Positions 1 through 47,120 of a stretch of DNA of 47,120 nt are shown here, piece by piece. The notes beneath the pieces were generated by a model that saw only the letters and a list, made by a program, of their open reading frames with translations, searched no databases and was not told the DNA's origin. Origin of the DNA: Clostridiaceae bacterium (GTDB lineage: Bacteria; Bacillota; Clostridia; DSM-8532); NCBI GenBank assembly GCA_012521615.1, contig JAAYMA010000021.1:1-47120 (forward strand), written 5' to 3'. The translations under genes were made by a program, and so were the position numbers. The stretch's first letter is position 1, and every line of letters starts with the position of its first letter.

Positions 1-24
1 ACTACGCTAGATGGTATAATAATC

Positions 25-110
25 ATGAGACTTGAACGCTCCTTTCTGGGAGGTAATGTGTTTTTGGCGATTCCATTATACCAGAGGCGTTTCAGGTCTC
101 ATTTTTATTA
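25..110 (+). promoter_or_regulatory. 5' leader hairpin, possible attenuator
   Basis: A -10-like TATAAT lies at 15-20 (any -35 is outside the window). Just downstream, ATGAGAC-t-TGAACGC (25-39) pairs with GCGTTTCA-g-GTCTCAT (87-102) to form a stem of about 14 bp with one mismatch and one bulge. The 3' arm runs into TTTTATTATT. This is terminator-like and sits 47 bases before the first gene. GGTATAAT (13-20) is also complementary to ATTATACC (75-82), inside the loop, but it overlaps the -10 and may not be transcribed. No riboswitch class was recognised. Confidence 0.45.
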
Positions 111-149
111 TTAAGTTAACAGACCAAAATAAAGGGGGAGGAGTATATC

Positions 150-1121
150 ATGACACCAAAAGAAAGAGCTGTGGCAGCATTGAACTTACAAACGCCGGAC
201 AAGGTTCCTACATTTGAACTCGAGTTTCAGCTTGAAGAGGAGATGTTCGGACGGAAATTCATCACAGAGGATCTGGAACCTGAGAAACTGGTGAAATTAA
301 GCTTAAAGGAAAAGGAAGCTAAGTTGTTCGAATTAGCGGAATATATGGTTCATGTATACGGGACTCTTGAGTACTCCATAATTCCGGGTTATGGGCCATA
401 CCGGAAGCTTTTTTGTGAGGACGGGTCATTACCGCTTGAAACCAGGCTGCTTCACAAATATCTTAAGGAACTTCTTGATGATAGAGCCATGATAGGCTTT
501 GAGGGGGATGGAACATTTGCAATACCCGATGGAAATAATATATATACCTTCTCATATGCAATTGCCGATGACCCCGAGGGCGTGAAAGAAAAGGCAAAGA
601 AAATGGCTGATATAGCTATAGAGAGAAATAAAAGGCTTAGAGAAAGTGGCGTGGAATGTTTGCTTTTATGTTCCGATTACTGTTATAATTCAGGTCCGTT
701 CCTATCCCCTGCAATGTTTGAAGAATATATTCAGCCTTATTTGTACAGGATTATCGATGAGGCAAGAAAAGAAGGTCTTTATGTCATCAAGCATACTGAT
801 GGCAACATTATGCCCATATTGAATCAATTGGTCGAATGTAAACCCCACGCTCTGCATTCTATAGATCCGATGGCAGGAGTGGATATCAGGGAGGTAAAGG
901 AACTTGTAGGCCATAAGGTCTGCCTGTGCGGAAATGTTAACTGTTCTGTCCTGCAGACCGGAACAGAAGAGGAAATTGTAAAAAGTGCAGAATATTGTCT
1001 TACTCACGGAAAAACCGGCGGCGGATACATATTTTCAAGCAGTAATTGTATTTTTAGCGGTATAAACCCGGAAAGCTACAGGGTTATGCTGAGTGTCTGG
1101 AAAGAAATGAGAGATTACTAA
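150..1121 (+). CDS. Uroporphyrinogen decarboxylase (URO-D) family protein
   Basis: This 323-residue protein has the fold signature of URO-D/MtaA/CmuA-type proteins. The most telling part is the C-terminal half: HTDGNIMPIL, then LHSIDPMAGVDI, CLCGNVNCS and GGGYIFSSSN. Family members either decarboxylate uroporphyrinogen III or move methyl groups to or from corrinoid or thiol carriers. The CGNVNCS and GGGYIFSSSN forms are typical of the uncharacterised clostridial branch rather than of HemE itself, and no haem genes lie nearby, so a methyltransferase-like role is more likely (inference). It is slightly shorter than HemE (about 340-350). The start is supported by GGGGGAGGAG, 7-8 bases upstream. 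It is probably monocistronic, behind a hairpin leader. Confidence 0.85.
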   Translation: MTPKERAVAALNLQTPDKVPTFELEFQLEEEMFGRKFITEDLEPEKLVKLSLKEKEAKLFELAEYMVHVYGTLEYSIIPGYGPYRKLFCEDGSLPLETRLLHKYLKELLDDRAMIGFEGDGTFAIPDGNNIYTFSYAIADDPEGVKEKAKKMADIAIERNKRLRESGVECLLLCSDYCYNSGPFLSPAMFEEYIQPYLYRIIDEARKEGLYVIKHTDGNIMPILNQLVECKPHALHSIDPMAGVDIREVKELVGHKVCLCGNVNCSVLQTGTEEEIVKSAEYCLTHGKTGGGYIFSSSNCIFSGINPESYRVMLSVWKEMRDY

Positions 1122-1230
1122 TCGCCCGTCGGCTTTTTAAAGAAAAATTGAAAGATCTGAATTTTTGTTTCCCTGATTGTATATATTGGTATATATTAAT
1201 GTACATTAATAAACAGGGAGGGAGTTCAGT

Positions 1231-1620
1231 ATGAAAAACGATAAAGGAAGATTTTTTCATTGTAAACATTGTGGTAATTTGACAGGCTTAATTCACAGCA
1301 GCGGTGTTCCGATGGTTTGCTGTGGAGAAAATATGACTGAATTAATTGCCAATACCGAGGATGCATCTGCAGAAAAACATGTTCCTGTTATTAAGGTTGA
1401 CGGACAGAGAGTTATTGTTGAAATAGGCTCGGAACCACATCCCATGATACCGGAACATTATATCACCTGGGTATATATTAAGACTGCCAAAGGCGCTCAG
1501 CGTAAGGAACTGTCACCCGGGGATGAGCCAAGGGTGGAATTTGTTTTAACTGAGGACGATAAAATAGAAAGCGCATATGAGTACTGTAATCTGCATGGGC
1601 TTTGGAAAGCCGATGCATAG
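1231..1620 (+). CDS. dfx: Desulfoferrodoxin (2Fe superoxide reductase)
   Basis: The protein reduces superoxide to hydrogen peroxide without making oxygen, a standard defence of strict anaerobes in the cytoplasm. Residues 1-36 form the desulforedoxin-type Fe(Cys)4 domain, with Cys11, Cys14, Cys30 and Cys31. The remainder is the catalytic Fe(His)4Cys domain: His50 in EKHVP, His70 in EPHPM, His76 in EHYITW, then Cys119 and His122 in CNLHGLW. Glu48 and Lys49 are the usual active-site pair. The length of 129 residues fits the family. The start has a GGGAGGGAG ribosome site. A strong terminator follows, so it is likely a single-gene unit. Electrons usually come from rubredoxin, which is not in this window. 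Confidence 0.95.
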   Translation: MKNDKGRFFHCKHCGNLTGLIHSSGVPMVCCGENMTELIANTEDASAEKHVPVIKVDGQRVIVEIGSEPHPMIPEHYITWVYIKTAKGAQRKELSPGDEPRVEFVLTEDDKIESAYEYCNLHGLWKADA

Positions 1621-1668
1621 AATTAATCGGTAGATTATCAGTAATGTCATAAGCAGGAATTGTTAACT

Positions 1669-1706
1669 TCCGGTGTCTGTTATTTAATCGGACACCGGAT
1701 TTTTTC
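1669..1706 (+). terminator. Rho-independent terminator after dfx
   Basis: TCCGGTGTC (1669-1677) pairs perfectly with GACACCGGA (1691-1699), and a run of T follows (1700-1705). Confidence 0.9.
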
Positions 1707-1814
1707 ATTTTTCAAAATTTACGGTATGTGCTGTCCTGTAAATATTTTATTAAATCTTACGGGTTGTACTATTTTCAGATCACGGAGTAATAATAAGGTT
1801 GGGTTAAATGTTTC

Positions 1815-2438
1815 ATGACGGAGCTTGAGATTAACCCGGATAAATCAGTTGTAATGTACGGTGGTGCAGTAAAAGTGGATAGTAAAAGGGTATTGACTAA
1901 AGAACAACAGGAAGAAATACTTAAAGTTTTGAAAAGCCGCTTTGAAGAAAATATGAATCGTCATGCAGGTCTTGAATGGCATAAAGTACAAGCAAAGCTG
2001 GAAGCTGATATAGAAAAATTGTGGTCGCTTTATCAAATGGAAAAGACCGGCGGACAGCCGGATGTTACTGCTTATGAGCCTGGGGAGGACGTATATATCT
2101 TTTGTGATTGTTCCAAAGAAACCCCTGAAGGCCGAAGATATATCTGTTATGACCGGGAGGCTCAGGAAAAAAGGAAAAGAAACAAACCTCAGAACAATGC
2201 CATAGATATGGCTTCCGAAATGGGTATAGAAATACTGAATGAGGCACAATACCGGGAACTGCAGAGATTAGGGGAGTTTGATACAAAAACATCGAGCTGG
2301 ATCAAAACACCTGAAAAAATCAGAAAACTCGGTGGTGCTCTATTTTGTGACCGGCGTTACGATACTGTTTTTGTATATCATAACAGTGCAGAATCCTATT
2401 ATAGTGTCAGGGGTTTCCGCGGCCTGTTGAAGGTTTAG
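1815..2438 (+). CDS. DUF4256 family protein
   Basis: This is a soluble 207-residue protein that I recognise as DUF4256 from its conserved blocks: RHAGLEWHKVQAKLEA, MEKTGGQPDV, GRRYICYDREA, NNAIDMASEMG, GEFDTKTSSW, and ALFCDRRYDTVFVYHNSAESYY near the C-terminus. It has no signal peptide or membrane segment, and no function is established for the family. The start chosen (ATG at 1815) lacks a good ribosome site, and an out-of-frame ATG lies 7 bases upstream, so the exact start is uncertain; residues before about 20 are poorly conserved in such proteins. It stands alone between the dfx terminator and the mgtE promoter. Confidence 0.85.
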   Translation: MTELEINPDKSVVMYGGAVKVDSKRVLTKEQQEEILKVLKSRFEENMNRHAGLEWHKVQAKLEADIEKLWSLYQMEKTGGQPDVTAYEPGEDVYIFCDCSKETPEGRRYICYDREAQEKRKRNKPQNNAIDMASEMGIEILNEAQYRELQRLGEFDTKTSSWIKTPEKIRKLGGALFCDRRYDTVFVYHNSAESYYSVRGFRGLLKV

Positions 2439-2491
2439 ATTTAAGTCAGTGAAGCCTGTACCATCGGTCAGAATCATTAAAATTTATATTC

Positions 2492-2520
2492 TTGACAACT
2501 TTTACATTAGGGTCTAAACT
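2492..2520 (+). promoter_or_regulatory. Sigma-A-type promoter for mgtE leader
   Basis: TTGACA (2492-2497), a 17-base spacer, then TAAACT (2515-2520). Transcription would begin near 2527, giving a leader of about 345 bases before the mgtE start. Confidence 0.65.
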
Positions 2521-2526
2521 GGTAAT

Positions 2527-2871
2527 GTCGATTTATGCGCTAATGGTGCTGATATAAATGTTTGAAGCTTTTTATGTTTCCGATGATTTTTCATTTAAAC
2601 ATAAAAAGGTGTTTAAAAAGGTATATTAAATGTATGTAAAAAATCTTTACATACACTTCATAAAACTATTATTTTTTTGAAAGGAGCGAAGTGAGATTAT
2701 GGACGCTGGCAGTAGTAGCGGCACAATACCTGATCGAAGACGTATTATATATAGTAGCACTGCGGCTGCGTCCGCATGTCACTGACGCTTCGATCTATTG
2801 TGTCTTACTCCTGTCAAGGACAACGGGCATAGTTGTTGTGCTCGTTAATACTTTGGAAGGAGGCAAGACTT
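2527..2871 (+). ncRNA. Long structured 5' leader of mgtE, class unknown
   Basis: This non-coding stretch holds several strong inverted repeats. A 12-bp perfect hairpin pairs 2568-2579 with 2597-2608. A 10-bp perfect hairpin pairs 2631-2640 with 2646-2655 and is followed by an A/T run. A long helix with one 3-nt and one 1-nt bulge joins CACAATA (2722-2728), GATCGAAG (2732-2739) and CGT (2741-2743) to the complementary strand at 2785-2802. That helix encloses a TGCGG/CCGCA hairpin (2761-2776) and is itself bracketed by AGGAG (2682-2686) and CTCCT (2808-2812). A last small hairpin pairs ACAAC (2820-2824) with GTTGT (2832-2836). A metal-sensing role is inferred only from its position before mgtE; the M-box core was not found. 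Confidence 0.6.
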
Positions 2872-4224
2872 ATGGTAAATACAAAATCTTTGGAAAAAAC
2901 TGTTCTTACACTTTTGGAAGAGAAAAAGTATAAAGAACTGAAGGACATTTTTGCGCACATGAATCCCGTCGATATTGCGGCACTTCTGGAAGGCTTTTCA
3001 GAAAAAAATTACCTGCTTTTGTTCAGGATTCTGCCAAAGGACCTGGCTGCAGAGACCTTTGTAGAAATGGATTATGATCAGCAGGAAATACTTATAGGCA
3101 GTTTTTCCGATTCTGAATTGCGTGAGGTAGTCAATGAACTATATATCGACGACATGGTTGATATTGTTGAAGAGATGCCTGCCAATGTGGTAAAGCGTAT
3201 TTTGGCAAGCTCGGATGCAAATACTCGAAAACTCATAAATGAGATACTTAAGTACCCGCCCGATTCGGCCGGAAGTATTATGACTACCGAATTTATTAAC
3301 TTACATGCCGACATGACCGTCGCTGAGGCCATAAAACGCATTCGGGAGAAAGGGTTTGACAGTGAAACCATTGACACTTGTTATGTAACTGATAACGTAA
3401 GACATCTTATTGGATTTGTTACTATAAGAACTATTATTCTTTCGGACGAAAATTCAAAAATAGAAGATGTGATGAACCGTAATGTTATTTCTGTTGGCAC
3501 CATGGAAGACCAGGAAACAGTGGTAAATCTATTTGCCAAGTACGACCTTACGGTTTTGCCGGTAGTGGATAATGAGAAAAGGATTGTCGGAATTGTCACA
3601 GTTGACGATGCCATTGATGTTCTGCAGAAAGAAACTACCGAAGATTTTGAGAAAATGGCGGCTATTACGCCCACTGACAGGCCATATCTTAAGAAGACCA
3701 CTTATGAGATATGGAAAAGCCGCATTCCATGGCTGCTTATACTTATGATATCAGCAACCTTTACAGGCATGATAATATCTCATTTTGAAGAAGCATTGAA
3801 AACGTATGTTATCCTGACTGCATATATTCCCATGCTTATGGATACCGGAGGTAATTCAGGAAGCCAGGCGTCTGTCACTATTATCCGAAGTTTATCGCTT
3901 AATGAGCTGCATTTTGGAGACATTCTGCGTGTTTTGTGGAAAGAATTCCGTGTAGCCTTAATGAGCGGGATTACTCTTGCTCTGGTATATTTCGCAAAAT
4001 TGATTATATTTGACAAGACAGGTATAGCAGTAGCTTCAATAATTTGTGTTACACTTGTACTTACAGTTTTTGTTGCGAAACTTGTAGGCTGTTTTTTTCC
4101 TATGCTGGCGAAGAAGGTTGGTTTTGATCCGGCGGTTATGGCAAGTCCGTTCATAACAACAATAGTGGATGCCATTTCGCTTTTGATATACTTTAATATT
4201 GCAAGTGCTATACTGGGTATCTGA
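2872..4224 (+). CDS. mgtE: Magnesium transporter MgtE
   Basis: This is a Mg2+ channel of the plasma membrane, gated by cytoplasmic Mg2+. Its 450 residues show the MgtE order: an N-terminal superhelical domain (LKDIFAHMNPVDIAALL, LPKDLAAETFVEMD), a PPDSAGSIMT linker, two CBS domains (roughly residues 130-250), a plug helix, and a C-terminal five-helix membrane domain containing the pore motif PMLMDTGGNSGSQAS. I start it at the ATG at 2872, which has a strong GGAAGGAGG site. An in-frame TTG at 2833 would add 13 residues but has no ribosome site. Regulation is probably through the structured leader. A bidirectional terminator follows. Confidence 0.95.
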   Translation: MVNTKSLEKTVLTLLEEKKYKELKDIFAHMNPVDIAALLEGFSEKNYLLLFRILPKDLAAETFVEMDYDQQEILIGSFSDSELREVVNELYIDDMVDIVEEMPANVVKRILASSDANTRKLINEILKYPPDSAGSIMTTEFINLHADMTVAEAIKRIREKGFDSETIDTCYVTDNVRHLIGFVTIRTIILSDENSKIEDVMNRNVISVGTMEDQETVVNLFAKYDLTVLPVVDNEKRIVGIVTVDDAIDVLQKETTEDFEKMAAITPTDRPYLKKTTYEIWKSRIPWLLILMISATFTGMIISHFEEALKTYVILTAYIPMLMDTGGNSGSQASVTIIRSLSLNELHFGDILRVLWKEFRVALMSGITLALVYFAKLIIFDKTGIAVASIICVTLVLTVFVAKLVGCFFPMLAKKVGFDPAVMASPFITTIVDAISLLIYFNIASAILGI

Positions 4225-4272
4225 TAATAGGAATTAAAATTTTCTACCAAAGCCGGTTTAATAAATTCCGGA

Positions 4273-4315
4273 AAGTATAAAAAGCTACATAAGAGTTGTA
4301 GCTTTTTATACTTAT
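4273..4315. terminator. Bidirectional terminator after mgtE
   Basis: A 17-bp perfect inverted repeat (4273-4289 with 4297-4313, 7-base loop) carries A-runs on one side and T-runs on the other. The rest of the gap to 4497 is very AT-rich, with a weak 9-bp hairpin (4400-4421) and nothing else recognisable. Confidence 0.85.
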
Positions 4316-4497
4316 TCCAGTCTTTTTACTTATTCAACATTCGGGCTGTGAATATAAATATAACCTAATATAAATTTAACCAAATTATTTAATTAAAAAA
4401 ACATTAAAAAACTTTAATGTTTGTGGTTAAACTAATTATTATATAGTACAATTTTTTAGGTTATCGTTGTTTATATTTATGGTCCTTTACACGGGAT

Positions 4498-5307
4498 ATG
4501 GGGGATTTTGACTTGCATAACAAAAAATCAAGAATAGCAGTAATAGCGGTAATTGTTGTCTCAGTGGCATTATTGGGAAGTCTTATATATTTTTTCAGAC
4601 CATATCTTTCAGTCTTTGTCAATCCTGAGCAGGCCAGGCAAATGATAATCAGTGCAGGTGCGTGGGGACCTGTAGTATTTATATTGATGCAGATTTTACA
4701 GGTTTTGATCGCCCCACTGCCGGGACAGGTTACAGGTCTTATTGGCGGTTATTTGTTTGGCCCGTTTTTAGGGGTAATATATACAATGATTGGTGCCACC
4801 ATAGGTTTTACCATAATTTTTGTGCTTACCAGAAAATATGGGCGACCTTTTGTTGAACGTTTTGTAAGTAAAAAATATTTAGATAGGTTTGATTATCTTA
4901 CCAGAGAAAAGGGGGTAATGGTATTTTTTCTTATCTTTTTGCTGCCTGCATTCCCGGATGATATTATCTCCTTTATTGCAGGAATGACTACCATAAAAAT
5001 CAGCACGCTCGTTTTCATTTCCATATTGGGAAGGCTTCCCGGATATGTGGTATTGAGTTTAATCGGTAATGGTTTTACTTATGATAATTTAAAACCTGTA
5101 TTTGTTACAATTATCTTATTTGCGATAATATTTTCAGTTGCATGGTGGAAACGTGCCTGGCTGCATGACCTGATAAAACGTGGTGACCGGCTTTTATACA
5201 TAAAAAGTAAGTTCAGGGAATCGTGGTTATCCATTACACTGGTTTTAGCAGGACTCTTGATAGCAATTATACTGTTATACCAGTTCAGCCTTCAGGAACC
5301 GTTCTGA
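4498..5307 (+). CDS. TVP38/TMEM64 (VTT/DedA-like) membrane protein
   Basis: An integral membrane protein of 269 residues. An N-terminal hydrophobic helix (about 13-33) is followed by the VTT core: GAWGPVVFILMQILQVLIAPLPGQVTGL and GGYLFGPFLGVIYTMIGATIG, then a cytoplasmic stretch with ARG/LYS-rich FVSKKYLDRFDYL, and LPAFPDDIISFIAGMT with its conserved Pro and Asp residues, as in YdjX/YtxB-like proteins. A further C-terminal hydrophobic segment lies at about 245-262. Members are linked to lipid scrambling or envelope homeostasis in the wider DedA superfamily; the substrate here is unknown. The start at 4498 has only a weak ribosome site. Nothing else suggests an operon partner. Confidence 0.85.
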   Translation: MGDFDLHNKKSRIAVIAVIVVSVALLGSLIYFFRPYLSVFVNPEQARQMIISAGAWGPVVFILMQILQVLIAPLPGQVTGLIGGYLFGPFLGVIYTMIGATIGFTIIFVLTRKYGRPFVERFVSKKYLDRFDYLTREKGVMVFFLIFLLPAFPDDIISFIAGMTTIKISTLVFISILGRLPGYVVLSLIGNGFTYDNLKPVFVTIILFAIIFSVAWWKRAWLHDLIKRGDRLLYIKSKFRESWLSITLVLAGLLIAIILLYQFSLQEPF

Positions 5308-5326
5308 TAAGGTTCGGTTCTTTAAT
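5296..5326 (+). terminator. Weak terminator overlapping end of VTT gene
   Basis: GAACCG (5296-5301) pairs with CGGTTC (5315-5320), followed by TTTAATTT. The stem is short and overlaps the stop codon region, so this call is tentative. Confidence 0.35.
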
Positions 5327-5374
5327 TTAGTATTCTGTCTATTTGTTTTTGAATAAGGTTACAGGAGGATTATT

Positions 5375-5752
5375 ATGCTTAAAGAAACTATGTTGGCAAA
5401 AAAAGTATGGGCAGTTGTTGGTGCAAACCAAAATCCTGAGAAGTATGGTAATAAGATATATAAAAGATTAAAATCAAAGGGATATGAGGTATATGCCGTA
5501 AATCCTGTATATGAAACTGTGGAAGGAGATAAATGCTATAAAGATTTAGCATCCCTTCCCAAGTTGCCGGATGTAATTGATATGGTGGTGTCTCCTAAAA
5601 GATCAAAAGAATTCTTAAAGCAGGCGGCAGAATTAGGAATAAAATATATCTGGTTTCAGCCCGGCACATATGATGATGAGGTACTAACACTTGCTGAAGA
5701 GCTGAACCTGGAAATAGTGCTGGATTGTGTGCTTATTGCCACCCAGGATTAA
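5375..5752 (+). CDS. CoA-binding domain protein (YccU-like)
   Basis: A 125-residue single-domain Rossmann protein of the CoA-binding (COG1832, YccU) type. It shows VWAVVGANQNPEKYGNKIYKRLKSKGYEVYAVNP at the N-terminus (nucleotide/CoA loop), a central DVIDMVVSPK, and IKYIWFQPGTYDDEVLTLAEELNLEIVLDCVL at the C-terminus, where the Gln and the terminal Cys region are conserved. Family members bind CoA and are thought to regulate or accompany acyl-CoA metabolism; the precise role is not known. The start has an ideal ACAGGAGGA site. The stop overlaps the stop of the convergent gene by 4 bases, so neither gene has room for an intergenic terminator. Confidence 0.85.
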   Translation: MLKETMLAKKVWAVVGANQNPEKYGNKIYKRLKSKGYEVYAVNPVYETVEGDKCYKDLASLPKLPDVIDMVVSPKRSKEFLKQAAELGIKYIWFQPGTYDDEVLTLAEELNLEIVLDCVLIATQD

Positions 5753-6159
5753 AAACGGACCCGAACCGAAAAGTCCCTATGGCAATGGGGGCATTCCACA
5801 ATGTGTTTTCCTTTTCTTCTAGGCAGCCGGAGTGTTACCCTGCAATAGGGACAGGTGCGGTAACGTTTTGTTTTAAACTCTTTTATTCTTCGGAAGGTGA
5901 TAACCGCTTTAGACTTTACCGGGTTCCAGACTTTTAGAAAGGCCATATTTTCTCTCTGCCTTTTGTAAATATTCTTTGAAAATGATCTGCAAACTGTCAA
6001 TATTAATAAAATCCATATCAGAATGCCAAGTACTGTATTTTGCAGAAAGGAATTAGCAATTAATAAGACAAAACATAATACCGTCATGGCATAATATAAT
6101 TGATCAACACCGTACCTGCCGTACATAAATCTGATCAGTTTTTCTCTGAAATTGGACAT
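5749..6159 (-). CDS. Small membrane protein with C-terminal zinc ribbon
   Basis: A 136-residue protein with two closely spaced hydrophobic helices (about residues 20-57), a basic linker, and a C-terminal four-cysteine zinc ribbon (TCPYC about 100-104 and ECPHC about 122-126). Such proteins are common and uncharacterised in Clostridia; the ribbon would face the cytoplasm by the positive-inside rule. The start is supported by AAAGGAG upstream on the minus strand. It converges on and overlaps the CoA-binding gene by 4 bases. No function is proposed. Confidence 0.75.
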   Translation of the reverse strand: MSNFREKLIRFMYGRYGVDQLYYAMTVLCFVLLIANSFLQNTVLGILIWILLILTVCRSFSKNIYKRQRENMAFLKVWNPVKSKAVITFRRIKEFKTKRYRTCPYCRVTLRLPRRKGKHIVECPHCHRDFSVRVRF

Positions 6160-6417
6160 ATATGTGTCTCCTTTAACTTAAATAATTCTACTTTTGAATT
6201 CCAATATTCTACTATATATCTTTTGCCCAATATTTGCAATGTTTTTGCCCAAGGCAGGGGTAGCCGGGTAATTGTTTGATGTTGTTATACTGCATAATTT
6301 TTAGTACAATTCTTAAAACGGTATTTTTATAATAGAAGCTGTATAAGCCATTAATAATTTTTGTTGTAAAAATACAGGCTATACAAAAGTTAGCCTTATG
6401 CAAAGGGTAGGTTTGAT

Positions 6418-7848
6418 ATGAAAAATATTACTCAGAGTTCAAATCAGGAAAGAGAATTTATTCATGCCGATGTCGCAATTATAGGCGGAGGTCCCGGTGG
6501 GTATGTGGCAGCTATAAAATGTGCCCAGAATGGTCTTAAGACAGTTTTAGTCGAAAAGGACAAGCTTGGAGGAACCTGTCTCAATAAGGGATGTATTCCT
6601 ACAAAGACTTTGGCTTCAGTGGCAAACTTACTTTCCGGCATAAAAAGAGCGGATGAGTTTGGTATCAATATTTCTCGGTATGAACTTTCCCTTGAAAAAT
6701 TAAGAAGCAGGAAAGAGGAAATTGTATCTTCCTTGGTTCAGGGCATTAACTTTTTGATGAAGAAAAACAAAATAACGGTTATAGAAGGCAGGGCCGGCGT
6801 TGAGGAAGAAGGGTTTCTGACCATAGAAGGCAGCAACGAAAAAATTCAATACAAAAATTTAATACTGGCCACGGGTTCGCTTCCAAACTCTCTACCTATA
6901 CCAGGTGCGGATTCACCGGATATTTTAAACAGCGATTCTCTGCTGGAGCTGGAAGAGATCCCTGAAACCCTCGCTATAATAGGCGGAGGAGTTATTGGGA
7001 TGGAGTTTGCATCTATATATTCCGCATTTGGCAGTAAAGTTTATGTTATTGAATACCTGCCTCAGATTTTAAATTTTCTGGACAGGGATGCAGTTTCTCT
7101 TATCAAGAGATCTGCAAGGAAAAACAATATCACCATTATTGAATCTGCAAAGGTAATTGACATAGATACCACACCCGAAGGCAGGAAAACTGTAACTTTT
7201 GAGCGGAACGGAAAGACTGAAAGCATAACTATAGATAAAGTTGCCGTAGCAGCAGGCAGAAAGGCAAATCTGGACTCTGTTGATTTAAGTAAATTGGGTG
7301 TTATGATAAATGAAAAGAAAAACGGTATAAAAGTAAATGAGTACATGCAGACAACAAATCCTTCTGTTTATGCAATAGGGGATGTGACAGGTCAGATTAT
7401 GCTTGCTCATGCAGCATCCAGGCAAGGTATTATTGCAGCAAATCATCTTATAGGCAAAAAAGAGAGTTTTGACCCCTTATCTGTCCCCAATGCCATTTTT
7501 ACAAACCCTGAAATAGGTCATGTAGGCTACAGTGAAAAAGAGGCCAGAGAAAAGGGAATTGAATATTTAACCGGAAAATTCCCTCTTGGAGCCAACAGTA
7601 AAGCTGTAGCAATGCAGGAGCCGGACGGCTTTGTGAAAATTGTAGCTGATAAAAACAGCAAAAAAATCATAGGAGCCACTGTCATTGGAGTTTATGCAAC
7701 CGAACTACTCAGTCTGGTAACAAATTTTGTCGCCCTTAATATGAAAATCGAAGATGCAAAAAAGGCTATATATGCTCATCCGACAGTATCTGAGGCTATT
7801 TCAGAAGCAATCATGGGGATTGGGGGCAAGGCCATCCATTTCGGGTAG
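6418..7848 (+). CDS. lpdA: Dihydrolipoamide dehydrogenase
   Basis: This flavoprotein reoxidises dihydrolipoamide with NAD+ (E3 of 2-oxoacid dehydrogenase complexes, or L-protein of the glycine cleavage system). It has 476 residues in the usual order: FAD-binding GGGPGGYVAA, the redox disulfide GGTCLNKGC (Cys54, Cys59), the NAD-binding GGGVIGMEFAS, a second FAD motif YAIGDVTG, and the interface domain ending in AHPTVSEAISEA with the catalytic His-Glu pair. There is no N-terminal lipoyl domain. It stands alone, with no E1, E2 or gcv genes nearby, so the partner complex is elsewhere. The ribosome site (AAGGGTAGG) is moderate. Confidence 0.93.
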   Translation: MKNITQSSNQEREFIHADVAIIGGGPGGYVAAIKCAQNGLKTVLVEKDKLGGTCLNKGCIPTKTLASVANLLSGIKRADEFGINISRYELSLEKLRSRKEEIVSSLVQGINFLMKKNKITVIEGRAGVEEEGFLTIEGSNEKIQYKNLILATGSLPNSLPIPGADSPDILNSDSLLELEEIPETLAIIGGGVIGMEFASIYSAFGSKVYVIEYLPQILNFLDRDAVSLIKRSARKNNITIIESAKVIDIDTTPEGRKTVTFERNGKTESITIDKVAVAAGRKANLDSVDLSKLGVMINEKKNGIKVNEYMQTTNPSVYAIGDVTGQIMLAHAASRQGIIAANHLIGKKESFDPLSVPNAIFTNPEIGHVGYSEKEAREKGIEYLTGKFPLGANSKAVAMQEPDGFVKIVADKNSKKIIGATVIGVYATELLSLVTNFVALNMKIEDAKKAIYAHPTVSEAISEAIMGIGGKAIHFG

Positions 7849-7887
7849 CGAAAGCAATAAAGTGTATAAATAATGCATAAATATTAG

Positions 7888-7916
7888 TTGACAAATGTAT
7901 ATTCATGATGTAACTT
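7888..7916 (+). promoter_or_regulatory. Promoter of the amino-acid ABC operon
   Basis: TTGACA (7888-7893), a 17-base spacer and TAACTT (7911-7916), 67 bases before the binding-protein start. Confidence 0.6.
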
Positions 7917-7982
7917 ATATTTATGCAAAAACAGAAACAATTGTGTATAACTATTCAATTGTCAAAAAGGAGATAGGCGATC

Positions 7983-8849
7983 ATGAACACAAAGAAGATT
8001 ATTGCATTGATTATTGCGGTATCAATCCTGACAATTTTTATTGCTGGCTGTGGAGCTTCTGATAAAGATAAGGAAGGCTCTGCTGTTGTTAAAGTTATTG
8101 AAATACCCCTTACTCAGGAGGAATATGCTTTTGGTGTGGACAAAAACCAACCTGAACTTCTTGAGGAAGTAAATAACTTCATTGCTAAAATTAAAGAAGA
8201 CGGTACATATGAAGAGATATTGAACCGTTATTTCGGTGATGGGGAGCCTCAGCCTGTGTCATCGGCTGAACTGAATCCCGGCAAAGATCAGCTGGTAGTT
8301 GCAACAAATGCAGCCTTCGAGCCGTTTGAATATACAAAAGGCGATAAATACTACGGAATAGACATGGAGATTGCAAAGCTTCTTGCTGATCACCTCGGAA
8401 AAGAGCTTGTAATAAGCAATATGGATTTTGAATCTGTTTGCCTTTCAGTAGGTCAGGGAAAAGCTGATATTGCCATGGCAGGACTTACTATTAAGGAAGA
8501 CAGAAAAGAATATGTACAATTTTCTGACAAGTACTATGATGCCGCTCAGATGCTGGTTGTCAAGGCAGATGATACCACATTTGATGATTGTAAGACTGCA
8601 GAAGATGTAGAGACCATTCTGGCCGGATTTGGCAATGATATCAAGATCGGCGTTCAGAATGGAACCACCGCTCAATTTTATGTTGAAGGAGACGAAGAGT
8701 GGGGATTTGATGGTTTCAATGCATCCTGTGTCGGTTATAAATCCGGTTCACTTGCGGTTCAGGATATGCTGAACGGAAATATTCAATATGTCATTATAGA
8801 CGAAGCTCCGGCCCGCTTTATAGTGGATGCATTCAACGAACTTAACTGA
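7983..8849 (+). CDS. Amino-acid ABC transporter binding lipoprotein, circularly permuted SBP_bac_3
   Basis: A secreted lipoprotein of 288 residues (lipobox ending AGC, Cys23) that captures a polar amino acid for the following permease and ATPase. The order of its domain is unusual. Residues about 35-85 (KVIEIPLTQEEYAFGV, then ELLEEVNNFIAKIKEDGTYEEIL and YFG) match the segment that normally ENDS family 3 binding proteins such as GlnH. The usual N-terminal lobe start (LVVATNAAFEPFEY, GIDMEIAKLLADHLG) appears only at residue 104. The protein then stops at YVIIDEAPARFIVDAFNELN, where the missing tail would normally continue. The domain is therefore complete but permuted. An alternative, an unrelated N-terminal extension plus truncation, is less likely because the two pieces fit end to end. 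Strong AAGGAGA ribosome site. Confidence 0.9.
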   Translation: MNTKKIIALIIAVSILTIFIAGCGASDKDKEGSAVVKVIEIPLTQEEYAFGVDKNQPELLEEVNNFIAKIKEDGTYEEILNRYFGDGEPQPVSSAELNPGKDQLVVATNAAFEPFEYTKGDKYYGIDMEIAKLLADHLGKELVISNMDFESVCLSVGQGKADIAMAGLTIKEDRKEYVQFSDKYYDAAQMLVVKADDTTFDDCKTAEDVETILAGFGNDIKIGVQNGTTAQFYVEGDEEWGFDGFNASCVGYKSGSLAVQDMLNGNIQYVIIDEAPARFIVDAFNELN

Positions 8850-8878
8850 TTAATTTAAGTGAATTATTATAAAATAAG

Positions 8879-8907
8879 AATACCCCGCTGAATAAATGCG
8901 GGGTATT
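8879..8907 (+). terminator. Intercistronic hairpin after the binding protein
   Basis: AATACCCCGC (8879-8888) pairs perfectly with GCGGGGTATT (8898-8907). The downstream sequence has only a poor T-run, so this is probably a partial terminator or a 3' mRNA stabiliser that keeps the binding protein in excess over the permease. Confidence 0.7.
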
Positions 8908-8949
8908 CTGAGGTTTAAATTTATTTTAATTTTATAGAGGGACAATAAG

Positions 8950-9660
8950 ATGGGTAGTTTTGGAAAGAAAATAGAGAAATTCTGGGACATTTTTTATTAT
9001 CATGACGGATATACAAAAGTAGTTACCGGGCTTTATAACACCGTATATATTGCGGTTGTGGGGCTTGCTATAGGTATTATTATCGGGACATTAATAGCAA
9101 TTGTTGAAGTAATTCCTAAATACAAGAGACTTCCAAGAATATTGAATGGATTCTGCAGGTTTTATGTCGGGCTTTTCAGAGGCTCACCAATTGTAGTACA
9201 GCTTCTGGTGGCGTATTATGTAATCCTGCCCCTGCTTGGATTAAATTTGCCTGCCATAAATGTATGCGTTCTGGTTTTTGGTTTTAACAGCGGTGCGTAT
9301 GTTTCGGAAATTATGAGGGGCGGTATTTTGTCTGTCGATGTGGGTCAAATGGAGGCGGGCAGGGCTCTTGGCCTTTCGTACGCAACTACTATGATGAAAA
9401 TAGTGGTCCCGCAGGCTGTAAAGAATATTCTGCCTACATTGGGCAATGAATTTATAGCCCTGATTAAGGAAACATCGGTTGTCAGTTTTGTTGGTGCTGC
9501 TGATTTGTATGTTGCTTTCAGCTATATAGGTTCCAATAGTTATGAGTTTATGGTTCCTTACCTGGTTATGGCATTGATTTATATAGTTCTGGTAATGATT
9601 ATTGCATTCTTCGTCAAAATGATGGAAAGGAGCCTAAGAAAAAGTGATAGACGTAATTAA
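8950..9660 (+). CDS. Polar amino-acid ABC transporter permease
   Basis: A 236-residue inner-membrane permease of the HisM/GlnP type, with about five transmembrane helices. The characteristic segment is [11 protein letters not shown] early on, and the cytoplasmic EAA loop [22 protein letters not shown] that docks onto the ATPase, followed by [17 protein letters not shown]. It is the only permease in the operon, so the transporter is expected to use a homodimer. It overlaps the ATPase gene by 17 bases, which implies coupled translation. The start has AGAGGGA upstream. Confidence 0.92.
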
Positions 9661-10468
9661 TCTGAAAAAGAATTTTGGTGATCTGGAAGTTTTAAAGGGC
9701 ATTACGACCTCTATTAAACCTGGCGAGAAAGTTGCTATCATAGGCCCTTCCGGAAGTGGAAAAAGCACTTTTTTAAGATGTCTTAACTGTATGGAAGATC
9801 CAACAAGCGGTCAGGTCATATTCCAGGGTGTCGATATTGCTGATATGAGAGTGAATATAAACATTCACCGCCGTCATATGGGAATGGTATTCCAGCAGTT
9901 TAACCTGTTTAATAACAAAACTGTTATAGACAATATTATGCTTGCACCAGTTACCATTGCGCTGCATGATCTGCGTACAAAAAAGATTAAAAACTTTTTT
10001 ATACGGATAAGAAATCTATTTGCTAAAAATAAAAAAGAATTATTCGAGATAAATACGACAAAAGCACAAATAAAAGCCGAGGCAAAAGAAAATGCCATGA
10101 GGCTTCTGAAAAGAATAGGTCTTGAGGATAAAGCCAATAATTATCCTTCAACACTTTCAGGCGGACAAAAGCAGAGAGTAGCCATTATCCGTGCTCTTGC
10201 CATGAACCCGAAAGTGATGCTGTTTGATGAACCTACATCGGCCCTTGATCCTGAAATGGTTGGAGAAGTGCTTGACCTTATCAAACAACTTGCCGATGAA
10301 GGCATGACAATGGTTATCGTCACACACGAAATGGGTTTTGCAAGAGAAGTTGCTACCAGAGTAATATTTATGGATGAAGGAAGAATTGTTGAGGAAAATA
10401 CACCTGAAGAACTTTTCACAAATCCTCAGAATATAAGAACCAGGGAGTTTTTATCAAAAGTTTTGTAG
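9644..10468 (+). CDS. Polar amino-acid ABC transporter ATPase with insertion
   Basis: The ATP-hydrolysing subunit, 274 residues, begins with GTG inside the permease gene (GGAAAGGAG about 12 bases upstream). Motifs: Walker [10 protein letters not shown] (34-42), Q-loop FQQFNLF (about 83-89), signature LSGGQKQR (171-178), Walker [14 protein letters not shown] (191-203), and H-loop His228 in VTHEM. GlnQ-type ATPases are usually about 240 residues; here roughly 32 extra, very basic residues (about 107-140) lie between the Q-loop and the signature, in the helical domain that contacts the permease. The rest is canonical. Confidence 0.93.
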
Positions 10469-10521
10469 ATGCAAACTCATAATGAAGTTAATAATCCCCC
10501 CCTGATATTATAATTTGTTTT

Positions 10522-10549
10522 TACCCCTTCTTTTCTGAGGGGTATTTTT
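10522..10549 (+). terminator. Terminator after the amino-acid ABC operon
   Basis: TACCCCT (10522-10528) pairs with AGGGGTA (10538-10544), followed by TTTTT. Confidence 0.85.
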
Positions 10550-10697
10550 GTTATTGAAAAAATAAACCGGATAACTGATTATTGGACTATTGACAGGGTA
10601 AAGATTTATAATAGTTTTTGTATTACTGTTTATTAAAGCTTAAATGACTTTTTATTAACTATATGATAGATCAGGATAAAAGGCAGGAAAATAACTT

Positions 10698-11933
10698 ATG
10701 AGCAAAAAAAATCATGTAATTGTAGTTGGTGGAGGAGCTTCCGGTATAATGTCTGCCATAACGGCAAGAAGATGCGGAGCTGAAGTCACTATACTTGAAA
10801 AAAATCCCCGGATAGGCAAGAAAATTTTGGCTACCGGAAATGGACGTTGTAATTTTACAAACATTAATACAGATTTGAAATATTATAATGGAACAAATCC
10901 GGAATTTGCGAAAAATGCTTTATCAGAGTTCACAGTGGATGATACAATCAGATTTTTTGAGGAACTGGGGATTGCCCATAAGGTGGAAAACCTCGGAAAG
11001 GTCTTTCCAATGTCCGATCAGGCCTCAAGTTTTCTTGATGTTTTCTTATATGAGCTTGAAAGACTTAATATAAAGACAGTTTGCAATGCCTTGGTCAAAA
11101 AAATAATACCGGCAAAAAAGGGTTTTGTAATTGAACTTGATGACGGGAAAAAATATAATTGCGATAAAGTAATAATTTCTGCCGGTGGCAAGGCTATGCC
11201 GTCAAGCGGTTCAGACGGAAACGGTTATGATTTGGCCAAAAGTCTTGGCCACAGTATTACTGATGTTTTTCCATCATTGGTACAAATCATGCTCGAAGGC
11301 TCTTTCTTCAAAAGGATAGATGGAGTCAAAATATCGGGTACTGCTGAGTTGCTGTATAAAAATACTCTGGTTGCAAAAGACAGCGGGGATATATTGTTTG
11401 CCAACTATGGTGTATCAGGTCCTCCAATTCTGCAGCTTAGCAGAAAAGCGGGGGAATTGGTAAGCAAAGGGGAAGAGGCATATCTGAGGATAACAGTTAT
11501 TGACAGTATTTCAAAATCAGAATTAAGAGATATAATTGACAGAAGATTTGCCACAAGCCCTGAAAAAACTGTTGAATTCAGCCTGGTAGGTTTAATAAAT
11601 AAAAGACTTATACCGGTAATGCTGACTGAAGCAGGAATAAAGGATTTAAAACAGCCTGCAGGAAGTCTCTCTGAAAAAGACAGGGACAGAGTAGTTAATA
11701 TATTAAAGGACTGGAGATTTAAAATAAGGGGTACAAAGGGCTGGACCAGTGCTCAGGCGACTGCAGGTGGTGTTAACACTGATGAGATAAATCCGGATAC
11801 AATGGAATCAAAAATAGTAAATGGTCTTTATTTTGCCGGTGAGATACTGGATATTGATGGTCAGTGCGGAGGTTTCAATCTTCAGTGGGCCTGGTCATCA
11901 GGTTTTGTAGCCGGAAAAAATGCAGCTATGTAA
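10698..11933 (+). CDS. BaiN/RdsA-like flavoprotein (HI0933 family)
   Basis: A 411-residue FAD-dependent oxidoreductase of the HI0933/YhiN/BaiN family. The N-terminal dinucleotide motif is VVGGGASGIMSAITARRCGA, followed by the family hallmark KKILATGNGRCNFTN. The C-terminus carries FAGEILDIDGQCGGFNLQWAWSSG, the second FAD contact. One relative has been linked to bile-acid dehydroxylation, but most members have no known substrate. The ribosome site is poor (GGCAGGAAAATAACTT). A TATAAT at 10607-10612 with TTGGAC upstream is a possible promoter with a 19-base spacer. It lies 15 bases before another flavoprotein gene and the two are almost certainly co-transcribed. Confidence 0.88.
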   Translation: MSKKNHVIVVGGGASGIMSAITARRCGAEVTILEKNPRIGKKILATGNGRCNFTNINTDLKYYNGTNPEFAKNALSEFTVDDTIRFFEELGIAHKVENLGKVFPMSDQASSFLDVFLYELERLNIKTVCNALVKKIIPAKKGFVIELDDGKKYNCDKVIISAGGKAMPSSGSDGNGYDLAKSLGHSITDVFPSLVQIMLEGSFFKRIDGVKISGTAELLYKNTLVAKDSGDILFANYGVSGPPILQLSRKAGELVSKGEEAYLRITVIDSISKSELRDIIDRRFATSPEKTVEFSLVGLINKRLIPVMLTEAGIKDLKQPAGSLSEKDRDRVVNILKDWRFKIRGTKGWTSAQATAGGVNTDEINPDTMESKIVNGLYFAGEILDIDGQCGGFNLQWAWSSGFVAGKNAAM

Positions 11934-11948
11934 AAGCAGGAGGTAGTG

Positions 11949-13556
11949 ATGCTCAGACTTACCAATCTTAAATTGTCTGTTACTGAAGTCAAAAATGAAG
12001 AAACTGAAAAAACTGCTCTTAAAAACCTGATCCTTAATAAACTCAGGATTAAAGAAAATGAGCTTAAGGAATTTAAAATATTTAAAAAATCAGTAGATGC
12101 AAGAAAAAAAGACAATATTTATTATGTATATACCGTTGATGTAAAATTATCAAATGAAAAGAAGATTCTCAATAAAGGATACAAAAATGTGGCAGTAGCC
12201 CTTGATTTATCATATAAATGGCCAGCTCCCGGCACCTGTAAACTGAAAGAAAGGCCTGTCATTATTGGTATGGGTCCGGCCGGGCTTTTTGCAGGACTTT
12301 TTCTGTCCAGAAAAGGATACAGACCGCTGATCCTGGAAAGAGGCGACGATGTAGACACAAGAACAGAAAAAATAAACAGGTTCTGGGAAAGCGGGCAACT
12401 TGATTCTGAAAGCAATGTACAGTTTGGTGAAGGTGGAGCGGGTACTTTCTCAGACGGCAAGCTCAATACTTTAATCAATGATAAAAGATGCCATACCGTT
12501 CTTACAGAGTTTGTCAGCGCCGGGGCGCCTTCCGATATTCTTTATAAAAACAAGCCTCATATAGGTACTGATTATTTAAGGACAGCAGTTAAGAATCTCA
12601 GAAAAGAAATCATTGCCAATGGTGGAGAGGTAAGATTCAATGCAAAGGTAACTGATTTTGTAATAAATAACGGGGTGATATCTTCAGTTATTGTCAATAA
12701 TACTGAGGAAATACCCTGTGAAGTGGTTCTGCTGGCTGTTGGACACAGTGCGAGGGATACTTTCGAAAAATTATATGCAAGGGGAGTATATTTTACGCCC
12801 AAAGCCTTTTCAATTGGAGTAAGAATAGAACATCCCCAGAAAATTATAGACAATGCCCAGTACGGCAAATTTGCCGGCTTTCCGGGACTTGGTGCTGCTG
12901 ACTACAAACTTTCATATCACTCAAAAAACGGCAGATCGGCTTATACCTTCTGTATGTGCCCGGGAGGGTATGTTGTGGCAGCGGCTTCTGAGGAAGGATT
13001 TGTAGTAACCAATGGCATGAGCGAGTATTCAAGAAACGGGGAAAATGCAAATTCTGCCATTTTAGTGGGCGTTACCCCCAAGGATTTCGGAAGTGATCAT
13101 CCTTTGGCTGGTATAGAGTTTCAGCGCAAATATGAACAATTGGCTTTCAAATATGGTGGAAAGGATTATAAAGCTCCTGTTCAGCTTACAGGCGATTTTC
13201 TTTCAGACAGAATCAGTACCCGATGGGGCAGTGTACAGCCTACCTATAAGCCAGGCACTGTATTTGCGGAGCTTAAAGAAATACTTCCCCGATATGTTAC
13301 AGAAACCCTTAAAGAAGCCATTTTATATTTCGATTCCAAAATAGAAGGGTTTGCCATGGCAGACAGTATTCTGACAGGTGTTGAAACAAGAAGCTCTTCT
13401 CCTGTAAGGATAAACAGGAATGAAGAGTTTATGTCCAACATTGAAGGCTTGTATCCTGTGGGAGAAGGGGCGGGATATGCAGGCGGAATAATGTCGTCTG
13501 CTGTTGATGGTATTAAAACAGCTGAAAAAATCATGCAGAAATATGCTCCTTTATGA
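11949..13556 (+). CDS. Uncharacterised FAD-dependent dehydrogenase (COG2509-like)
   Basis: A 535-residue flavoprotein. About 95 N-terminal residues form a separate small domain (LKLSVTEVKNEE, ending DVKLSNEKKIL), followed by the FAD motif PVIIGMGPAGLFAGLFLSRKGY, then SNVQFGEGGAGTFSDGKLNT and a C-terminal YPVGEGAGYAGGIMSSAVDGIKTAE. This matches the widely conserved but uncharacterised COG2509 group. The ATG at 11949 is chosen because GCAGGAGGT sits 5-6 bases upstream; the GTG at 11946 is possible but crowded. It follows the BaiN-like gene by 15 bases, so the two may act on the same or successive substrates (inference). Confidence 0.87.
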   Translation: MLRLTNLKLSVTEVKNEETEKTALKNLILNKLRIKENELKEFKIFKKSVDARKKDNIYYVYTVDVKLSNEKKILNKGYKNVAVALDLSYKWPAPGTCKLKERPVIIGMGPAGLFAGLFLSRKGYRPLILERGDDVDTRTEKINRFWESGQLDSESNVQFGEGGAGTFSDGKLNTLINDKRCHTVLTEFVSAGAPSDILYKNKPHIGTDYLRTAVKNLRKEIIANGGEVRFNAKVTDFVINNGVISSVIVNNTEEIPCEVVLLAVGHSARDTFEKLYARGVYFTPKAFSIGVRIEHPQKIIDNAQYGKFAGFPGLGAADYKLSYHSKNGRSAYTFCMCPGGYVVAAASEEGFVVTNGMSEYSRNGENANSAILVGVTPKDFGSDHPLAGIEFQRKYEQLAFKYGGKDYKAPVQLTGDFLSDRISTRWGSVQPTYKPGTVFAELKEILPRYVTETLKEAILYFDSKIEGFAMADSILTGVETRSSSPVRINRNEEFMSNIEGLYPVGEGAGYAGGIMSSAVDGIKTAEKIMQKYAPL

Positions 13557-13694
13557 TACTATAAGCAACTGTTAATCAGAAATTAATTAACAAAATTAAA
13601 AAGATGTGATATCCTATACTAAGATGGTTATATATGGATACAGTATATTAAAAACATGATTATATCTTACATCATTTCTAAAAGGAGATAACCA

Positions 13695-14585
13695 ATGAAA
13701 AAGGCTGCGATAGTCTTTAATCCATGTGCCGGATTAAAACGGGCTAATAAATATATAGGCGATATACAGGAATTGTTTAAAAAATATGGATATGAGAATA
13801 ATGTTTATCTTACAGAAAAAAGCGGTGATGGAACAAAATTAACAAAAGAGCATGCACAAGATGTAGATATAGTTGTATGCATCGGCGGGGATGGTACACT
13901 GAATGAGGTTATATCAGGAATGCTTGAAACAGGTGTTAAAAAGCCGATCGGGTATATTCCTGCCGGAAGTACAAATGATTTTGCAAGCAGTCTCAAGCTT
14001 GCCAGAGATATAATGAAAGCAGCAAGAGATATAATGGAAGGAAAACCTCAAAAATTTGATGTGGGCTGTTTTAATGGGCGGTATTTTTCATACATAGCCT
14101 CTTGTGGTGTTTTTACAAAAGCTTCTTACTCGACGCCTCAACCCAGGAAAAATATATTTGGTCACCTGGCCTATGTTCTTGAAGGAATAAAGGAAATACC
14201 TCATATACAACCTGTTCATCTGCGTGTGGAGGCAAACGGGCAGATTTATGAGGATAATTATCTTTTTGCCGGAGTTTGTAATTCTACTTCAGTGGGGGGT
14301 ATACTTACACTGGATTCGAAAAAAGTGAATATGAATGATGGAAAGTTCGAACTCATACTGATTAAAACCCCGGGGAATATTGCCCAGTTGGGTCAGATTA
14401 TTATTGCCTTAAAAAATCAGGATTATGAAACCGAAATGATAGAGTTCTGTTCAGCCGAAAGTTTCATTGTTCATTCTTCTGAAAAAACTGACTGGACGCT
14501 GGATGGCGAGTATAGTAAAGGAAGCGATATTATTGAAATAAAAAACCTGCATAATGCGGTGGAGATTATAGTAAATGAAAGGTAA
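13695..14585 (+). CDS. Diacylglycerol/lipid kinase (DagK/YegS family)
   Basis: A 296-residue soluble lipid kinase, related to DgkB, YegS and eukaryotic sphingosine kinases. It transfers phosphate from ATP to a membrane lipid such as diacylglycerol. Motifs are KKAAIVFNPCAG at the start, the nucleotide loop CIGGDGTLNEVISGM, then GYIPAGSTNDFASSL, and the C-terminal TDWTLDGEY that closes the active site. The ribosome site AAAGGAGATAACC is strong. The gene overlaps the PAP2-family gene by 11 bases, coupling a lipid kinase to a lipid phosphatase or transferase. Confidence 0.9.
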   Translation: MKKAAIVFNPCAGLKRANKYIGDIQELFKKYGYENNVYLTEKSGDGTKLTKEHAQDVDIVVCIGGDGTLNEVISGMLETGVKKPIGYIPAGSTNDFASSLKLARDIMKAARDIMEGKPQKFDVGCFNGRYFSYIASCGVFTKASYSTPQPRKNIFGHLAYVLEGIKEIPHIQPVHLRVEANGQIYEDNYLFAGVCNSTSVGGILTLDSKKVNMNDGKFELILIKTPGNIAQLGQIIIALKNQDYETEMIEFCSAESFIVHSSEKTDWTLDGEYSKGSDIIEIKNLHNAVEIIVNER

Positions 14586-15255
14586 TCCGGTGCAGAATAT
14601 GAAACAGAATAATTTAAAATATTTACTTCAAAAGTATAGACATTTATTATTGATACTATATTTACCTATTTATCTGGTGGTCTTTTTTCTTGCGGAAAAA
14701 CATATTACGACTGATTACTGGGTGTCTTACATACCATTTGACGATGTTATCCCCTTCGTCGAGGCATTTGTGATTTTTTATGTTCTCTGGTATCCGTTTA
14801 TGTTTCTGACTGGCCTGTATTTGCTGTTTAAAGATATACCTGCATTCGAAAGGTATATGTGGTTTATTATTTTCGGTTTTTCAATCAGTATTGCCATATG
14901 CATAATATTCCCCAATGGTCAGGATTTAAGACCATTGGAATTTGAGCGGGTAAATTTCTGTACCAGGCTGGTTGGACTTCTATATGAGATCGATACCAAT
15001 ACCAATGTTCTTCCCAGCATGCATGTAGTAGGGTCAATTGCAGTGGCTTTCGCTGTATTTGACAGTAAAACTTTAAAGAATACACTTGTAAGAACAGTGA
15101 CACTTATACTGACAATCCTGATAAATCTATCTACTGTGTTTATCAAGCAGCATTCGATACTTGATATTTTTGCAGGTATAGCCGTAAGTTTAATTGTCTG
15201 GCTCATAGTTTATAAAAGCGAGCTTTTCAGAAAAAAGGAAGATAGTACCGTTTAA
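14575..15255 (+). CDS. PAP2-family membrane phosphatase/phosphotransferase
   Basis: A polytopic membrane protein of up to 226 residues with about six hydrophobic helices. The catalytic signatures of the PAP2 superfamily are present in the form LPSMHV (second motif, His) and FIKQHSILDIFAG (third motif, His and Asp), the form seen in inositolphosphorylceramide-synthase-like PAP2 proteins. Substrates are probably lipid phosphates or phospholipid head groups. The start is ambiguous: ATG 14575 has a GGTGGAG site, GTG 14590 follows AAAGG by 6 bases, and ATG 14599 begins the more typical MKQNN. It overlaps the lipid-kinase stop. A terminator follows. Confidence 0.85.
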   Translation: MKGNPVQNMKQNNLKYLLQKYRHLLLILYLPIYLVVFFLAEKHITTDYWVSYIPFDDVIPFVEAFVIFYVLWYPFMFLTGLYLLFKDIPAFERYMWFIIFGFSISIAICIIFPNGQDLRPLEFERVNFCTRLVGLLYEIDTNTNVLPSMHVVGSIAVAFAVFDSKTLKNTLVRTVTLILTILINLSTVFIKQHSILDIFAGIAVSLIVWLIVYKSELFRKKEDSTV

Positions 15256-15324
15256 TTTTTCCGTGTTCCGGTAAATTCAGTGACTTTATCACAGATTTCA
15301 CACTGATAATATTCTATAGTATAT

Positions 15325-15361
15325 GCAGTAATCTTTTTTTAATAAAGATACTGCTTTTTTT
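15325..15361 (+). terminator. Terminator after the lipid kinase/PAP2 pair
   Basis: GCAGTA-a-TCTTT (15325-15336) pairs with AAAGA-TACTGC (15344-15354), followed by seven T. Confidence 0.85.
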
Positions 15362-15411
15362 GTAATCTGATTAATCTGTGCAGTATCTTCAGCAAGGGGT
15401 ACAAGTTTAAT

Positions 15412-15615
15412 ATGGCTAAAAGATCAGCAAAAGTATCTGCTAAAGAATGCGTGGCATGCGGATGCTGTGTTAAAGTCTGCCCAAGGGGCGCGATCAGCAT
15501 AAACCACGGTATTTATGCAGTTGTTGACACAAGCAAATGTATAGGGTGTGGGCTTTGTGTAAAGGAATGTCCTGCCTCTATTATTGAATTGACTCCGGTG
15601 GAGGTGATTGCATGA
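15412..15615 (+). CDS. Ferredoxin, 2[4Fe-4S]
   Basis: A 67-residue electron carrier with two clostridial-type cluster motifs: CVACGCCVKVCP (about residues 12-23) and CIGCGLCVKECP (about 43-54). Each has the CxxCxxCxxxCP spacing that binds a [4Fe-4S] cluster. Its stop overlaps the start of the next gene (ATGA), a membrane Fe-S protein, so the two form a translationally coupled unit. This suggests the ferredoxin passes electrons to or from the membrane partner. The ribosome site AAGGGG is fair. Confidence 0.92.
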   Translation: MAKRSAKVSAKECVACGCCVKVCPRGAISINHGIYAVVDTSKCIGCGLCVKECPASIIELTPVEVIA

Positions 15616-16196
15616 AAAAACGTAAGTGGTATGATTTTTTGTGGATAGCATCCGCATTATATCTGATTCTTGGATTTTTCAACATTTTATTTGCATGGTT
15701 GGGTTTAATATGTTTTTTAACTCCTTTGGCAATATCATTCATTTCCGGAAGCAAAGCTTATTGCAATAAATATTGCGGAAGGGGACAGCTTTTCACATTA
15801 CTTGGCAAAAAGCTGGGTTTATCAAGAAACAAACCCATGCCTTCCTGGCTCAAATCCAGATGGTTCAGATATGGTTTCCTGTCTTTTTTCATGGTTATGT
15901 TCGGACTCATGATATTTAACACAGTTCTGGTTTTCAAGGATGTAAAAACCCTTTCCCAGGTTGTAACTTTGCTCTGGACATTTAAGATTCCATGGCACTG
16001 GGCTAATTGGGTAACGGGTATACCCGCGTGGATTTCACAGTTTTCCTTCGGATTTTACAGTATTATGCTCACTTCGACCTTATTGGGGTTAATTACAATG
16101 ATATTGTTTAAGCCCAGGTCCTGGTGTGTGTATTGTCCTATGGGTACTATGACACAGCTTGTTTGTATGGCAAGATATAATGGAAAAAATGCATAA
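15612..16196 (+). CDS. NapH/NosR-like membrane iron-sulfur protein
   Basis: A 194-residue membrane protein with about four hydrophobic helices and two cysteine clusters: YCNKYCGRGQLF (about residues 50-61) and CVYCPMGTMTQLVC near the C-terminus. These CxxxCxRG and CxxCPMG signatures are typical of the NapH/NosR/CcoG family, which relays electrons across or along the membrane. It lacks the two extra C-terminal [4Fe-4S] motifs of full NapH, which here may be supplied by the preceding ferredoxin (inference). The acceptor is unknown; no nitrate or nitrous-oxide reductase lies nearby. Confidence 0.8.
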   Translation: MKKRKWYDFLWIASALYLILGFFNILFAWLGLICFLTPLAISFISGSKAYCNKYCGRGQLFTLLGKKLGLSRNKPMPSWLKSRWFRYGFLSFFMVMFGLMIFNTVLVFKDVKTLSQVVTLLWTFKIPWHWANWVTGIPAWISQFSFGFYSIMLTSTLLGLITMILFKPRSWCVYCPMGTMTQLVCMARYNGKNA

Positions 16197-16233
16197 AATT
16201 CTCCCCCGCTGTTGCCGCCTGAATAGAAAATCA

Positions 16234-16268
16234 GCTGAGAATTTAACTTGATTCTCAGCCTTTGTTTT
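16234..16268 (+). terminator. Terminator after the NapH-like gene
   Basis: GCTGAGAAT (16234-16242) pairs with ATTCTCAGC (16251-16259), followed by CTTTGTTTT. The T-run is interrupted. Confidence 0.7.
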
Positions 16269-16276
16269 CCTATAAT
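16248..16276 (+). promoter_or_regulatory. Promoter of the acyl-CoA synthetase gene
   Basis: TTGATT (16248-16253), a 17-base spacer and a perfect TATAAT (16271-16276). The -35 box lies in the loop and 3' arm of the preceding terminator hairpin. Confidence 0.7.
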
Positions 16277-16353
16277 GTATAAAGAAATTTAGTATGGCAG
16301 TACGGACACAGATTTTTTTGTGCAGTACGGCAGTATGGGGAGGAAAGTGAATA

Positions 16354-17991
16354 ATGCCTATCACAGAGTTTTTATCTCGCAATGCCCGTTTATACGGCAA
16401 CGAAAAATGTCTGACTGAAATTAATCTGGATCTACAGGAAAGTCACAATGTTATTTGGCGTGAATATGAACTTATTGAAAATAATCCGGCTGGCGAATAC
16501 AGGCTGGAAATGACCTGGCGCGTTTTTGATGAAAAAGCAAACAGGTTTGCTAATTTACTTATAAAACGCGGAATAAAAAAAGGTGATAAAGTCGCTATTT
16601 TATTAATGAATTGTCTTGAGTGGCTCCCGATATATTTTGGAATTCTGAAGGCAGGAGCCGTGGCTGTTCCTTTGAATTTCCGATACACATCCGAAGAAAT
16701 AAAACATTGTCTGAAACTATCGGAGGCCAAATCCTTAATTTTCGGCCCTGAGTTTATAGGTCGTATAGAGATGATTTACGACTGTATACAGCATATCAGG
16801 CCTTTGATTTTTGCCGGCGAAAACAGACCTTCCTTTGCAGAAAGTTATGACAGGCTTACGGCGAACTGTTCAAGTGAAGATCCCGGCATTGAAATAACAG
16901 ATGATGATGACGCTGCAATCTACTTTTCTTCCGGAACCACCGGATTTCCAAAAGCTATTTTACATACCCATTCGAGCCTTGTTTCTGCATGTATTACAGA
17001 AGCCATGCATCATGGTCAGACAAGGGAAGATAATTTTCTTTGTATTCCGCCTCTTTACCATACAGGTGCCAAAATGCACTGGTTTGGTAGCCTGTATACA
17101 GGAAGTAAAGCCGTATTGCTCAGAGGAATTAAGCCTGACTGGATACTCAGAACAATATCTGAAGAAAAAATAACAATTGTCTGGCTTCTGGTCCCTTGGG
17201 CACAGGATATACTGGATGCCATTGAAAGTGGGGAAGTAAATCTTAATGATTATGAACTTTCTCAGTGGAGACTCATGCATATAGGTGCTCAGCCGGTTCC
17301 TCCAAGTCTGATTAAACGCTGGAAAAAATACTTCCCAAATCATCAATATGATACCAATTACGGATTGAGCGAATCAGCCGGACCCGGTTGTGTACATTTG
17401 GGAGTTGAAAATATACATAAAGTTGGAGCTATTGGTGTACCCGGTTATAACTGGGAAGTAAAGATTGTTGATGAAAAAGGTAATCCCGTTCCACAGGGTG
17501 AGGTTGGCGAACTGATTGTTAAAGGACCCGGTGTTATGAAATGTTACTATAATGACCCAAAAGCTACAGAAGCAGTATTGAAAGACGGATGGCTTTATAC
17601 CGGGGACATGGGGATAATGGATGAGGATGGATTTATCTATCTTGTTGACAGGAAAAAAGATGTTATTATTAGTGGCGGGGAAAATGTATATCCTGTACAG
17701 GTGGAAGATTATCTGCGCGGACATGAAGGAATTAAAGATGCTGCAGTAATAGGGCTTCCAGACAAAAGACTCGGCGAGATAGTTACGGCCATCATCGAGT
17801 TGAAGCCCGGATATACTTGTACGGAAGAAGATATAAGGAAATTCTGTATGAAACTTCCCAGGTATAAAAGACCAAGAAGGATTATCTTTGATGATGTACC
17901 AAGAAATCCAACAGGTAAAATCGAGAAACCCAAGCTAAGGGAGAAGTATGGCGCAACTTGTCTGGTAGCAGCCCAGGCAGAACTGAAGTAG
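16354..17991 (+). CDS. Acyl-CoA synthetase (AMP-forming)
   Basis: An ANL-superfamily ligase of 545 residues that activates a carboxylic acid as the acyl-adenylate and then the CoA thioester. Motifs in order: AMP-binding P-loop YFSSGTTGFPKA, NYGLSESAGP (A5), GWLYTGDMGIMDEDGFIYL (A7), DRKKDVIISGGENVYPVQVE (A8, hinge), and the C-terminal catalytic lysine region PRNPTGKIEKPKL. The overall form fits medium- or long-chain fatty acid or aryl acid ligases; substrate choice cannot be read. The N-terminal 45 residues (LDLQESHNVIWREYELI) are somewhat unusual. GGGGAGGAAAG precedes the ATG. It appears monocistronic. Confidence 0.9.
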   Translation: MPITEFLSRNARLYGNEKCLTEINLDLQESHNVIWREYELIENNPAGEYRLEMTWRVFDEKANRFANLLIKRGIKKGDKVAILLMNCLEWLPIYFGILKAGAVAVPLNFRYTSEEIKHCLKLSEAKSLIFGPEFIGRIEMIYDCIQHIRPLIFAGENRPSFAESYDRLTANCSSEDPGIEITDDDDAAIYFSSGTTGFPKAILHTHSSLVSACITEAMHHGQTREDNFLCIPPLYHTGAKMHWFGSLYTGSKAVLLRGIKPDWILRTISEEKITIVWLLVPWAQDILDAIESGEVNLNDYELSQWRLMHIGAQPVPPSLIKRWKKYFPNHQYDTNYGLSESAGPGCVHLGVENIHKVGAIGVPGYNWEVKIVDEKGNPVPQGEVGELIVKGPGVMKCYYNDPKATEAVLKDGWLYTGDMGIMDEDGFIYLVDRKKDVIISGGENVYPVQVEDYLRGHEGIKDAAVIGLPDKRLGEIVTAIIELKPGYTCTEEDIRKFCMKLPRYKRPRRIIFDDVPRNPTGKIEKPKLREKYGATCLVAAQAELK

Positions 17992-17996
17992 TTTTA

Positions 17997-18195
17997 AACC
18001 GGGACAGGGGATGTTCCCTGTCCCGGTTCATTGTAATAACTTGACAAATATAAATATTGCAGTGATAATTTTTTTGAACCCTGAGCATACAGCTTAGGGT
18101 TTAAATTTATCAGTATGCCACGTATGGAGCATAACATTACCATAAAAGTGGGGTGTAAGACAGGGAAACGACCCCTGTCCACCATCTGTCCACCA
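17997..18195. repeat. MITE-like palindromic element
   Basis: A perfect 13-bp hairpin (17997-18009 with 18016-18028, core GGGACAGGG) lies 168 bp from a second, inverted copy of the same motif (18159-18165 with 18173-18179, core GACAGGG). The two ends are reverse complements of each other over about 20 bases, enclosing about 130 bases of AT-rich, non-coding DNA. There is no transposase. The left hairpin may also end the acyl-CoA synthetase transcript, though it lacks a T-run. A related palindrome lies at 32281-32348. Confidence 0.55.
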
Positions 18196-18221
18196 AAGAA
18201 ATGAAAGGGTTAAATCAGTAT

Positions 18222-18899
18222 ATGAAGATACTATTTGTGGAAGATGACAGGATAATAGCGTCCGGACTATGCTATTCCCTTGAGCAGGAAGGCTATGAGG
18301 TAACCCACTGCCTGAATTTTGAGTCGGCAAAAAACGCCATTAATCAGGCAGATTTCGATCTGGCACTACTTGATCTATCCCTTCCTGACGGGAGCGGCTA
18401 CGACATATGCAGGCTGCTTAAAAAGAAAAGTGATATTCCGGTTATTTTCCTTACTGCCATAGATGATGAGGTAAATGTGGTCATGGGGCTTGATATGGGT
18501 GCCGATGACTATATCACCAAGCCTTTCAGAATAAGGGAACTTTTGTCCCGGATAAAATCTGTAATGAGAAGATATGGCAAGATTGAACCCACAAAAACAG
18601 TTATTGAGTTTGCTGGTCTTAAAATAGATATGACCAGGGCAAAAGTATATAAAAATGGTGAGGAAGTAAATTTAACATCTTTGGAGTATCGTCTGCTCTT
18701 AATTTTTGCAAACAATGAAGGGAAGGTTTTAACCAGAAATCAGATATTAGAGAAACTTTGGGATGTGGCAGGTGATTTCGTCAACGACAATACTCTTACG
18801 GTTTATATAAAACGGCTCAGAGAAAAAATTGAGGATGATCCCCAGACGCCCAGAATAATCAGAACTGTGAGGGGAATAGGTTATATCGGAGGAGAATAA
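18222..18899 (+). CDS. OmpR-family response regulator
   Basis: A two-component response regulator of 225 residues. The receiver domain begins MKILFVEDD, with the phospho-acceptor Asp51 in LLDLSLPDG and the conserved DYITKPF lysine. The C-terminal winged helix (VNLTSLEYRLLLIFANNEGKVLTR, LTVYIKRLREKI) is of the OmpR/PhoB class. An in-frame ATG at 18201 exists but is not preceded by a good ribosome site; 18222 gives the normal family start. Together with the next gene and the ABC transporter, it makes up a detoxification-sensing module. It probably binds the inverted repeat at 19903-19918. Confidence 0.92.
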   Translation: MKILFVEDDRIIASGLCYSLEQEGYEVTHCLNFESAKNAINQADFDLALLDLSLPDGSGYDICRLLKKKSDIPVIFLTAIDDEVNVVMGLDMGADDYITKPFRIRELLSRIKSVMRRYGKIEPTKTVIEFAGLKIDMTRAKVYKNGEEVNLTSLEYRLLLIFANNEGKVLTRNQILEKLWDVAGDFVNDNTLTVYIKRLREKIEDDPQTPRIIRTVRGIGYIGGE

Positions 18900-18907
18900 A
18901 TACTTTG

Positions 18908-19906
18908 ATGCGAAATAAAGAAATAAGAATTTATTTCATTTCCATATTTTTAATATTACTGGTGGGCAATGTTGCAGTTTTTCTCCTGAACAAAACGGCA
19001 GGTATGATTTTCCTGATTGCATTCTTGTTGACTGTTGTCATTTCAATAATTTTCACACTTTGGAGATACAGGCAAATAGCACTCCTTTCCCAATATCTTC
19101 AAAGAATTGCCGGCGGTGAGTATTCCGTTGATATTAGGGATAATGCGGAAGGCGAGCTCAGCATTTTGAAAAATGAAATATATAAAGTTACAGTGACTTT
19201 AAATGAGCAGGCCAACCTTCTTAAAAAGGACAAAATTTTTCTTGCCAATGCAATTTCAGATATTTCACACCAGCTTAAAACACCAGTCACCTCCATGTAT
19301 GTCATGGTAGACCTTTTAAATAATGAAGATCTGCCTGATGAAAAACGCAATGAGTTTTTACGCAACATCCGTTCCCAGCTTGAAAGACTTCAGTGGCTGG
19401 TAACATCCCTTCTTAAACTGTCCAAAATCGATGCTGGCGCTGTCGAGTTTAAAAAAGACAGGATAAAAATAAGAGAGCTGATTGATAAATCATTGGAACA
19501 CCTTTTAATTCCTATGGAAATAAAGAATCAAACCCTGGAAATCCTTGGAGATGGGAACACTGAACTTATCGGAGATTTTAACTGGACATGTGAGGCAGTT
19601 TCAAATATTATAAAAAACTGTATTGAACATACTCAAAATGGCGGAAAAATCGGGATTGAGTTTTCTGAGACTTCTTTATATACCATAATAAATATTTATG
19701 ATAATGGGGAAGGAATAAGTAAGAAAGATCTGCCCTATATTTTCAACCGCTTTTATAAAGCTGCCAATTCTCACAAAGATAGCATAGGAATCGGTCTTGC
19801 TATGTCCAAAAGTATAATTGAAAGCCAAGGCGGAACAATAGATGTCAAGAGCGAAGTCGGTGAAGGAACGGTTTTCTCCCTGAAATTCTATAAAGGTGTA
19901 TTGTGA
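18908..19906 (+). CDS. Intramembrane-sensing histidine kinase
   Basis: A sensor kinase of 332 residues. Two transmembrane helices (about 8-27 and 33-53) are separated by only a handful of residues, so there is no real extracellular sensor, as in BceS-type kinases that sense through their ABC transporter. The autokinase follows: H-box SDISHQLKTPVTSM (His121), N-box IIKNCIEH, DNGEGISKKDLPYIFNRFYK, and GIGLAMSKSI. A TTG at 18905 is also possible. The ribosome site GGAGGAG is 14-15 bases away. The gene starts 8 bases after the response regulator stop, so the two are co-transcribed. Confidence 0.9.
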   Translation: MRNKEIRIYFISIFLILLVGNVAVFLLNKTAGMIFLIAFLLTVVISIIFTLWRYRQIALLSQYLQRIAGGEYSVDIRDNAEGELSILKNEIYKVTVTLNEQANLLKKDKIFLANAISDISHQLKTPVTSMYVMVDLLNNEDLPDEKRNEFLRNIRSQLERLQWLVTSLLKLSKIDAGAVEFKKDRIKIRELIDKSLEHLLIPMEIKNQTLEILGDGNTELIGDFNWTCEAVSNIIKNCIEHTQNGGKIGIEFSETSLYTIINIYDNGEGISKKDLPYIFNRFYKAANSHKDSIGIGLAMSKSIIESQGGTIDVKSEVGEGTVFSLKFYKGVL

Positions 19907-19930
19907 CAAAACTGTCACCTTAATTGTCAC
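19902..19930 (+). promoter_or_regulatory. BceR-like operator before the ABC exporter
   Basis: GTGACA-aaac-TGTCAC (19903-19918) is a perfect inverted repeat of the form TnACA-N4-TGTnA, close to the site known for BceR-type regulators. A further TGTCAC lies at 19925-19930. A -10-like TATACT (19952-19957) lies downstream without a good -35 box, as expected of an activated promoter. The repeat overlaps the kinase stop codon. Confidence 0.6.
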
Positions 19931-20001
19931 TGATAAGTTATATAAAGAATGTATACTCTACTCATACAGATGGAAATCCAAAAGGCAAAGGAGAATATTT
20001 T

Positions 20002-20685
20002 ATGGAAATATTGAGAGTGGAAGGATTGTCTAAGATTTACGGCAAGGGAGAAACTGCCGTCAAGGCTTTGGATAATGTGTCGTTTACGGTAAATAAAGGT
20101 GAATTTATTGCAGTTGTAGGACCTTCCGGGTCGGGGAAATCAACTCTTCTTCATATTTTAGGTGGGGTGGATACTCCCACAAGCGGTAAAGTTTATGTTG
20201 AAGATACTGATGTGTATTCTCTTGATGAGACAAAGCTTGCAATTTTCAGGAGAAGACAAATAGGCCTTATTTATCAGTTTTATAACCTCATACCTGTTTT
20301 AACTGTTAAGGAGAATATAATGCTTCCTCTTTTACTGGACGGGCGAAAAGCCGATAAAGGCCATTTTAAAGATATAGTAAACAAGTTAGGACTTTCTGAC
20401 AGGTTAGATTATCTGCCCAATCAGCTTTCCGGAGGACAGCAGCAGAGAGTGTCAATAGGGCGTGCTCTCATCACCAATCCTGCCCTCATGCTGGCAGATG
20501 AGCCTACGGGTAATCTGGACAGTAAAAACAGCAGTGAAATAATCAGCCTTCTAAAAATGTTCAATAAAACATTGAACCAGACATTGATTGTGATTACACA
20601 TGATGAAAGAATTGCCCTTCAGGCTGACAGGATTTTGACTATTGAAGACGGACGGATCACAAAGGATGAGGTGATTCGCAGATGA
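20002..20685 (+). CDS. ABC exporter ATPase (MacB/BceA type)
   Basis: A 227-residue ATPase of the MacB/LolD/BceA subfamily. Motifs: Walker [14 protein letters not shown]-loop IYQFYNLIP, signature [19 protein letters not shown], Walker [15 protein letters not shown]-loop VITHD. The characteristic GNLDS after Walker B marks the subfamily. I place the start at the ATG at 20002, preceded by CAAAGGAGA; an upstream in-frame ATG at 19924 would begin inside the operator region. The stop overlaps the permease start by 4 bases. Expected role: energising removal of a peptide antibiotic or a lipid-bound toxin. Confidence 0.93.
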
Positions 20686-23294
20686 ATATTGTAAACAGAT
20701 TGACACTGAGACAGCTCAAACTGAATAAAAAAAGAACTCTTGTCACCATTATAGGTGTAATAATATCTGCTGCAATGGTTACTGCGGTTGCAACTTTAGG
20801 TGCTTCTTTCATGGATCTTCTAAGAAGGCAGACCATAGCTACCGATGGTGAATGGCATATTCTTTACAGGTATGTAAATAAGAATCAGGTGCAGGCAATA
20901 AAAAATGATGAAGAAACAAAGGCCGTCCTATTAAGCAGGGATGTGGGATATTCCATTCTGGAAGGCAGTCAGAATAAAAATAAGCCTTATATATTTGTAA
21001 GGGAATATAATGAGGAAGGGTTTCAAAACTATCCTATTGAGCTTAAGGAAGGTCGTTTACCTGAAAACTCCAGTGAAATAGCCATTTCTGAAGCCATTTT
21101 ATCGAATGCAAAAGTGGATTATAAAATAGGGGATGTATTAAACCTGGAGATAGGAAAGAGATATTCCTTGCTTGAAGACTACGGAGATTTGCCTCTGGAT
21201 CAGTCATATTCATTGATAATAGATGAAAATGGAATACAAGAGGTTGTTACCAGTGATGAATTTAAGGAATACACCATTGTTGGCATTATCAAAAGGCCAT
21301 CCTGGGAACCAACCTGGTCGCCAGGATACACCGCTGTATCATATCTTAATGAGAATGAATTATCAGAAAATGATGTGGTCAACGCGGCGGTCTCAGTAAA
21401 AAAAGTCAGCAGCAAAATCTTTGATTATGCTGAAAAATTTGCAGAGAAACATGGAATAAAACATGTTTCATTTAATTACGAACTGTTAAGATATCATGGT
21501 GTGATAAAAAGCGATGAGGTAAGAAGAGTGCTTTTCAATTTTTCAGCTATTATTATGAGCATTATTATGATAGGCTCTGTATCACTCATCTATAATGCTT
21601 TTGCAATATCGGTTTCCGAAAGATCAAGAAATTTAGGTATGCTTTCCAGTGTGGGAGCAACCAAAAAGCAGAAAAGAAATTCAGTATTCTTCGAGGGCTT
21701 TGTAATAGGTTTAATCAGTATTCCTATAGGTATTATATCCGGGATTTTGGGTATAGGTATTACTTTCTATTTTATTAATCCGCTCATTAAAAACGCTTTT
21801 ATGATTTCTGAAAGTTTAAAATTAGTGGTAATGCCAACTTCAATAATAGTTTCAGTAATTGTATCAATAATCACAATACTGATTTCAACATATATTCCTG
21901 CCAGGAGAGCATCCAATATTTCGGCAATTGACGCCATCCGGCAGACACATGATATTAAAATTACCAGAAGACAGGTCAAAACAAGCTGGCTTACAAGAAA
22001 AATATTTGGAATTGAAGGTGAGATAGGTCTAAAAAACCTTAAAAGAAACAGAAAAAGATACAAGATTACAGTATTTTCGCTTGTTGTAAGCATGGTACTG
22101 TTTTTGTCAGTTTCTTTCTTTACTGACTTTTTGGAAAAAACCCTGCTGATGACTCAGGATGGAATAAATTATGACATCGAGGTCTTTTTGAATGTTTATG
22201 ATAATAAAGAGAAGGAAGAGATAATTGAAGATTTAAGTAATTTAAATGGAAATCATAATCTGGCATGGTATAATTCCCTTTATTTATACAGTTGGGTAGA
22301 CAAGGAGTTGGCTTCTGACCAAATCATAAATAATCCAATTGAAGAAAAAGACCAAAAGCTTTATTACAATGTTTATTTAAATGCCATGGGCGATGAAGCT
22401 CTAAAAGATTTTGCCAATGAAGCAGGAATTGATTTTGAACTTCTTAAAAACCCGGAAAATCCGCAGGCAATTGTGATTGATACGGTTAAATACAGGGATT
22501 ACACAGAAGGCAGGTATGTGGAGACACGTACATTGAATGTAGAAGCTGGCGACAGAATTAATATTCACTATAAAGACTGGGAACAGGAAAAAGAGTATGA
22601 TCTTGCTCAAATAGAAGTTGCAGCATATACTGATAAATTACCCATGGGCTTATCGCCTTTAGGCGACAGCGCGGGTTTTCGCCTGATTGTTTCCCAGGAC
22701 ACGTTGGACAGAATACTGACAACTGGTCAGGATATAAACTTCAATATCGAAACGAAATTATATTTCACCAGCAGTGATTCGTTAAAACTTCAGGAAGCCA
22801 TAGAAGAATACCAAAACAATATTGGCCAGGAAAAAATGTTCGTATTCAATGTTTTTCAATTCAGGCAGCGGGAAGAACAGATGATACTTTTGATGAAAGT
22901 TTTTGTATATGGTTTCATAACCCTTATTACAGCAATTTGCACAGCCAATATTTTCAATACAATATCTACAAGTATTGCCCTTAGAAAAAGAGAATTTGCA
23001 ATGCTGAAATCTGTGGGCATGACACCAAAAAGTTTCAACAAGATGATTAACTATGAGAGTATCTTTTATGGTATTAAAGCATTATTCTATGGACTTCCGG
23101 TAAGTTTCGGCGTTATGTATCTGATGCATCGTTCGCTTGTTGGAAAATTCAGTTTTGGACTGAGTGTACCCTGGTTTGATGTCGGACTTACCATAGCGGC
23201 TGTATTTATTATAGTGGGTATGGCAATGCTCTATTCAGGTGCAAAGGTAAATAAAGAAAATATAATTGATGCGTTGAAACGTGAGATAATTTAA
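20682..23294 (+). CDS. FtsX/MacB-like ABC permease, two-repeat form
   Basis: A large membrane protein of 870 residues. It has a duplicated layout: an N-terminal helix (about 18-40), an extracellular domain of about 240 residues, three helices (about 287-310, 335-360, 390-410), then a linker ending in GLKNLKRNRKRYK, another helix (about 465-485), a second extracellular domain of about 260 residues, and three more helices at the C-terminus. The FtsX core motifs recur: LGMLSSVGATKKQ and AMLKSVGMTPKSF. This gives eight helices and two extracellular domains, unlike BceB (ten helices, one domain). Translation is coupled to the ATPase. Confidence 0.9.
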   Translation: MNIVNRLTLRQLKLNKKRTLVTIIGVIISAAMVTAVATLGASFMDLLRRQTIATDGEWHILYRYVNKNQVQAIKNDEETKAVLLSRDVGYSILEGSQNKNKPYIFVREYNEEGFQNYPIELKEGRLPENSSEIAISEAILSNAKVDYKIGDVLNLEIGKRYSLLEDYGDLPLDQSYSLIIDENGIQEVVTSDEFKEYTIVGIIKRPSWEPTWSPGYTAVSYLNENELSENDVVNAAVSVKKVSSKIFDYAEKFAEKHGIKHVSFNYELLRYHGVIKSDEVRRVLFNFSAIIMSIIMIGSVSLIYNAFAISVSERSRNLGMLSSVGATKKQKRNSVFFEGFVIGLISIPIGIISGILGIGITFYFINPLIKNAFMISESLKLVVMPTSIIVSVIVSIITILISTYIPARRASNISAIDAIRQTHDIKITRRQVKTSWLTRKIFGIEGEIGLKNLKRNRKRYKITVFSLVVSMVLFLSVSFFTDFLEKTLLMTQDGINYDIEVFLNVYDNKEKEEIIEDLSNLNGNHNLAWYNSLYLYSWVDKELASDQIINNPIEEKDQKLYYNVYLNAMGDEALKDFANEAGIDFELLKNPENPQAIVIDTVKYRDYTEGRYVETRTLNVEAGDRINIHYKDWEQEKEYDLAQIEVAAYTDKLPMGLSPLGDSAGFRLIVSQDTLDRILTTGQDINFNIETKLYFTSSDSLKLQEAIEEYQNNIGQEKMFVFNVFQFRQREEQMILLMKVFVYGFITLITAICTANIFNTISTSIALRKREFAMLKSVGMTPKSFNKMINYESIFYGIKALFYGLPVSFGVMYLMHRSLVGKFSFGLSVPWFDVGLTIAAVFIIVGMAMLYSGAKVNKENIIDALKREII

Positions 23295-23312
23295 AAAGGA
23301 TACGGAAATTAA

Positions 23313-23345
23313 AAAAATGGCAGCCTCTCAGGCTGCCATTTTTGG
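23313..23345. terminator. Bidirectional terminator between permease and rplY
   Basis: A 14-bp perfect stem (23313-23326 with 23330-23343, 3-base loop; core ATGGCAGCCT) has A- and T-runs on its two sides. It can serve both convergent genes. Confidence 0.9.
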
Positions 23346-23375
23346 AGCCCTCAAGACTATGTACTACTCTTTGCT

Positions 23376-23975
23376 TTATTCAGCAGTTTCTTCTGTGATT
23401 TCCTGATCTTCTTCAGTTTCCGGTGTATCTTCTACTTTACTTGGAGCTGTAATGTTGTAAATAACGGTGTCAGGAGGGGTAAGAATCTCAATATTTTCAT
23501 TTTTTGAAATCTCAAGGTCGGAAACTTCCATGCTGTCACCGGCTTTTTTTCCTTCCATGTCAATTTCTATTTTGTCTACCAGATCACGAGGATAAGCTTT
23601 ATAGGAAACTTCAAAAAGTGACTGATTTATATTCCCTGTTACCTTATCTTTGTTTAGCAGTATGATTTGTGCGATATTGTTGATTTTTTCATCTTCCGCG
23701 AGCAGCATGAAGCACAGATGTTCTGCTTTTCGGCCTACTGGCGCATACGAGATTTCCTTCAATAAGGTCAATTGTTTTTTATCACCTATAACCAGCTCTA
23801 CTTTGGCTCCGATGGTATTGGTTCTTAAAAAGCGCTCCACTTCATTTTGTTTAAATTGGATATTGATGGGCTCACTGTCTCGGCTGCCATACAATACACC
23901 GGGAATGATTCCTGACCTTCTGAGCTGTTTGGCCTTCAGATTTGAATCTCGTATTTCAGCTTTTAAAACAGACAT
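23376..23975 (-). CDS. rplY: Ribosomal protein L25/Ctc
   Basis: A 199-residue 5S-rRNA-binding ribosomal protein of the long (TL5/Ctc) type. The N-terminal L25 domain contains LKAEIRDSNLKAKQLRRSGIIPGVLYG; the C-terminal beta domain (VSYKAYPRDLVDKIEIDMEGKKAGDSMEVSDL) ends in an acidic tail rich in Glu and Thr. In Bacillus the homologue Ctc is a general stress protein. I start it at the ATG at 23975, preceded by AGAAAGGAG; an upstream extension of 20 residues is possible but lacks a ribosome site. It is transcribed from its own promoter at 24051-24080. Confidence 0.9.
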   Translation of the reverse strand: MSVLKAEIRDSNLKAKQLRRSGIIPGVLYGSRDSEPINIQFKQNEVERFLRTNTIGAKVELVIGDKKQLTLLKEISYAPVGRKAEHLCFMLLAEDEKINNIAQIILLNKDKVTGNINQSLFEVSYKAYPRDLVDKIEIDMEGKKAGDSMEVSDLEISKNENIEILTPPDTVIYNITAPSKVEDTPETEEDQEITEETAE

Positions 23976-24050
23976 TCTTGCACTCCTTTCTGATTTTGAT
24001 ACACCATATATATAACATAACTTTATAAAAAACACAAAAATAAACCTTTA

Positions 24051-24080
24051 ATTATATATTCGTATATATTTATTTGTCAA
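24051..24080 (-). promoter_or_regulatory. Promoter of rplY
   Basis: On the minus strand TTGACA (24075-24080), an 18-base spacer and TATAAT (24051-24056), both perfect. The rest of the 23976-24281 gap is very AT-rich; I see no clear promoter for the divergent gene and no RNA element. Confidence 0.75.
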
Positions 24081-24281
24081 TATATAAATGAAAAAGTTAA
24101 GAATGTAAATTTCAGGTACAAAATGCATGAGAACAAATGACTATAACCTAACAATAATTAAAATAATAAAAATAAAAATTTTTTCAATAAAAAATTTAAT
24201 ATAAAAAAGGGAACTTTTAAGCCATACATTCGTCTTATTTAATGAACGGGAGAAAATTATTAAATTATGGAGGTATGAGAG

Positions 24282-25190
24282 ATGAAGAAAAAGAAACTAT
24301 TTTTTGCCGTATTAGCAGTTATGATTTTAAGTCTTGCAACTGCTGCTTTTGCAAACACAGCAATAAAGATGTATGTGGATGGGGAAGAAATTGAAACAGA
24401 TGTAGATCCTGTACTTGTCAATCATAGGGTTCTGGCTCCTGTAAGAGCAATTGCTGAAGCTTTGGGAATGGAAGTGACCTGGAAAAACAATGCTGTATAT
24501 ATTGAATCAAAGGCTGATGTAAATGATGACTCAAAGGCTGACGCCTGTGATATGCGTATTCAGCTTTTGGAGCAGGCTTTAGCGCCGAAAGATGCCCTTT
24601 CTGCGGCTGAATCATGGGCTGAAGGCGTTAAAACCAGGAATGGTGCTTTAGAGTTTGCAGTCATGTCACCTGAATTAAGAGAAGAAAAATATACCTATTT
24701 TTCTGATTTAAACTGGGTTACCGGCACATCCAGCCCCTGGATTGAAAGCTATGAGATAACTGAAGTGACAAATATCAATGATGAAATATTTAGATATGAA
24801 GTGATATTCAATTATACTGATTCTACTGGATACGAGTTCTCTGAAAGAAAATTCATAACAGTTAAAAAGTTCGAGGATAACTGGTTTGTTTCTTCAATGG
24901 AAAGACTTGATATCAAAGGTGCTATCACAAAAGTAACTTTTGATGATAAGGATGAAATTTCAAGTATATTTGTGGAAGATCCTTCTGACCAACCTGCAGG
25001 AAATTATAAAGAAGGTACCGCATTTATAGGCGAGGAAACCAAAATTTATAAAGGATATACAGATACCGAACTTGACAAAAGTGTACTGACTGAGGGAACA
25101 GAAGTAGAGGTAACTTATACTGATGGTCCCATGATTATGATATATCCTCCCCAGGCAATGGCAAAAGTTATAAGGGTATTTGGCAACTAA
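24282..25190 (+). CDS. Secreted copper-amine-oxidase-N domain protein
   Basis: An exported protein of 302 residues. A signal peptide (about 1-25, MKKKKLFFAVLAVMILSLA, cleaved after AFA) is followed by a copper amine oxidase N-terminal-like domain (about 28-78: KMYVDGEEIETDVDPVLVNHRVLAPVRAIAEALG), a module often anchored on the clostridial surface. Residues about 90-210 resemble an NTF2-like fold (WAEGVKTRNGALEFAVMSPELRE). The C-terminal part (about 213-300) resembles a small DUF3221-type beta domain (KVTFDDKDEISSIFVED, GTEVEVTY). No enzyme motif is visible. The start has a TGGAGG site. Confidence 0.8.
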   Translation: MKKKKLFFAVLAVMILSLATAAFANTAIKMYVDGEEIETDVDPVLVNHRVLAPVRAIAEALGMEVTWKNNAVYIESKADVNDDSKADACDMRIQLLEQALAPKDALSAAESWAEGVKTRNGALEFAVMSPELREEKYTYFSDLNWVTGTSSPWIESYEITEVTNINDEIFRYEVIFNYTDSTGYEFSERKFITVKKFEDNWFVSSMERLDIKGAITKVTFDDKDEISSIFVEDPSDQPAGNYKEGTAFIGEETKIYKGYTDTELDKSVLTEGTEVEVTYTDGPMIMIYPPQAMAKVIRVFGN

Positions 25191-25217
25191 AAATTTTCAG
25201 AACATGTTTCTGTTCAT

Positions 25218-25255
25218 AAAGCCGGTCTTGCAATACAGCAGGACCGGCTTTTAAT
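25218..25255 (+). terminator. Terminator after the secreted protein gene
   Basis: AAAGCCGGTC (25218-25227) pairs with GACCGGCTTT (25242-25251), followed by TAATTT. Confidence 0.85.
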
Positions 25256-25268
25256 TTAAGCAGTAACA

Positions 25269-25298
25269 TTGGAATATCAGCCCAAAATCATGTAAAAT
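25269..25298 (+). promoter_or_regulatory. Promoter of the nitroreductase gene
   Basis: TTGGAA (25269-25274), an 18-base spacer and TAAAAT (25293-25298), 60 bases before the start codon. Confidence 0.5.
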
Positions 25299-25358
25299 AA
25301 TTTTCAGACATATCGGTTTAATAAGGATTAAGAAACATCGGTCAAAGGAGGTAAAGCT

Positions 25359-25886
25359 ATGTCTTTCTTTGAAATTGCTGAAAAAAGGTATTCTCTGAGA
25401 AACTTTGATACCAGAGAGGTGGAAAATGAAAAAATATTAAAAGTGCTTGAAGCTGCAAGAATTGCACCATCTGCATGCAATTTTCAGCCATATCATTTTA
25501 TTGTGATAACTGATGAAGGATTAAGAAAAAAGATTTCAGAATGTTTTCCGAGGGATTGGTTTAAAAAAGCACCTGTCATTATTGTTGCCTGCGGCGATCA
25601 CTCGAAATCCTGGAAAAGAAGCGACGGAAAAGACCACTGTGATGTGGACGTAGCTATCGCCGTCGATCATATAACTTTAGCAGCAGCGGATCTTGGCCTT
25701 GGAACCTGCTGGGTTTGTGCCTTTGATGCAGAAAAGTGTCATGAAATATTAAATCTCCCTGAACATTTAGAGGTAATTGCGCTTCTTCCCATGGGATATC
25801 CCGCTGAAGGTGCTGCAGTTCCTAAGAAACAAAGAAAGAATATTGAAGAAATAGTCAGCTGGAACCATTTTGGTACAAAGATATAA
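25359..25886 (+). CDS. Nitroreductase family protein
   Basis: An FMN-dependent nitroreductase-fold protein of 175 residues. The FMN contacts are RYSLRNFD at the N-terminus and AARIAPSACNFQPYHF, and the later GLGTCWVCAFD and LLPMGYPAE are typical. Such enzymes transfer electrons from NAD(P)H to quinones, nitro compounds or flavins, usually as dimers; the natural substrate is unknown. The sequence is a short form without C-terminal extension. The ribosome site (AAAGGAGGT) is excellent. It is probably monocistronic, since a promoter and T-box leader for the next gene follow. Confidence 0.9.
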   Translation: MSFFEIAEKRYSLRNFDTREVENEKILKVLEAARIAPSACNFQPYHFIVITDEGLRKKISECFPRDWFKKAPVIIVACGDHSKSWKRSDGKDHCDVDVAIAVDHITLAAADLGLGTCWVCAFDAEKCHEILNLPEHLEVIALLPMGYPAEGAAVPKKQRKNIEEIVSWNHFGTKI

Positions 25887-25906
25887 ACTGAATTATTTGA
25901 TTCCGG

Positions 25907-25936
25907 TTGACACAATCATGATAAAAATGGTAAAAT
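25907..25936 (+). promoter_or_regulatory. Promoter of the trpB2 T-box leader
   Basis: TTGACA (25907-25912), an 18-base spacer and TAAAAT (25931-25936). Confidence 0.7.
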
Positions 25937-25942
25937 AGATTT

Positions 25943-26226
25943 AACTATAACCTGAATATTGTATAAACCGTTGATTGAGAGTAGTAGCAATAACCCATTT
26001 ATCCAAAGAGAGCCGCAGGTGGTGGGATTGCGGTGATAAATGTTATTGTGAATGGACTCATGAGGGCGATGCAGAAATAATCAGAGTATGCTAGCCGGGG
26101 ACTTCACCCGTTATCAGGGAAGCATGTATGATGGTACATGAAAATGAGGGGCGTATTATACGCAAAATAGGTGGCACCGCAGAGATTAAGTCTTTGTCCT
26201 ATATCAGGATAAAGGCTTTTTTTATT
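25943..26226 (+). ncRNA. T-box leader, Trp specifier, controlling trpB2
   Basis: A T-box riboswitch that senses uncharged tRNA and decides between termination and read-through. Stem I is visible: GAG-AGTA at the base, CAATAAC pairing with GTTATTG, TTTATC with GATAAA, and the distal AGAGAG and GGTGG region. The specifier loop is TGAA-TGG-A, next to CTC of the basal stem, giving codon TGG (26053-26055), i.e. tryptophan. The T-box sequence AGGTGGCACCGC lies at 26169-26180. The terminator pairs CTTTGTCCT (26192-26200) with AGGATAAAG (26206-26214) and ends in a T-run to 26223. The gene downstream (trpB2) fits the specifier. Confidence 0.92.
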
Positions 26227-26251
26227 GGGTATTTTCAATTTATTAAATTAT

Positions 26252-26299
26252 GAAAGGAATGAGAAGTATGAAAAAGAAAGGAATGAGAAGTATGAAAAA
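26252..26299 (+). repeat. Tandem 24-bp duplication of ribosome site and start
   Basis: The unit GAAAGGAATGAGAAGTATG plus AAAAA occurs twice with no mismatch (26252-26275 and 26276-26299). Each copy carries an AAAGGA ribosome site and an ATG 9 bases later, at 26268 and 26292. The unit length is a multiple of three, so the starts are in frame. Confidence 0.9.
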
Positions 26300-27656
26300 A
26301 GTGCCTTACAAGATTTATCTGTCAGAACAAGAGGTACCTAGACATTGGTATAATATGAAGGCTGTCATGAAAAATAAACCTGAGCCATTTTTGGATCCTG
26401 CGACATTAAAGCCGCTGCCTAAAGAAGCTTTAAAGCAGATATTAGTTTCAGAGCTGGTTGAACAGGAATATAATTCTACCGACGAATATATTGAGATACC
26501 CGAAGGAATCAGGGATTTTTACAGGATGACACGTCCATCTCCCTTAATTCGTGCTTATTATCTTGAGAAAGAACTGAATACTCCTGCTGAGATTTATTAT
26601 AAGTTTGAGGGTACAAATACTTCAGGTTCCCATAAGCTGAATTCAGCCGCAGCGCAGGTGTTTTATGCAAAGCAGCAGGGGCTTACCAAACTTACTACCG
26701 AAACCGGTGCAGGACAATGGGGAACCGCCCTTGCTATGGCATGTGCATTTTACAACCTGGATTTGACTGTATATATGGTAAAAATATCGGCCCGGCAGAA
26801 GCCTTACAGGAAGGCAGTAATCGAAACTTATGGCGGTAAAGTTATTCCTTCACCTTCCGATACAACTGAAGTAGGAAGAAAGATACTTGAAGAAAACCCC
26901 GATACCGGCGGATCACTGGGATGCGCTATTTCTGAAGCTCTGGAAGTAGCATTGCAGGATGAGAATTGCCGCTATGTTCTGGGCAGTGTCATGGATCATG
27001 TTCTTCTGCACCAGTCCATAATAGGTGAAGAGACCAGGATAGCCTGTGAAAAATATGATATACAGCCAGACGTTATTATTGGCTGTGTAGGCGGTGGCTC
27101 AAACTTTGGAGGTCTTATTGCTCCATTTATGGGGGATAAGATTCAGGGCAAAAACAATATACATTTCATAGGGGTTGAACCTGCTTCCTGTCCCACGCTG
27201 ACCAGAGGAAAATTTGCATATGATTTCGGGGATACAGGAAAGATGACACCGCTTATAAAAATGTACACATTGGGTTCAGGCTTTATACCATCACCAAATC
27301 ATGCAGGAGGACTCCGTTATCATGGTATGAGCCCGATATTGTCCCAGCTTTATCATGACGGATATTTTGAGGCAAGGGCTGTTGAGCAGACAAAAGTGTT
27401 TGAAGCTGCCACTACTTTTGCCCGCTGTGAAGGTATTCTGCCTGCTCCGGAATCTTCACATGCCATCAGAGTTGCAATTGATGAGGCTTTAAAATGCAAA
27501 GAAACCGGAGAAAAGAAGACTATAATCATGGGACTTACAGGAACGGGCTATTTTGATCTTACTGCATATATGAGCTATAATGACGGTTCTATGACCGATT
27601 ACATTCCTACAGATGAAGAACTGGAAAAAGGTTTTGAAAGCTTACCCAAAGTATAA
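26292..27656 (+). CDS. trpB: Tryptophan synthase beta chain, TrpB2 type
   Basis: A PLP enzyme that joins indole and serine to make tryptophan. Features: KFEGTNTSGSHKLNSA with the PLP lysine (Lys115), TETGAGQWGTALA, the phosphate loop GCVGGGSNFGG, and GLTGTGYFD near the end. The opening motif KIYLSEQEVPRHWYN and the extended N-terminus mark the TrpB2 group rather than the TrpA-partnered TrpB1. No trpA or other trp gene is adjacent, so it may salvage free indole (inference). I give the downstream start at 26292 (455 codons with stop); 26268 is equally good by ribosome site and would add 8 residues, and 26250 would give 468. Confidence 0.92.
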   Translation: MKKVPYKIYLSEQEVPRHWYNMKAVMKNKPEPFLDPATLKPLPKEALKQILVSELVEQEYNSTDEYIEIPEGIRDFYRMTRPSPLIRAYYLEKELNTPAEIYYKFEGTNTSGSHKLNSAAAQVFYAKQQGLTKLTTETGAGQWGTALAMACAFYNLDLTVYMVKISARQKPYRKAVIETYGGKVIPSPSDTTEVGRKILEENPDTGGSLGCAISEALEVALQDENCRYVLGSVMDHVLLHQSIIGEETRIACEKYDIQPDVIIGCVGGGSNFGGLIAPFMGDKIQGKNNIHFIGVEPASCPTLTRGKFAYDFGDTGKMTPLIKMYTLGSGFIPSPNHAGGLRYHGMSPILSQLYHDGYFEARAVEQTKVFEAATTFARCEGILPAPESSHAIRVAIDEALKCKETGEKKTIIMGLTGTGYFDLTAYMSYNDGSMTDYIPTDEELEKGFESLPKV

Positions 27657-27764
27657 TTCAAAAAGAACGTCGATTATAGAATAAAAATATAAAGACAGAA
27701 AAACGATGCAGAGTCGATAAAATTATAAGTATATTGTAATCAGATTTTTATATAAACTCTGCTA

Positions 27765-27793
27765 TTGACTATTAATATAATATGTTGTAAACT
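27765..27793 (+). promoter_or_regulatory. Promoter of the metNIQ T-box leader
   Basis: TTGACT (27765-27770), a 17-base spacer and TAAACT (27788-27793). Confidence 0.6.
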
Positions 27794-27799
27794 TGTGTG

Positions 27800-28092
27800 T
27801 AAATTAAATACATCTTAAAGGCAATGAAAAGGAGAGTAGGCGGCAGGAAGCTTAACAGAGAGCCCGGCTGGTGGAAAAGGGTAAGGGGAATGTTGCTGAA
27901 CATGGCCTTGGAGCTGCGTACCGACTGCACTTTATGCACAGGCTACGACGGGTGCGCCCGTAAAAGCGCAAGAGTATCGATTTTTCTGAATCCGTACTCT
28001 ATGAGGCTCATATCCGCGAGGTGTGAGCAAAACAAGGTGGTACCACGAAGCAGAGCTTGCGTCCTTGATGATTTCATCAAGGATTTTTTTAT
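27800..28092 (+). ncRNA. T-box leader, Met specifier, controlling metNIQ
   Basis: A second T-box. In stem I, AGTAG precedes GCGGCA, which pairs with TGTTGC. The 3' side of the specifier loop then reads TGAAC-ATG-G before CCTT, which pairs with AAGG, giving codon ATG (27902-27904), methionine. The distal AGAGAG...GGCTGGTGG element is clear. The T-box sequence AGGTGGTACCACG is at 28035-28047. The terminator is a perfect 9-bp stem, TCCTTGATG (28062-28070) with CATCAAGGA (28075-28083), followed by seven T. An open frame across this region (27824-28144) is not a gene. Confidence 0.92.
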
Positions 28093-28125
28093 TGCTGTTA
28101 ACAGCTTTAGAAAGGAAGCAGAACG

Positions 28126-29142
28126 ATGGCAAATAATCCAATAATAAAAATTGAAAGTCTCAGTAAAACATTCGGCAGCGGGGAAACTGCTGTGACTGCC
28201 CTGGACGATATTAATCTGTCCATCTACCCGGGTGAGATATTTGGCATAATAGGTCTTTCAGGTGCAGGGAAAAGCACCCTTGTCAGATGTATGAACCTTT
28301 TGGAAAGACCTACGGCAGGCAGGGTGATATTCGACGGTAGTGATATTACTTCCCTGTCTGATAAGGAATTAAGAAAAGTAAGACAATCTATAGGTATGAT
28401 TTTCCAAAGTTTTAACCTCCTAATGCAGAGAACTGCTTTGGATAATGTTTGTTTCTCGTTGGAAATTGCGGGGGTACCTAAAAAAGAGGCGAAAAAACGG
28501 GCCAGGGAACTATTGGAAACAGTAGGGCTTGCAGATAAAGAAAAAGCCTATCCATCCCAGCTTTCGGGAGGGCAAAAACAGCGTGTGGCTATAGCGCGGG
28601 CACTTGCGACCAATCCCAAAGTACTTTTATGCGATGAGGCAACCAGTGCTCTTGATCCAACTACCACCCAGTCTATACTTGAGCTGATTAAAGAGCTTAA
28701 TCAAAAGACAGGTGTAACCGTAATAATTATCACTCATGAAATGAAAGTGATTGAGCAGATTTGCCACCGCGTTGCCATTATTGATAAAAGTCGTATTGAA
28801 GAGGTAGGGATGGTTCAGGATGTGTTCCGCCAACCCAAGACTCAGGCTACCAAAAAGCTCATATTTACAAATGGAGATTCTAATGAAGAATTTGCCGGAA
28901 AAGGGAGATACCTTCGTCTTGTGTTTGACGGAAGTCAGACAGACCGTCCGGTTATAGCAAACATGGTGTTAAAATGTGGCGAACCGGTGAGTATTGCCTT
29001 TGCCAAGACAAAAATGATAAGCGGGAAAATGTATGGGCATATGCTGCTTGAACTTCCTGAAAATCCCGAGATAGTGAAGAAGATAAAGGCTTATCTTGAT
29101 TCGGAAGATATTACATACGAGGAGGAACGCTACGATGCTTAA
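28126..29142 (+). CDS. metN: Methionine ABC transporter ATPase
   Basis: The ATPase of the D/L-methionine importer, 338 residues. Motifs: Walker [12 protein letters not shown]-loop IFQSFNLL, signature LSGGQKQR, Walker [15 protein letters not shown]-loop ITHEM. After the ATPase core, the C-terminal NIL domain (about 260-335: [20 protein letters not shown], ending in [16 protein letters not shown]) is present; in MetN it binds methionine and inhibits transport when the internal pool is full. The start is supported by AAAGGAAG. It overlaps metI by 8 bases. Confidence 0.96.
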
Positions 29143-29821
29143 AGATATTATAAATGAAATATTCAGTGCTGAGATGCTTTCTCTGGTATGGAAGGGACTC
29201 CTCGAAACTTTATATATGTCTCTTGTTTCTACTGCAGTTGCTTATGCCATAGGATTGCCTGTAGGAATGCTTTTACTGGTTACTGATCCGGACGGGGTAA
29301 AACCGAATAAAACCATCAATACCACAGTGGGTGCTGTAGTCAATTTCCTTCGCTCAGTTCCGTTCCTTATCCTTATGGTCGCGGTAATGCCTCTGTCACG
29401 ACTGATAGTAGGAACTACCATTGGTGCTAAAGCAACAATAGTATCACTGGTTATTGCATCGGCTCCCTATGTGGCGAGAATGGTGGAAAGCTCTGCAAAG
29501 GAGGTAGATCGGGGCGTGATAGAAGCGTCCCTGTCAATGGGTGCGTCTACCATGCAGATTATGTGTAAGGTAATACTTCCTGAAGCAATGCCCTCCCTCA
29601 TTTATGGTGCAGCCATATCGAGCACAACCATTCTGGGTTATACTGCTATGGCAGGTGCTGTGGGAGGCGGCGGACTTGGAGCAATAGCCATTAACTATGG
29701 TTACCACAGAAAAGAAACCGTAATCATGTGGCTGATGGTTGTAATTTTAGTTCTGATAGTCCAGGTCTTTCAGGAAATTGGCAGTTTCATAGCCAAGAAG
29801 TGCGATAAGCGCATCGGTTAA
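29135..29821 (+). CDS. metI: Methionine ABC transporter permease
   Basis: A 228-residue inner-membrane permease with about five helices, the MetI type that works as a homodimer with MetN. The coupling loop reads EVDRGVIEASLSMGASTMQIMCKVILPEA, and the region GYTAMAGAVGGGGLGAIAINYGY is characteristic. I start it at the ATG at 29135, where GAGGAGGAA is ideally placed; an upstream extension reads into metN without a ribosome site. The start overlaps the metN stop by 8 bases, indicating coupled translation. Confidence 0.95.
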   Translation: MLKDIINEIFSAEMLSLVWKGLLETLYMSLVSTAVAYAIGLPVGMLLLVTDPDGVKPNKTINTTVGAVVNFLRSVPFLILMVAVMPLSRLIVGTTIGAKATIVSLVIASAPYVARMVESSAKEVDRGVIEASLSMGASTMQIMCKVILPEAMPSLIYGAAISSTTILGYTAMAGAVGGGGLGAIAINYGYHRKETVIMWLMVVILVLIVQVFQEIGSFIAKKCDKRIG

Positions 29822-29900
29822 TTACTGTATTAGGTATATATAAACTTCATATAAAACAGATATCTATCAATAAATCAAAAATTACAGGAGGAGAATTGTT

Positions 29901-30722
29901 ATGAAGAAAGCTATAAATCTATTATTAATATTTATCCTGTTGGCAGCAGTCTTGACAGGCTGCGCATCTGGAAGTTCCAAAACAGGAGACAGCAAAACTC
30001 TTGTAGTAGGAGCAAGTGTTACACCCCATGCTGAAATTCTGCAAGTCTGCAAAGAAATTTTGGCTGAAAAGGGTATCGAGCTTAAAATTGTTGAATTTAC
30101 TGATTATGTTCAACCTAACCTGAATGTTGAAAATGGTGAGCTTGACGCCAACTATTTTCAGCATAAACCTTACCTTGATCAGTTCAATATTGATCATGGA
30201 ACCAATCTGGTCTCGGTTGCAGCAATACACTATGAGCCTTTTGGAATTTACCCCGGTAAAACCAAGACCCTCGAGGAACTTCAGGATGGTGCTGTTATAA
30301 CTGTGCCAAATGATGGAACCAATGAAGCCCGTGCCCTTTTCCTGCTGGAAGATCTGGGCTTAATCAAACTTAAAGAGGGAACAGATTTTACAGCAACAAT
30401 CCTGGATATTGCTGAGAATCCTAAAAACCTGGAAATAAAAGAGTTGGAGGCTGCCCAGCTGACCTTGTCCAGGCAGGATGTTGATATGGCAGTTATCAAT
30501 GGTAACTATGCCCTTCAGGATGGTCTTAATGCAAATATAGATGCTCTTGCCCTGGAAGATAAGGATTCAGAAGCAGCTCAGACCTATGCTAATATTCTCT
30601 GTGTCAAAAAAGGAAACGAAGACAATCCGGTTATAAAAGAACTTGTAGAGGCTCTGAAGAGTGACAAGGTAAAAGCCTTTATGGAAGAGAAATATAAGGG
30701 CGCAGTAGTTCCGGTTTTTTAA
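29901..30722 (+). CDS. metQ: Methionine-binding lipoprotein (NlpA family)
   Basis: The 273-residue substrate-binding lipoprotein of the methionine importer. The signal peptide ends in the lipobox LTGC (Cys21). The mature protein shows the NlpA/MetQ hallmarks LVVGASVTPHAEIL, ENGELDANYFQHKPYLDQF, YEPFGIYPGKTKTL, VPNDGTNEARALFLLEDLGLI and DMAVINGNYA. Unlike the upstream amino-acid binding protein, its order is canonical. The 79-base gap from metI contains a strong ACAGGAGGAG site. A terminator follows, closing the operon. Confidence 0.95.
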   Translation: MKKAINLLLIFILLAAVLTGCASGSSKTGDSKTLVVGASVTPHAEILQVCKEILAEKGIELKIVEFTDYVQPNLNVENGELDANYFQHKPYLDQFNIDHGTNLVSVAAIHYEPFGIYPGKTKTLEELQDGAVITVPNDGTNEARALFLLEDLGLIKLKEGTDFTATILDIAENPKNLEIKELEAAQLTLSRQDVDMAVINGNYALQDGLNANIDALALEDKDSEAAQTYANILCVKKGNEDNPVIKELVEALKSDKVKAFMEEKYKGAVVPVF

Positions 30723-30751
30723 CCGGTATATCAGAGCGTACTTTGTACATT

Positions 30752-30788
30752 AGGACATAGCGGAGTTTACAATGCTATGTCCTTTTTG
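30752..30788 (+). terminator. Terminator after metNIQ
   Basis: AGGACATAGC (30752-30761) pairs with GCTATGTCCT (30774-30783), followed by TTTT. The gap to 30996 shows no other clear element. Confidence 0.9.
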
Positions 30789-30996
30789 CGTGGTTATTTA
30801 TTATGTGTGATTCGTTGATTTGAGACTGTACGGGACGGGGAACCCTGCATCTGAAAAGTTTGCGGTGATTTTTAATTAATATGTGATAATATGATTATGA
30901 TGTGCAGATTAGAGGTATTCATAATATATAGTCATGTCTATTGTTAACGCCGTAAAATTCGATTGACAAATATAAGATAAAAGGGGAGTAAGATAT

Positions 30997-31752
30997 ATGC
31001 AATTAGTATTAATAACAGCATTTGGGGTGGGCGGTGCGACTGTAATAGGAGCTTTTATCGGATTTTTGTTCAAAAAGATTTCTCACAAATATAATGACAT
31101 TATACTCGGGTTTGCTGCCGGTGTAATGCTTGCAGCAGCTGTTGTGGGTCTTATTCTTCCGTCCATAGAATATGGCGGAAAATTTGGTATATTGATTTGT
31201 GTTGTAGGTATTATTGCTGGTGCCATGTTTCTTAATTTTATTGACCGTTTTGTGCCTCATCTGCATAATATAGCGGGAATTGACAAAGAACGCCACCCTG
31301 AAGGTTTGGAAAAGTTAGATAAAATAATCCTGTTTGTGACAGCCATTGGCATACATAACCTGCCTGAAGGCATAGCGGCAGGTGTCAGTTTTGGTACCGA
31401 TGATATTAGCGGCGCCATAACAGTATCTCTTGGTATAGCTCTTCAGAATATACCTGAGGGTATGGTTATAATAGCCCCCATGCTTGCTGCCGGAGTGAGC
31501 AAAACCCGGACATTTTTGATTGCCCTTGCAACAGGGCTGGTTGAAGTGGTAGGAACATTGTTTGGATATTTTGCAGTAACCATTGCTTCCTTTATTCTTC
31601 CTTTTGCCCTTGCTTTTGCTGGCGGAACCATGCTCTATGTCATAAGTGATGAAATGATACCTGAAACCCATAGCCACGGCTATGAAAGAGGAGCTACCTA
31701 TGCTCTGCTTGTAGGCTTTTGTGTAATGCTTGTGCTGGATTATTATATTTAA
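30997..31752 (+). CDS. ZIP-family metal transporter (GufA type)
   Basis: A 251-residue membrane transporter of the ZIP family, importing divalent metals such as Zn2+ (possibly Fe2+ or Mn2+). About eight helices are visible. The two metal-site helices carry IGIHNLPEGIAAG (TM4) and IALQNIPEGMVI (TM5), the arrangement of the GufA subgroup; Glu165-region EVVGTLFGY and SDEMIPETHSHG follow. The N-terminus GVGGATVIGAFIGF starts directly in a helix, as usual. The ribosome site AAGGGGAG is good. It stands alone; no metalloregulator site was identified. Confidence 0.88.
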   Translation: MQLVLITAFGVGGATVIGAFIGFLFKKISHKYNDIILGFAAGVMLAAAVVGLILPSIEYGGKFGILICVVGIIAGAMFLNFIDRFVPHLHNIAGIDKERHPEGLEKLDKIILFVTAIGIHNLPEGIAAGVSFGTDDISGAITVSLGIALQNIPEGMVIIAPMLAAGVSKTRTFLIALATGLVEVVGTLFGYFAVTIASFILPFALAFAGGTMLYVISDEMIPETHSHGYERGATYALLVGFCVMLVLDYYI

Positions 31753-31843
31753 GGAAACTCCAGTCAAAGCTTTTATGTTTGCGCTTTTCCAATAAATATT
31801 AACACTAATTATGGACATAATAGCTTTGAAGGAGTGTGAGAAA

Positions 31844-32272
31844 ATGAACGCAAATGCCGAAATGTTAAACTTTATATATCAGAATTCACAGATGGGTGTA
31901 ACAACAATAAGTCAGTTGCTTGATATTGTTGAAGACCAGGAATTTAAAAAACATCTTAATTCCCAACTCGATGAGTATAAGGAAATTCATAAATTAGCCA
32001 GACAAAAGCTAAATGAGAACGGATATGATGAAAAGGGGATAGGTGCATTTGACAAAATTAAAACCTATCTGATGATTAATATGCAGACACTTACTGACAG
32101 ATCTGCTTCCCATATTGCAGAAATGCTTATTATCGGAAGTAATATGGGTGTTATCAATGCCGTTAAAAATCTGAAAAAATATCATAATGTTGAGCAGGAT
32201 ATTAAGAACTTAATGGAGAGACTGCTTAAAACTGAGGAAAATAATATTCAGGAATTAAAAGCATTTCTTTAA
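31844..32272 (+). CDS. Ferritin-like helical-bundle protein, function unknown
   Basis: A 142-residue all-helical soluble protein. It looks like a four-helix bundle of the ferritin-like or DUF2383-like kind: helix 1 AEMLNFIYQNSQMGVTTISQLLDIVE, helix 2 FKKHLNSQLDEYKEIHKLARQKLNENG, helix 3 IKTYLMINMQTLTDRSASHIAEMLIIGSNMG, helix 4 VEQDIKNLMERLLKTEENNIQELKAFL. Glu and His residues occur at positions that could bind metal, but the classical ExxH pairs are incomplete. Similar proteins are widespread in Clostridia. I place the start at 31844, after TGAAGGAGT; an in-frame ATG at 31811 has no ribosome site. Confidence 0.75.
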   Translation: MNANAEMLNFIYQNSQMGVTTISQLLDIVEDQEFKKHLNSQLDEYKEIHKLARQKLNENGYDEKGIGAFDKIKTYLMINMQTLTDRSASHIAEMLIIGSNMGVINAVKNLKKYHNVEQDIKNLMERLLKTEENNIQELKAFL

Positions 32273-32280
32273 AATTGTAA

Positions 32281-32348
32281 GACAGGGGACGGTTCCGTGT
32301 TTTTGTGTCCGGGACGTGACGGATTGTGACACAGAACCGTCCTCTGTC
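32281..32348. repeat. Palindromic repeat element
   Basis: GACAGGGGACGGTTCCGTGT (32281-32300) is the near-perfect reverse complement (18 of 20, both mismatches allowing G-U in RNA) of the sequence at 32329-32348. It shares the GACAGGG core with the element at 17997-18195. It begins 9 bases after the preceding stop codon and could act as a transcript 3' end, although it lacks a T-run. Confidence 0.65.
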
Positions 32349-32463
32349 GTACTGTTCATCGAGTTCCTATGAATGTATTGTTATAAATACATAAAAACTC
32401 TGGCCGGAAGATTGTAAAATTGTAAATTCACATAATAGCAATTCATCAATAATGATGATACTA

Positions 32464-32559
32464 TATAATTGTAATTGTTAAATATTTAACGTTTCGGTAT
32501 CCAAATTTTTTTCCTTGGACATGTTATTTTTTTAACAAATTGCGTTAAATATTTATCAA
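32464..32559 (+). promoter_or_regulatory. adhE promoter with two Rex-like operators
   Basis: A perfect -10 TATAAT lies at 32464-32469; the -35 is poor. Site 1, TTGTTAAATATTTAACGT (32475-32492), covers the likely transcription start and matches the Rex consensus TTGTTAA-N4-TTAACAA at 16 of 18 positions (2 mismatches). Site 2, GCGTTAAATATTTATCAA (32542-32559), matches with three mismatches. A half-site TTAACAA (32532-32538) precedes it. Rex senses the NADH/NAD+ ratio and represses fermentation genes when NAD+ is high. Confidence 0.75.
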
Positions 32560-32583
32560 AGGCTTTCATCAGGAGGGATTAAT

Positions 32584-35193
32584 ATGAAAAAGAAAATAAA
32601 TTATCAGATTACAGATAGTGTTGATAAACTTCAGATTGTGCTTGACACAGTTCGTGAAGCTCAGAAAAAGTTTGCCACATATACTCAGGAACAGGTGGAT
32701 AAGATCTTTTTGGCCGCCGCTTCTGCTGCCAATAAACAGAGAATACCACTTGCAAAAATGGCGGTTGAAGAGACAAAGATGGGTGTAGTGGAGGATAAAG
32801 TAATTAAAAACCATTATGCTGCAGAGTATATTTACAATGCCTATAAGGATACAAAAACCTGCGGTGTTCTGGAAGAGGACAAACAATTCGGTATCAAGAA
32901 GATTGCTGAACCTCTTGGGGTTATTGCTGCAGTAATACCTACAACAAACCCTACATCCACTGCGATCTTCAAAATTCTGCTTGCTCTTAAGACCAGAAAT
33001 GGAATAATCCTGAGTCCTCATCCCAGAGCAAAAAATTGCACTGTTGAAGCAGCAAAAATCATGCTGGAAGCAGCAGTTGAAGCCGGAGCACCTGAAGGAA
33101 TAATAGGGTGGATTGACATACCTTCACTGGAAATGACAAATATGCTCATGAAAGAGTGCGATACCATTCTGGCAACAGGTGGTCCGGGTATGGTAAAGGC
33201 TGCCTATTCTTCGGGAAAACCTGCGATAGGGGTTGGACCTGGAAACACACCGGCCATAATAGACAGTTCTGCAGATATTTTACTTGCAGTTAACTCGATA
33301 ATTCATTCAAAGACCTTCGACAATGGTATGATATGTGCTTCTGAGCAGGCAGCCATTGTTATTGAAGATATATATGAGAAAGTAAAAGAAGAATTCAAAA
33401 ATCGGGGATGCTATTTCCTCAATGAAGATGAGCTGGAAAAGGTACGCAAAACAATTATCATAAATGGTGCCTTAAACGCGAAAATAGTAGGTCAGTCTGC
33501 ATATACCATTGCACAGCTATCGGGAATTACAGTTCCTGAAAGCACAAAGATTTTAATTGGTGAAGTATCAAAGGTAGATATGTCTGAGGAATTTGCTCAT
33601 GAAAAACTTTCACCTGTACTTGCCATGTATAAGGCAGAAAATTTTGAAGATGCCATGGATAAGGCCGAACAGCTTGTTAAGGAAGGCGGTTATGGTCATA
33701 CTGCTTCTGTTTATTTAAACTTTGTTACCGAAAAAGAAAAACTGGATGAATTCTCAAAGAGGATGAAGACCTGCCGAATCCTTGTCAATACACCTTCTTC
33801 CTTTGGTGGTATAGGTGATTTGTACAACTTTAAACTGGCTCCGTCGCTTACCCTCGGCTGTGGTTCATGGGGCGGTAACTCGGTTTCTGAAAATGTCGGC
33901 GTAAAGCATCTTTTAAATATTAAAACCGTTGCAGAGAGGAGAGAGAACATGCTTTGGTTCAGGGCTCCGGAAAAGATTTATATGAAGAGAGGTTGCCTGC
34001 CTGTTGCCCTTGACGAATTGAAATATGTAATGGGTAAAAAGAAAGCCTTTATTGTGACAGATAATTTCCTGTATAATAATGGATATACAAAGATTATAAC
34101 TGATAAACTGGATGAATTGGGTATAGCTCATACAACCTTCTTTGAGGTTACTCCCGACCCCACACTGGAATGCGCAATAAAAGGCGCCGAGGCAATGAAA
34201 GTATTTGAGCCGGACTGCATAATAGCAATTGGCGGCGGTTCACCAATGGATGCGGCCAAAATTATGTGGGTACTGTATGAACATCCAGATGTTGATTTTA
34301 TGGATATGGCAATGCGCTTTATGGACATCAGAAAACGTGTATATACATTCCCGAAGATGGGAGAAAAAGCTTATTTTGTTGCTATCCCCACCACTGCAGG
34401 TACAGGCTCGGAGGTTACACCTTTTGCAGTTATAACTGATGAGAAAACCGGTATAAAATATCCGCTTGCAGATTATGAACTTCTTCCCGATATGGCAATT
34501 GTAGACGCAGATTTGATGATGAATATGCCTAAAGGTCTTACAGCGGCCTCCGGTATCGATGCTTTAACCCATGCACTTGAAGCCTATGCATCAATGATGG
34601 CAACAGATTATACCGATGGTCTGGCACTAAAAGCCATTAAATTAATATTTGATTATTTGCCAAGAGCCTATGAAAAAGGTGCTCTTGATCCGGAAGCAAG
34701 AGAGAGAATGGCCAACGCTTCTACGATAGCCGGTATGGCTTTTGCCAACGCATTCCTGGGTATATGCCACTCTATGGCACACAAATTAGGAGCATTCTTT
34801 AACCTGCCCCATGGAGTAGCAAATGCGCTGATGATAACAGAAGTAATAAAATTCAATGCTTCCGAAGCCCCTGTTAAGATGGGTACCTTCCCACAGTATG
34901 ATCATCCTCATACTCTTGAAAGATATGCTGAGATTGCTGATTATCTGGGACTGAAAGGTAAAAACAATACTGAAAAACTGGAAAAATTAATTGAGGCAAT
35001 TGAAGAATTAAAAGCTAAAGTCGAAATTAAAAAGACAATAAAAGACTATGGAATAGACGAAAAAGAGTTTATTGAAAATCTTGATGAAATGACAGAACAG
35101 GCATTTGATGACCAGTGCACCGGAGCCAATCCAAGATATCCGCTTATGAGCGAGATAAAGGAGATGTATTTAAGAGCCTATTATGGGCAGTAA
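32584..35193 (+). CDS. adhE: Bifunctional acetaldehyde-CoA/alcohol dehydrogenase
   Basis: The main ethanol-forming enzyme, 869 residues. It reduces acetyl-CoA to acetaldehyde (N-terminal aldehyde dehydrogenase, about 1-440) and then to ethanol (C-terminal iron-dependent alcohol dehydrogenase, about 455-869), consuming two NADH. The ALDH part carries GVGPGNTPA and the catalytic cysteine in [11 protein letters not shown]. The ADH part carries the NAD-binding [24 protein letters not shown], and the iron-binding histidines in [16 protein letters not shown]. Such enzymes form spirosomes. The start has AGGAGGGA. It is followed 12 bases later by an APH-fold kinase gene. Confidence 0.97.
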
Positions 35194-35205
35194 GGAGGTA
35201 GGGTC

Positions 35206-35955
35206 ATGGAATTAAAGGATATTATTGCTGAAAGGCCGACGAAAAAAGTTTATCGTTATGGTGATATGGCGGTTAAAGTATTCAACGAGGGTTATTCAAA
35301 AGCAGACATTCTGAATGAAGCTCTAAATCATGCCCGCGTGGAAGAGGCGGGCCTGCCTATTCCAAAGATATTGGAAGTAAAAAAAATAGGTAATCAGTGG
35401 GCAATTGTTACTGAGTTTATTAAGGGCAAAACTCTGGCTCAGATTATGGAGGAAGATCCTGATAACTTCCATGAATATATGGAGAGGTTTGTTGATATCC
35501 AGCTTATGATGCACAGCAAGACCGCACCTTTACTCAATAAACTCAGGGATAAAATGCACAGGAAAATTTCTGAATCCGGTCTGGACGCTACAATCAGGTA
35601 TGAACTTCACACTCGTTTGGAAAGCATGCCAAAACACTCAAAAATATGTCACGGCGACTTTAATCCAAGTAATATTATTGTCGGGGATGATGGTGTGGAT
35701 TATATACTTGACTGGTCCCATGCAACCATAGGAAATGCCAGTGCCGATACCGCCAGAACTTATCTGCTGTTTTGTCTTGAAGGGGATATGGAAAAGGCAG
35801 AATACTATATGAATCTCTTCTGCAAAAAAAGTGATACGGCAAAACAGTATGTACAAAAATGGCTTCCAATTGTTGCAGCCTCCCAGATGGTAAAAGGAAA
35901 GCCTGAAGAACGTGAGTTTCTGTTCAGATGGGCCAATGTAGTGGATTTTGAATAA
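35206..35955 (+). CDS. APH/choline-kinase-fold phosphotransferase
   Basis: A 249-residue kinase-like protein of the aminoglycoside phosphotransferase (PF01636) superfamily. Visible features: a short N-lobe with KKVYRYGDMAVKVF (Lys), hinge AIVTEFIKGKTL, the catalytic loop ICHGDFNPSNII (Asp, Asn), and the metal-binding DWSHATIGN. The relatives are small-molecule kinases (choline, sugar, hydroxy-amino-acid or antibiotic); nothing points to drug resistance here, so the substrate is unknown. Its placement 12 bases behind adhE with an AAGGAGGT site indicates co-transcription and so Rex control (inference). Confidence 0.85.
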   Translation: MELKDIIAERPTKKVYRYGDMAVKVFNEGYSKADILNEALNHARVEEAGLPIPKILEVKKIGNQWAIVTEFIKGKTLAQIMEEDPDNFHEYMERFVDIQLMMHSKTAPLLNKLRDKMHRKISESGLDATIRYELHTRLESMPKHSKICHGDFNPSNIIVGDDGVDYILDWSHATIGNASADTARTYLLFCLEGDMEKAEYYMNLFCKKSDTAKQYVQKWLPIVAASQMVKGKPEEREFLFRWANVVDFE

Positions 35956-35979
35956 ATACTATGCCTGATCTACGTTATT

Positions 35980-36032
35980 AGCGGCTGTAGACTACGATGA
36001 TTTCTTATATCATTGCAGTCGGGCCGCTTAAT
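35980..36032 (+). terminator. Possible terminator after the adhE unit
   Basis: AGCGGC (35980-35985) pairs with GCCGCT (36023-36028), with additional inner pairing of GATGAT-like and ATCATT-like arms, then TAATTTATTTAT. The T-run is broken. The stretch 36033-36248 shows no other feature. Confidence 0.5.
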
Positions 36033-36248
36033 TTATTTATAGTATATAAGTGAGCTGTTTCGAAAGTTTACTAAAAAGACATGATGTTCAGATCTTCATG
36101 TTTTCTTGGTCGCAGGAAGTAGTTGAAGTTTTCGCACAAAACTTAAATTGCTTCTGAGGGACTTGAAATTTGGACATAATGTTTTATTTAGAGAAGTAAT
36201 TTTCGGAATGGCTCTTTTTTTACAAGTTTTCATATATAAATAAAAAAA

Positions 36249-36291
36249 TTTGATTTGCGTCACATTAATAAGGAAACATAATCGGTACAAT
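36249..36291 (+). promoter_or_regulatory. ric promoter with possible FNR/CRP-type site
   Basis: TACAAT (36286-36291) is a good -10 without a good -35. TTTGAT-ttgc-GTCACA (36249-36264) resembles the FNR/DNR family site TTGAT-N4-ATCAA and is centred about 41.5 bases before the expected start (near 36298), the class II activator position. Confidence 0.45.
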
Positions 36292-36333
36292 GGAGCCAAA
36301 GGAAAAAACAGAAACAAAACAGGAGGCAGTAAA

Positions 36334-37050
36334 ATGCGTAAATTTGAGAGTACACAAAAAATAGGAGACATAGTGGCAGATTTTCCGAAAGCTTCAGATC
36401 TTTTTATGGAATATAAAATTGATTTTTGCTGCGGTGGAAACAGGCCATTGAAAGAAGCAATAGCTGAAAGCGGTTTGGATGAAGATCAAATAGTTAACGA
36501 ATTAAATGAATTATTTAATGAATTCACTGAGAAAAATGACATTGTAAAAGACTGGCGTAAAGAACCTATAGAGGATCTGATCAATCATATATTAATGAAA
36601 CACCATGCTTATCTTTGGTCCGAGCTTCCAAAAATAAGTGAACTTACAACTAAAATTTTAAGGGTTCATGGAGAAGGTCATCCTGAACTTTTCAAGGTCC
36701 ACAGACTTTTCCATATGGTAAAAATGGAGCTTGAAGAGCATTTGGTAAAGGAAGAAACTTATCAATATCCGGCAATAAGAAACTATGAAGAAAGCGGCAG
36801 TAAAGAGGATCTTGATAAAGCAGTAAAAATAATAAAAGAGCTTGAAGATGAGCATAGTGAAGCAGGCCATATTCTAAAAGAGTTAAGAACTGTAACAGGT
36901 GACTTTAAACTGCCGGAAGATGCATGTGCAACATATGAGCTGACATACAACAAACTTCAGGAACTTGAAGCTGACGTATTTCAGCATGTTCATCTTGAAA
37001 ACAATATACTTTTTCCAAGGTTATTTGAATTACAGGCCCAAAAATCATAA
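36334..37050 (+). CDS. ric: Iron-sulfur cluster repair protein Ric (YtfE/ScdA)
   Basis: A 238-residue di-iron protein that repairs iron-sulfur clusters damaged by nitric oxide or oxygen. The N-terminal ScdA-type domain has TQKIGDIVADFPKASDLFMEYKIDFCCGGN with its conserved CysCys. The hemerythrin-like domain follows, with the metal-binding residues in HHAYLWSELPKI, HPELFKVHRLFHMVKMELEEHLVKEE, EHSEAGHILKEL and HVHLENNILFPRL. I start it at 36334, preceded by AACAGGAGG; the upstream in-frame extension has no ribosome site. The next genes are a metal-binding domain protein and a metal ATPase. Confidence 0.93.
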   Translation: MRKFESTQKIGDIVADFPKASDLFMEYKIDFCCGGNRPLKEAIAESGLDEDQIVNELNELFNEFTEKNDIVKDWRKEPIEDLINHILMKHHAYLWSELPKISELTTKILRVHGEGHPELFKVHRLFHMVKMELEEHLVKEETYQYPAIRNYEESGSKEDLDKAVKIIKELEDEHSEAGHILKELRTVTGDFKLPEDACATYELTYNKLQELEADVFQHVHLENNILFPRLFELQAQKS

Positions 37051-37125
37051 TTAATGGCTTGAAGCTAAGGATTATTATATAATCGATATGATTAAAATTA
37101 TTTAGTAAAGGAGAGTGTGAATACT

Positions 37126-37347
37126 ATGAAAAAAGCAGAATTCAAACTGGACACATTAACTTGTCCTACATGTGTTAAAAAAATCGAAAATTCTTTAAAC
37201 AAAACAAAAGGGATAAATTCCGTAAGAGTACTTTTTAATTCAAGTAAGGTCAAGGTGGAATTTGATGAAAATGAGACTAATGCAGACAAAATAGGGGGAG
37301 TTTTATTAAGTCTGGGCTTTACTGTTTTATCAACAAAAATAACATAG
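37126..37347 (+). CDS. Heavy-metal-associated (HMA) domain protein
   Basis: A free HMA domain of 73 residues, like CopZ or an N-terminal domain of a metal ATPase. The metal site is LTCPTCVKKIENSL (CxxC), followed by the ferredoxin-like fold GINSVRVLFNSSKVKVEFDENETNADKIGGVLLSLGF. It has the Cys-Pro-Thr-Cys form instead of the GMTCxxC of copper chaperones. The start may be the ATG at 37126 or a GTG at 37117; AAAGGAG sits between 3 and 13 bases away. Only 27 bases separate it from the ATPase, so it probably serves that pump. Confidence 0.85.
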   Translation: MKKAEFKLDTLTCPTCVKKIENSLNKTKGINSVRVLFNSSKVKVEFDENETNADKIGGVLLSLGFTVLSTKIT

Positions 37348-37374
37348 AAGTTTAATCAGATGGGGGGTAAAAGT

Positions 37375-39228
37375 GTGCTATATATTAATAAGTACAAAAA
37401 TAAAATAACGGCAATATCAGGTATTCTTATAGTTTTTGGCTTCATAACAGGAGCATTTGGATATATAAATTTTAAAAATGCCCTTCTGATATTAGCAACA
37501 GTACTTGCTGGAATACCAATTATTATAAAGGCCGTACAGGCGTTGAGATTAAAAACTTTCAGTATAGAACTTCTGGTTTCAATAGCCATAATCGGCGCGA
37601 TTTACATTCAGGAATTTACCGAATCATCGGTTGTTTCATTTCTGTTCCTTCTTGGTGACTATCTGGAAGCAAGAACCCTTGAAAAGACCCGTTCATCCCT
37701 GAAAACCTTGATTGACATGGCGCCTCAGGAAGCAACAGTGGTTCGTGACGGGCAAACTATCACAATACCTGCTGAAGAGGTTGAAAAAGGAGACAGAGTA
37801 GTCATAAAATCAGGTGGCAAAATACCTGTCGACGGCAGTATTGTTCTTGGTCAGGCATCCATCATTGAAGCAGCCATTACCGGCGAATCCACCCCTGTCT
37901 TTAAAGAAGTTAACGACAAAGTTTTTACGGGATCAATTATTGATAATGGGTATATAGAAATAATTGCTGAAAAAGTAGGTGATGATACTACTTTCGCAAA
38001 AATTATCGAGCTTGTTGAGGAGGCTCAGGAATCCAAATCCAAAACTCAAAAATTCCTGGATAAGTTTGCAAATGTTTATACTCCTGCAATAGTTCTGCTT
38101 GCTATAATAGTCTTTATTATAACGCGTGATCTACGTCTTTCAATTACTTTCCTGGTTGTCGCATGTCCCGGAGCTCTTGTTATAGGAGCACCGGTTTCAA
38201 ACGTGGCAGGAATAGGTAACGGCGCAAGGAATGGAGTTCTAATCAAAGGCGGGGAGGTTATGGATAAACTCTCCAAAGTTGACGTAATTGTGTTTGATAA
38301 AACCGGTACACTGACAAAAGGAAAGCCTGAGGTTACTGATATCAAAGTCTTTGGTGATATAGGCACAGATGAATTGTTAGGTCTTGTGGCAAAGGCTGAG
38401 ACAATATCTGAACATCATCTGGGGCAGACAATTGTAAAAGAAGCTGAAAAACGTAATCTGGATATAAATAACGATTCTGTTTCTGGTGAAATAATCAAAG
38501 GCAGTGGAATTAAAGCCGTTGTAGATGGCAGAAGCGTTATAGCAGGCAATTATAAATTAATGAATAATGAAAATATAGAAATGGATGATAAGGTTCTGCA
38601 ATATGCAACAGAGCGGGAGAAAGAAGGAAATACCGCAGTTTATGCAGCAATTGACGGTCAAATTAAAGGCATTTTTTCAATAGCAGATAAAATACGTGAT
38701 GATGCGCTTACTTCTTTAAAGCAACTTCGTAAAAATGGCATTAAGAAATTTGTAATGCTTACTGGTGATAACAGACATACTGCGAGGCTTGTCTCTGGAA
38801 AGCTTGGTATTGATGAGTTTTATGCAGAACTTTTACCTGATGAAAAGGTGGAACATATTAAGAAACTTAAAAATAAAGGTCATGTGGTAGCAATGGCGGG
38901 GGACGGAATAAATGATGCTCCGGCAATTGCATTGGCTGATATAGGTCTGGCAATGGGAGAAGGTGGTACCGATGTTGCCATGGAGACTGCCGATGTGGTA
39001 TTAATGGCAGATAAATTAATTCAGTTCTCACATGCCTATGCCCTTTCCAAAGCTACAATCAGAAATATCAGACAAAACACTTTCTTTGCTGTTGCTGTAG
39101 TAATAGTACTTCTGGCCGGCGTGCTTTCAGGCAATGTTCATCTGGCATCGGGAATGTTCATCCATGAGGCAAGTGTTCTGCTTGTTATTCTTAATGCCAT
39201 GAGGCTGATAAGGTTTAAAAGCCGTTAG
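37375..39228 (+). CDS. P1B-type metal-transporting ATPase, atypical metal site
   Basis: A membrane metal pump of 617 residues with no N-terminal metal-binding domain. It has the usual parts: TGES (169-172) in the actuator domain, DKTGT phosphorylation site (308-312), TGDN, and GDGINDAPAI. Eight helices are predicted. The transmembrane metal motif is CPG (Cys264-Pro265-Gly266), where Zn/Cd/Cu pumps have CPC and P1B-4 pumps have SPC. The nucleotide-domain HP motif reads EHH (346-348). TM8 carries HEAS (597-600), close to HEGG[ST] of P1B-4 Fe/Co pumps. The GTG at 37375 is chosen, after GGGGGGTAA; the ATG at 37360 has no ribosome site. Substrate is uncertain; iron or cobalt is a guess. Confidence 0.88.
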   Translation: MLYINKYKNKITAISGILIVFGFITGAFGYINFKNALLILATVLAGIPIIIKAVQALRLKTFSIELLVSIAIIGAIYIQEFTESSVVSFLFLLGDYLEARTLEKTRSSLKTLIDMAPQEATVVRDGQTITIPAEEVEKGDRVVIKSGGKIPVDGSIVLGQASIIEAAITGESTPVFKEVNDKVFTGSIIDNGYIEIIAEKVGDDTTFAKIIELVEEAQESKSKTQKFLDKFANVYTPAIVLLAIIVFIITRDLRLSITFLVVACPGALVIGAPVSNVAGIGNGARNGVLIKGGEVMDKLSKVDVIVFDKTGTLTKGKPEVTDIKVFGDIGTDELLGLVAKAETISEHHLGQTIVKEAEKRNLDINNDSVSGEIIKGSGIKAVVDGRSVIAGNYKLMNNENIEMDDKVLQYATEREKEGNTAVYAAIDGQIKGIFSIADKIRDDALTSLKQLRKNGIKKFVMLTGDNRHTARLVSGKLGIDEFYAELLPDEKVEHIKKLKNKGHVVAMAGDGINDAPAIALADIGLAMGEGGTDVAMETADVVLMADKLIQFSHAYALSKATIRNIRQNTFFAVAVVIVLLAGVLSGNVHLASGMFIHEASVLLVILNAMRLIRFKSR

Positions 39229-39435
39229 AATTCGTATACAAATTCAACGCTTCTGCGTAAGACCCAAAACCTGAATACCATGTTATCATATGGAAGCAAG
39301 TTTATATATAAATGTCAGAGGTAGATGCAAGGTTTCTTATGTAGAGCAGCCGAATTCTTTGAAGGAAATGACCGCCCGGCAGCATGTATATGAGAAAAGT
39401 CCGCCGAACTTCAGGGAGTTCGAGTCTATGGGGTT
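39229..39435. other. Intergenic stretch without recognisable feature
   Basis: About 207 bases between two convergent genes. It contains no good open frame and no clear terminator. A GTTCGAGTC at about 39418-39426 looks like a tRNA T-loop, but no acceptor or anticodon arm fits around it. Confidence 0.4.
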
Positions 39436-40017
39436 TCAACCGTAAAATTTTGAGATCTCTTTATGTCTGAAACAGCTTACCAGATGATCATTGATTATTC
39501 CAGTGGCCTGCAGGTAGGAATATACTATTGTGCTTCCAAGGAATTTGAAACCCCGTTTTTTAAAATCCTTGCTCACTCTATCTGACAGACCGGAATTGGC
39601 AGGAACTTCTGAAATGTGCATCCAGTGATTGATCACAGGTTTATTGTCTACAAAACTCCATATATATTTATTAAAGCTTCCGAACTCCTTTTGAATCTCT
39701 ATAAAACGGCGTGCATTATTTAGGGAAGCTTCTATTTTTCTCCGGTTTCTCACAATCCCTTTGTTTTTTAGCAGTTCCTGAATTTGAGCCTCACCATACC
39801 GGGCTACTTTTTCAACATTAAAATCATCATAGGCTTTCCTGTAGTTTTCTCTTTTACGAAGAATAGTAATCCAGCTTAAACCGGCCTGGGCAGATTCAAG
39901 AACCAGGAATTCAAAATGTTTCTTGTCATCATATACCGGAACTCCCCATTCCTCATCATGATATCTGACATATAATTCATCTGTACCGCACCAGGGACAT
40001 CTTTCCAAACCTTCCAC
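39436..40017 (-). CDS. tag: 3-methyladenine DNA glycosylase I
   Basis: A base-excision-repair enzyme of 193 residues that removes 3-methyladenine from alkylated DNA. The N-terminal RCPWCGTDELYVRYHDEEWGVPVYDD is diagnostic, and the zinc-snap ligands are Cys7 (with CPWC), the His in RYHDEEW, and the C-terminal His and Cys in DHLVSCFRH. The substrate pocket Glu and Trp lie in ESAQAGLSWITIL. The start appears to be GTG with no strong ribosome site, so it may be weakly translated. The gene is convergent with the ATPase. Confidence 0.93.
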   Translation of the reverse strand: MEGLERCPWCGTDELYVRYHDEEWGVPVYDDKKHFEFLVLESAQAGLSWITILRKRENYRKAYDDFNVEKVARYGEAQIQELLKNKGIVRNRRKIEASLNNARRFIEIQKEFGSFNKYIWSFVDNKPVINHWMHISEVPANSGLSDRVSKDFKKRGFKFLGSTIVYSYLQATGIINDHLVSCFRHKEISKFYG

Positions 40018-40352
40018 CCCATTATTGCCGTATGTATTCTTTCACATCTCAAATATATCATACTTCAACGCGGAATCACTATAAGAATGAATTTTAGCTT
40101 TTGAGCCGGATATCAACTACAGCACAATTCTTGTGTCTCTATCGGACATTTGCTTTTTATTACATCAAAAACAGATATATAATTTGACTTATTATATAAA
40201 TTAATAACCGGTTTCAAATTAATTTCATCAAAAATATCAATATATAAAATTACTGTTTTTCAGGTAGAATTAAATAATACCCCGAATTATTATCTGAATA
40301 TGCTTTGGTAAGCGTAATTCTTCTTAAATTGCTTTACTAATTATGAATTTAG

Positions 40353-40381
40353 TTGACATTGTAGTTTATGAATCTTAAAAT
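40353..40381 (+). promoter_or_regulatory. Promoter of metA
   Basis: TTGACA (40353-40358), a 17-base spacer and TAAAAT (40376-40381). This leaves only about 60 bases of leader, too short for an S-box or T-box. The rest of the 40018-40352 gap is AT-rich with nothing recognised. Confidence 0.7.
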
Positions 40382-40449
40382 CAATTATTAAGTCGGTGAT
40401 AGAAAAAATGCATACATGCGAAAAAAAGTACGTGGAGAGGGGAAAGTGT

Positions 40450-41388
40450 ATGCCAATAAATATCCCAAGTAATCTGCCAGCATTTAAAACTTTGCAAAAA
40501 GAGAATATCTTCGTTATGAGTGAAGAAAGAGCAAGAACTCAGGACATACGTCCTTTAAAAATAGCCATAATGAATCTCATGCCTACAAAAATAGAAACTG
40601 AGACCCAGCTTCTTCGGCTTATAGGGAACTCCCCGCTTCAGGTGGATGTACAGCTTCTTCATCCTAAAACCTATAAGTCCAAAAATACTCCTCAGGAGCA
40701 TTTTAACCTTTTTTACAAGACATTTGATGAAGTAAAGGATGAAAAGTATGATGGGCTTATAATTACTGGAGCACCTGTGGAGACTATGGAATTCGAGGAA
40801 GTGGCATATTGGGAAGAGCTTAAGAAAGTAATGGACTGGAGCGTTACCAATGTTTTTTCTACCTTCCATATTTGCTGGGGAGCTCAGGCGGGATTATATC
40901 ATCATTATGGAGTCCCCAAACACAGGCTTGATAAAAAGTTGTTCGGGATTTTCCCCCATGTGGTTACAGAAAAGTATCATAAACTTTTCAGAGGTTTTGA
41001 TGATGTTTTCTATGTTCCCCAATCCCGGTATACAGAAATAAGGCGCGAGGATGTGGAGAAGGTAAAAGACCTTAAAATACTGTCCGAATCTGAAGAGGCT
41101 GGTATATATATTGTCGTTGCAAAAAATGGACGTCAGATTTTTGTCACCGGGCATTCTGAATATGATGCTCATACCTTAAGGGATGAATATCTGCGTGATA
41201 TTAAAAAAGGGTTAGATATAGAAGTGCCGAAAAACTATTTCCCTGATGATGATCCTTCCAAACCTCCCATAGTAAATTGGAGGGGACATGCAAATCTTCT
41301 TTTTGTTAACTGGTTGAATTATTACGTATATCAGGAAACACCCTATGATGTTACCAGTATTTCAAAAGACAGTCTGCCTGACGATTGA
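40450..41388 (+). CDS. metA: Homoserine O-acetyltransferase (MetA family)
   Basis: First committed enzyme of methionine synthesis, 312 residues, cytoplasmic. The glutamine-amidotransferase-like fold shows the catalytic Cys142 in HICWGAQA and the His235/Glu237 pair in TGHSEYDA. Residue 111 is Glu, in GAPVE, where E. coli MetA has Gly; in this family Glu at 111 favours acetyl-CoA over succinyl-CoA, so I call it an acetyltransferase. The start is the ATG at 40450, after GAGAGGGGAAAG; the 18-residue upstream extension is unlikely. Own promoter, terminator after. Confidence 0.95.
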
Positions 41389-41393
41389 TTTTT

Positions 41394-41419
41394 AAACCCG
41401 TAATATTTTGCGGGTTTTT
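41394..41419 (+). terminator. Terminator after metA
   Basis: AAACCCG (41394-41400) pairs with CGGGTTT (41411-41417) and runs into a T-tract. Confidence 0.85.
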
Positions 41420-41490
41420 GTTCTATATATGGGTAAATAATATAATAAAATAAAAGAACCAGGTCTTAAAATATGAATTGGGGTGGAGAT

Positions 41491-42276
41491 ATGGCTCTTT
41501 TACAGTGCAGTTTCAAATCAGAGGTTCTTGAAATGGAACAGCCTCTTCATGTTATACTCCCACAAATAAAGATGTTGGAGGAAGAACGCAGAGAACAAAT
41601 AAAGAAAAATGGATTTCCGGTTTTATACCTGCTTCATGGATTGTCGGATGACAACACAGTCTGGACCCGAATGACAAGTATAGAAAGATATGCTTTACAG
41701 CACGGTATTGCGGTAGTTATGCCCAACGTAAACCGAAGCTTTTATGCTGATATGAAATATGGGTTAAAATATTATACATATGTTTCCGAAGAAATACCTT
41801 ATATAGCTTCTACATATTTTCCCATATCCGGCAGAAGAGAAGACAGTTTCATTGCAGGTCTATCAATGGGCGGATATGGTGCTTTTATGATTGCACTAAG
41901 AAATCCGGAAAAGTTTTGTGCTGCAGCCAGTCTGTCCGGTGCGCTGGATCTTACATCGACTTTATTCAGTCATGGAAATGATTTATTTAATTCACTGGTA
42001 AAGCCTGTTTTCGGTTCAAAGGAGGAATATCTTCCGACTGATTATAATTTATTGAGCCTTATCGAGAAATTAACAAAACAGAATATTGAACTTCCGAGAC
42101 TTTTTCAATGCTGTGGCACGGAAGATTTTCTGTATGAGGCTAATCAAAAGTTTAAAGCTGCGGCAGAAAAGTATGGTCTTGATTTGACCTATGAAGAAGG
42201 CCCGGGCAGCCATGAATGGGGATATTGGGACAGAAATATCCAGCGCGTGCTTGAGTGGATGCTCAAAGACAGGTAA
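41491..42276 (+). CDS. Esterase D/tributyrin-esterase family hydrolase
   Basis: An alpha/beta-hydrolase of 261 residues of the esterase D (PF00756) family, close to Lactococcus EstA and clostridial acetyl esterases. The nucleophile elbow is GLSMGGYGA (Ser), the acid lies in CGTEDFLYEAN (Asp), and the His is in GSHEWGYWD. LLHGLSDDNTVWTR forms the oxyanion-hole region. No signal peptide is present, so it acts in the cytoplasm on short-chain acyl esters; the natural substrate is unknown. I prefer the ATG at 41491, after GGGGTGGAG, because MALLQCSF matches the family start; the ATG at 41473 would add 6 residues. Confidence 0.85.
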   Translation: MALLQCSFKSEVLEMEQPLHVILPQIKMLEEERREQIKKNGFPVLYLLHGLSDDNTVWTRMTSIERYALQHGIAVVMPNVNRSFYADMKYGLKYYTYVSEEIPYIASTYFPISGRREDSFIAGLSMGGYGAFMIALRNPEKFCAAASLSGALDLTSTLFSHGNDLFNSLVKPVFGSKEEYLPTDYNLLSLIEKLTKQNIELPRLFQCCGTEDFLYEANQKFKAAAEKYGLDLTYEEGPGSHEWGYWDRNIQRVLEWMLKDR

Positions 42277-42290
42277 TTTGTATTCATGAC

Positions 42291-42319
42291 TTGAACACTT
42301 TTCTGTACTCAGATATAAT
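42291..42319 (+). promoter_or_regulatory. Promoter of the pheST T-box leader
   Basis: TTGAAC (42291-42296), a 17-base spacer and a perfect TATAAT (42314-42319). Confidence 0.8.
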
Positions 42320-42394
42320 ATTTTTGTTATAATAAATAACTGATTAAGTTCGTTTATTATTGCAAATACAGAATAAACGCGCATAAAGGAAAAT

Positions 42395-42639
42395 GCAAAG
42401 GCTATGAAGAAGATAAGTAGGCATTCACCTCTTTACACAGAGAATTGATGTCGAAGGCTGAAAACATCAATAAAATGTGAATGCGGAATTTCGCTTCGGA
42501 GCTTTCTCCCTGAACGTTCAAGTAGGGGAGAACGGAGGCGCCCGTTACAGCAATTAAGTGCATGAAGTGGTTTTGTATCACTTCATGAACATAGGTGGTA
42601 CCGCGGTCTACTCATCGTCCTATGACGGTGGGTTTTTTT
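42395..42639 (+). ncRNA. T-box leader, Phe specifier, controlling pheST
   Basis: The third T-box. GAAG at the base pairs with CTTC; AGTAG lies opposite the specifier; GCATTCAC pairs with GTGAATGC. The specifier loop reads GGAAT-TTC-G, giving TTC (42490-42492), phenylalanine, in agreement with the genes downstream. The T-box sequence AGGTGGTACCGCG is at 42593-42605. The terminator pairs ACTCATCGTC (42610-42619) with GACGGTGGGT (42624-42633) and ends in a T-run. Confidence 0.95.
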
Positions 42640-42676
42640 ATTTAAAATATATAAAGAACAGAGGTGTCTTTGAAAT

Positions 42677-43696
42677 ATGAAGCAAAAGTTGGAAGAGATT
42701 CGCAGTCAGGCTTTGGCCGCTCTTTCTGAGGTTTCAGATGTACGTGAACTCGAGGCTTTAAAAGTAGAGTATCTGGGCAAAAAGGGAAAATTGACACAGA
42801 TTCTTAAAGGTATGGGCAAATTGTCGCCTGAGGAAAGACCGGTCGTAGGTCAAGTTGCCAATGAGATTCGCCTTGCTTTGGAGGAAGGTATTCAAAGTGT
42901 CAGGGAACGACTGAACAGAGAACTTATTAATCAAAAACTCAAAAGTGAAGTAATTGATGTTACCATGCCGGGTACAAAAAAGGATTTGGGCAGGAAACAT
43001 CCACTTACCAATATACTTGATGAGATTAAGGATATATTCTTGGGAATGGGCTATGAAATTGCTGAGGGTCCGGAAGTCGAGACAGACTACAATAATTTCG
43101 AGGCCCTTAATATTCCAAAGCATCACCCTGCAAGGGATACACAGGATACATTCTATATTACTGAAAATGTTTTGCTGAGAACTCATACCTCCCCTGTTCA
43201 GATAAGGCATATGAAGTCTCACAAACCTCCCATCAGAATTATATGTCCAGGAAGGGTATACCGGTCTGATGCAGTAGATGCTACTCATTCCCCGATTTTT
43301 CATCAGGTGGAAGGACTTGTGGTAGACAAAGGCGTTACAATGGGAGATCTTATAGGCACATTACAGGTTTTCGCAAAAGGCATATTCGGTGAAAATACAA
43401 AAATTCGTCTGCGACCACACCATTTTCCATTTACTGAGCCTTCAGCCGAAGTGGACGTTTCATGCTGGGGCTGCAACGGGACCGGATGCAGAATCTGTAA
43501 AGGAGAAGGCTGGGTGGAGATACTTGGTGCCGGAATGGTTCATCCCAATGTTTTAAGAGAATGTGGCATAGATCCTGAAATTTATTCCGGTTTTGCTTTT
43601 GGTCTGGGTATAGAGCGTATTACCATGGGCAAATACGGTATTGACGACATGAGATTGCTCTTTGAAAATGATATGCGTTTCTTAAAACAGTTTTAA
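42677..43696 (+). CDS. pheS: Phenylalanyl-tRNA synthetase alpha chain
   Basis: The catalytic alpha subunit, 339 residues, of the alpha2-beta2 enzyme that charges tRNA-Phe. An N-terminal coiled coil (1-85) that contacts tRNA is followed by the class II core: motif 1 region [21 protein letters not shown], motif 2 [24 protein letters not shown], the Cys-rich [25 protein letters not shown], and motif 3 [13 protein letters not shown]. The phenylalanine pocket region FGLGIER is intact. AAGAGAACAGAGGTG precedes the start. The beta-subunit gene follows after 13 bases. Confidence 0.97.
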
Positions 43697-43709
43697 GGAG
43701 GTAGTATAA

Positions 43710-46103
43710 ATGAAAGCACCGCTGAAATGGATTAAAGATCATGTAGATATTAATGTTGATATAAAAGAATATATCGATGCTATGACTCTTTCGGGCTCCA
43801 AGGTAGAAGGCGTAGTGGATATGGCAGAGGATATAGAAAAGGTTGTTGTCGGCAAAATCGTTGAGATAGAGCCTCACCCTAATGCAGATAAGCTTGTAGT
43901 TTGTAAAGTAGATATTGGGTCTGAAGTTTTGCAGATTGTTACAGGAGCGCCCAATGTAAAAGAAGGCGATATTATACCGCTGGCTCTGGTAGGGGCAAAG
44001 CTTCCCGGAGGTAAAATTAAGGCAGCAAAGCTCAGGGGTGTTGAAAGCTATGGCATGATGTGTTCCATTGATGAGCTGAATTTATCGAAAGACTATCTGC
44101 CAGATGCTCCTGATGATGGTGTCTATGTTTTTAAAGAAGATCTTCCCCTGGGGATGGATATCAGGGATGCTTTAGACCTTGATAAGGTCATCGAATTTGA
44201 AATAACTTCAAATCGCCCTGATTGTCTGTCTGTTATCGGTCTTGCAAGGGAGACCTCGGCCACATTAAAAGTTCCGTTTAAAAAACGTGAACCTGTTGTA
44301 AAGGAAGAGGCTGATGGTGATATAAATGCCATTGCTTCAATTGAAATTGAAGATCCTGATCTTTGCTACAGATATTCCTCAAGAATAGTCAAAGACGTAA
44401 AAGTAGGACCTTCCCCTGCATGGATGCAGAGAAGACTCGCAGCTGCGGGTATGAGACCAATTAATAATATAGTCGATATTACAAATTACGTAATGCTCGA
44501 ATATGGTCAGCCAATGCACGCTTTTGATTTTGAAAAGCTTGAAGGTTCCAAAATAATTGTACGCAGGGCCAAAGAGGGAGAGGAAATAACAACCCTTGAT
44601 AGTCAGGTAAGAAGACTTGACAGCAGCATGCTCTGTATTTGTGATGCAGTAAAACCTGTTTGTATAGCAGGTGTTATGGGTGGTGAGAATTCGGAAGTCA
44701 CAGAAAGCACCAGAATGTTGCTTTTGGAATCGGCAACCTTCAATTCTGCTTCCATTCGCCATACAAGCAAAAAAATAGGTTTGAGAAGTGAAGCTTCCAG
44801 CCGTTATGAAAAGGGACTTGACACTGAAAATACAGTTGCTGCTCTTAACCGCTGCGCTGAATTAATTGAAGAATTGGGCGCAGGCAAGGTTGTCAAAGGG
44901 ATAATAGATGTATATCCCAGACCATATGTGAAGAAAGTGTTGAAATTCGAGCCAGAGCGTGTAAATGCTTTCCTTGGTACTGATATTCCTGCAGAGGAAA
45001 TGGTAAGAATTCTCAAAGCCCTTGAGTTTGAGGTGGACGAGGAAAAAATGACGCTTTCTCCTCCGAGTTTCAGACGTGATATTGAGCATTTCCAGGATAT
45101 TTGTGAAGAAATTGCAAGGTTTTATGATTATAACAATATTAAGCCGACACTGCTTTCAGGCAAGGAAGCTACTCAGGGAAGAAAAACCTACAAGCAGCGC
45201 ATGGAGGATATAATCAGGAATACCATGACCGGATGCGGTCTTAATGAGGTTTATACCTTCTCAATAGTAAGCCCTAAGGTGTTTGATCAGATTGATATTC
45301 CTGAGGACAGCCCGCTGCGCAGGACAATTGTCATATCCAACCCTATGGGAGAGGATTTTAGTATTTTAAGGACAACAACTATTCCCGAAATGCTGAAATC
45401 ACTCTCTGTAAATAATAACAGAAAGATACCTGAAGCCAGGCTGTTTGAACTGGCACATGTTTATATTCCTGTTGATGGTCAGCAGCTTCCAGATGAAAGA
45501 CAGACCCTTACCCTGGGGATGTACGGTAGTGGTATTGACTTCTTTGAACTCAAAGGCTGTGTGGAACAACTGCTTTCCAATATGGGAATTGAAAAAGCCG
45601 AATTCAGGCCAGAAACAGATAACCCCACTTTCCATCCCGGAAGAACAGCAAGGCTCTTTGTCTGGAAAAATGGAGAAAGAAAGGATTGTGGTGTTTTAGG
45701 CGAGATTCATCCTGAAGTTGCAAAAAAGAACGAGTGTCCGCAAAGAACATATGTGGCAATGCTTGATGTGGAAACTCTTATTGAGGCTTCCAGTCTGGAA
45801 AAACAACATAATCAGCTTCCCAAATTCCCCGCAGTTACACGGGATCTGGCCATAGTTGTTGATGACAATGTCTATGTGGCAGATCTTATGGCGGCAATTC
45901 AGGAAAAAGGCGGAGAATTCCTGGAATATGTGAATCTGTTTGATGTCTATAAAGGTGAACAGGTTCCTGAGGGTAAGAAGAGTGTTGCGTTTGCTCTATC
46001 TTTCAGATCAAATGACAGAACTCTTAAGGATGAAGATGTAAACGTTGCTATGGACAGGATTTTAAAGAATTTAGAAAAAGGCTTTGACGCTCAGTTAAGG
46101 TAA
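43710..46103 (+). CDS. pheT: Phenylalanyl-tRNA synthetase beta chain
   Basis: The beta subunit, 797 residues, involved in tRNA binding and editing of mischarged Tyr-tRNA. Domains in order: an N-terminal PLKWIKDHVDI, a tRNA-binding EMAP-like domain (about 45-150: KIVEIEPHPNADKLVVCKVDIG), B3/B4 editing domain (about 215-390), B5 (about 405-475), a catalytic-like domain (about 480-680), and the C-terminal anticodon-binding FDX-ACB domain (about 705-797: FPAVTRDLAIVVDD, ending in FALSFRSNDRTLKDEDVN). It starts 13 bases behind pheS with an AAGGAGGTAG site and shares its T-box control. Confidence 0.97.
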   Translation: MKAPLKWIKDHVDINVDIKEYIDAMTLSGSKVEGVVDMAEDIEKVVVGKIVEIEPHPNADKLVVCKVDIGSEVLQIVTGAPNVKEGDIIPLALVGAKLPGGKIKAAKLRGVESYGMMCSIDELNLSKDYLPDAPDDGVYVFKEDLPLGMDIRDALDLDKVIEFEITSNRPDCLSVIGLARETSATLKVPFKKREPVVKEEADGDINAIASIEIEDPDLCYRYSSRIVKDVKVGPSPAWMQRRLAAAGMRPINNIVDITNYVMLEYGQPMHAFDFEKLEGSKIIVRRAKEGEEITTLDSQVRRLDSSMLCICDAVKPVCIAGVMGGENSEVTESTRMLLLESATFNSASIRHTSKKIGLRSEASSRYEKGLDTENTVAALNRCAELIEELGAGKVVKGIIDVYPRPYVKKVLKFEPERVNAFLGTDIPAEEMVRILKALEFEVDEEKMTLSPPSFRRDIEHFQDICEEIARFYDYNNIKPTLLSGKEATQGRKTYKQRMEDIIRNTMTGCGLNEVYTFSIVSPKVFDQIDIPEDSPLRRTIVISNPMGEDFSILRTTTIPEMLKSLSVNNNRKIPEARLFELAHVYIPVDGQQLPDERQTLTLGMYGSGIDFFELKGCVEQLLSNMGIEKAEFRPETDNPTFHPGRTARLFVWKNGERKDCGVLGEIHPEVAKKNECPQRTYVAMLDVETLIEASSLEKQHNQLPKFPAVTRDLAIVVDDNVYVADLMAAIQEKGGEFLEYVNLFDVYKGEQVPEGKKSVAFALSFRSNDRTLKDEDVNVAMDRILKNLEKGFDAQLR

Positions 46104-46170
46104 GAATAACTTTTTATTTAGTTAATAATTAAAATTGAACTAAAGAAATAAGGTTGATACTGCTTTTAAA

Positions 46171-46208
46171 AAATAAGATGTCTGCATTGGCAGGCATCTT
46201 ATTTTTTA
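46171..46208 (+). terminator. Terminator after pheST
   Basis: AAATAAGATG-t-CTG (46171-46184) pairs with CAG-g-CATCTTATTT (46191-46204), followed by TTT. Confidence 0.85.
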
Positions 46209-46305
46209 CAGATTCGCAGAATACTTGCAGTCTGCTGAATTAACTTAAAACAATAACCAATAATGACAAATAGTAGTGATTAAAATATGCTCCTTAAATA
46301 AGGAG

Positions 46306-46325
46306 GACGGTTCAGCCGTCTTTTT
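46306..46325 (+). terminator. Second terminator-like hairpin upstream of miaB
   Basis: GACGG (46306-46310) pairs with CCGTC (46316-46320), followed by TTTTT. A second small hairpin, TCCTTAAATAAGGA (46291-46304), sits directly before it. Its parent transcript is not obvious, since pheST already ends at 46208. Confidence 0.5.
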
Positions 46326-46352
46326 ATCTCCACTTTTATTTTTTCTGCATTT

Positions 46353-46381
46353 TTGCTATCATAATGATAAAATACTATTAT
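46353..46381 (+). promoter_or_regulatory. Promoter of miaB
   Basis: TTGCTA (46353-46358), a 17-base spacer and TATTAT (46376-46381), 79 bases before the start codon. Confidence 0.55.
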
Positions 46382-46460
46382 ACAGGCAATTATGATTTCA
46401 GCTTTATAAGCTGATTGGAGCAATAACCTGAATAAATAGAAAATAGAAAGGAATTCCGCC

Positions 46461-47120
46461 TTGAAAATAAAAAGCGACAACAGTAATTTAATGTGTTCAG
46501 AATGGGTTGAACATGTACGAAATCTCAACACTCAATATGCTCTGGAGACTGGTAAAACTAAAAAATTTAAATTGGATGTTTTCGGCTGCCAGATGAATGA
46601 GCGCGACGCAGAAACTATTGCAGGAATGCTCACTGAAATGGGATTTGAAGAGATCAGGGAAGACGATTTTGCCCATATAATTGTCTTTGTTACCTGCTGT
46701 GTGCGTGAAAATGCCGAAGAAAAGGTCTACGGTCATATTGGAGCCTTGTCCAAGGTTTGTGAGGAGCAAGGTTCCATAATTGTGGCAAGCGGATGCATGA
46801 TGCAGCAGCCTCATGTAGTTGAGAAAATCAAGAAGTCATACAGAAATGTAAAGATAGTTTTCGGAACACATAATATTCATGAATTCCCTGAACTTCTCTA
46901 TCGCCATTACACTACAGGCAAGAGAGTTTTTGCGGTAAAAGAAAAAGAGGAAGGAATCAGGGAAGACCTTCCCATTAAACGTTCTGAAAAGCATAAGGCA
47001 TGGGTTAACATTATCCTTGGCTGTAATAATTTCTGCACATATTGTATCGTTCCCCATGTAAGGGGAAGGGAGCGCAGCCGTAACAAAGAGGATATTATTA
47101 ACGAAATAAAGACCCTTGCT
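46461..47120 (+). CDS. miaB: tRNA methylthiotransferase MiaB, 5' part
   Basis: The reading frame is open to the window end, giving the first 220 residues. The full protein would add a methylthio group to isopentenyl-adenosine 37 in tRNA, using two [4Fe-4S] clusters. The N-terminal MTTase domain shows KLDVFGCQMNERDAE (first Cys), VTCCVRENAEEKVYG and ASGCMMQQ; the radical-SAM motif is in GCNNFCTYCIVPHVRGRERSR. I start it at TTG 46461, which has an AAAGGAATT site 8 bases upstream; an in-frame ATG at 46491 is a second option. The rest, including the TRAM domain, lies outside. Confidence 0.93.
   Translation, partial: MKIKSDNSNLMCSEWVEHVRNLNTQYALETGKTKKFKLDVFGCQMNERDAETIAGMLTEMGFEEIREDDFAHIIVFVTCCVRENAEEKVYGHIGALSKVCEEQGSIIVASGCMMQQPHVVEKIKKSYRNVKIVFGTHNIHEFPELLYRHYTTGKRVFAVKEKEEGIREDLPIKRSEKHKAWVNIILGCNNFCTYCIVPHVRGRERSRNKEDIINEIKTLA

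Follow-up and report, generated by a model that had tools for sequence, protein, structure and literature searches.

A conserved CPG-type branch of P1B ATPases with a stand-alone CPxC HMA partner and ferrous iron as candidate cargo

P1B pumps are usually classified by their TM6 and TM8 motifs, and a uniform CPG motif was not found in the literature searched. The stretch of clostridial DNA analysed here (contig JAAYMA010000021.1, 47,120 nucleotides, hereafter the window) encodes such a pump with Cys-Pro-Gly in TM6, which raises the question of where it belongs among the P1B ATPases and which metal it moves.

The pump gene and its motifs

The pump and its three unusual motifs are located as follows:

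37360..39228, + strand: CPG-type P1B ATPase, 622 aa from ATG; alternative start GTG 37375 (617 aa)
38164..38172, + strand: TM6 CPG (tgtcccgga), C269-P270-G271, within ACPGALVIG; invariant in 40/40 CPG-clade rows
38407..38418, + strand: SEHH, a variant of the SEHP nucleotide-binding motif, residues 350-353 (SEHHLG 350-355)
39154..39174, + strand: TM8 M599-F-I-H602-E603-A-S605, proposed metal ligands; M599 and H602 in 40/40, E603 in 39/40

As a start codon the GTG at 37375 is equal to or better than the ATG, with GGGGGG just 5' of it and relatives starting near there. The reading frame is intact, contains the P-type hallmarks TGES, DKTGT, MLTGDN and GDGINDAP, and has a GC content of 39.3%, compared with 38.6% for the window. 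Membership of the P1B family is indicated by a profile match (TIGR01525, 574.3 bits, cut-off 346), by DKTGT, GDGxND and a CPx motif in TM6, and by eight long helices in a predicted structure of low confidence (19 homologues), whose mean pLDDT of 67.5 drops below 50 around TM6 and TM8 and hence at the metal site. As the pump exceeds the cut-offs of both the Cd-type and the Cu-type NCBI models, profile matching gives no metal, and automatic substrate labels are unreliable.

The TM8 stretch reads GMFIHEASVLLVILNAMRL, in which HEAS corresponds to H602-E603-A604-S605. In agreement with a previous sequence-only reading of this DNA, the pump has CPG in TM6, EHH in its nucleotide domain and HEAS at TM8. 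The same three motifs recur in 18 close relatives, mostly Bacillaceae and 67-74% identical, wherever their sequences extend over the region. EHH, which had been counted among the deviations, is a real variant of SEHP but a minor one: it keeps the catalytic His and occurs in the window's subgroup and scattered others, and also in one CPC pump (L145).

The CPG branch among P1B pumps

Of the 399 genomes sampled from the phylum, 68 gave a CPG-pump match at the E-value used. Clostridial relatives, other phylum members and a single actinobacterial MAG (L019) carry such pumps, which are also found on Lactococcus, Lactiplantibacillus, Enterococcus, Listeria, Weissella and Staphylococcus plasmids. Among 40 representatives of the clade, T263, G271, G598, M599 and H602 are invariant and E603 is kept in 39; CPG and G-M-x-x-H-E are family-wide. 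A tabulation of motifs pairs CPG with H-[EQ]-x-S in TM8, with one S-to-N exception (L065). The retention of the motifs in the 18 relatives, and of CPG and H602 in all 40 representatives, speaks against both chance and sequencing error.

A tree of 72 P1B pumps was computed with the motif columns removed. Besides the 40 CPG representatives it included E. coli CopA and ZntA, SilP, PbrA, CadA, sCoaT, Nia, a CPH-type pump and others as references, and it covers no P1B-6, P1B-7 or APC-type (CtpG) pumps. All 40 CPG rows lie on one side of a single branch (SH-aLRT 100), which in the free tree lies apart from the Cu, Zn/Cd and Co/Fe groups sampled. The P1B-4 (SPC) pumps join the CadA-type pumps, with CPG outside both. 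The monophyly of the CPG pumps is well supported; as sister group, the AU test rejects neither P1B-4 (CPG and SPC as one clade, p 0.19) nor the CadA group (p 0.23). Thus, the phylogeny against P1B pumps suggested in the sequence-only reading yields a separate branch, but sister groupings with the Zn/Cd and Co/Fe groups stay within the AU range. The pump lies inside neither the Zn/Cd nor the Cu clade of this tree, and the proposal that the pump is divergent and coordinates its metal in its own way is supported, though for a large conserved subfamily rather than a one-off.

The motifs were also compared with each subgroup. SPC of P1B-4 is absent, with CPG in the window and in 40/40 rows, and HEASV stands in place of HEG[GS][ST], His-Glu being common to both. 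Where P1B-2 pumps have CPC, a Lys in TM7 and an Asp in TM8, this pump has CPG, Val and His. It has neither CPC nor MxxSS of P1B-1 and falls outside the Cu clade in the free tree; compared with P1B-5, the motif is CPG, not TPC, and the hemerythrin domain is encoded by a separate gene, not fused. CPG likewise differs from APC of the CtpG-type pumps and from SPC and CSC, the TM6 motifs of P1B-6 and P1B-7.

The only annotation of the group at present is 'heavy metal translocating P-type ATPase', and in the openly searchable literature neither a paper naming a CPG-type P1B group nor a metal, transport or expression assay of one of its members was found. On sequence grounds, the CPG-type pumps apparently form a real, conserved P1B subfamily without a name. 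A comparison with the distribution of P1B-4 is uninformative as to whether the two are complementary: 12 genomes carry an SPC pump and 68 have CPG-range matches, with one shared (G390) where chance would give about 2. In the window's genome the CPG pump is of the Bacillus type (~70% identity to Bacilli), while genomes of the same genus have other subtypes at 49-52% or none, a mismatch that suggests horizontal transfer or differential loss. Two further sequences, L143 and L146, represent a different P1B group of unusual type, in which TM6 has CPC and TM8 has ALVHNAGS, not the usual Asp or Met motifs, and the P1B-like pump L159 (G055:C1:1348926-1350581) has DYSCALKLALP in TM6, with YSC replacing CPC.

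Partner protein, neighbouring genes and FNR boxes

Upstream of the pump the window contains:

36250..36263, + strand: FNR-box-like palindrome TTGATTTGCGTCAC, ~70 bp before the RIC start; best candidate in the window
36334..37050, + strand: RIC/YtfE/ScdA-type di-iron Fe-S repair protein with ScdA_N and hemerythrin domains (TIGR03652 269.9 bits, cut-off 204.7; PF04405, PF01814)
37126..37347, + strand: stand-alone 73-aa HMA-domain metal-binding protein, motif LTCPTC (PF00403, 46.4 bits)

The HMA gene, which the sequence-only reading had missed, ends 12 bp before the pump ATG. The lack of an N-terminal metal-binding domain described there holds for the polypeptide but not for the locus, and with an HMA gene directly adjacent, the missing fused domain is no argument for P1B-4. 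Stand-alone HMA genes are present within 5.5 kb in 60 of 65 CPG loci (within 1 kb in 58, of which 57 share the strand of the pump), compared with 20 of 40 control pumps (CopA and other P1B pumps of the same genome group). The HMA proteins of CPG loci have a CPxC site in 58 of 60 cases (43 CPSC, 10 CPDC), those of the controls in 0 of 20. Pump and partner each bear their own signature.

A small glutaredoxin-like gene is found near three chromosomal CPG pumps (L111, L112, L138), and a thioredoxin and a metal-sensitive (CsoR-type) regulator near a plasmid-encoded one (L057); the glutaredoxin-like and thioredoxin neighbours could be relevant to a redox control of the CPxC site.

The RIC gene is the probable first gene of an operon with the HMA and pump genes. 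Hemerythrin-type (RIC) genes are located near 15 of 65 CPG pumps, the window included, and Dps near 8 of 65, both against 0 of 40 for the controls. Plasmid clusters combine the CPG pump with the iron exporter subunit FetB and Dps, or with a VIT1/CCC1 transporter and Dps. Overall, iron genes are found near a minority of CPG loci.

The palindrome TTGATTTGCGTCAC is one mismatch away from TTGAT-N4-GTCAA, which is common upstream of relatives. With 2 matches to TTGATN4RTCAM found and 0.8 expected per window, the single site is weak, and it is the family statistic that carries weight. TTGAT-N4-ATCAA with at most one mismatch was found within 700 bp upstream in 44 of 63 CPG loci (37 distinct sites; 4.6 expected), 19 of them perfect (0.3 expected), and in 2 of 39 control loci (2.7 expected); the expectations were Markov-resampled. 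As the loci are related, they do not count as independent events, yet they differ strongly from the controls. The signal of a Crp-type box, TGTGA-N6-TCACA, was far weaker (3 matches, 0.7 expected). Crp/Fnr genes, many with Cys/His-rich N-termini, are located near 38 of 65 CPG pumps and 2 of 40 controls, and 14 of the 44 box-bearing CPG loci lack one nearby. The window itself has no adjacent Crp/Fnr gene and an imperfect FNR-like site; an unlinked Crp/Fnr protein of the same family is encoded in its genome (E 1.4e-74). A dedicated metal sensor (ArsR/SmtB, MerR-type or CopY/CueR-type) is not among the recurrent neighbours.

The candidate cargo and known systems

The best explanation, to which we give about an even chance, is an FNR-controlled P1B exporter of a distinct CPG subfamily, with its own CPxC HMA protein and Fe(II) as the most likely cargo. 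For the direction of transport, the ligand set, the role of the HMA protein and the metal we infer the following. The stand-alone CPxC HMA protein (37126-37347) probably hands the metal to the pump, where the ion would be bound in the membrane by Cys269 of TM6 and His602/Glu603 of TM8, perhaps with Met599 and Ser605, and be expelled via the usual phosphorylation cycle (DKTGT). Transcription would be controlled by an FNR/FLP-type regulator, and its signal would hence be oxygen, NO or redox state, not a metal detected by a dedicated sensor. The pump may thereby dump excess ferrous iron upon Fe-S cluster damage or a shift in oxygen status, acting beside RIC/hemerythrin, Dps and other iron exporters.

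Iron as cargo is plausible from the gene content around relatives, namely hemerythrin/RIC, Dps, FetB, VIT1 and FNR-type control. Among the window's relatives, most genomes with a CPG pump encode a CopA-like pump and a further P1B pump as well, and Cu and Zn/Cd thus look already served there. Together with the FNR control and the lack of a recurrent metal sensor, this favours Fe(II). TM7 and TM8 of the CPG pumps also resemble P1B-4, with no TM7 Lys and His-Glu in TM8. Of the two metals put forward in the sequence-only reading, iron or cobalt, the latter is without support of its own.

The metals known to be handled by HMA proteins with a CxxC site are Cu(I) and Zn(II)/Cd(II), and Fe(II) is not known to be one of them. 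CxxC HMA domains fit Zn(II), which is a serious rival cargo: the CPG pumps could be Zn(II) exporters fed by a Zn-HMA protein under redox-sensitive FLP control. A paper by Scott et al. from 2000 reportedly links, by its title, Flp proteins to zinc uptake and oxidative stress. PMC9964109 describes a role of Lactococcus flpB (FlpB) in zinc homeostasis and a deletion in MG1614 that removed flpB together with opp genes; on plasmid pVF50, oppDF follows a cluster that encodes a CPG pump, an HMA protein, a Dps-like protein and a Crp/Fnr regulator. The window's genome, moreover, has no P1B pump besides CopA and the CPG pump, but it does encode a CDF exporter, and most CPG-bearing relatives have another CPC-type P1B pump. 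As both the TM7 Lys and the TM8 Asp, hallmarks of Zn/Cd pumps, are absent, ArsR/SmtB and MerR-type regulators are missing from the recurrent neighbours, and iron-linked Dps, FetB and VIT1 are found instead, we consider Zn(II) export unlikely, though the strongest competitor. Judged from sequence context, Fe(II) is probably the first choice and Zn(II) the second.

A diverged P1B-4 (Fe/Co) pump, its TM6 Cys shifted from the third to the first position, is suggested by the best PDB profile match (sCoaT 7qbz, 453.6 bits, narrowly), the alignment of HEGST with HEASV in TM8, the missing TM7 Lys and the clade with SPC pumps that the AU test does not reject. However, SPC occurs in 0 of 40 CPG rows and the free tree pairs P1B-4 with CadA-type pumps, leaving CPG outside; no P1B-4 pump is known to have a CPxC HMA partner or FNR control, and this origin appears distinctly improbable. 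Even less probable is a Cu(I) exporter with a CopZ-like chaperone. The CPx motif and the stand-alone HMA protein recall CopA/CopZ, and a metal-sensitive (CsoR-type) regulator and a multicopper oxidase occur near single plasmid members, but the Cu-type M-x-x-S-S is absent from TM8, the HMA protein has a CPxC and not a CxHC site, no CopY/CueR-type regulator recurs, and the window's genome already encodes CopA, with two HMA domains, as well as a distinct CopZ-like protein. That the window's pump, which has lost one TM6 Cys and the proline of the HP motif, is a degenerate or regulatory pseudo-pump is hardly credible, with all catalytic motifs intact, many intact ORFs across the phylum and the site conserved in 40/40.

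The Fe(II) reading has a stronger form, in which the CPG pumps are an unrecognised Fe(II)-exporting subfamily under oxygen/NO control and the HMA protein is the first iron-delivering HMA-fold metallochaperone; we put this forward tentatively, as rather unlikely in its entirety. With the paired CPG/CPxC signatures and the FNR box, the subfamily can be defined simply, and a link from oxygen/NO sensing to metal efflux becomes testable.

Among known systems, the P1B-4 pump sCoaT (7qbz) shares the lack of a fused HMA domain, a single TM6 Cys, His-Glu in TM8 and no TM7 Lys, but has SPC and HEG[GS]T where the CPG pumps have CPG and HExS, and is on a separate branch in the free tree; CoaT, PfeT, FrvA and PmtA are further P1B-4 ATPases. 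P1B-2 pumps (ZntA, CadA, PbrA) agree in architecture, in ~38% identity to CadA and in the first TM6 Cys, and differ in CPC, TM8 Asp and TM7 Lys versus CPG, His-Glu and no Lys, and in their regulators. CopA with CopZ (P1B-1) likewise joins a pump to a stand-alone HMA protein, but with CPC/MxxSS rather than CPG/HExS, CxHC rather than CPxC, and Cu sensors rather than FNR-type control. Nia of P1B-5, in which a C-terminal hemerythrin domain is fused, shares the link between pump and hemerythrin and a Glu in TM8; it has TPC/QE, is far away in the tree, and its hemerythrin counterpart in the window is a separate gene. CtpG of Mycobacterium bovis, a zinc exporter with APC/HEFTE (PMC9045314), also has a non-canonical TM6 with a single Cys and HE in TM8, but its Cys is at the third position, and it is outside the tree sample. 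As to the Lactococcus operons of the FNR-like FlpA/FlpB, synteny, the only ground here, suggests that their pump gene is a CPG pump: the pVF50 cluster adjoins opp genes, as flpB does in MG1614.
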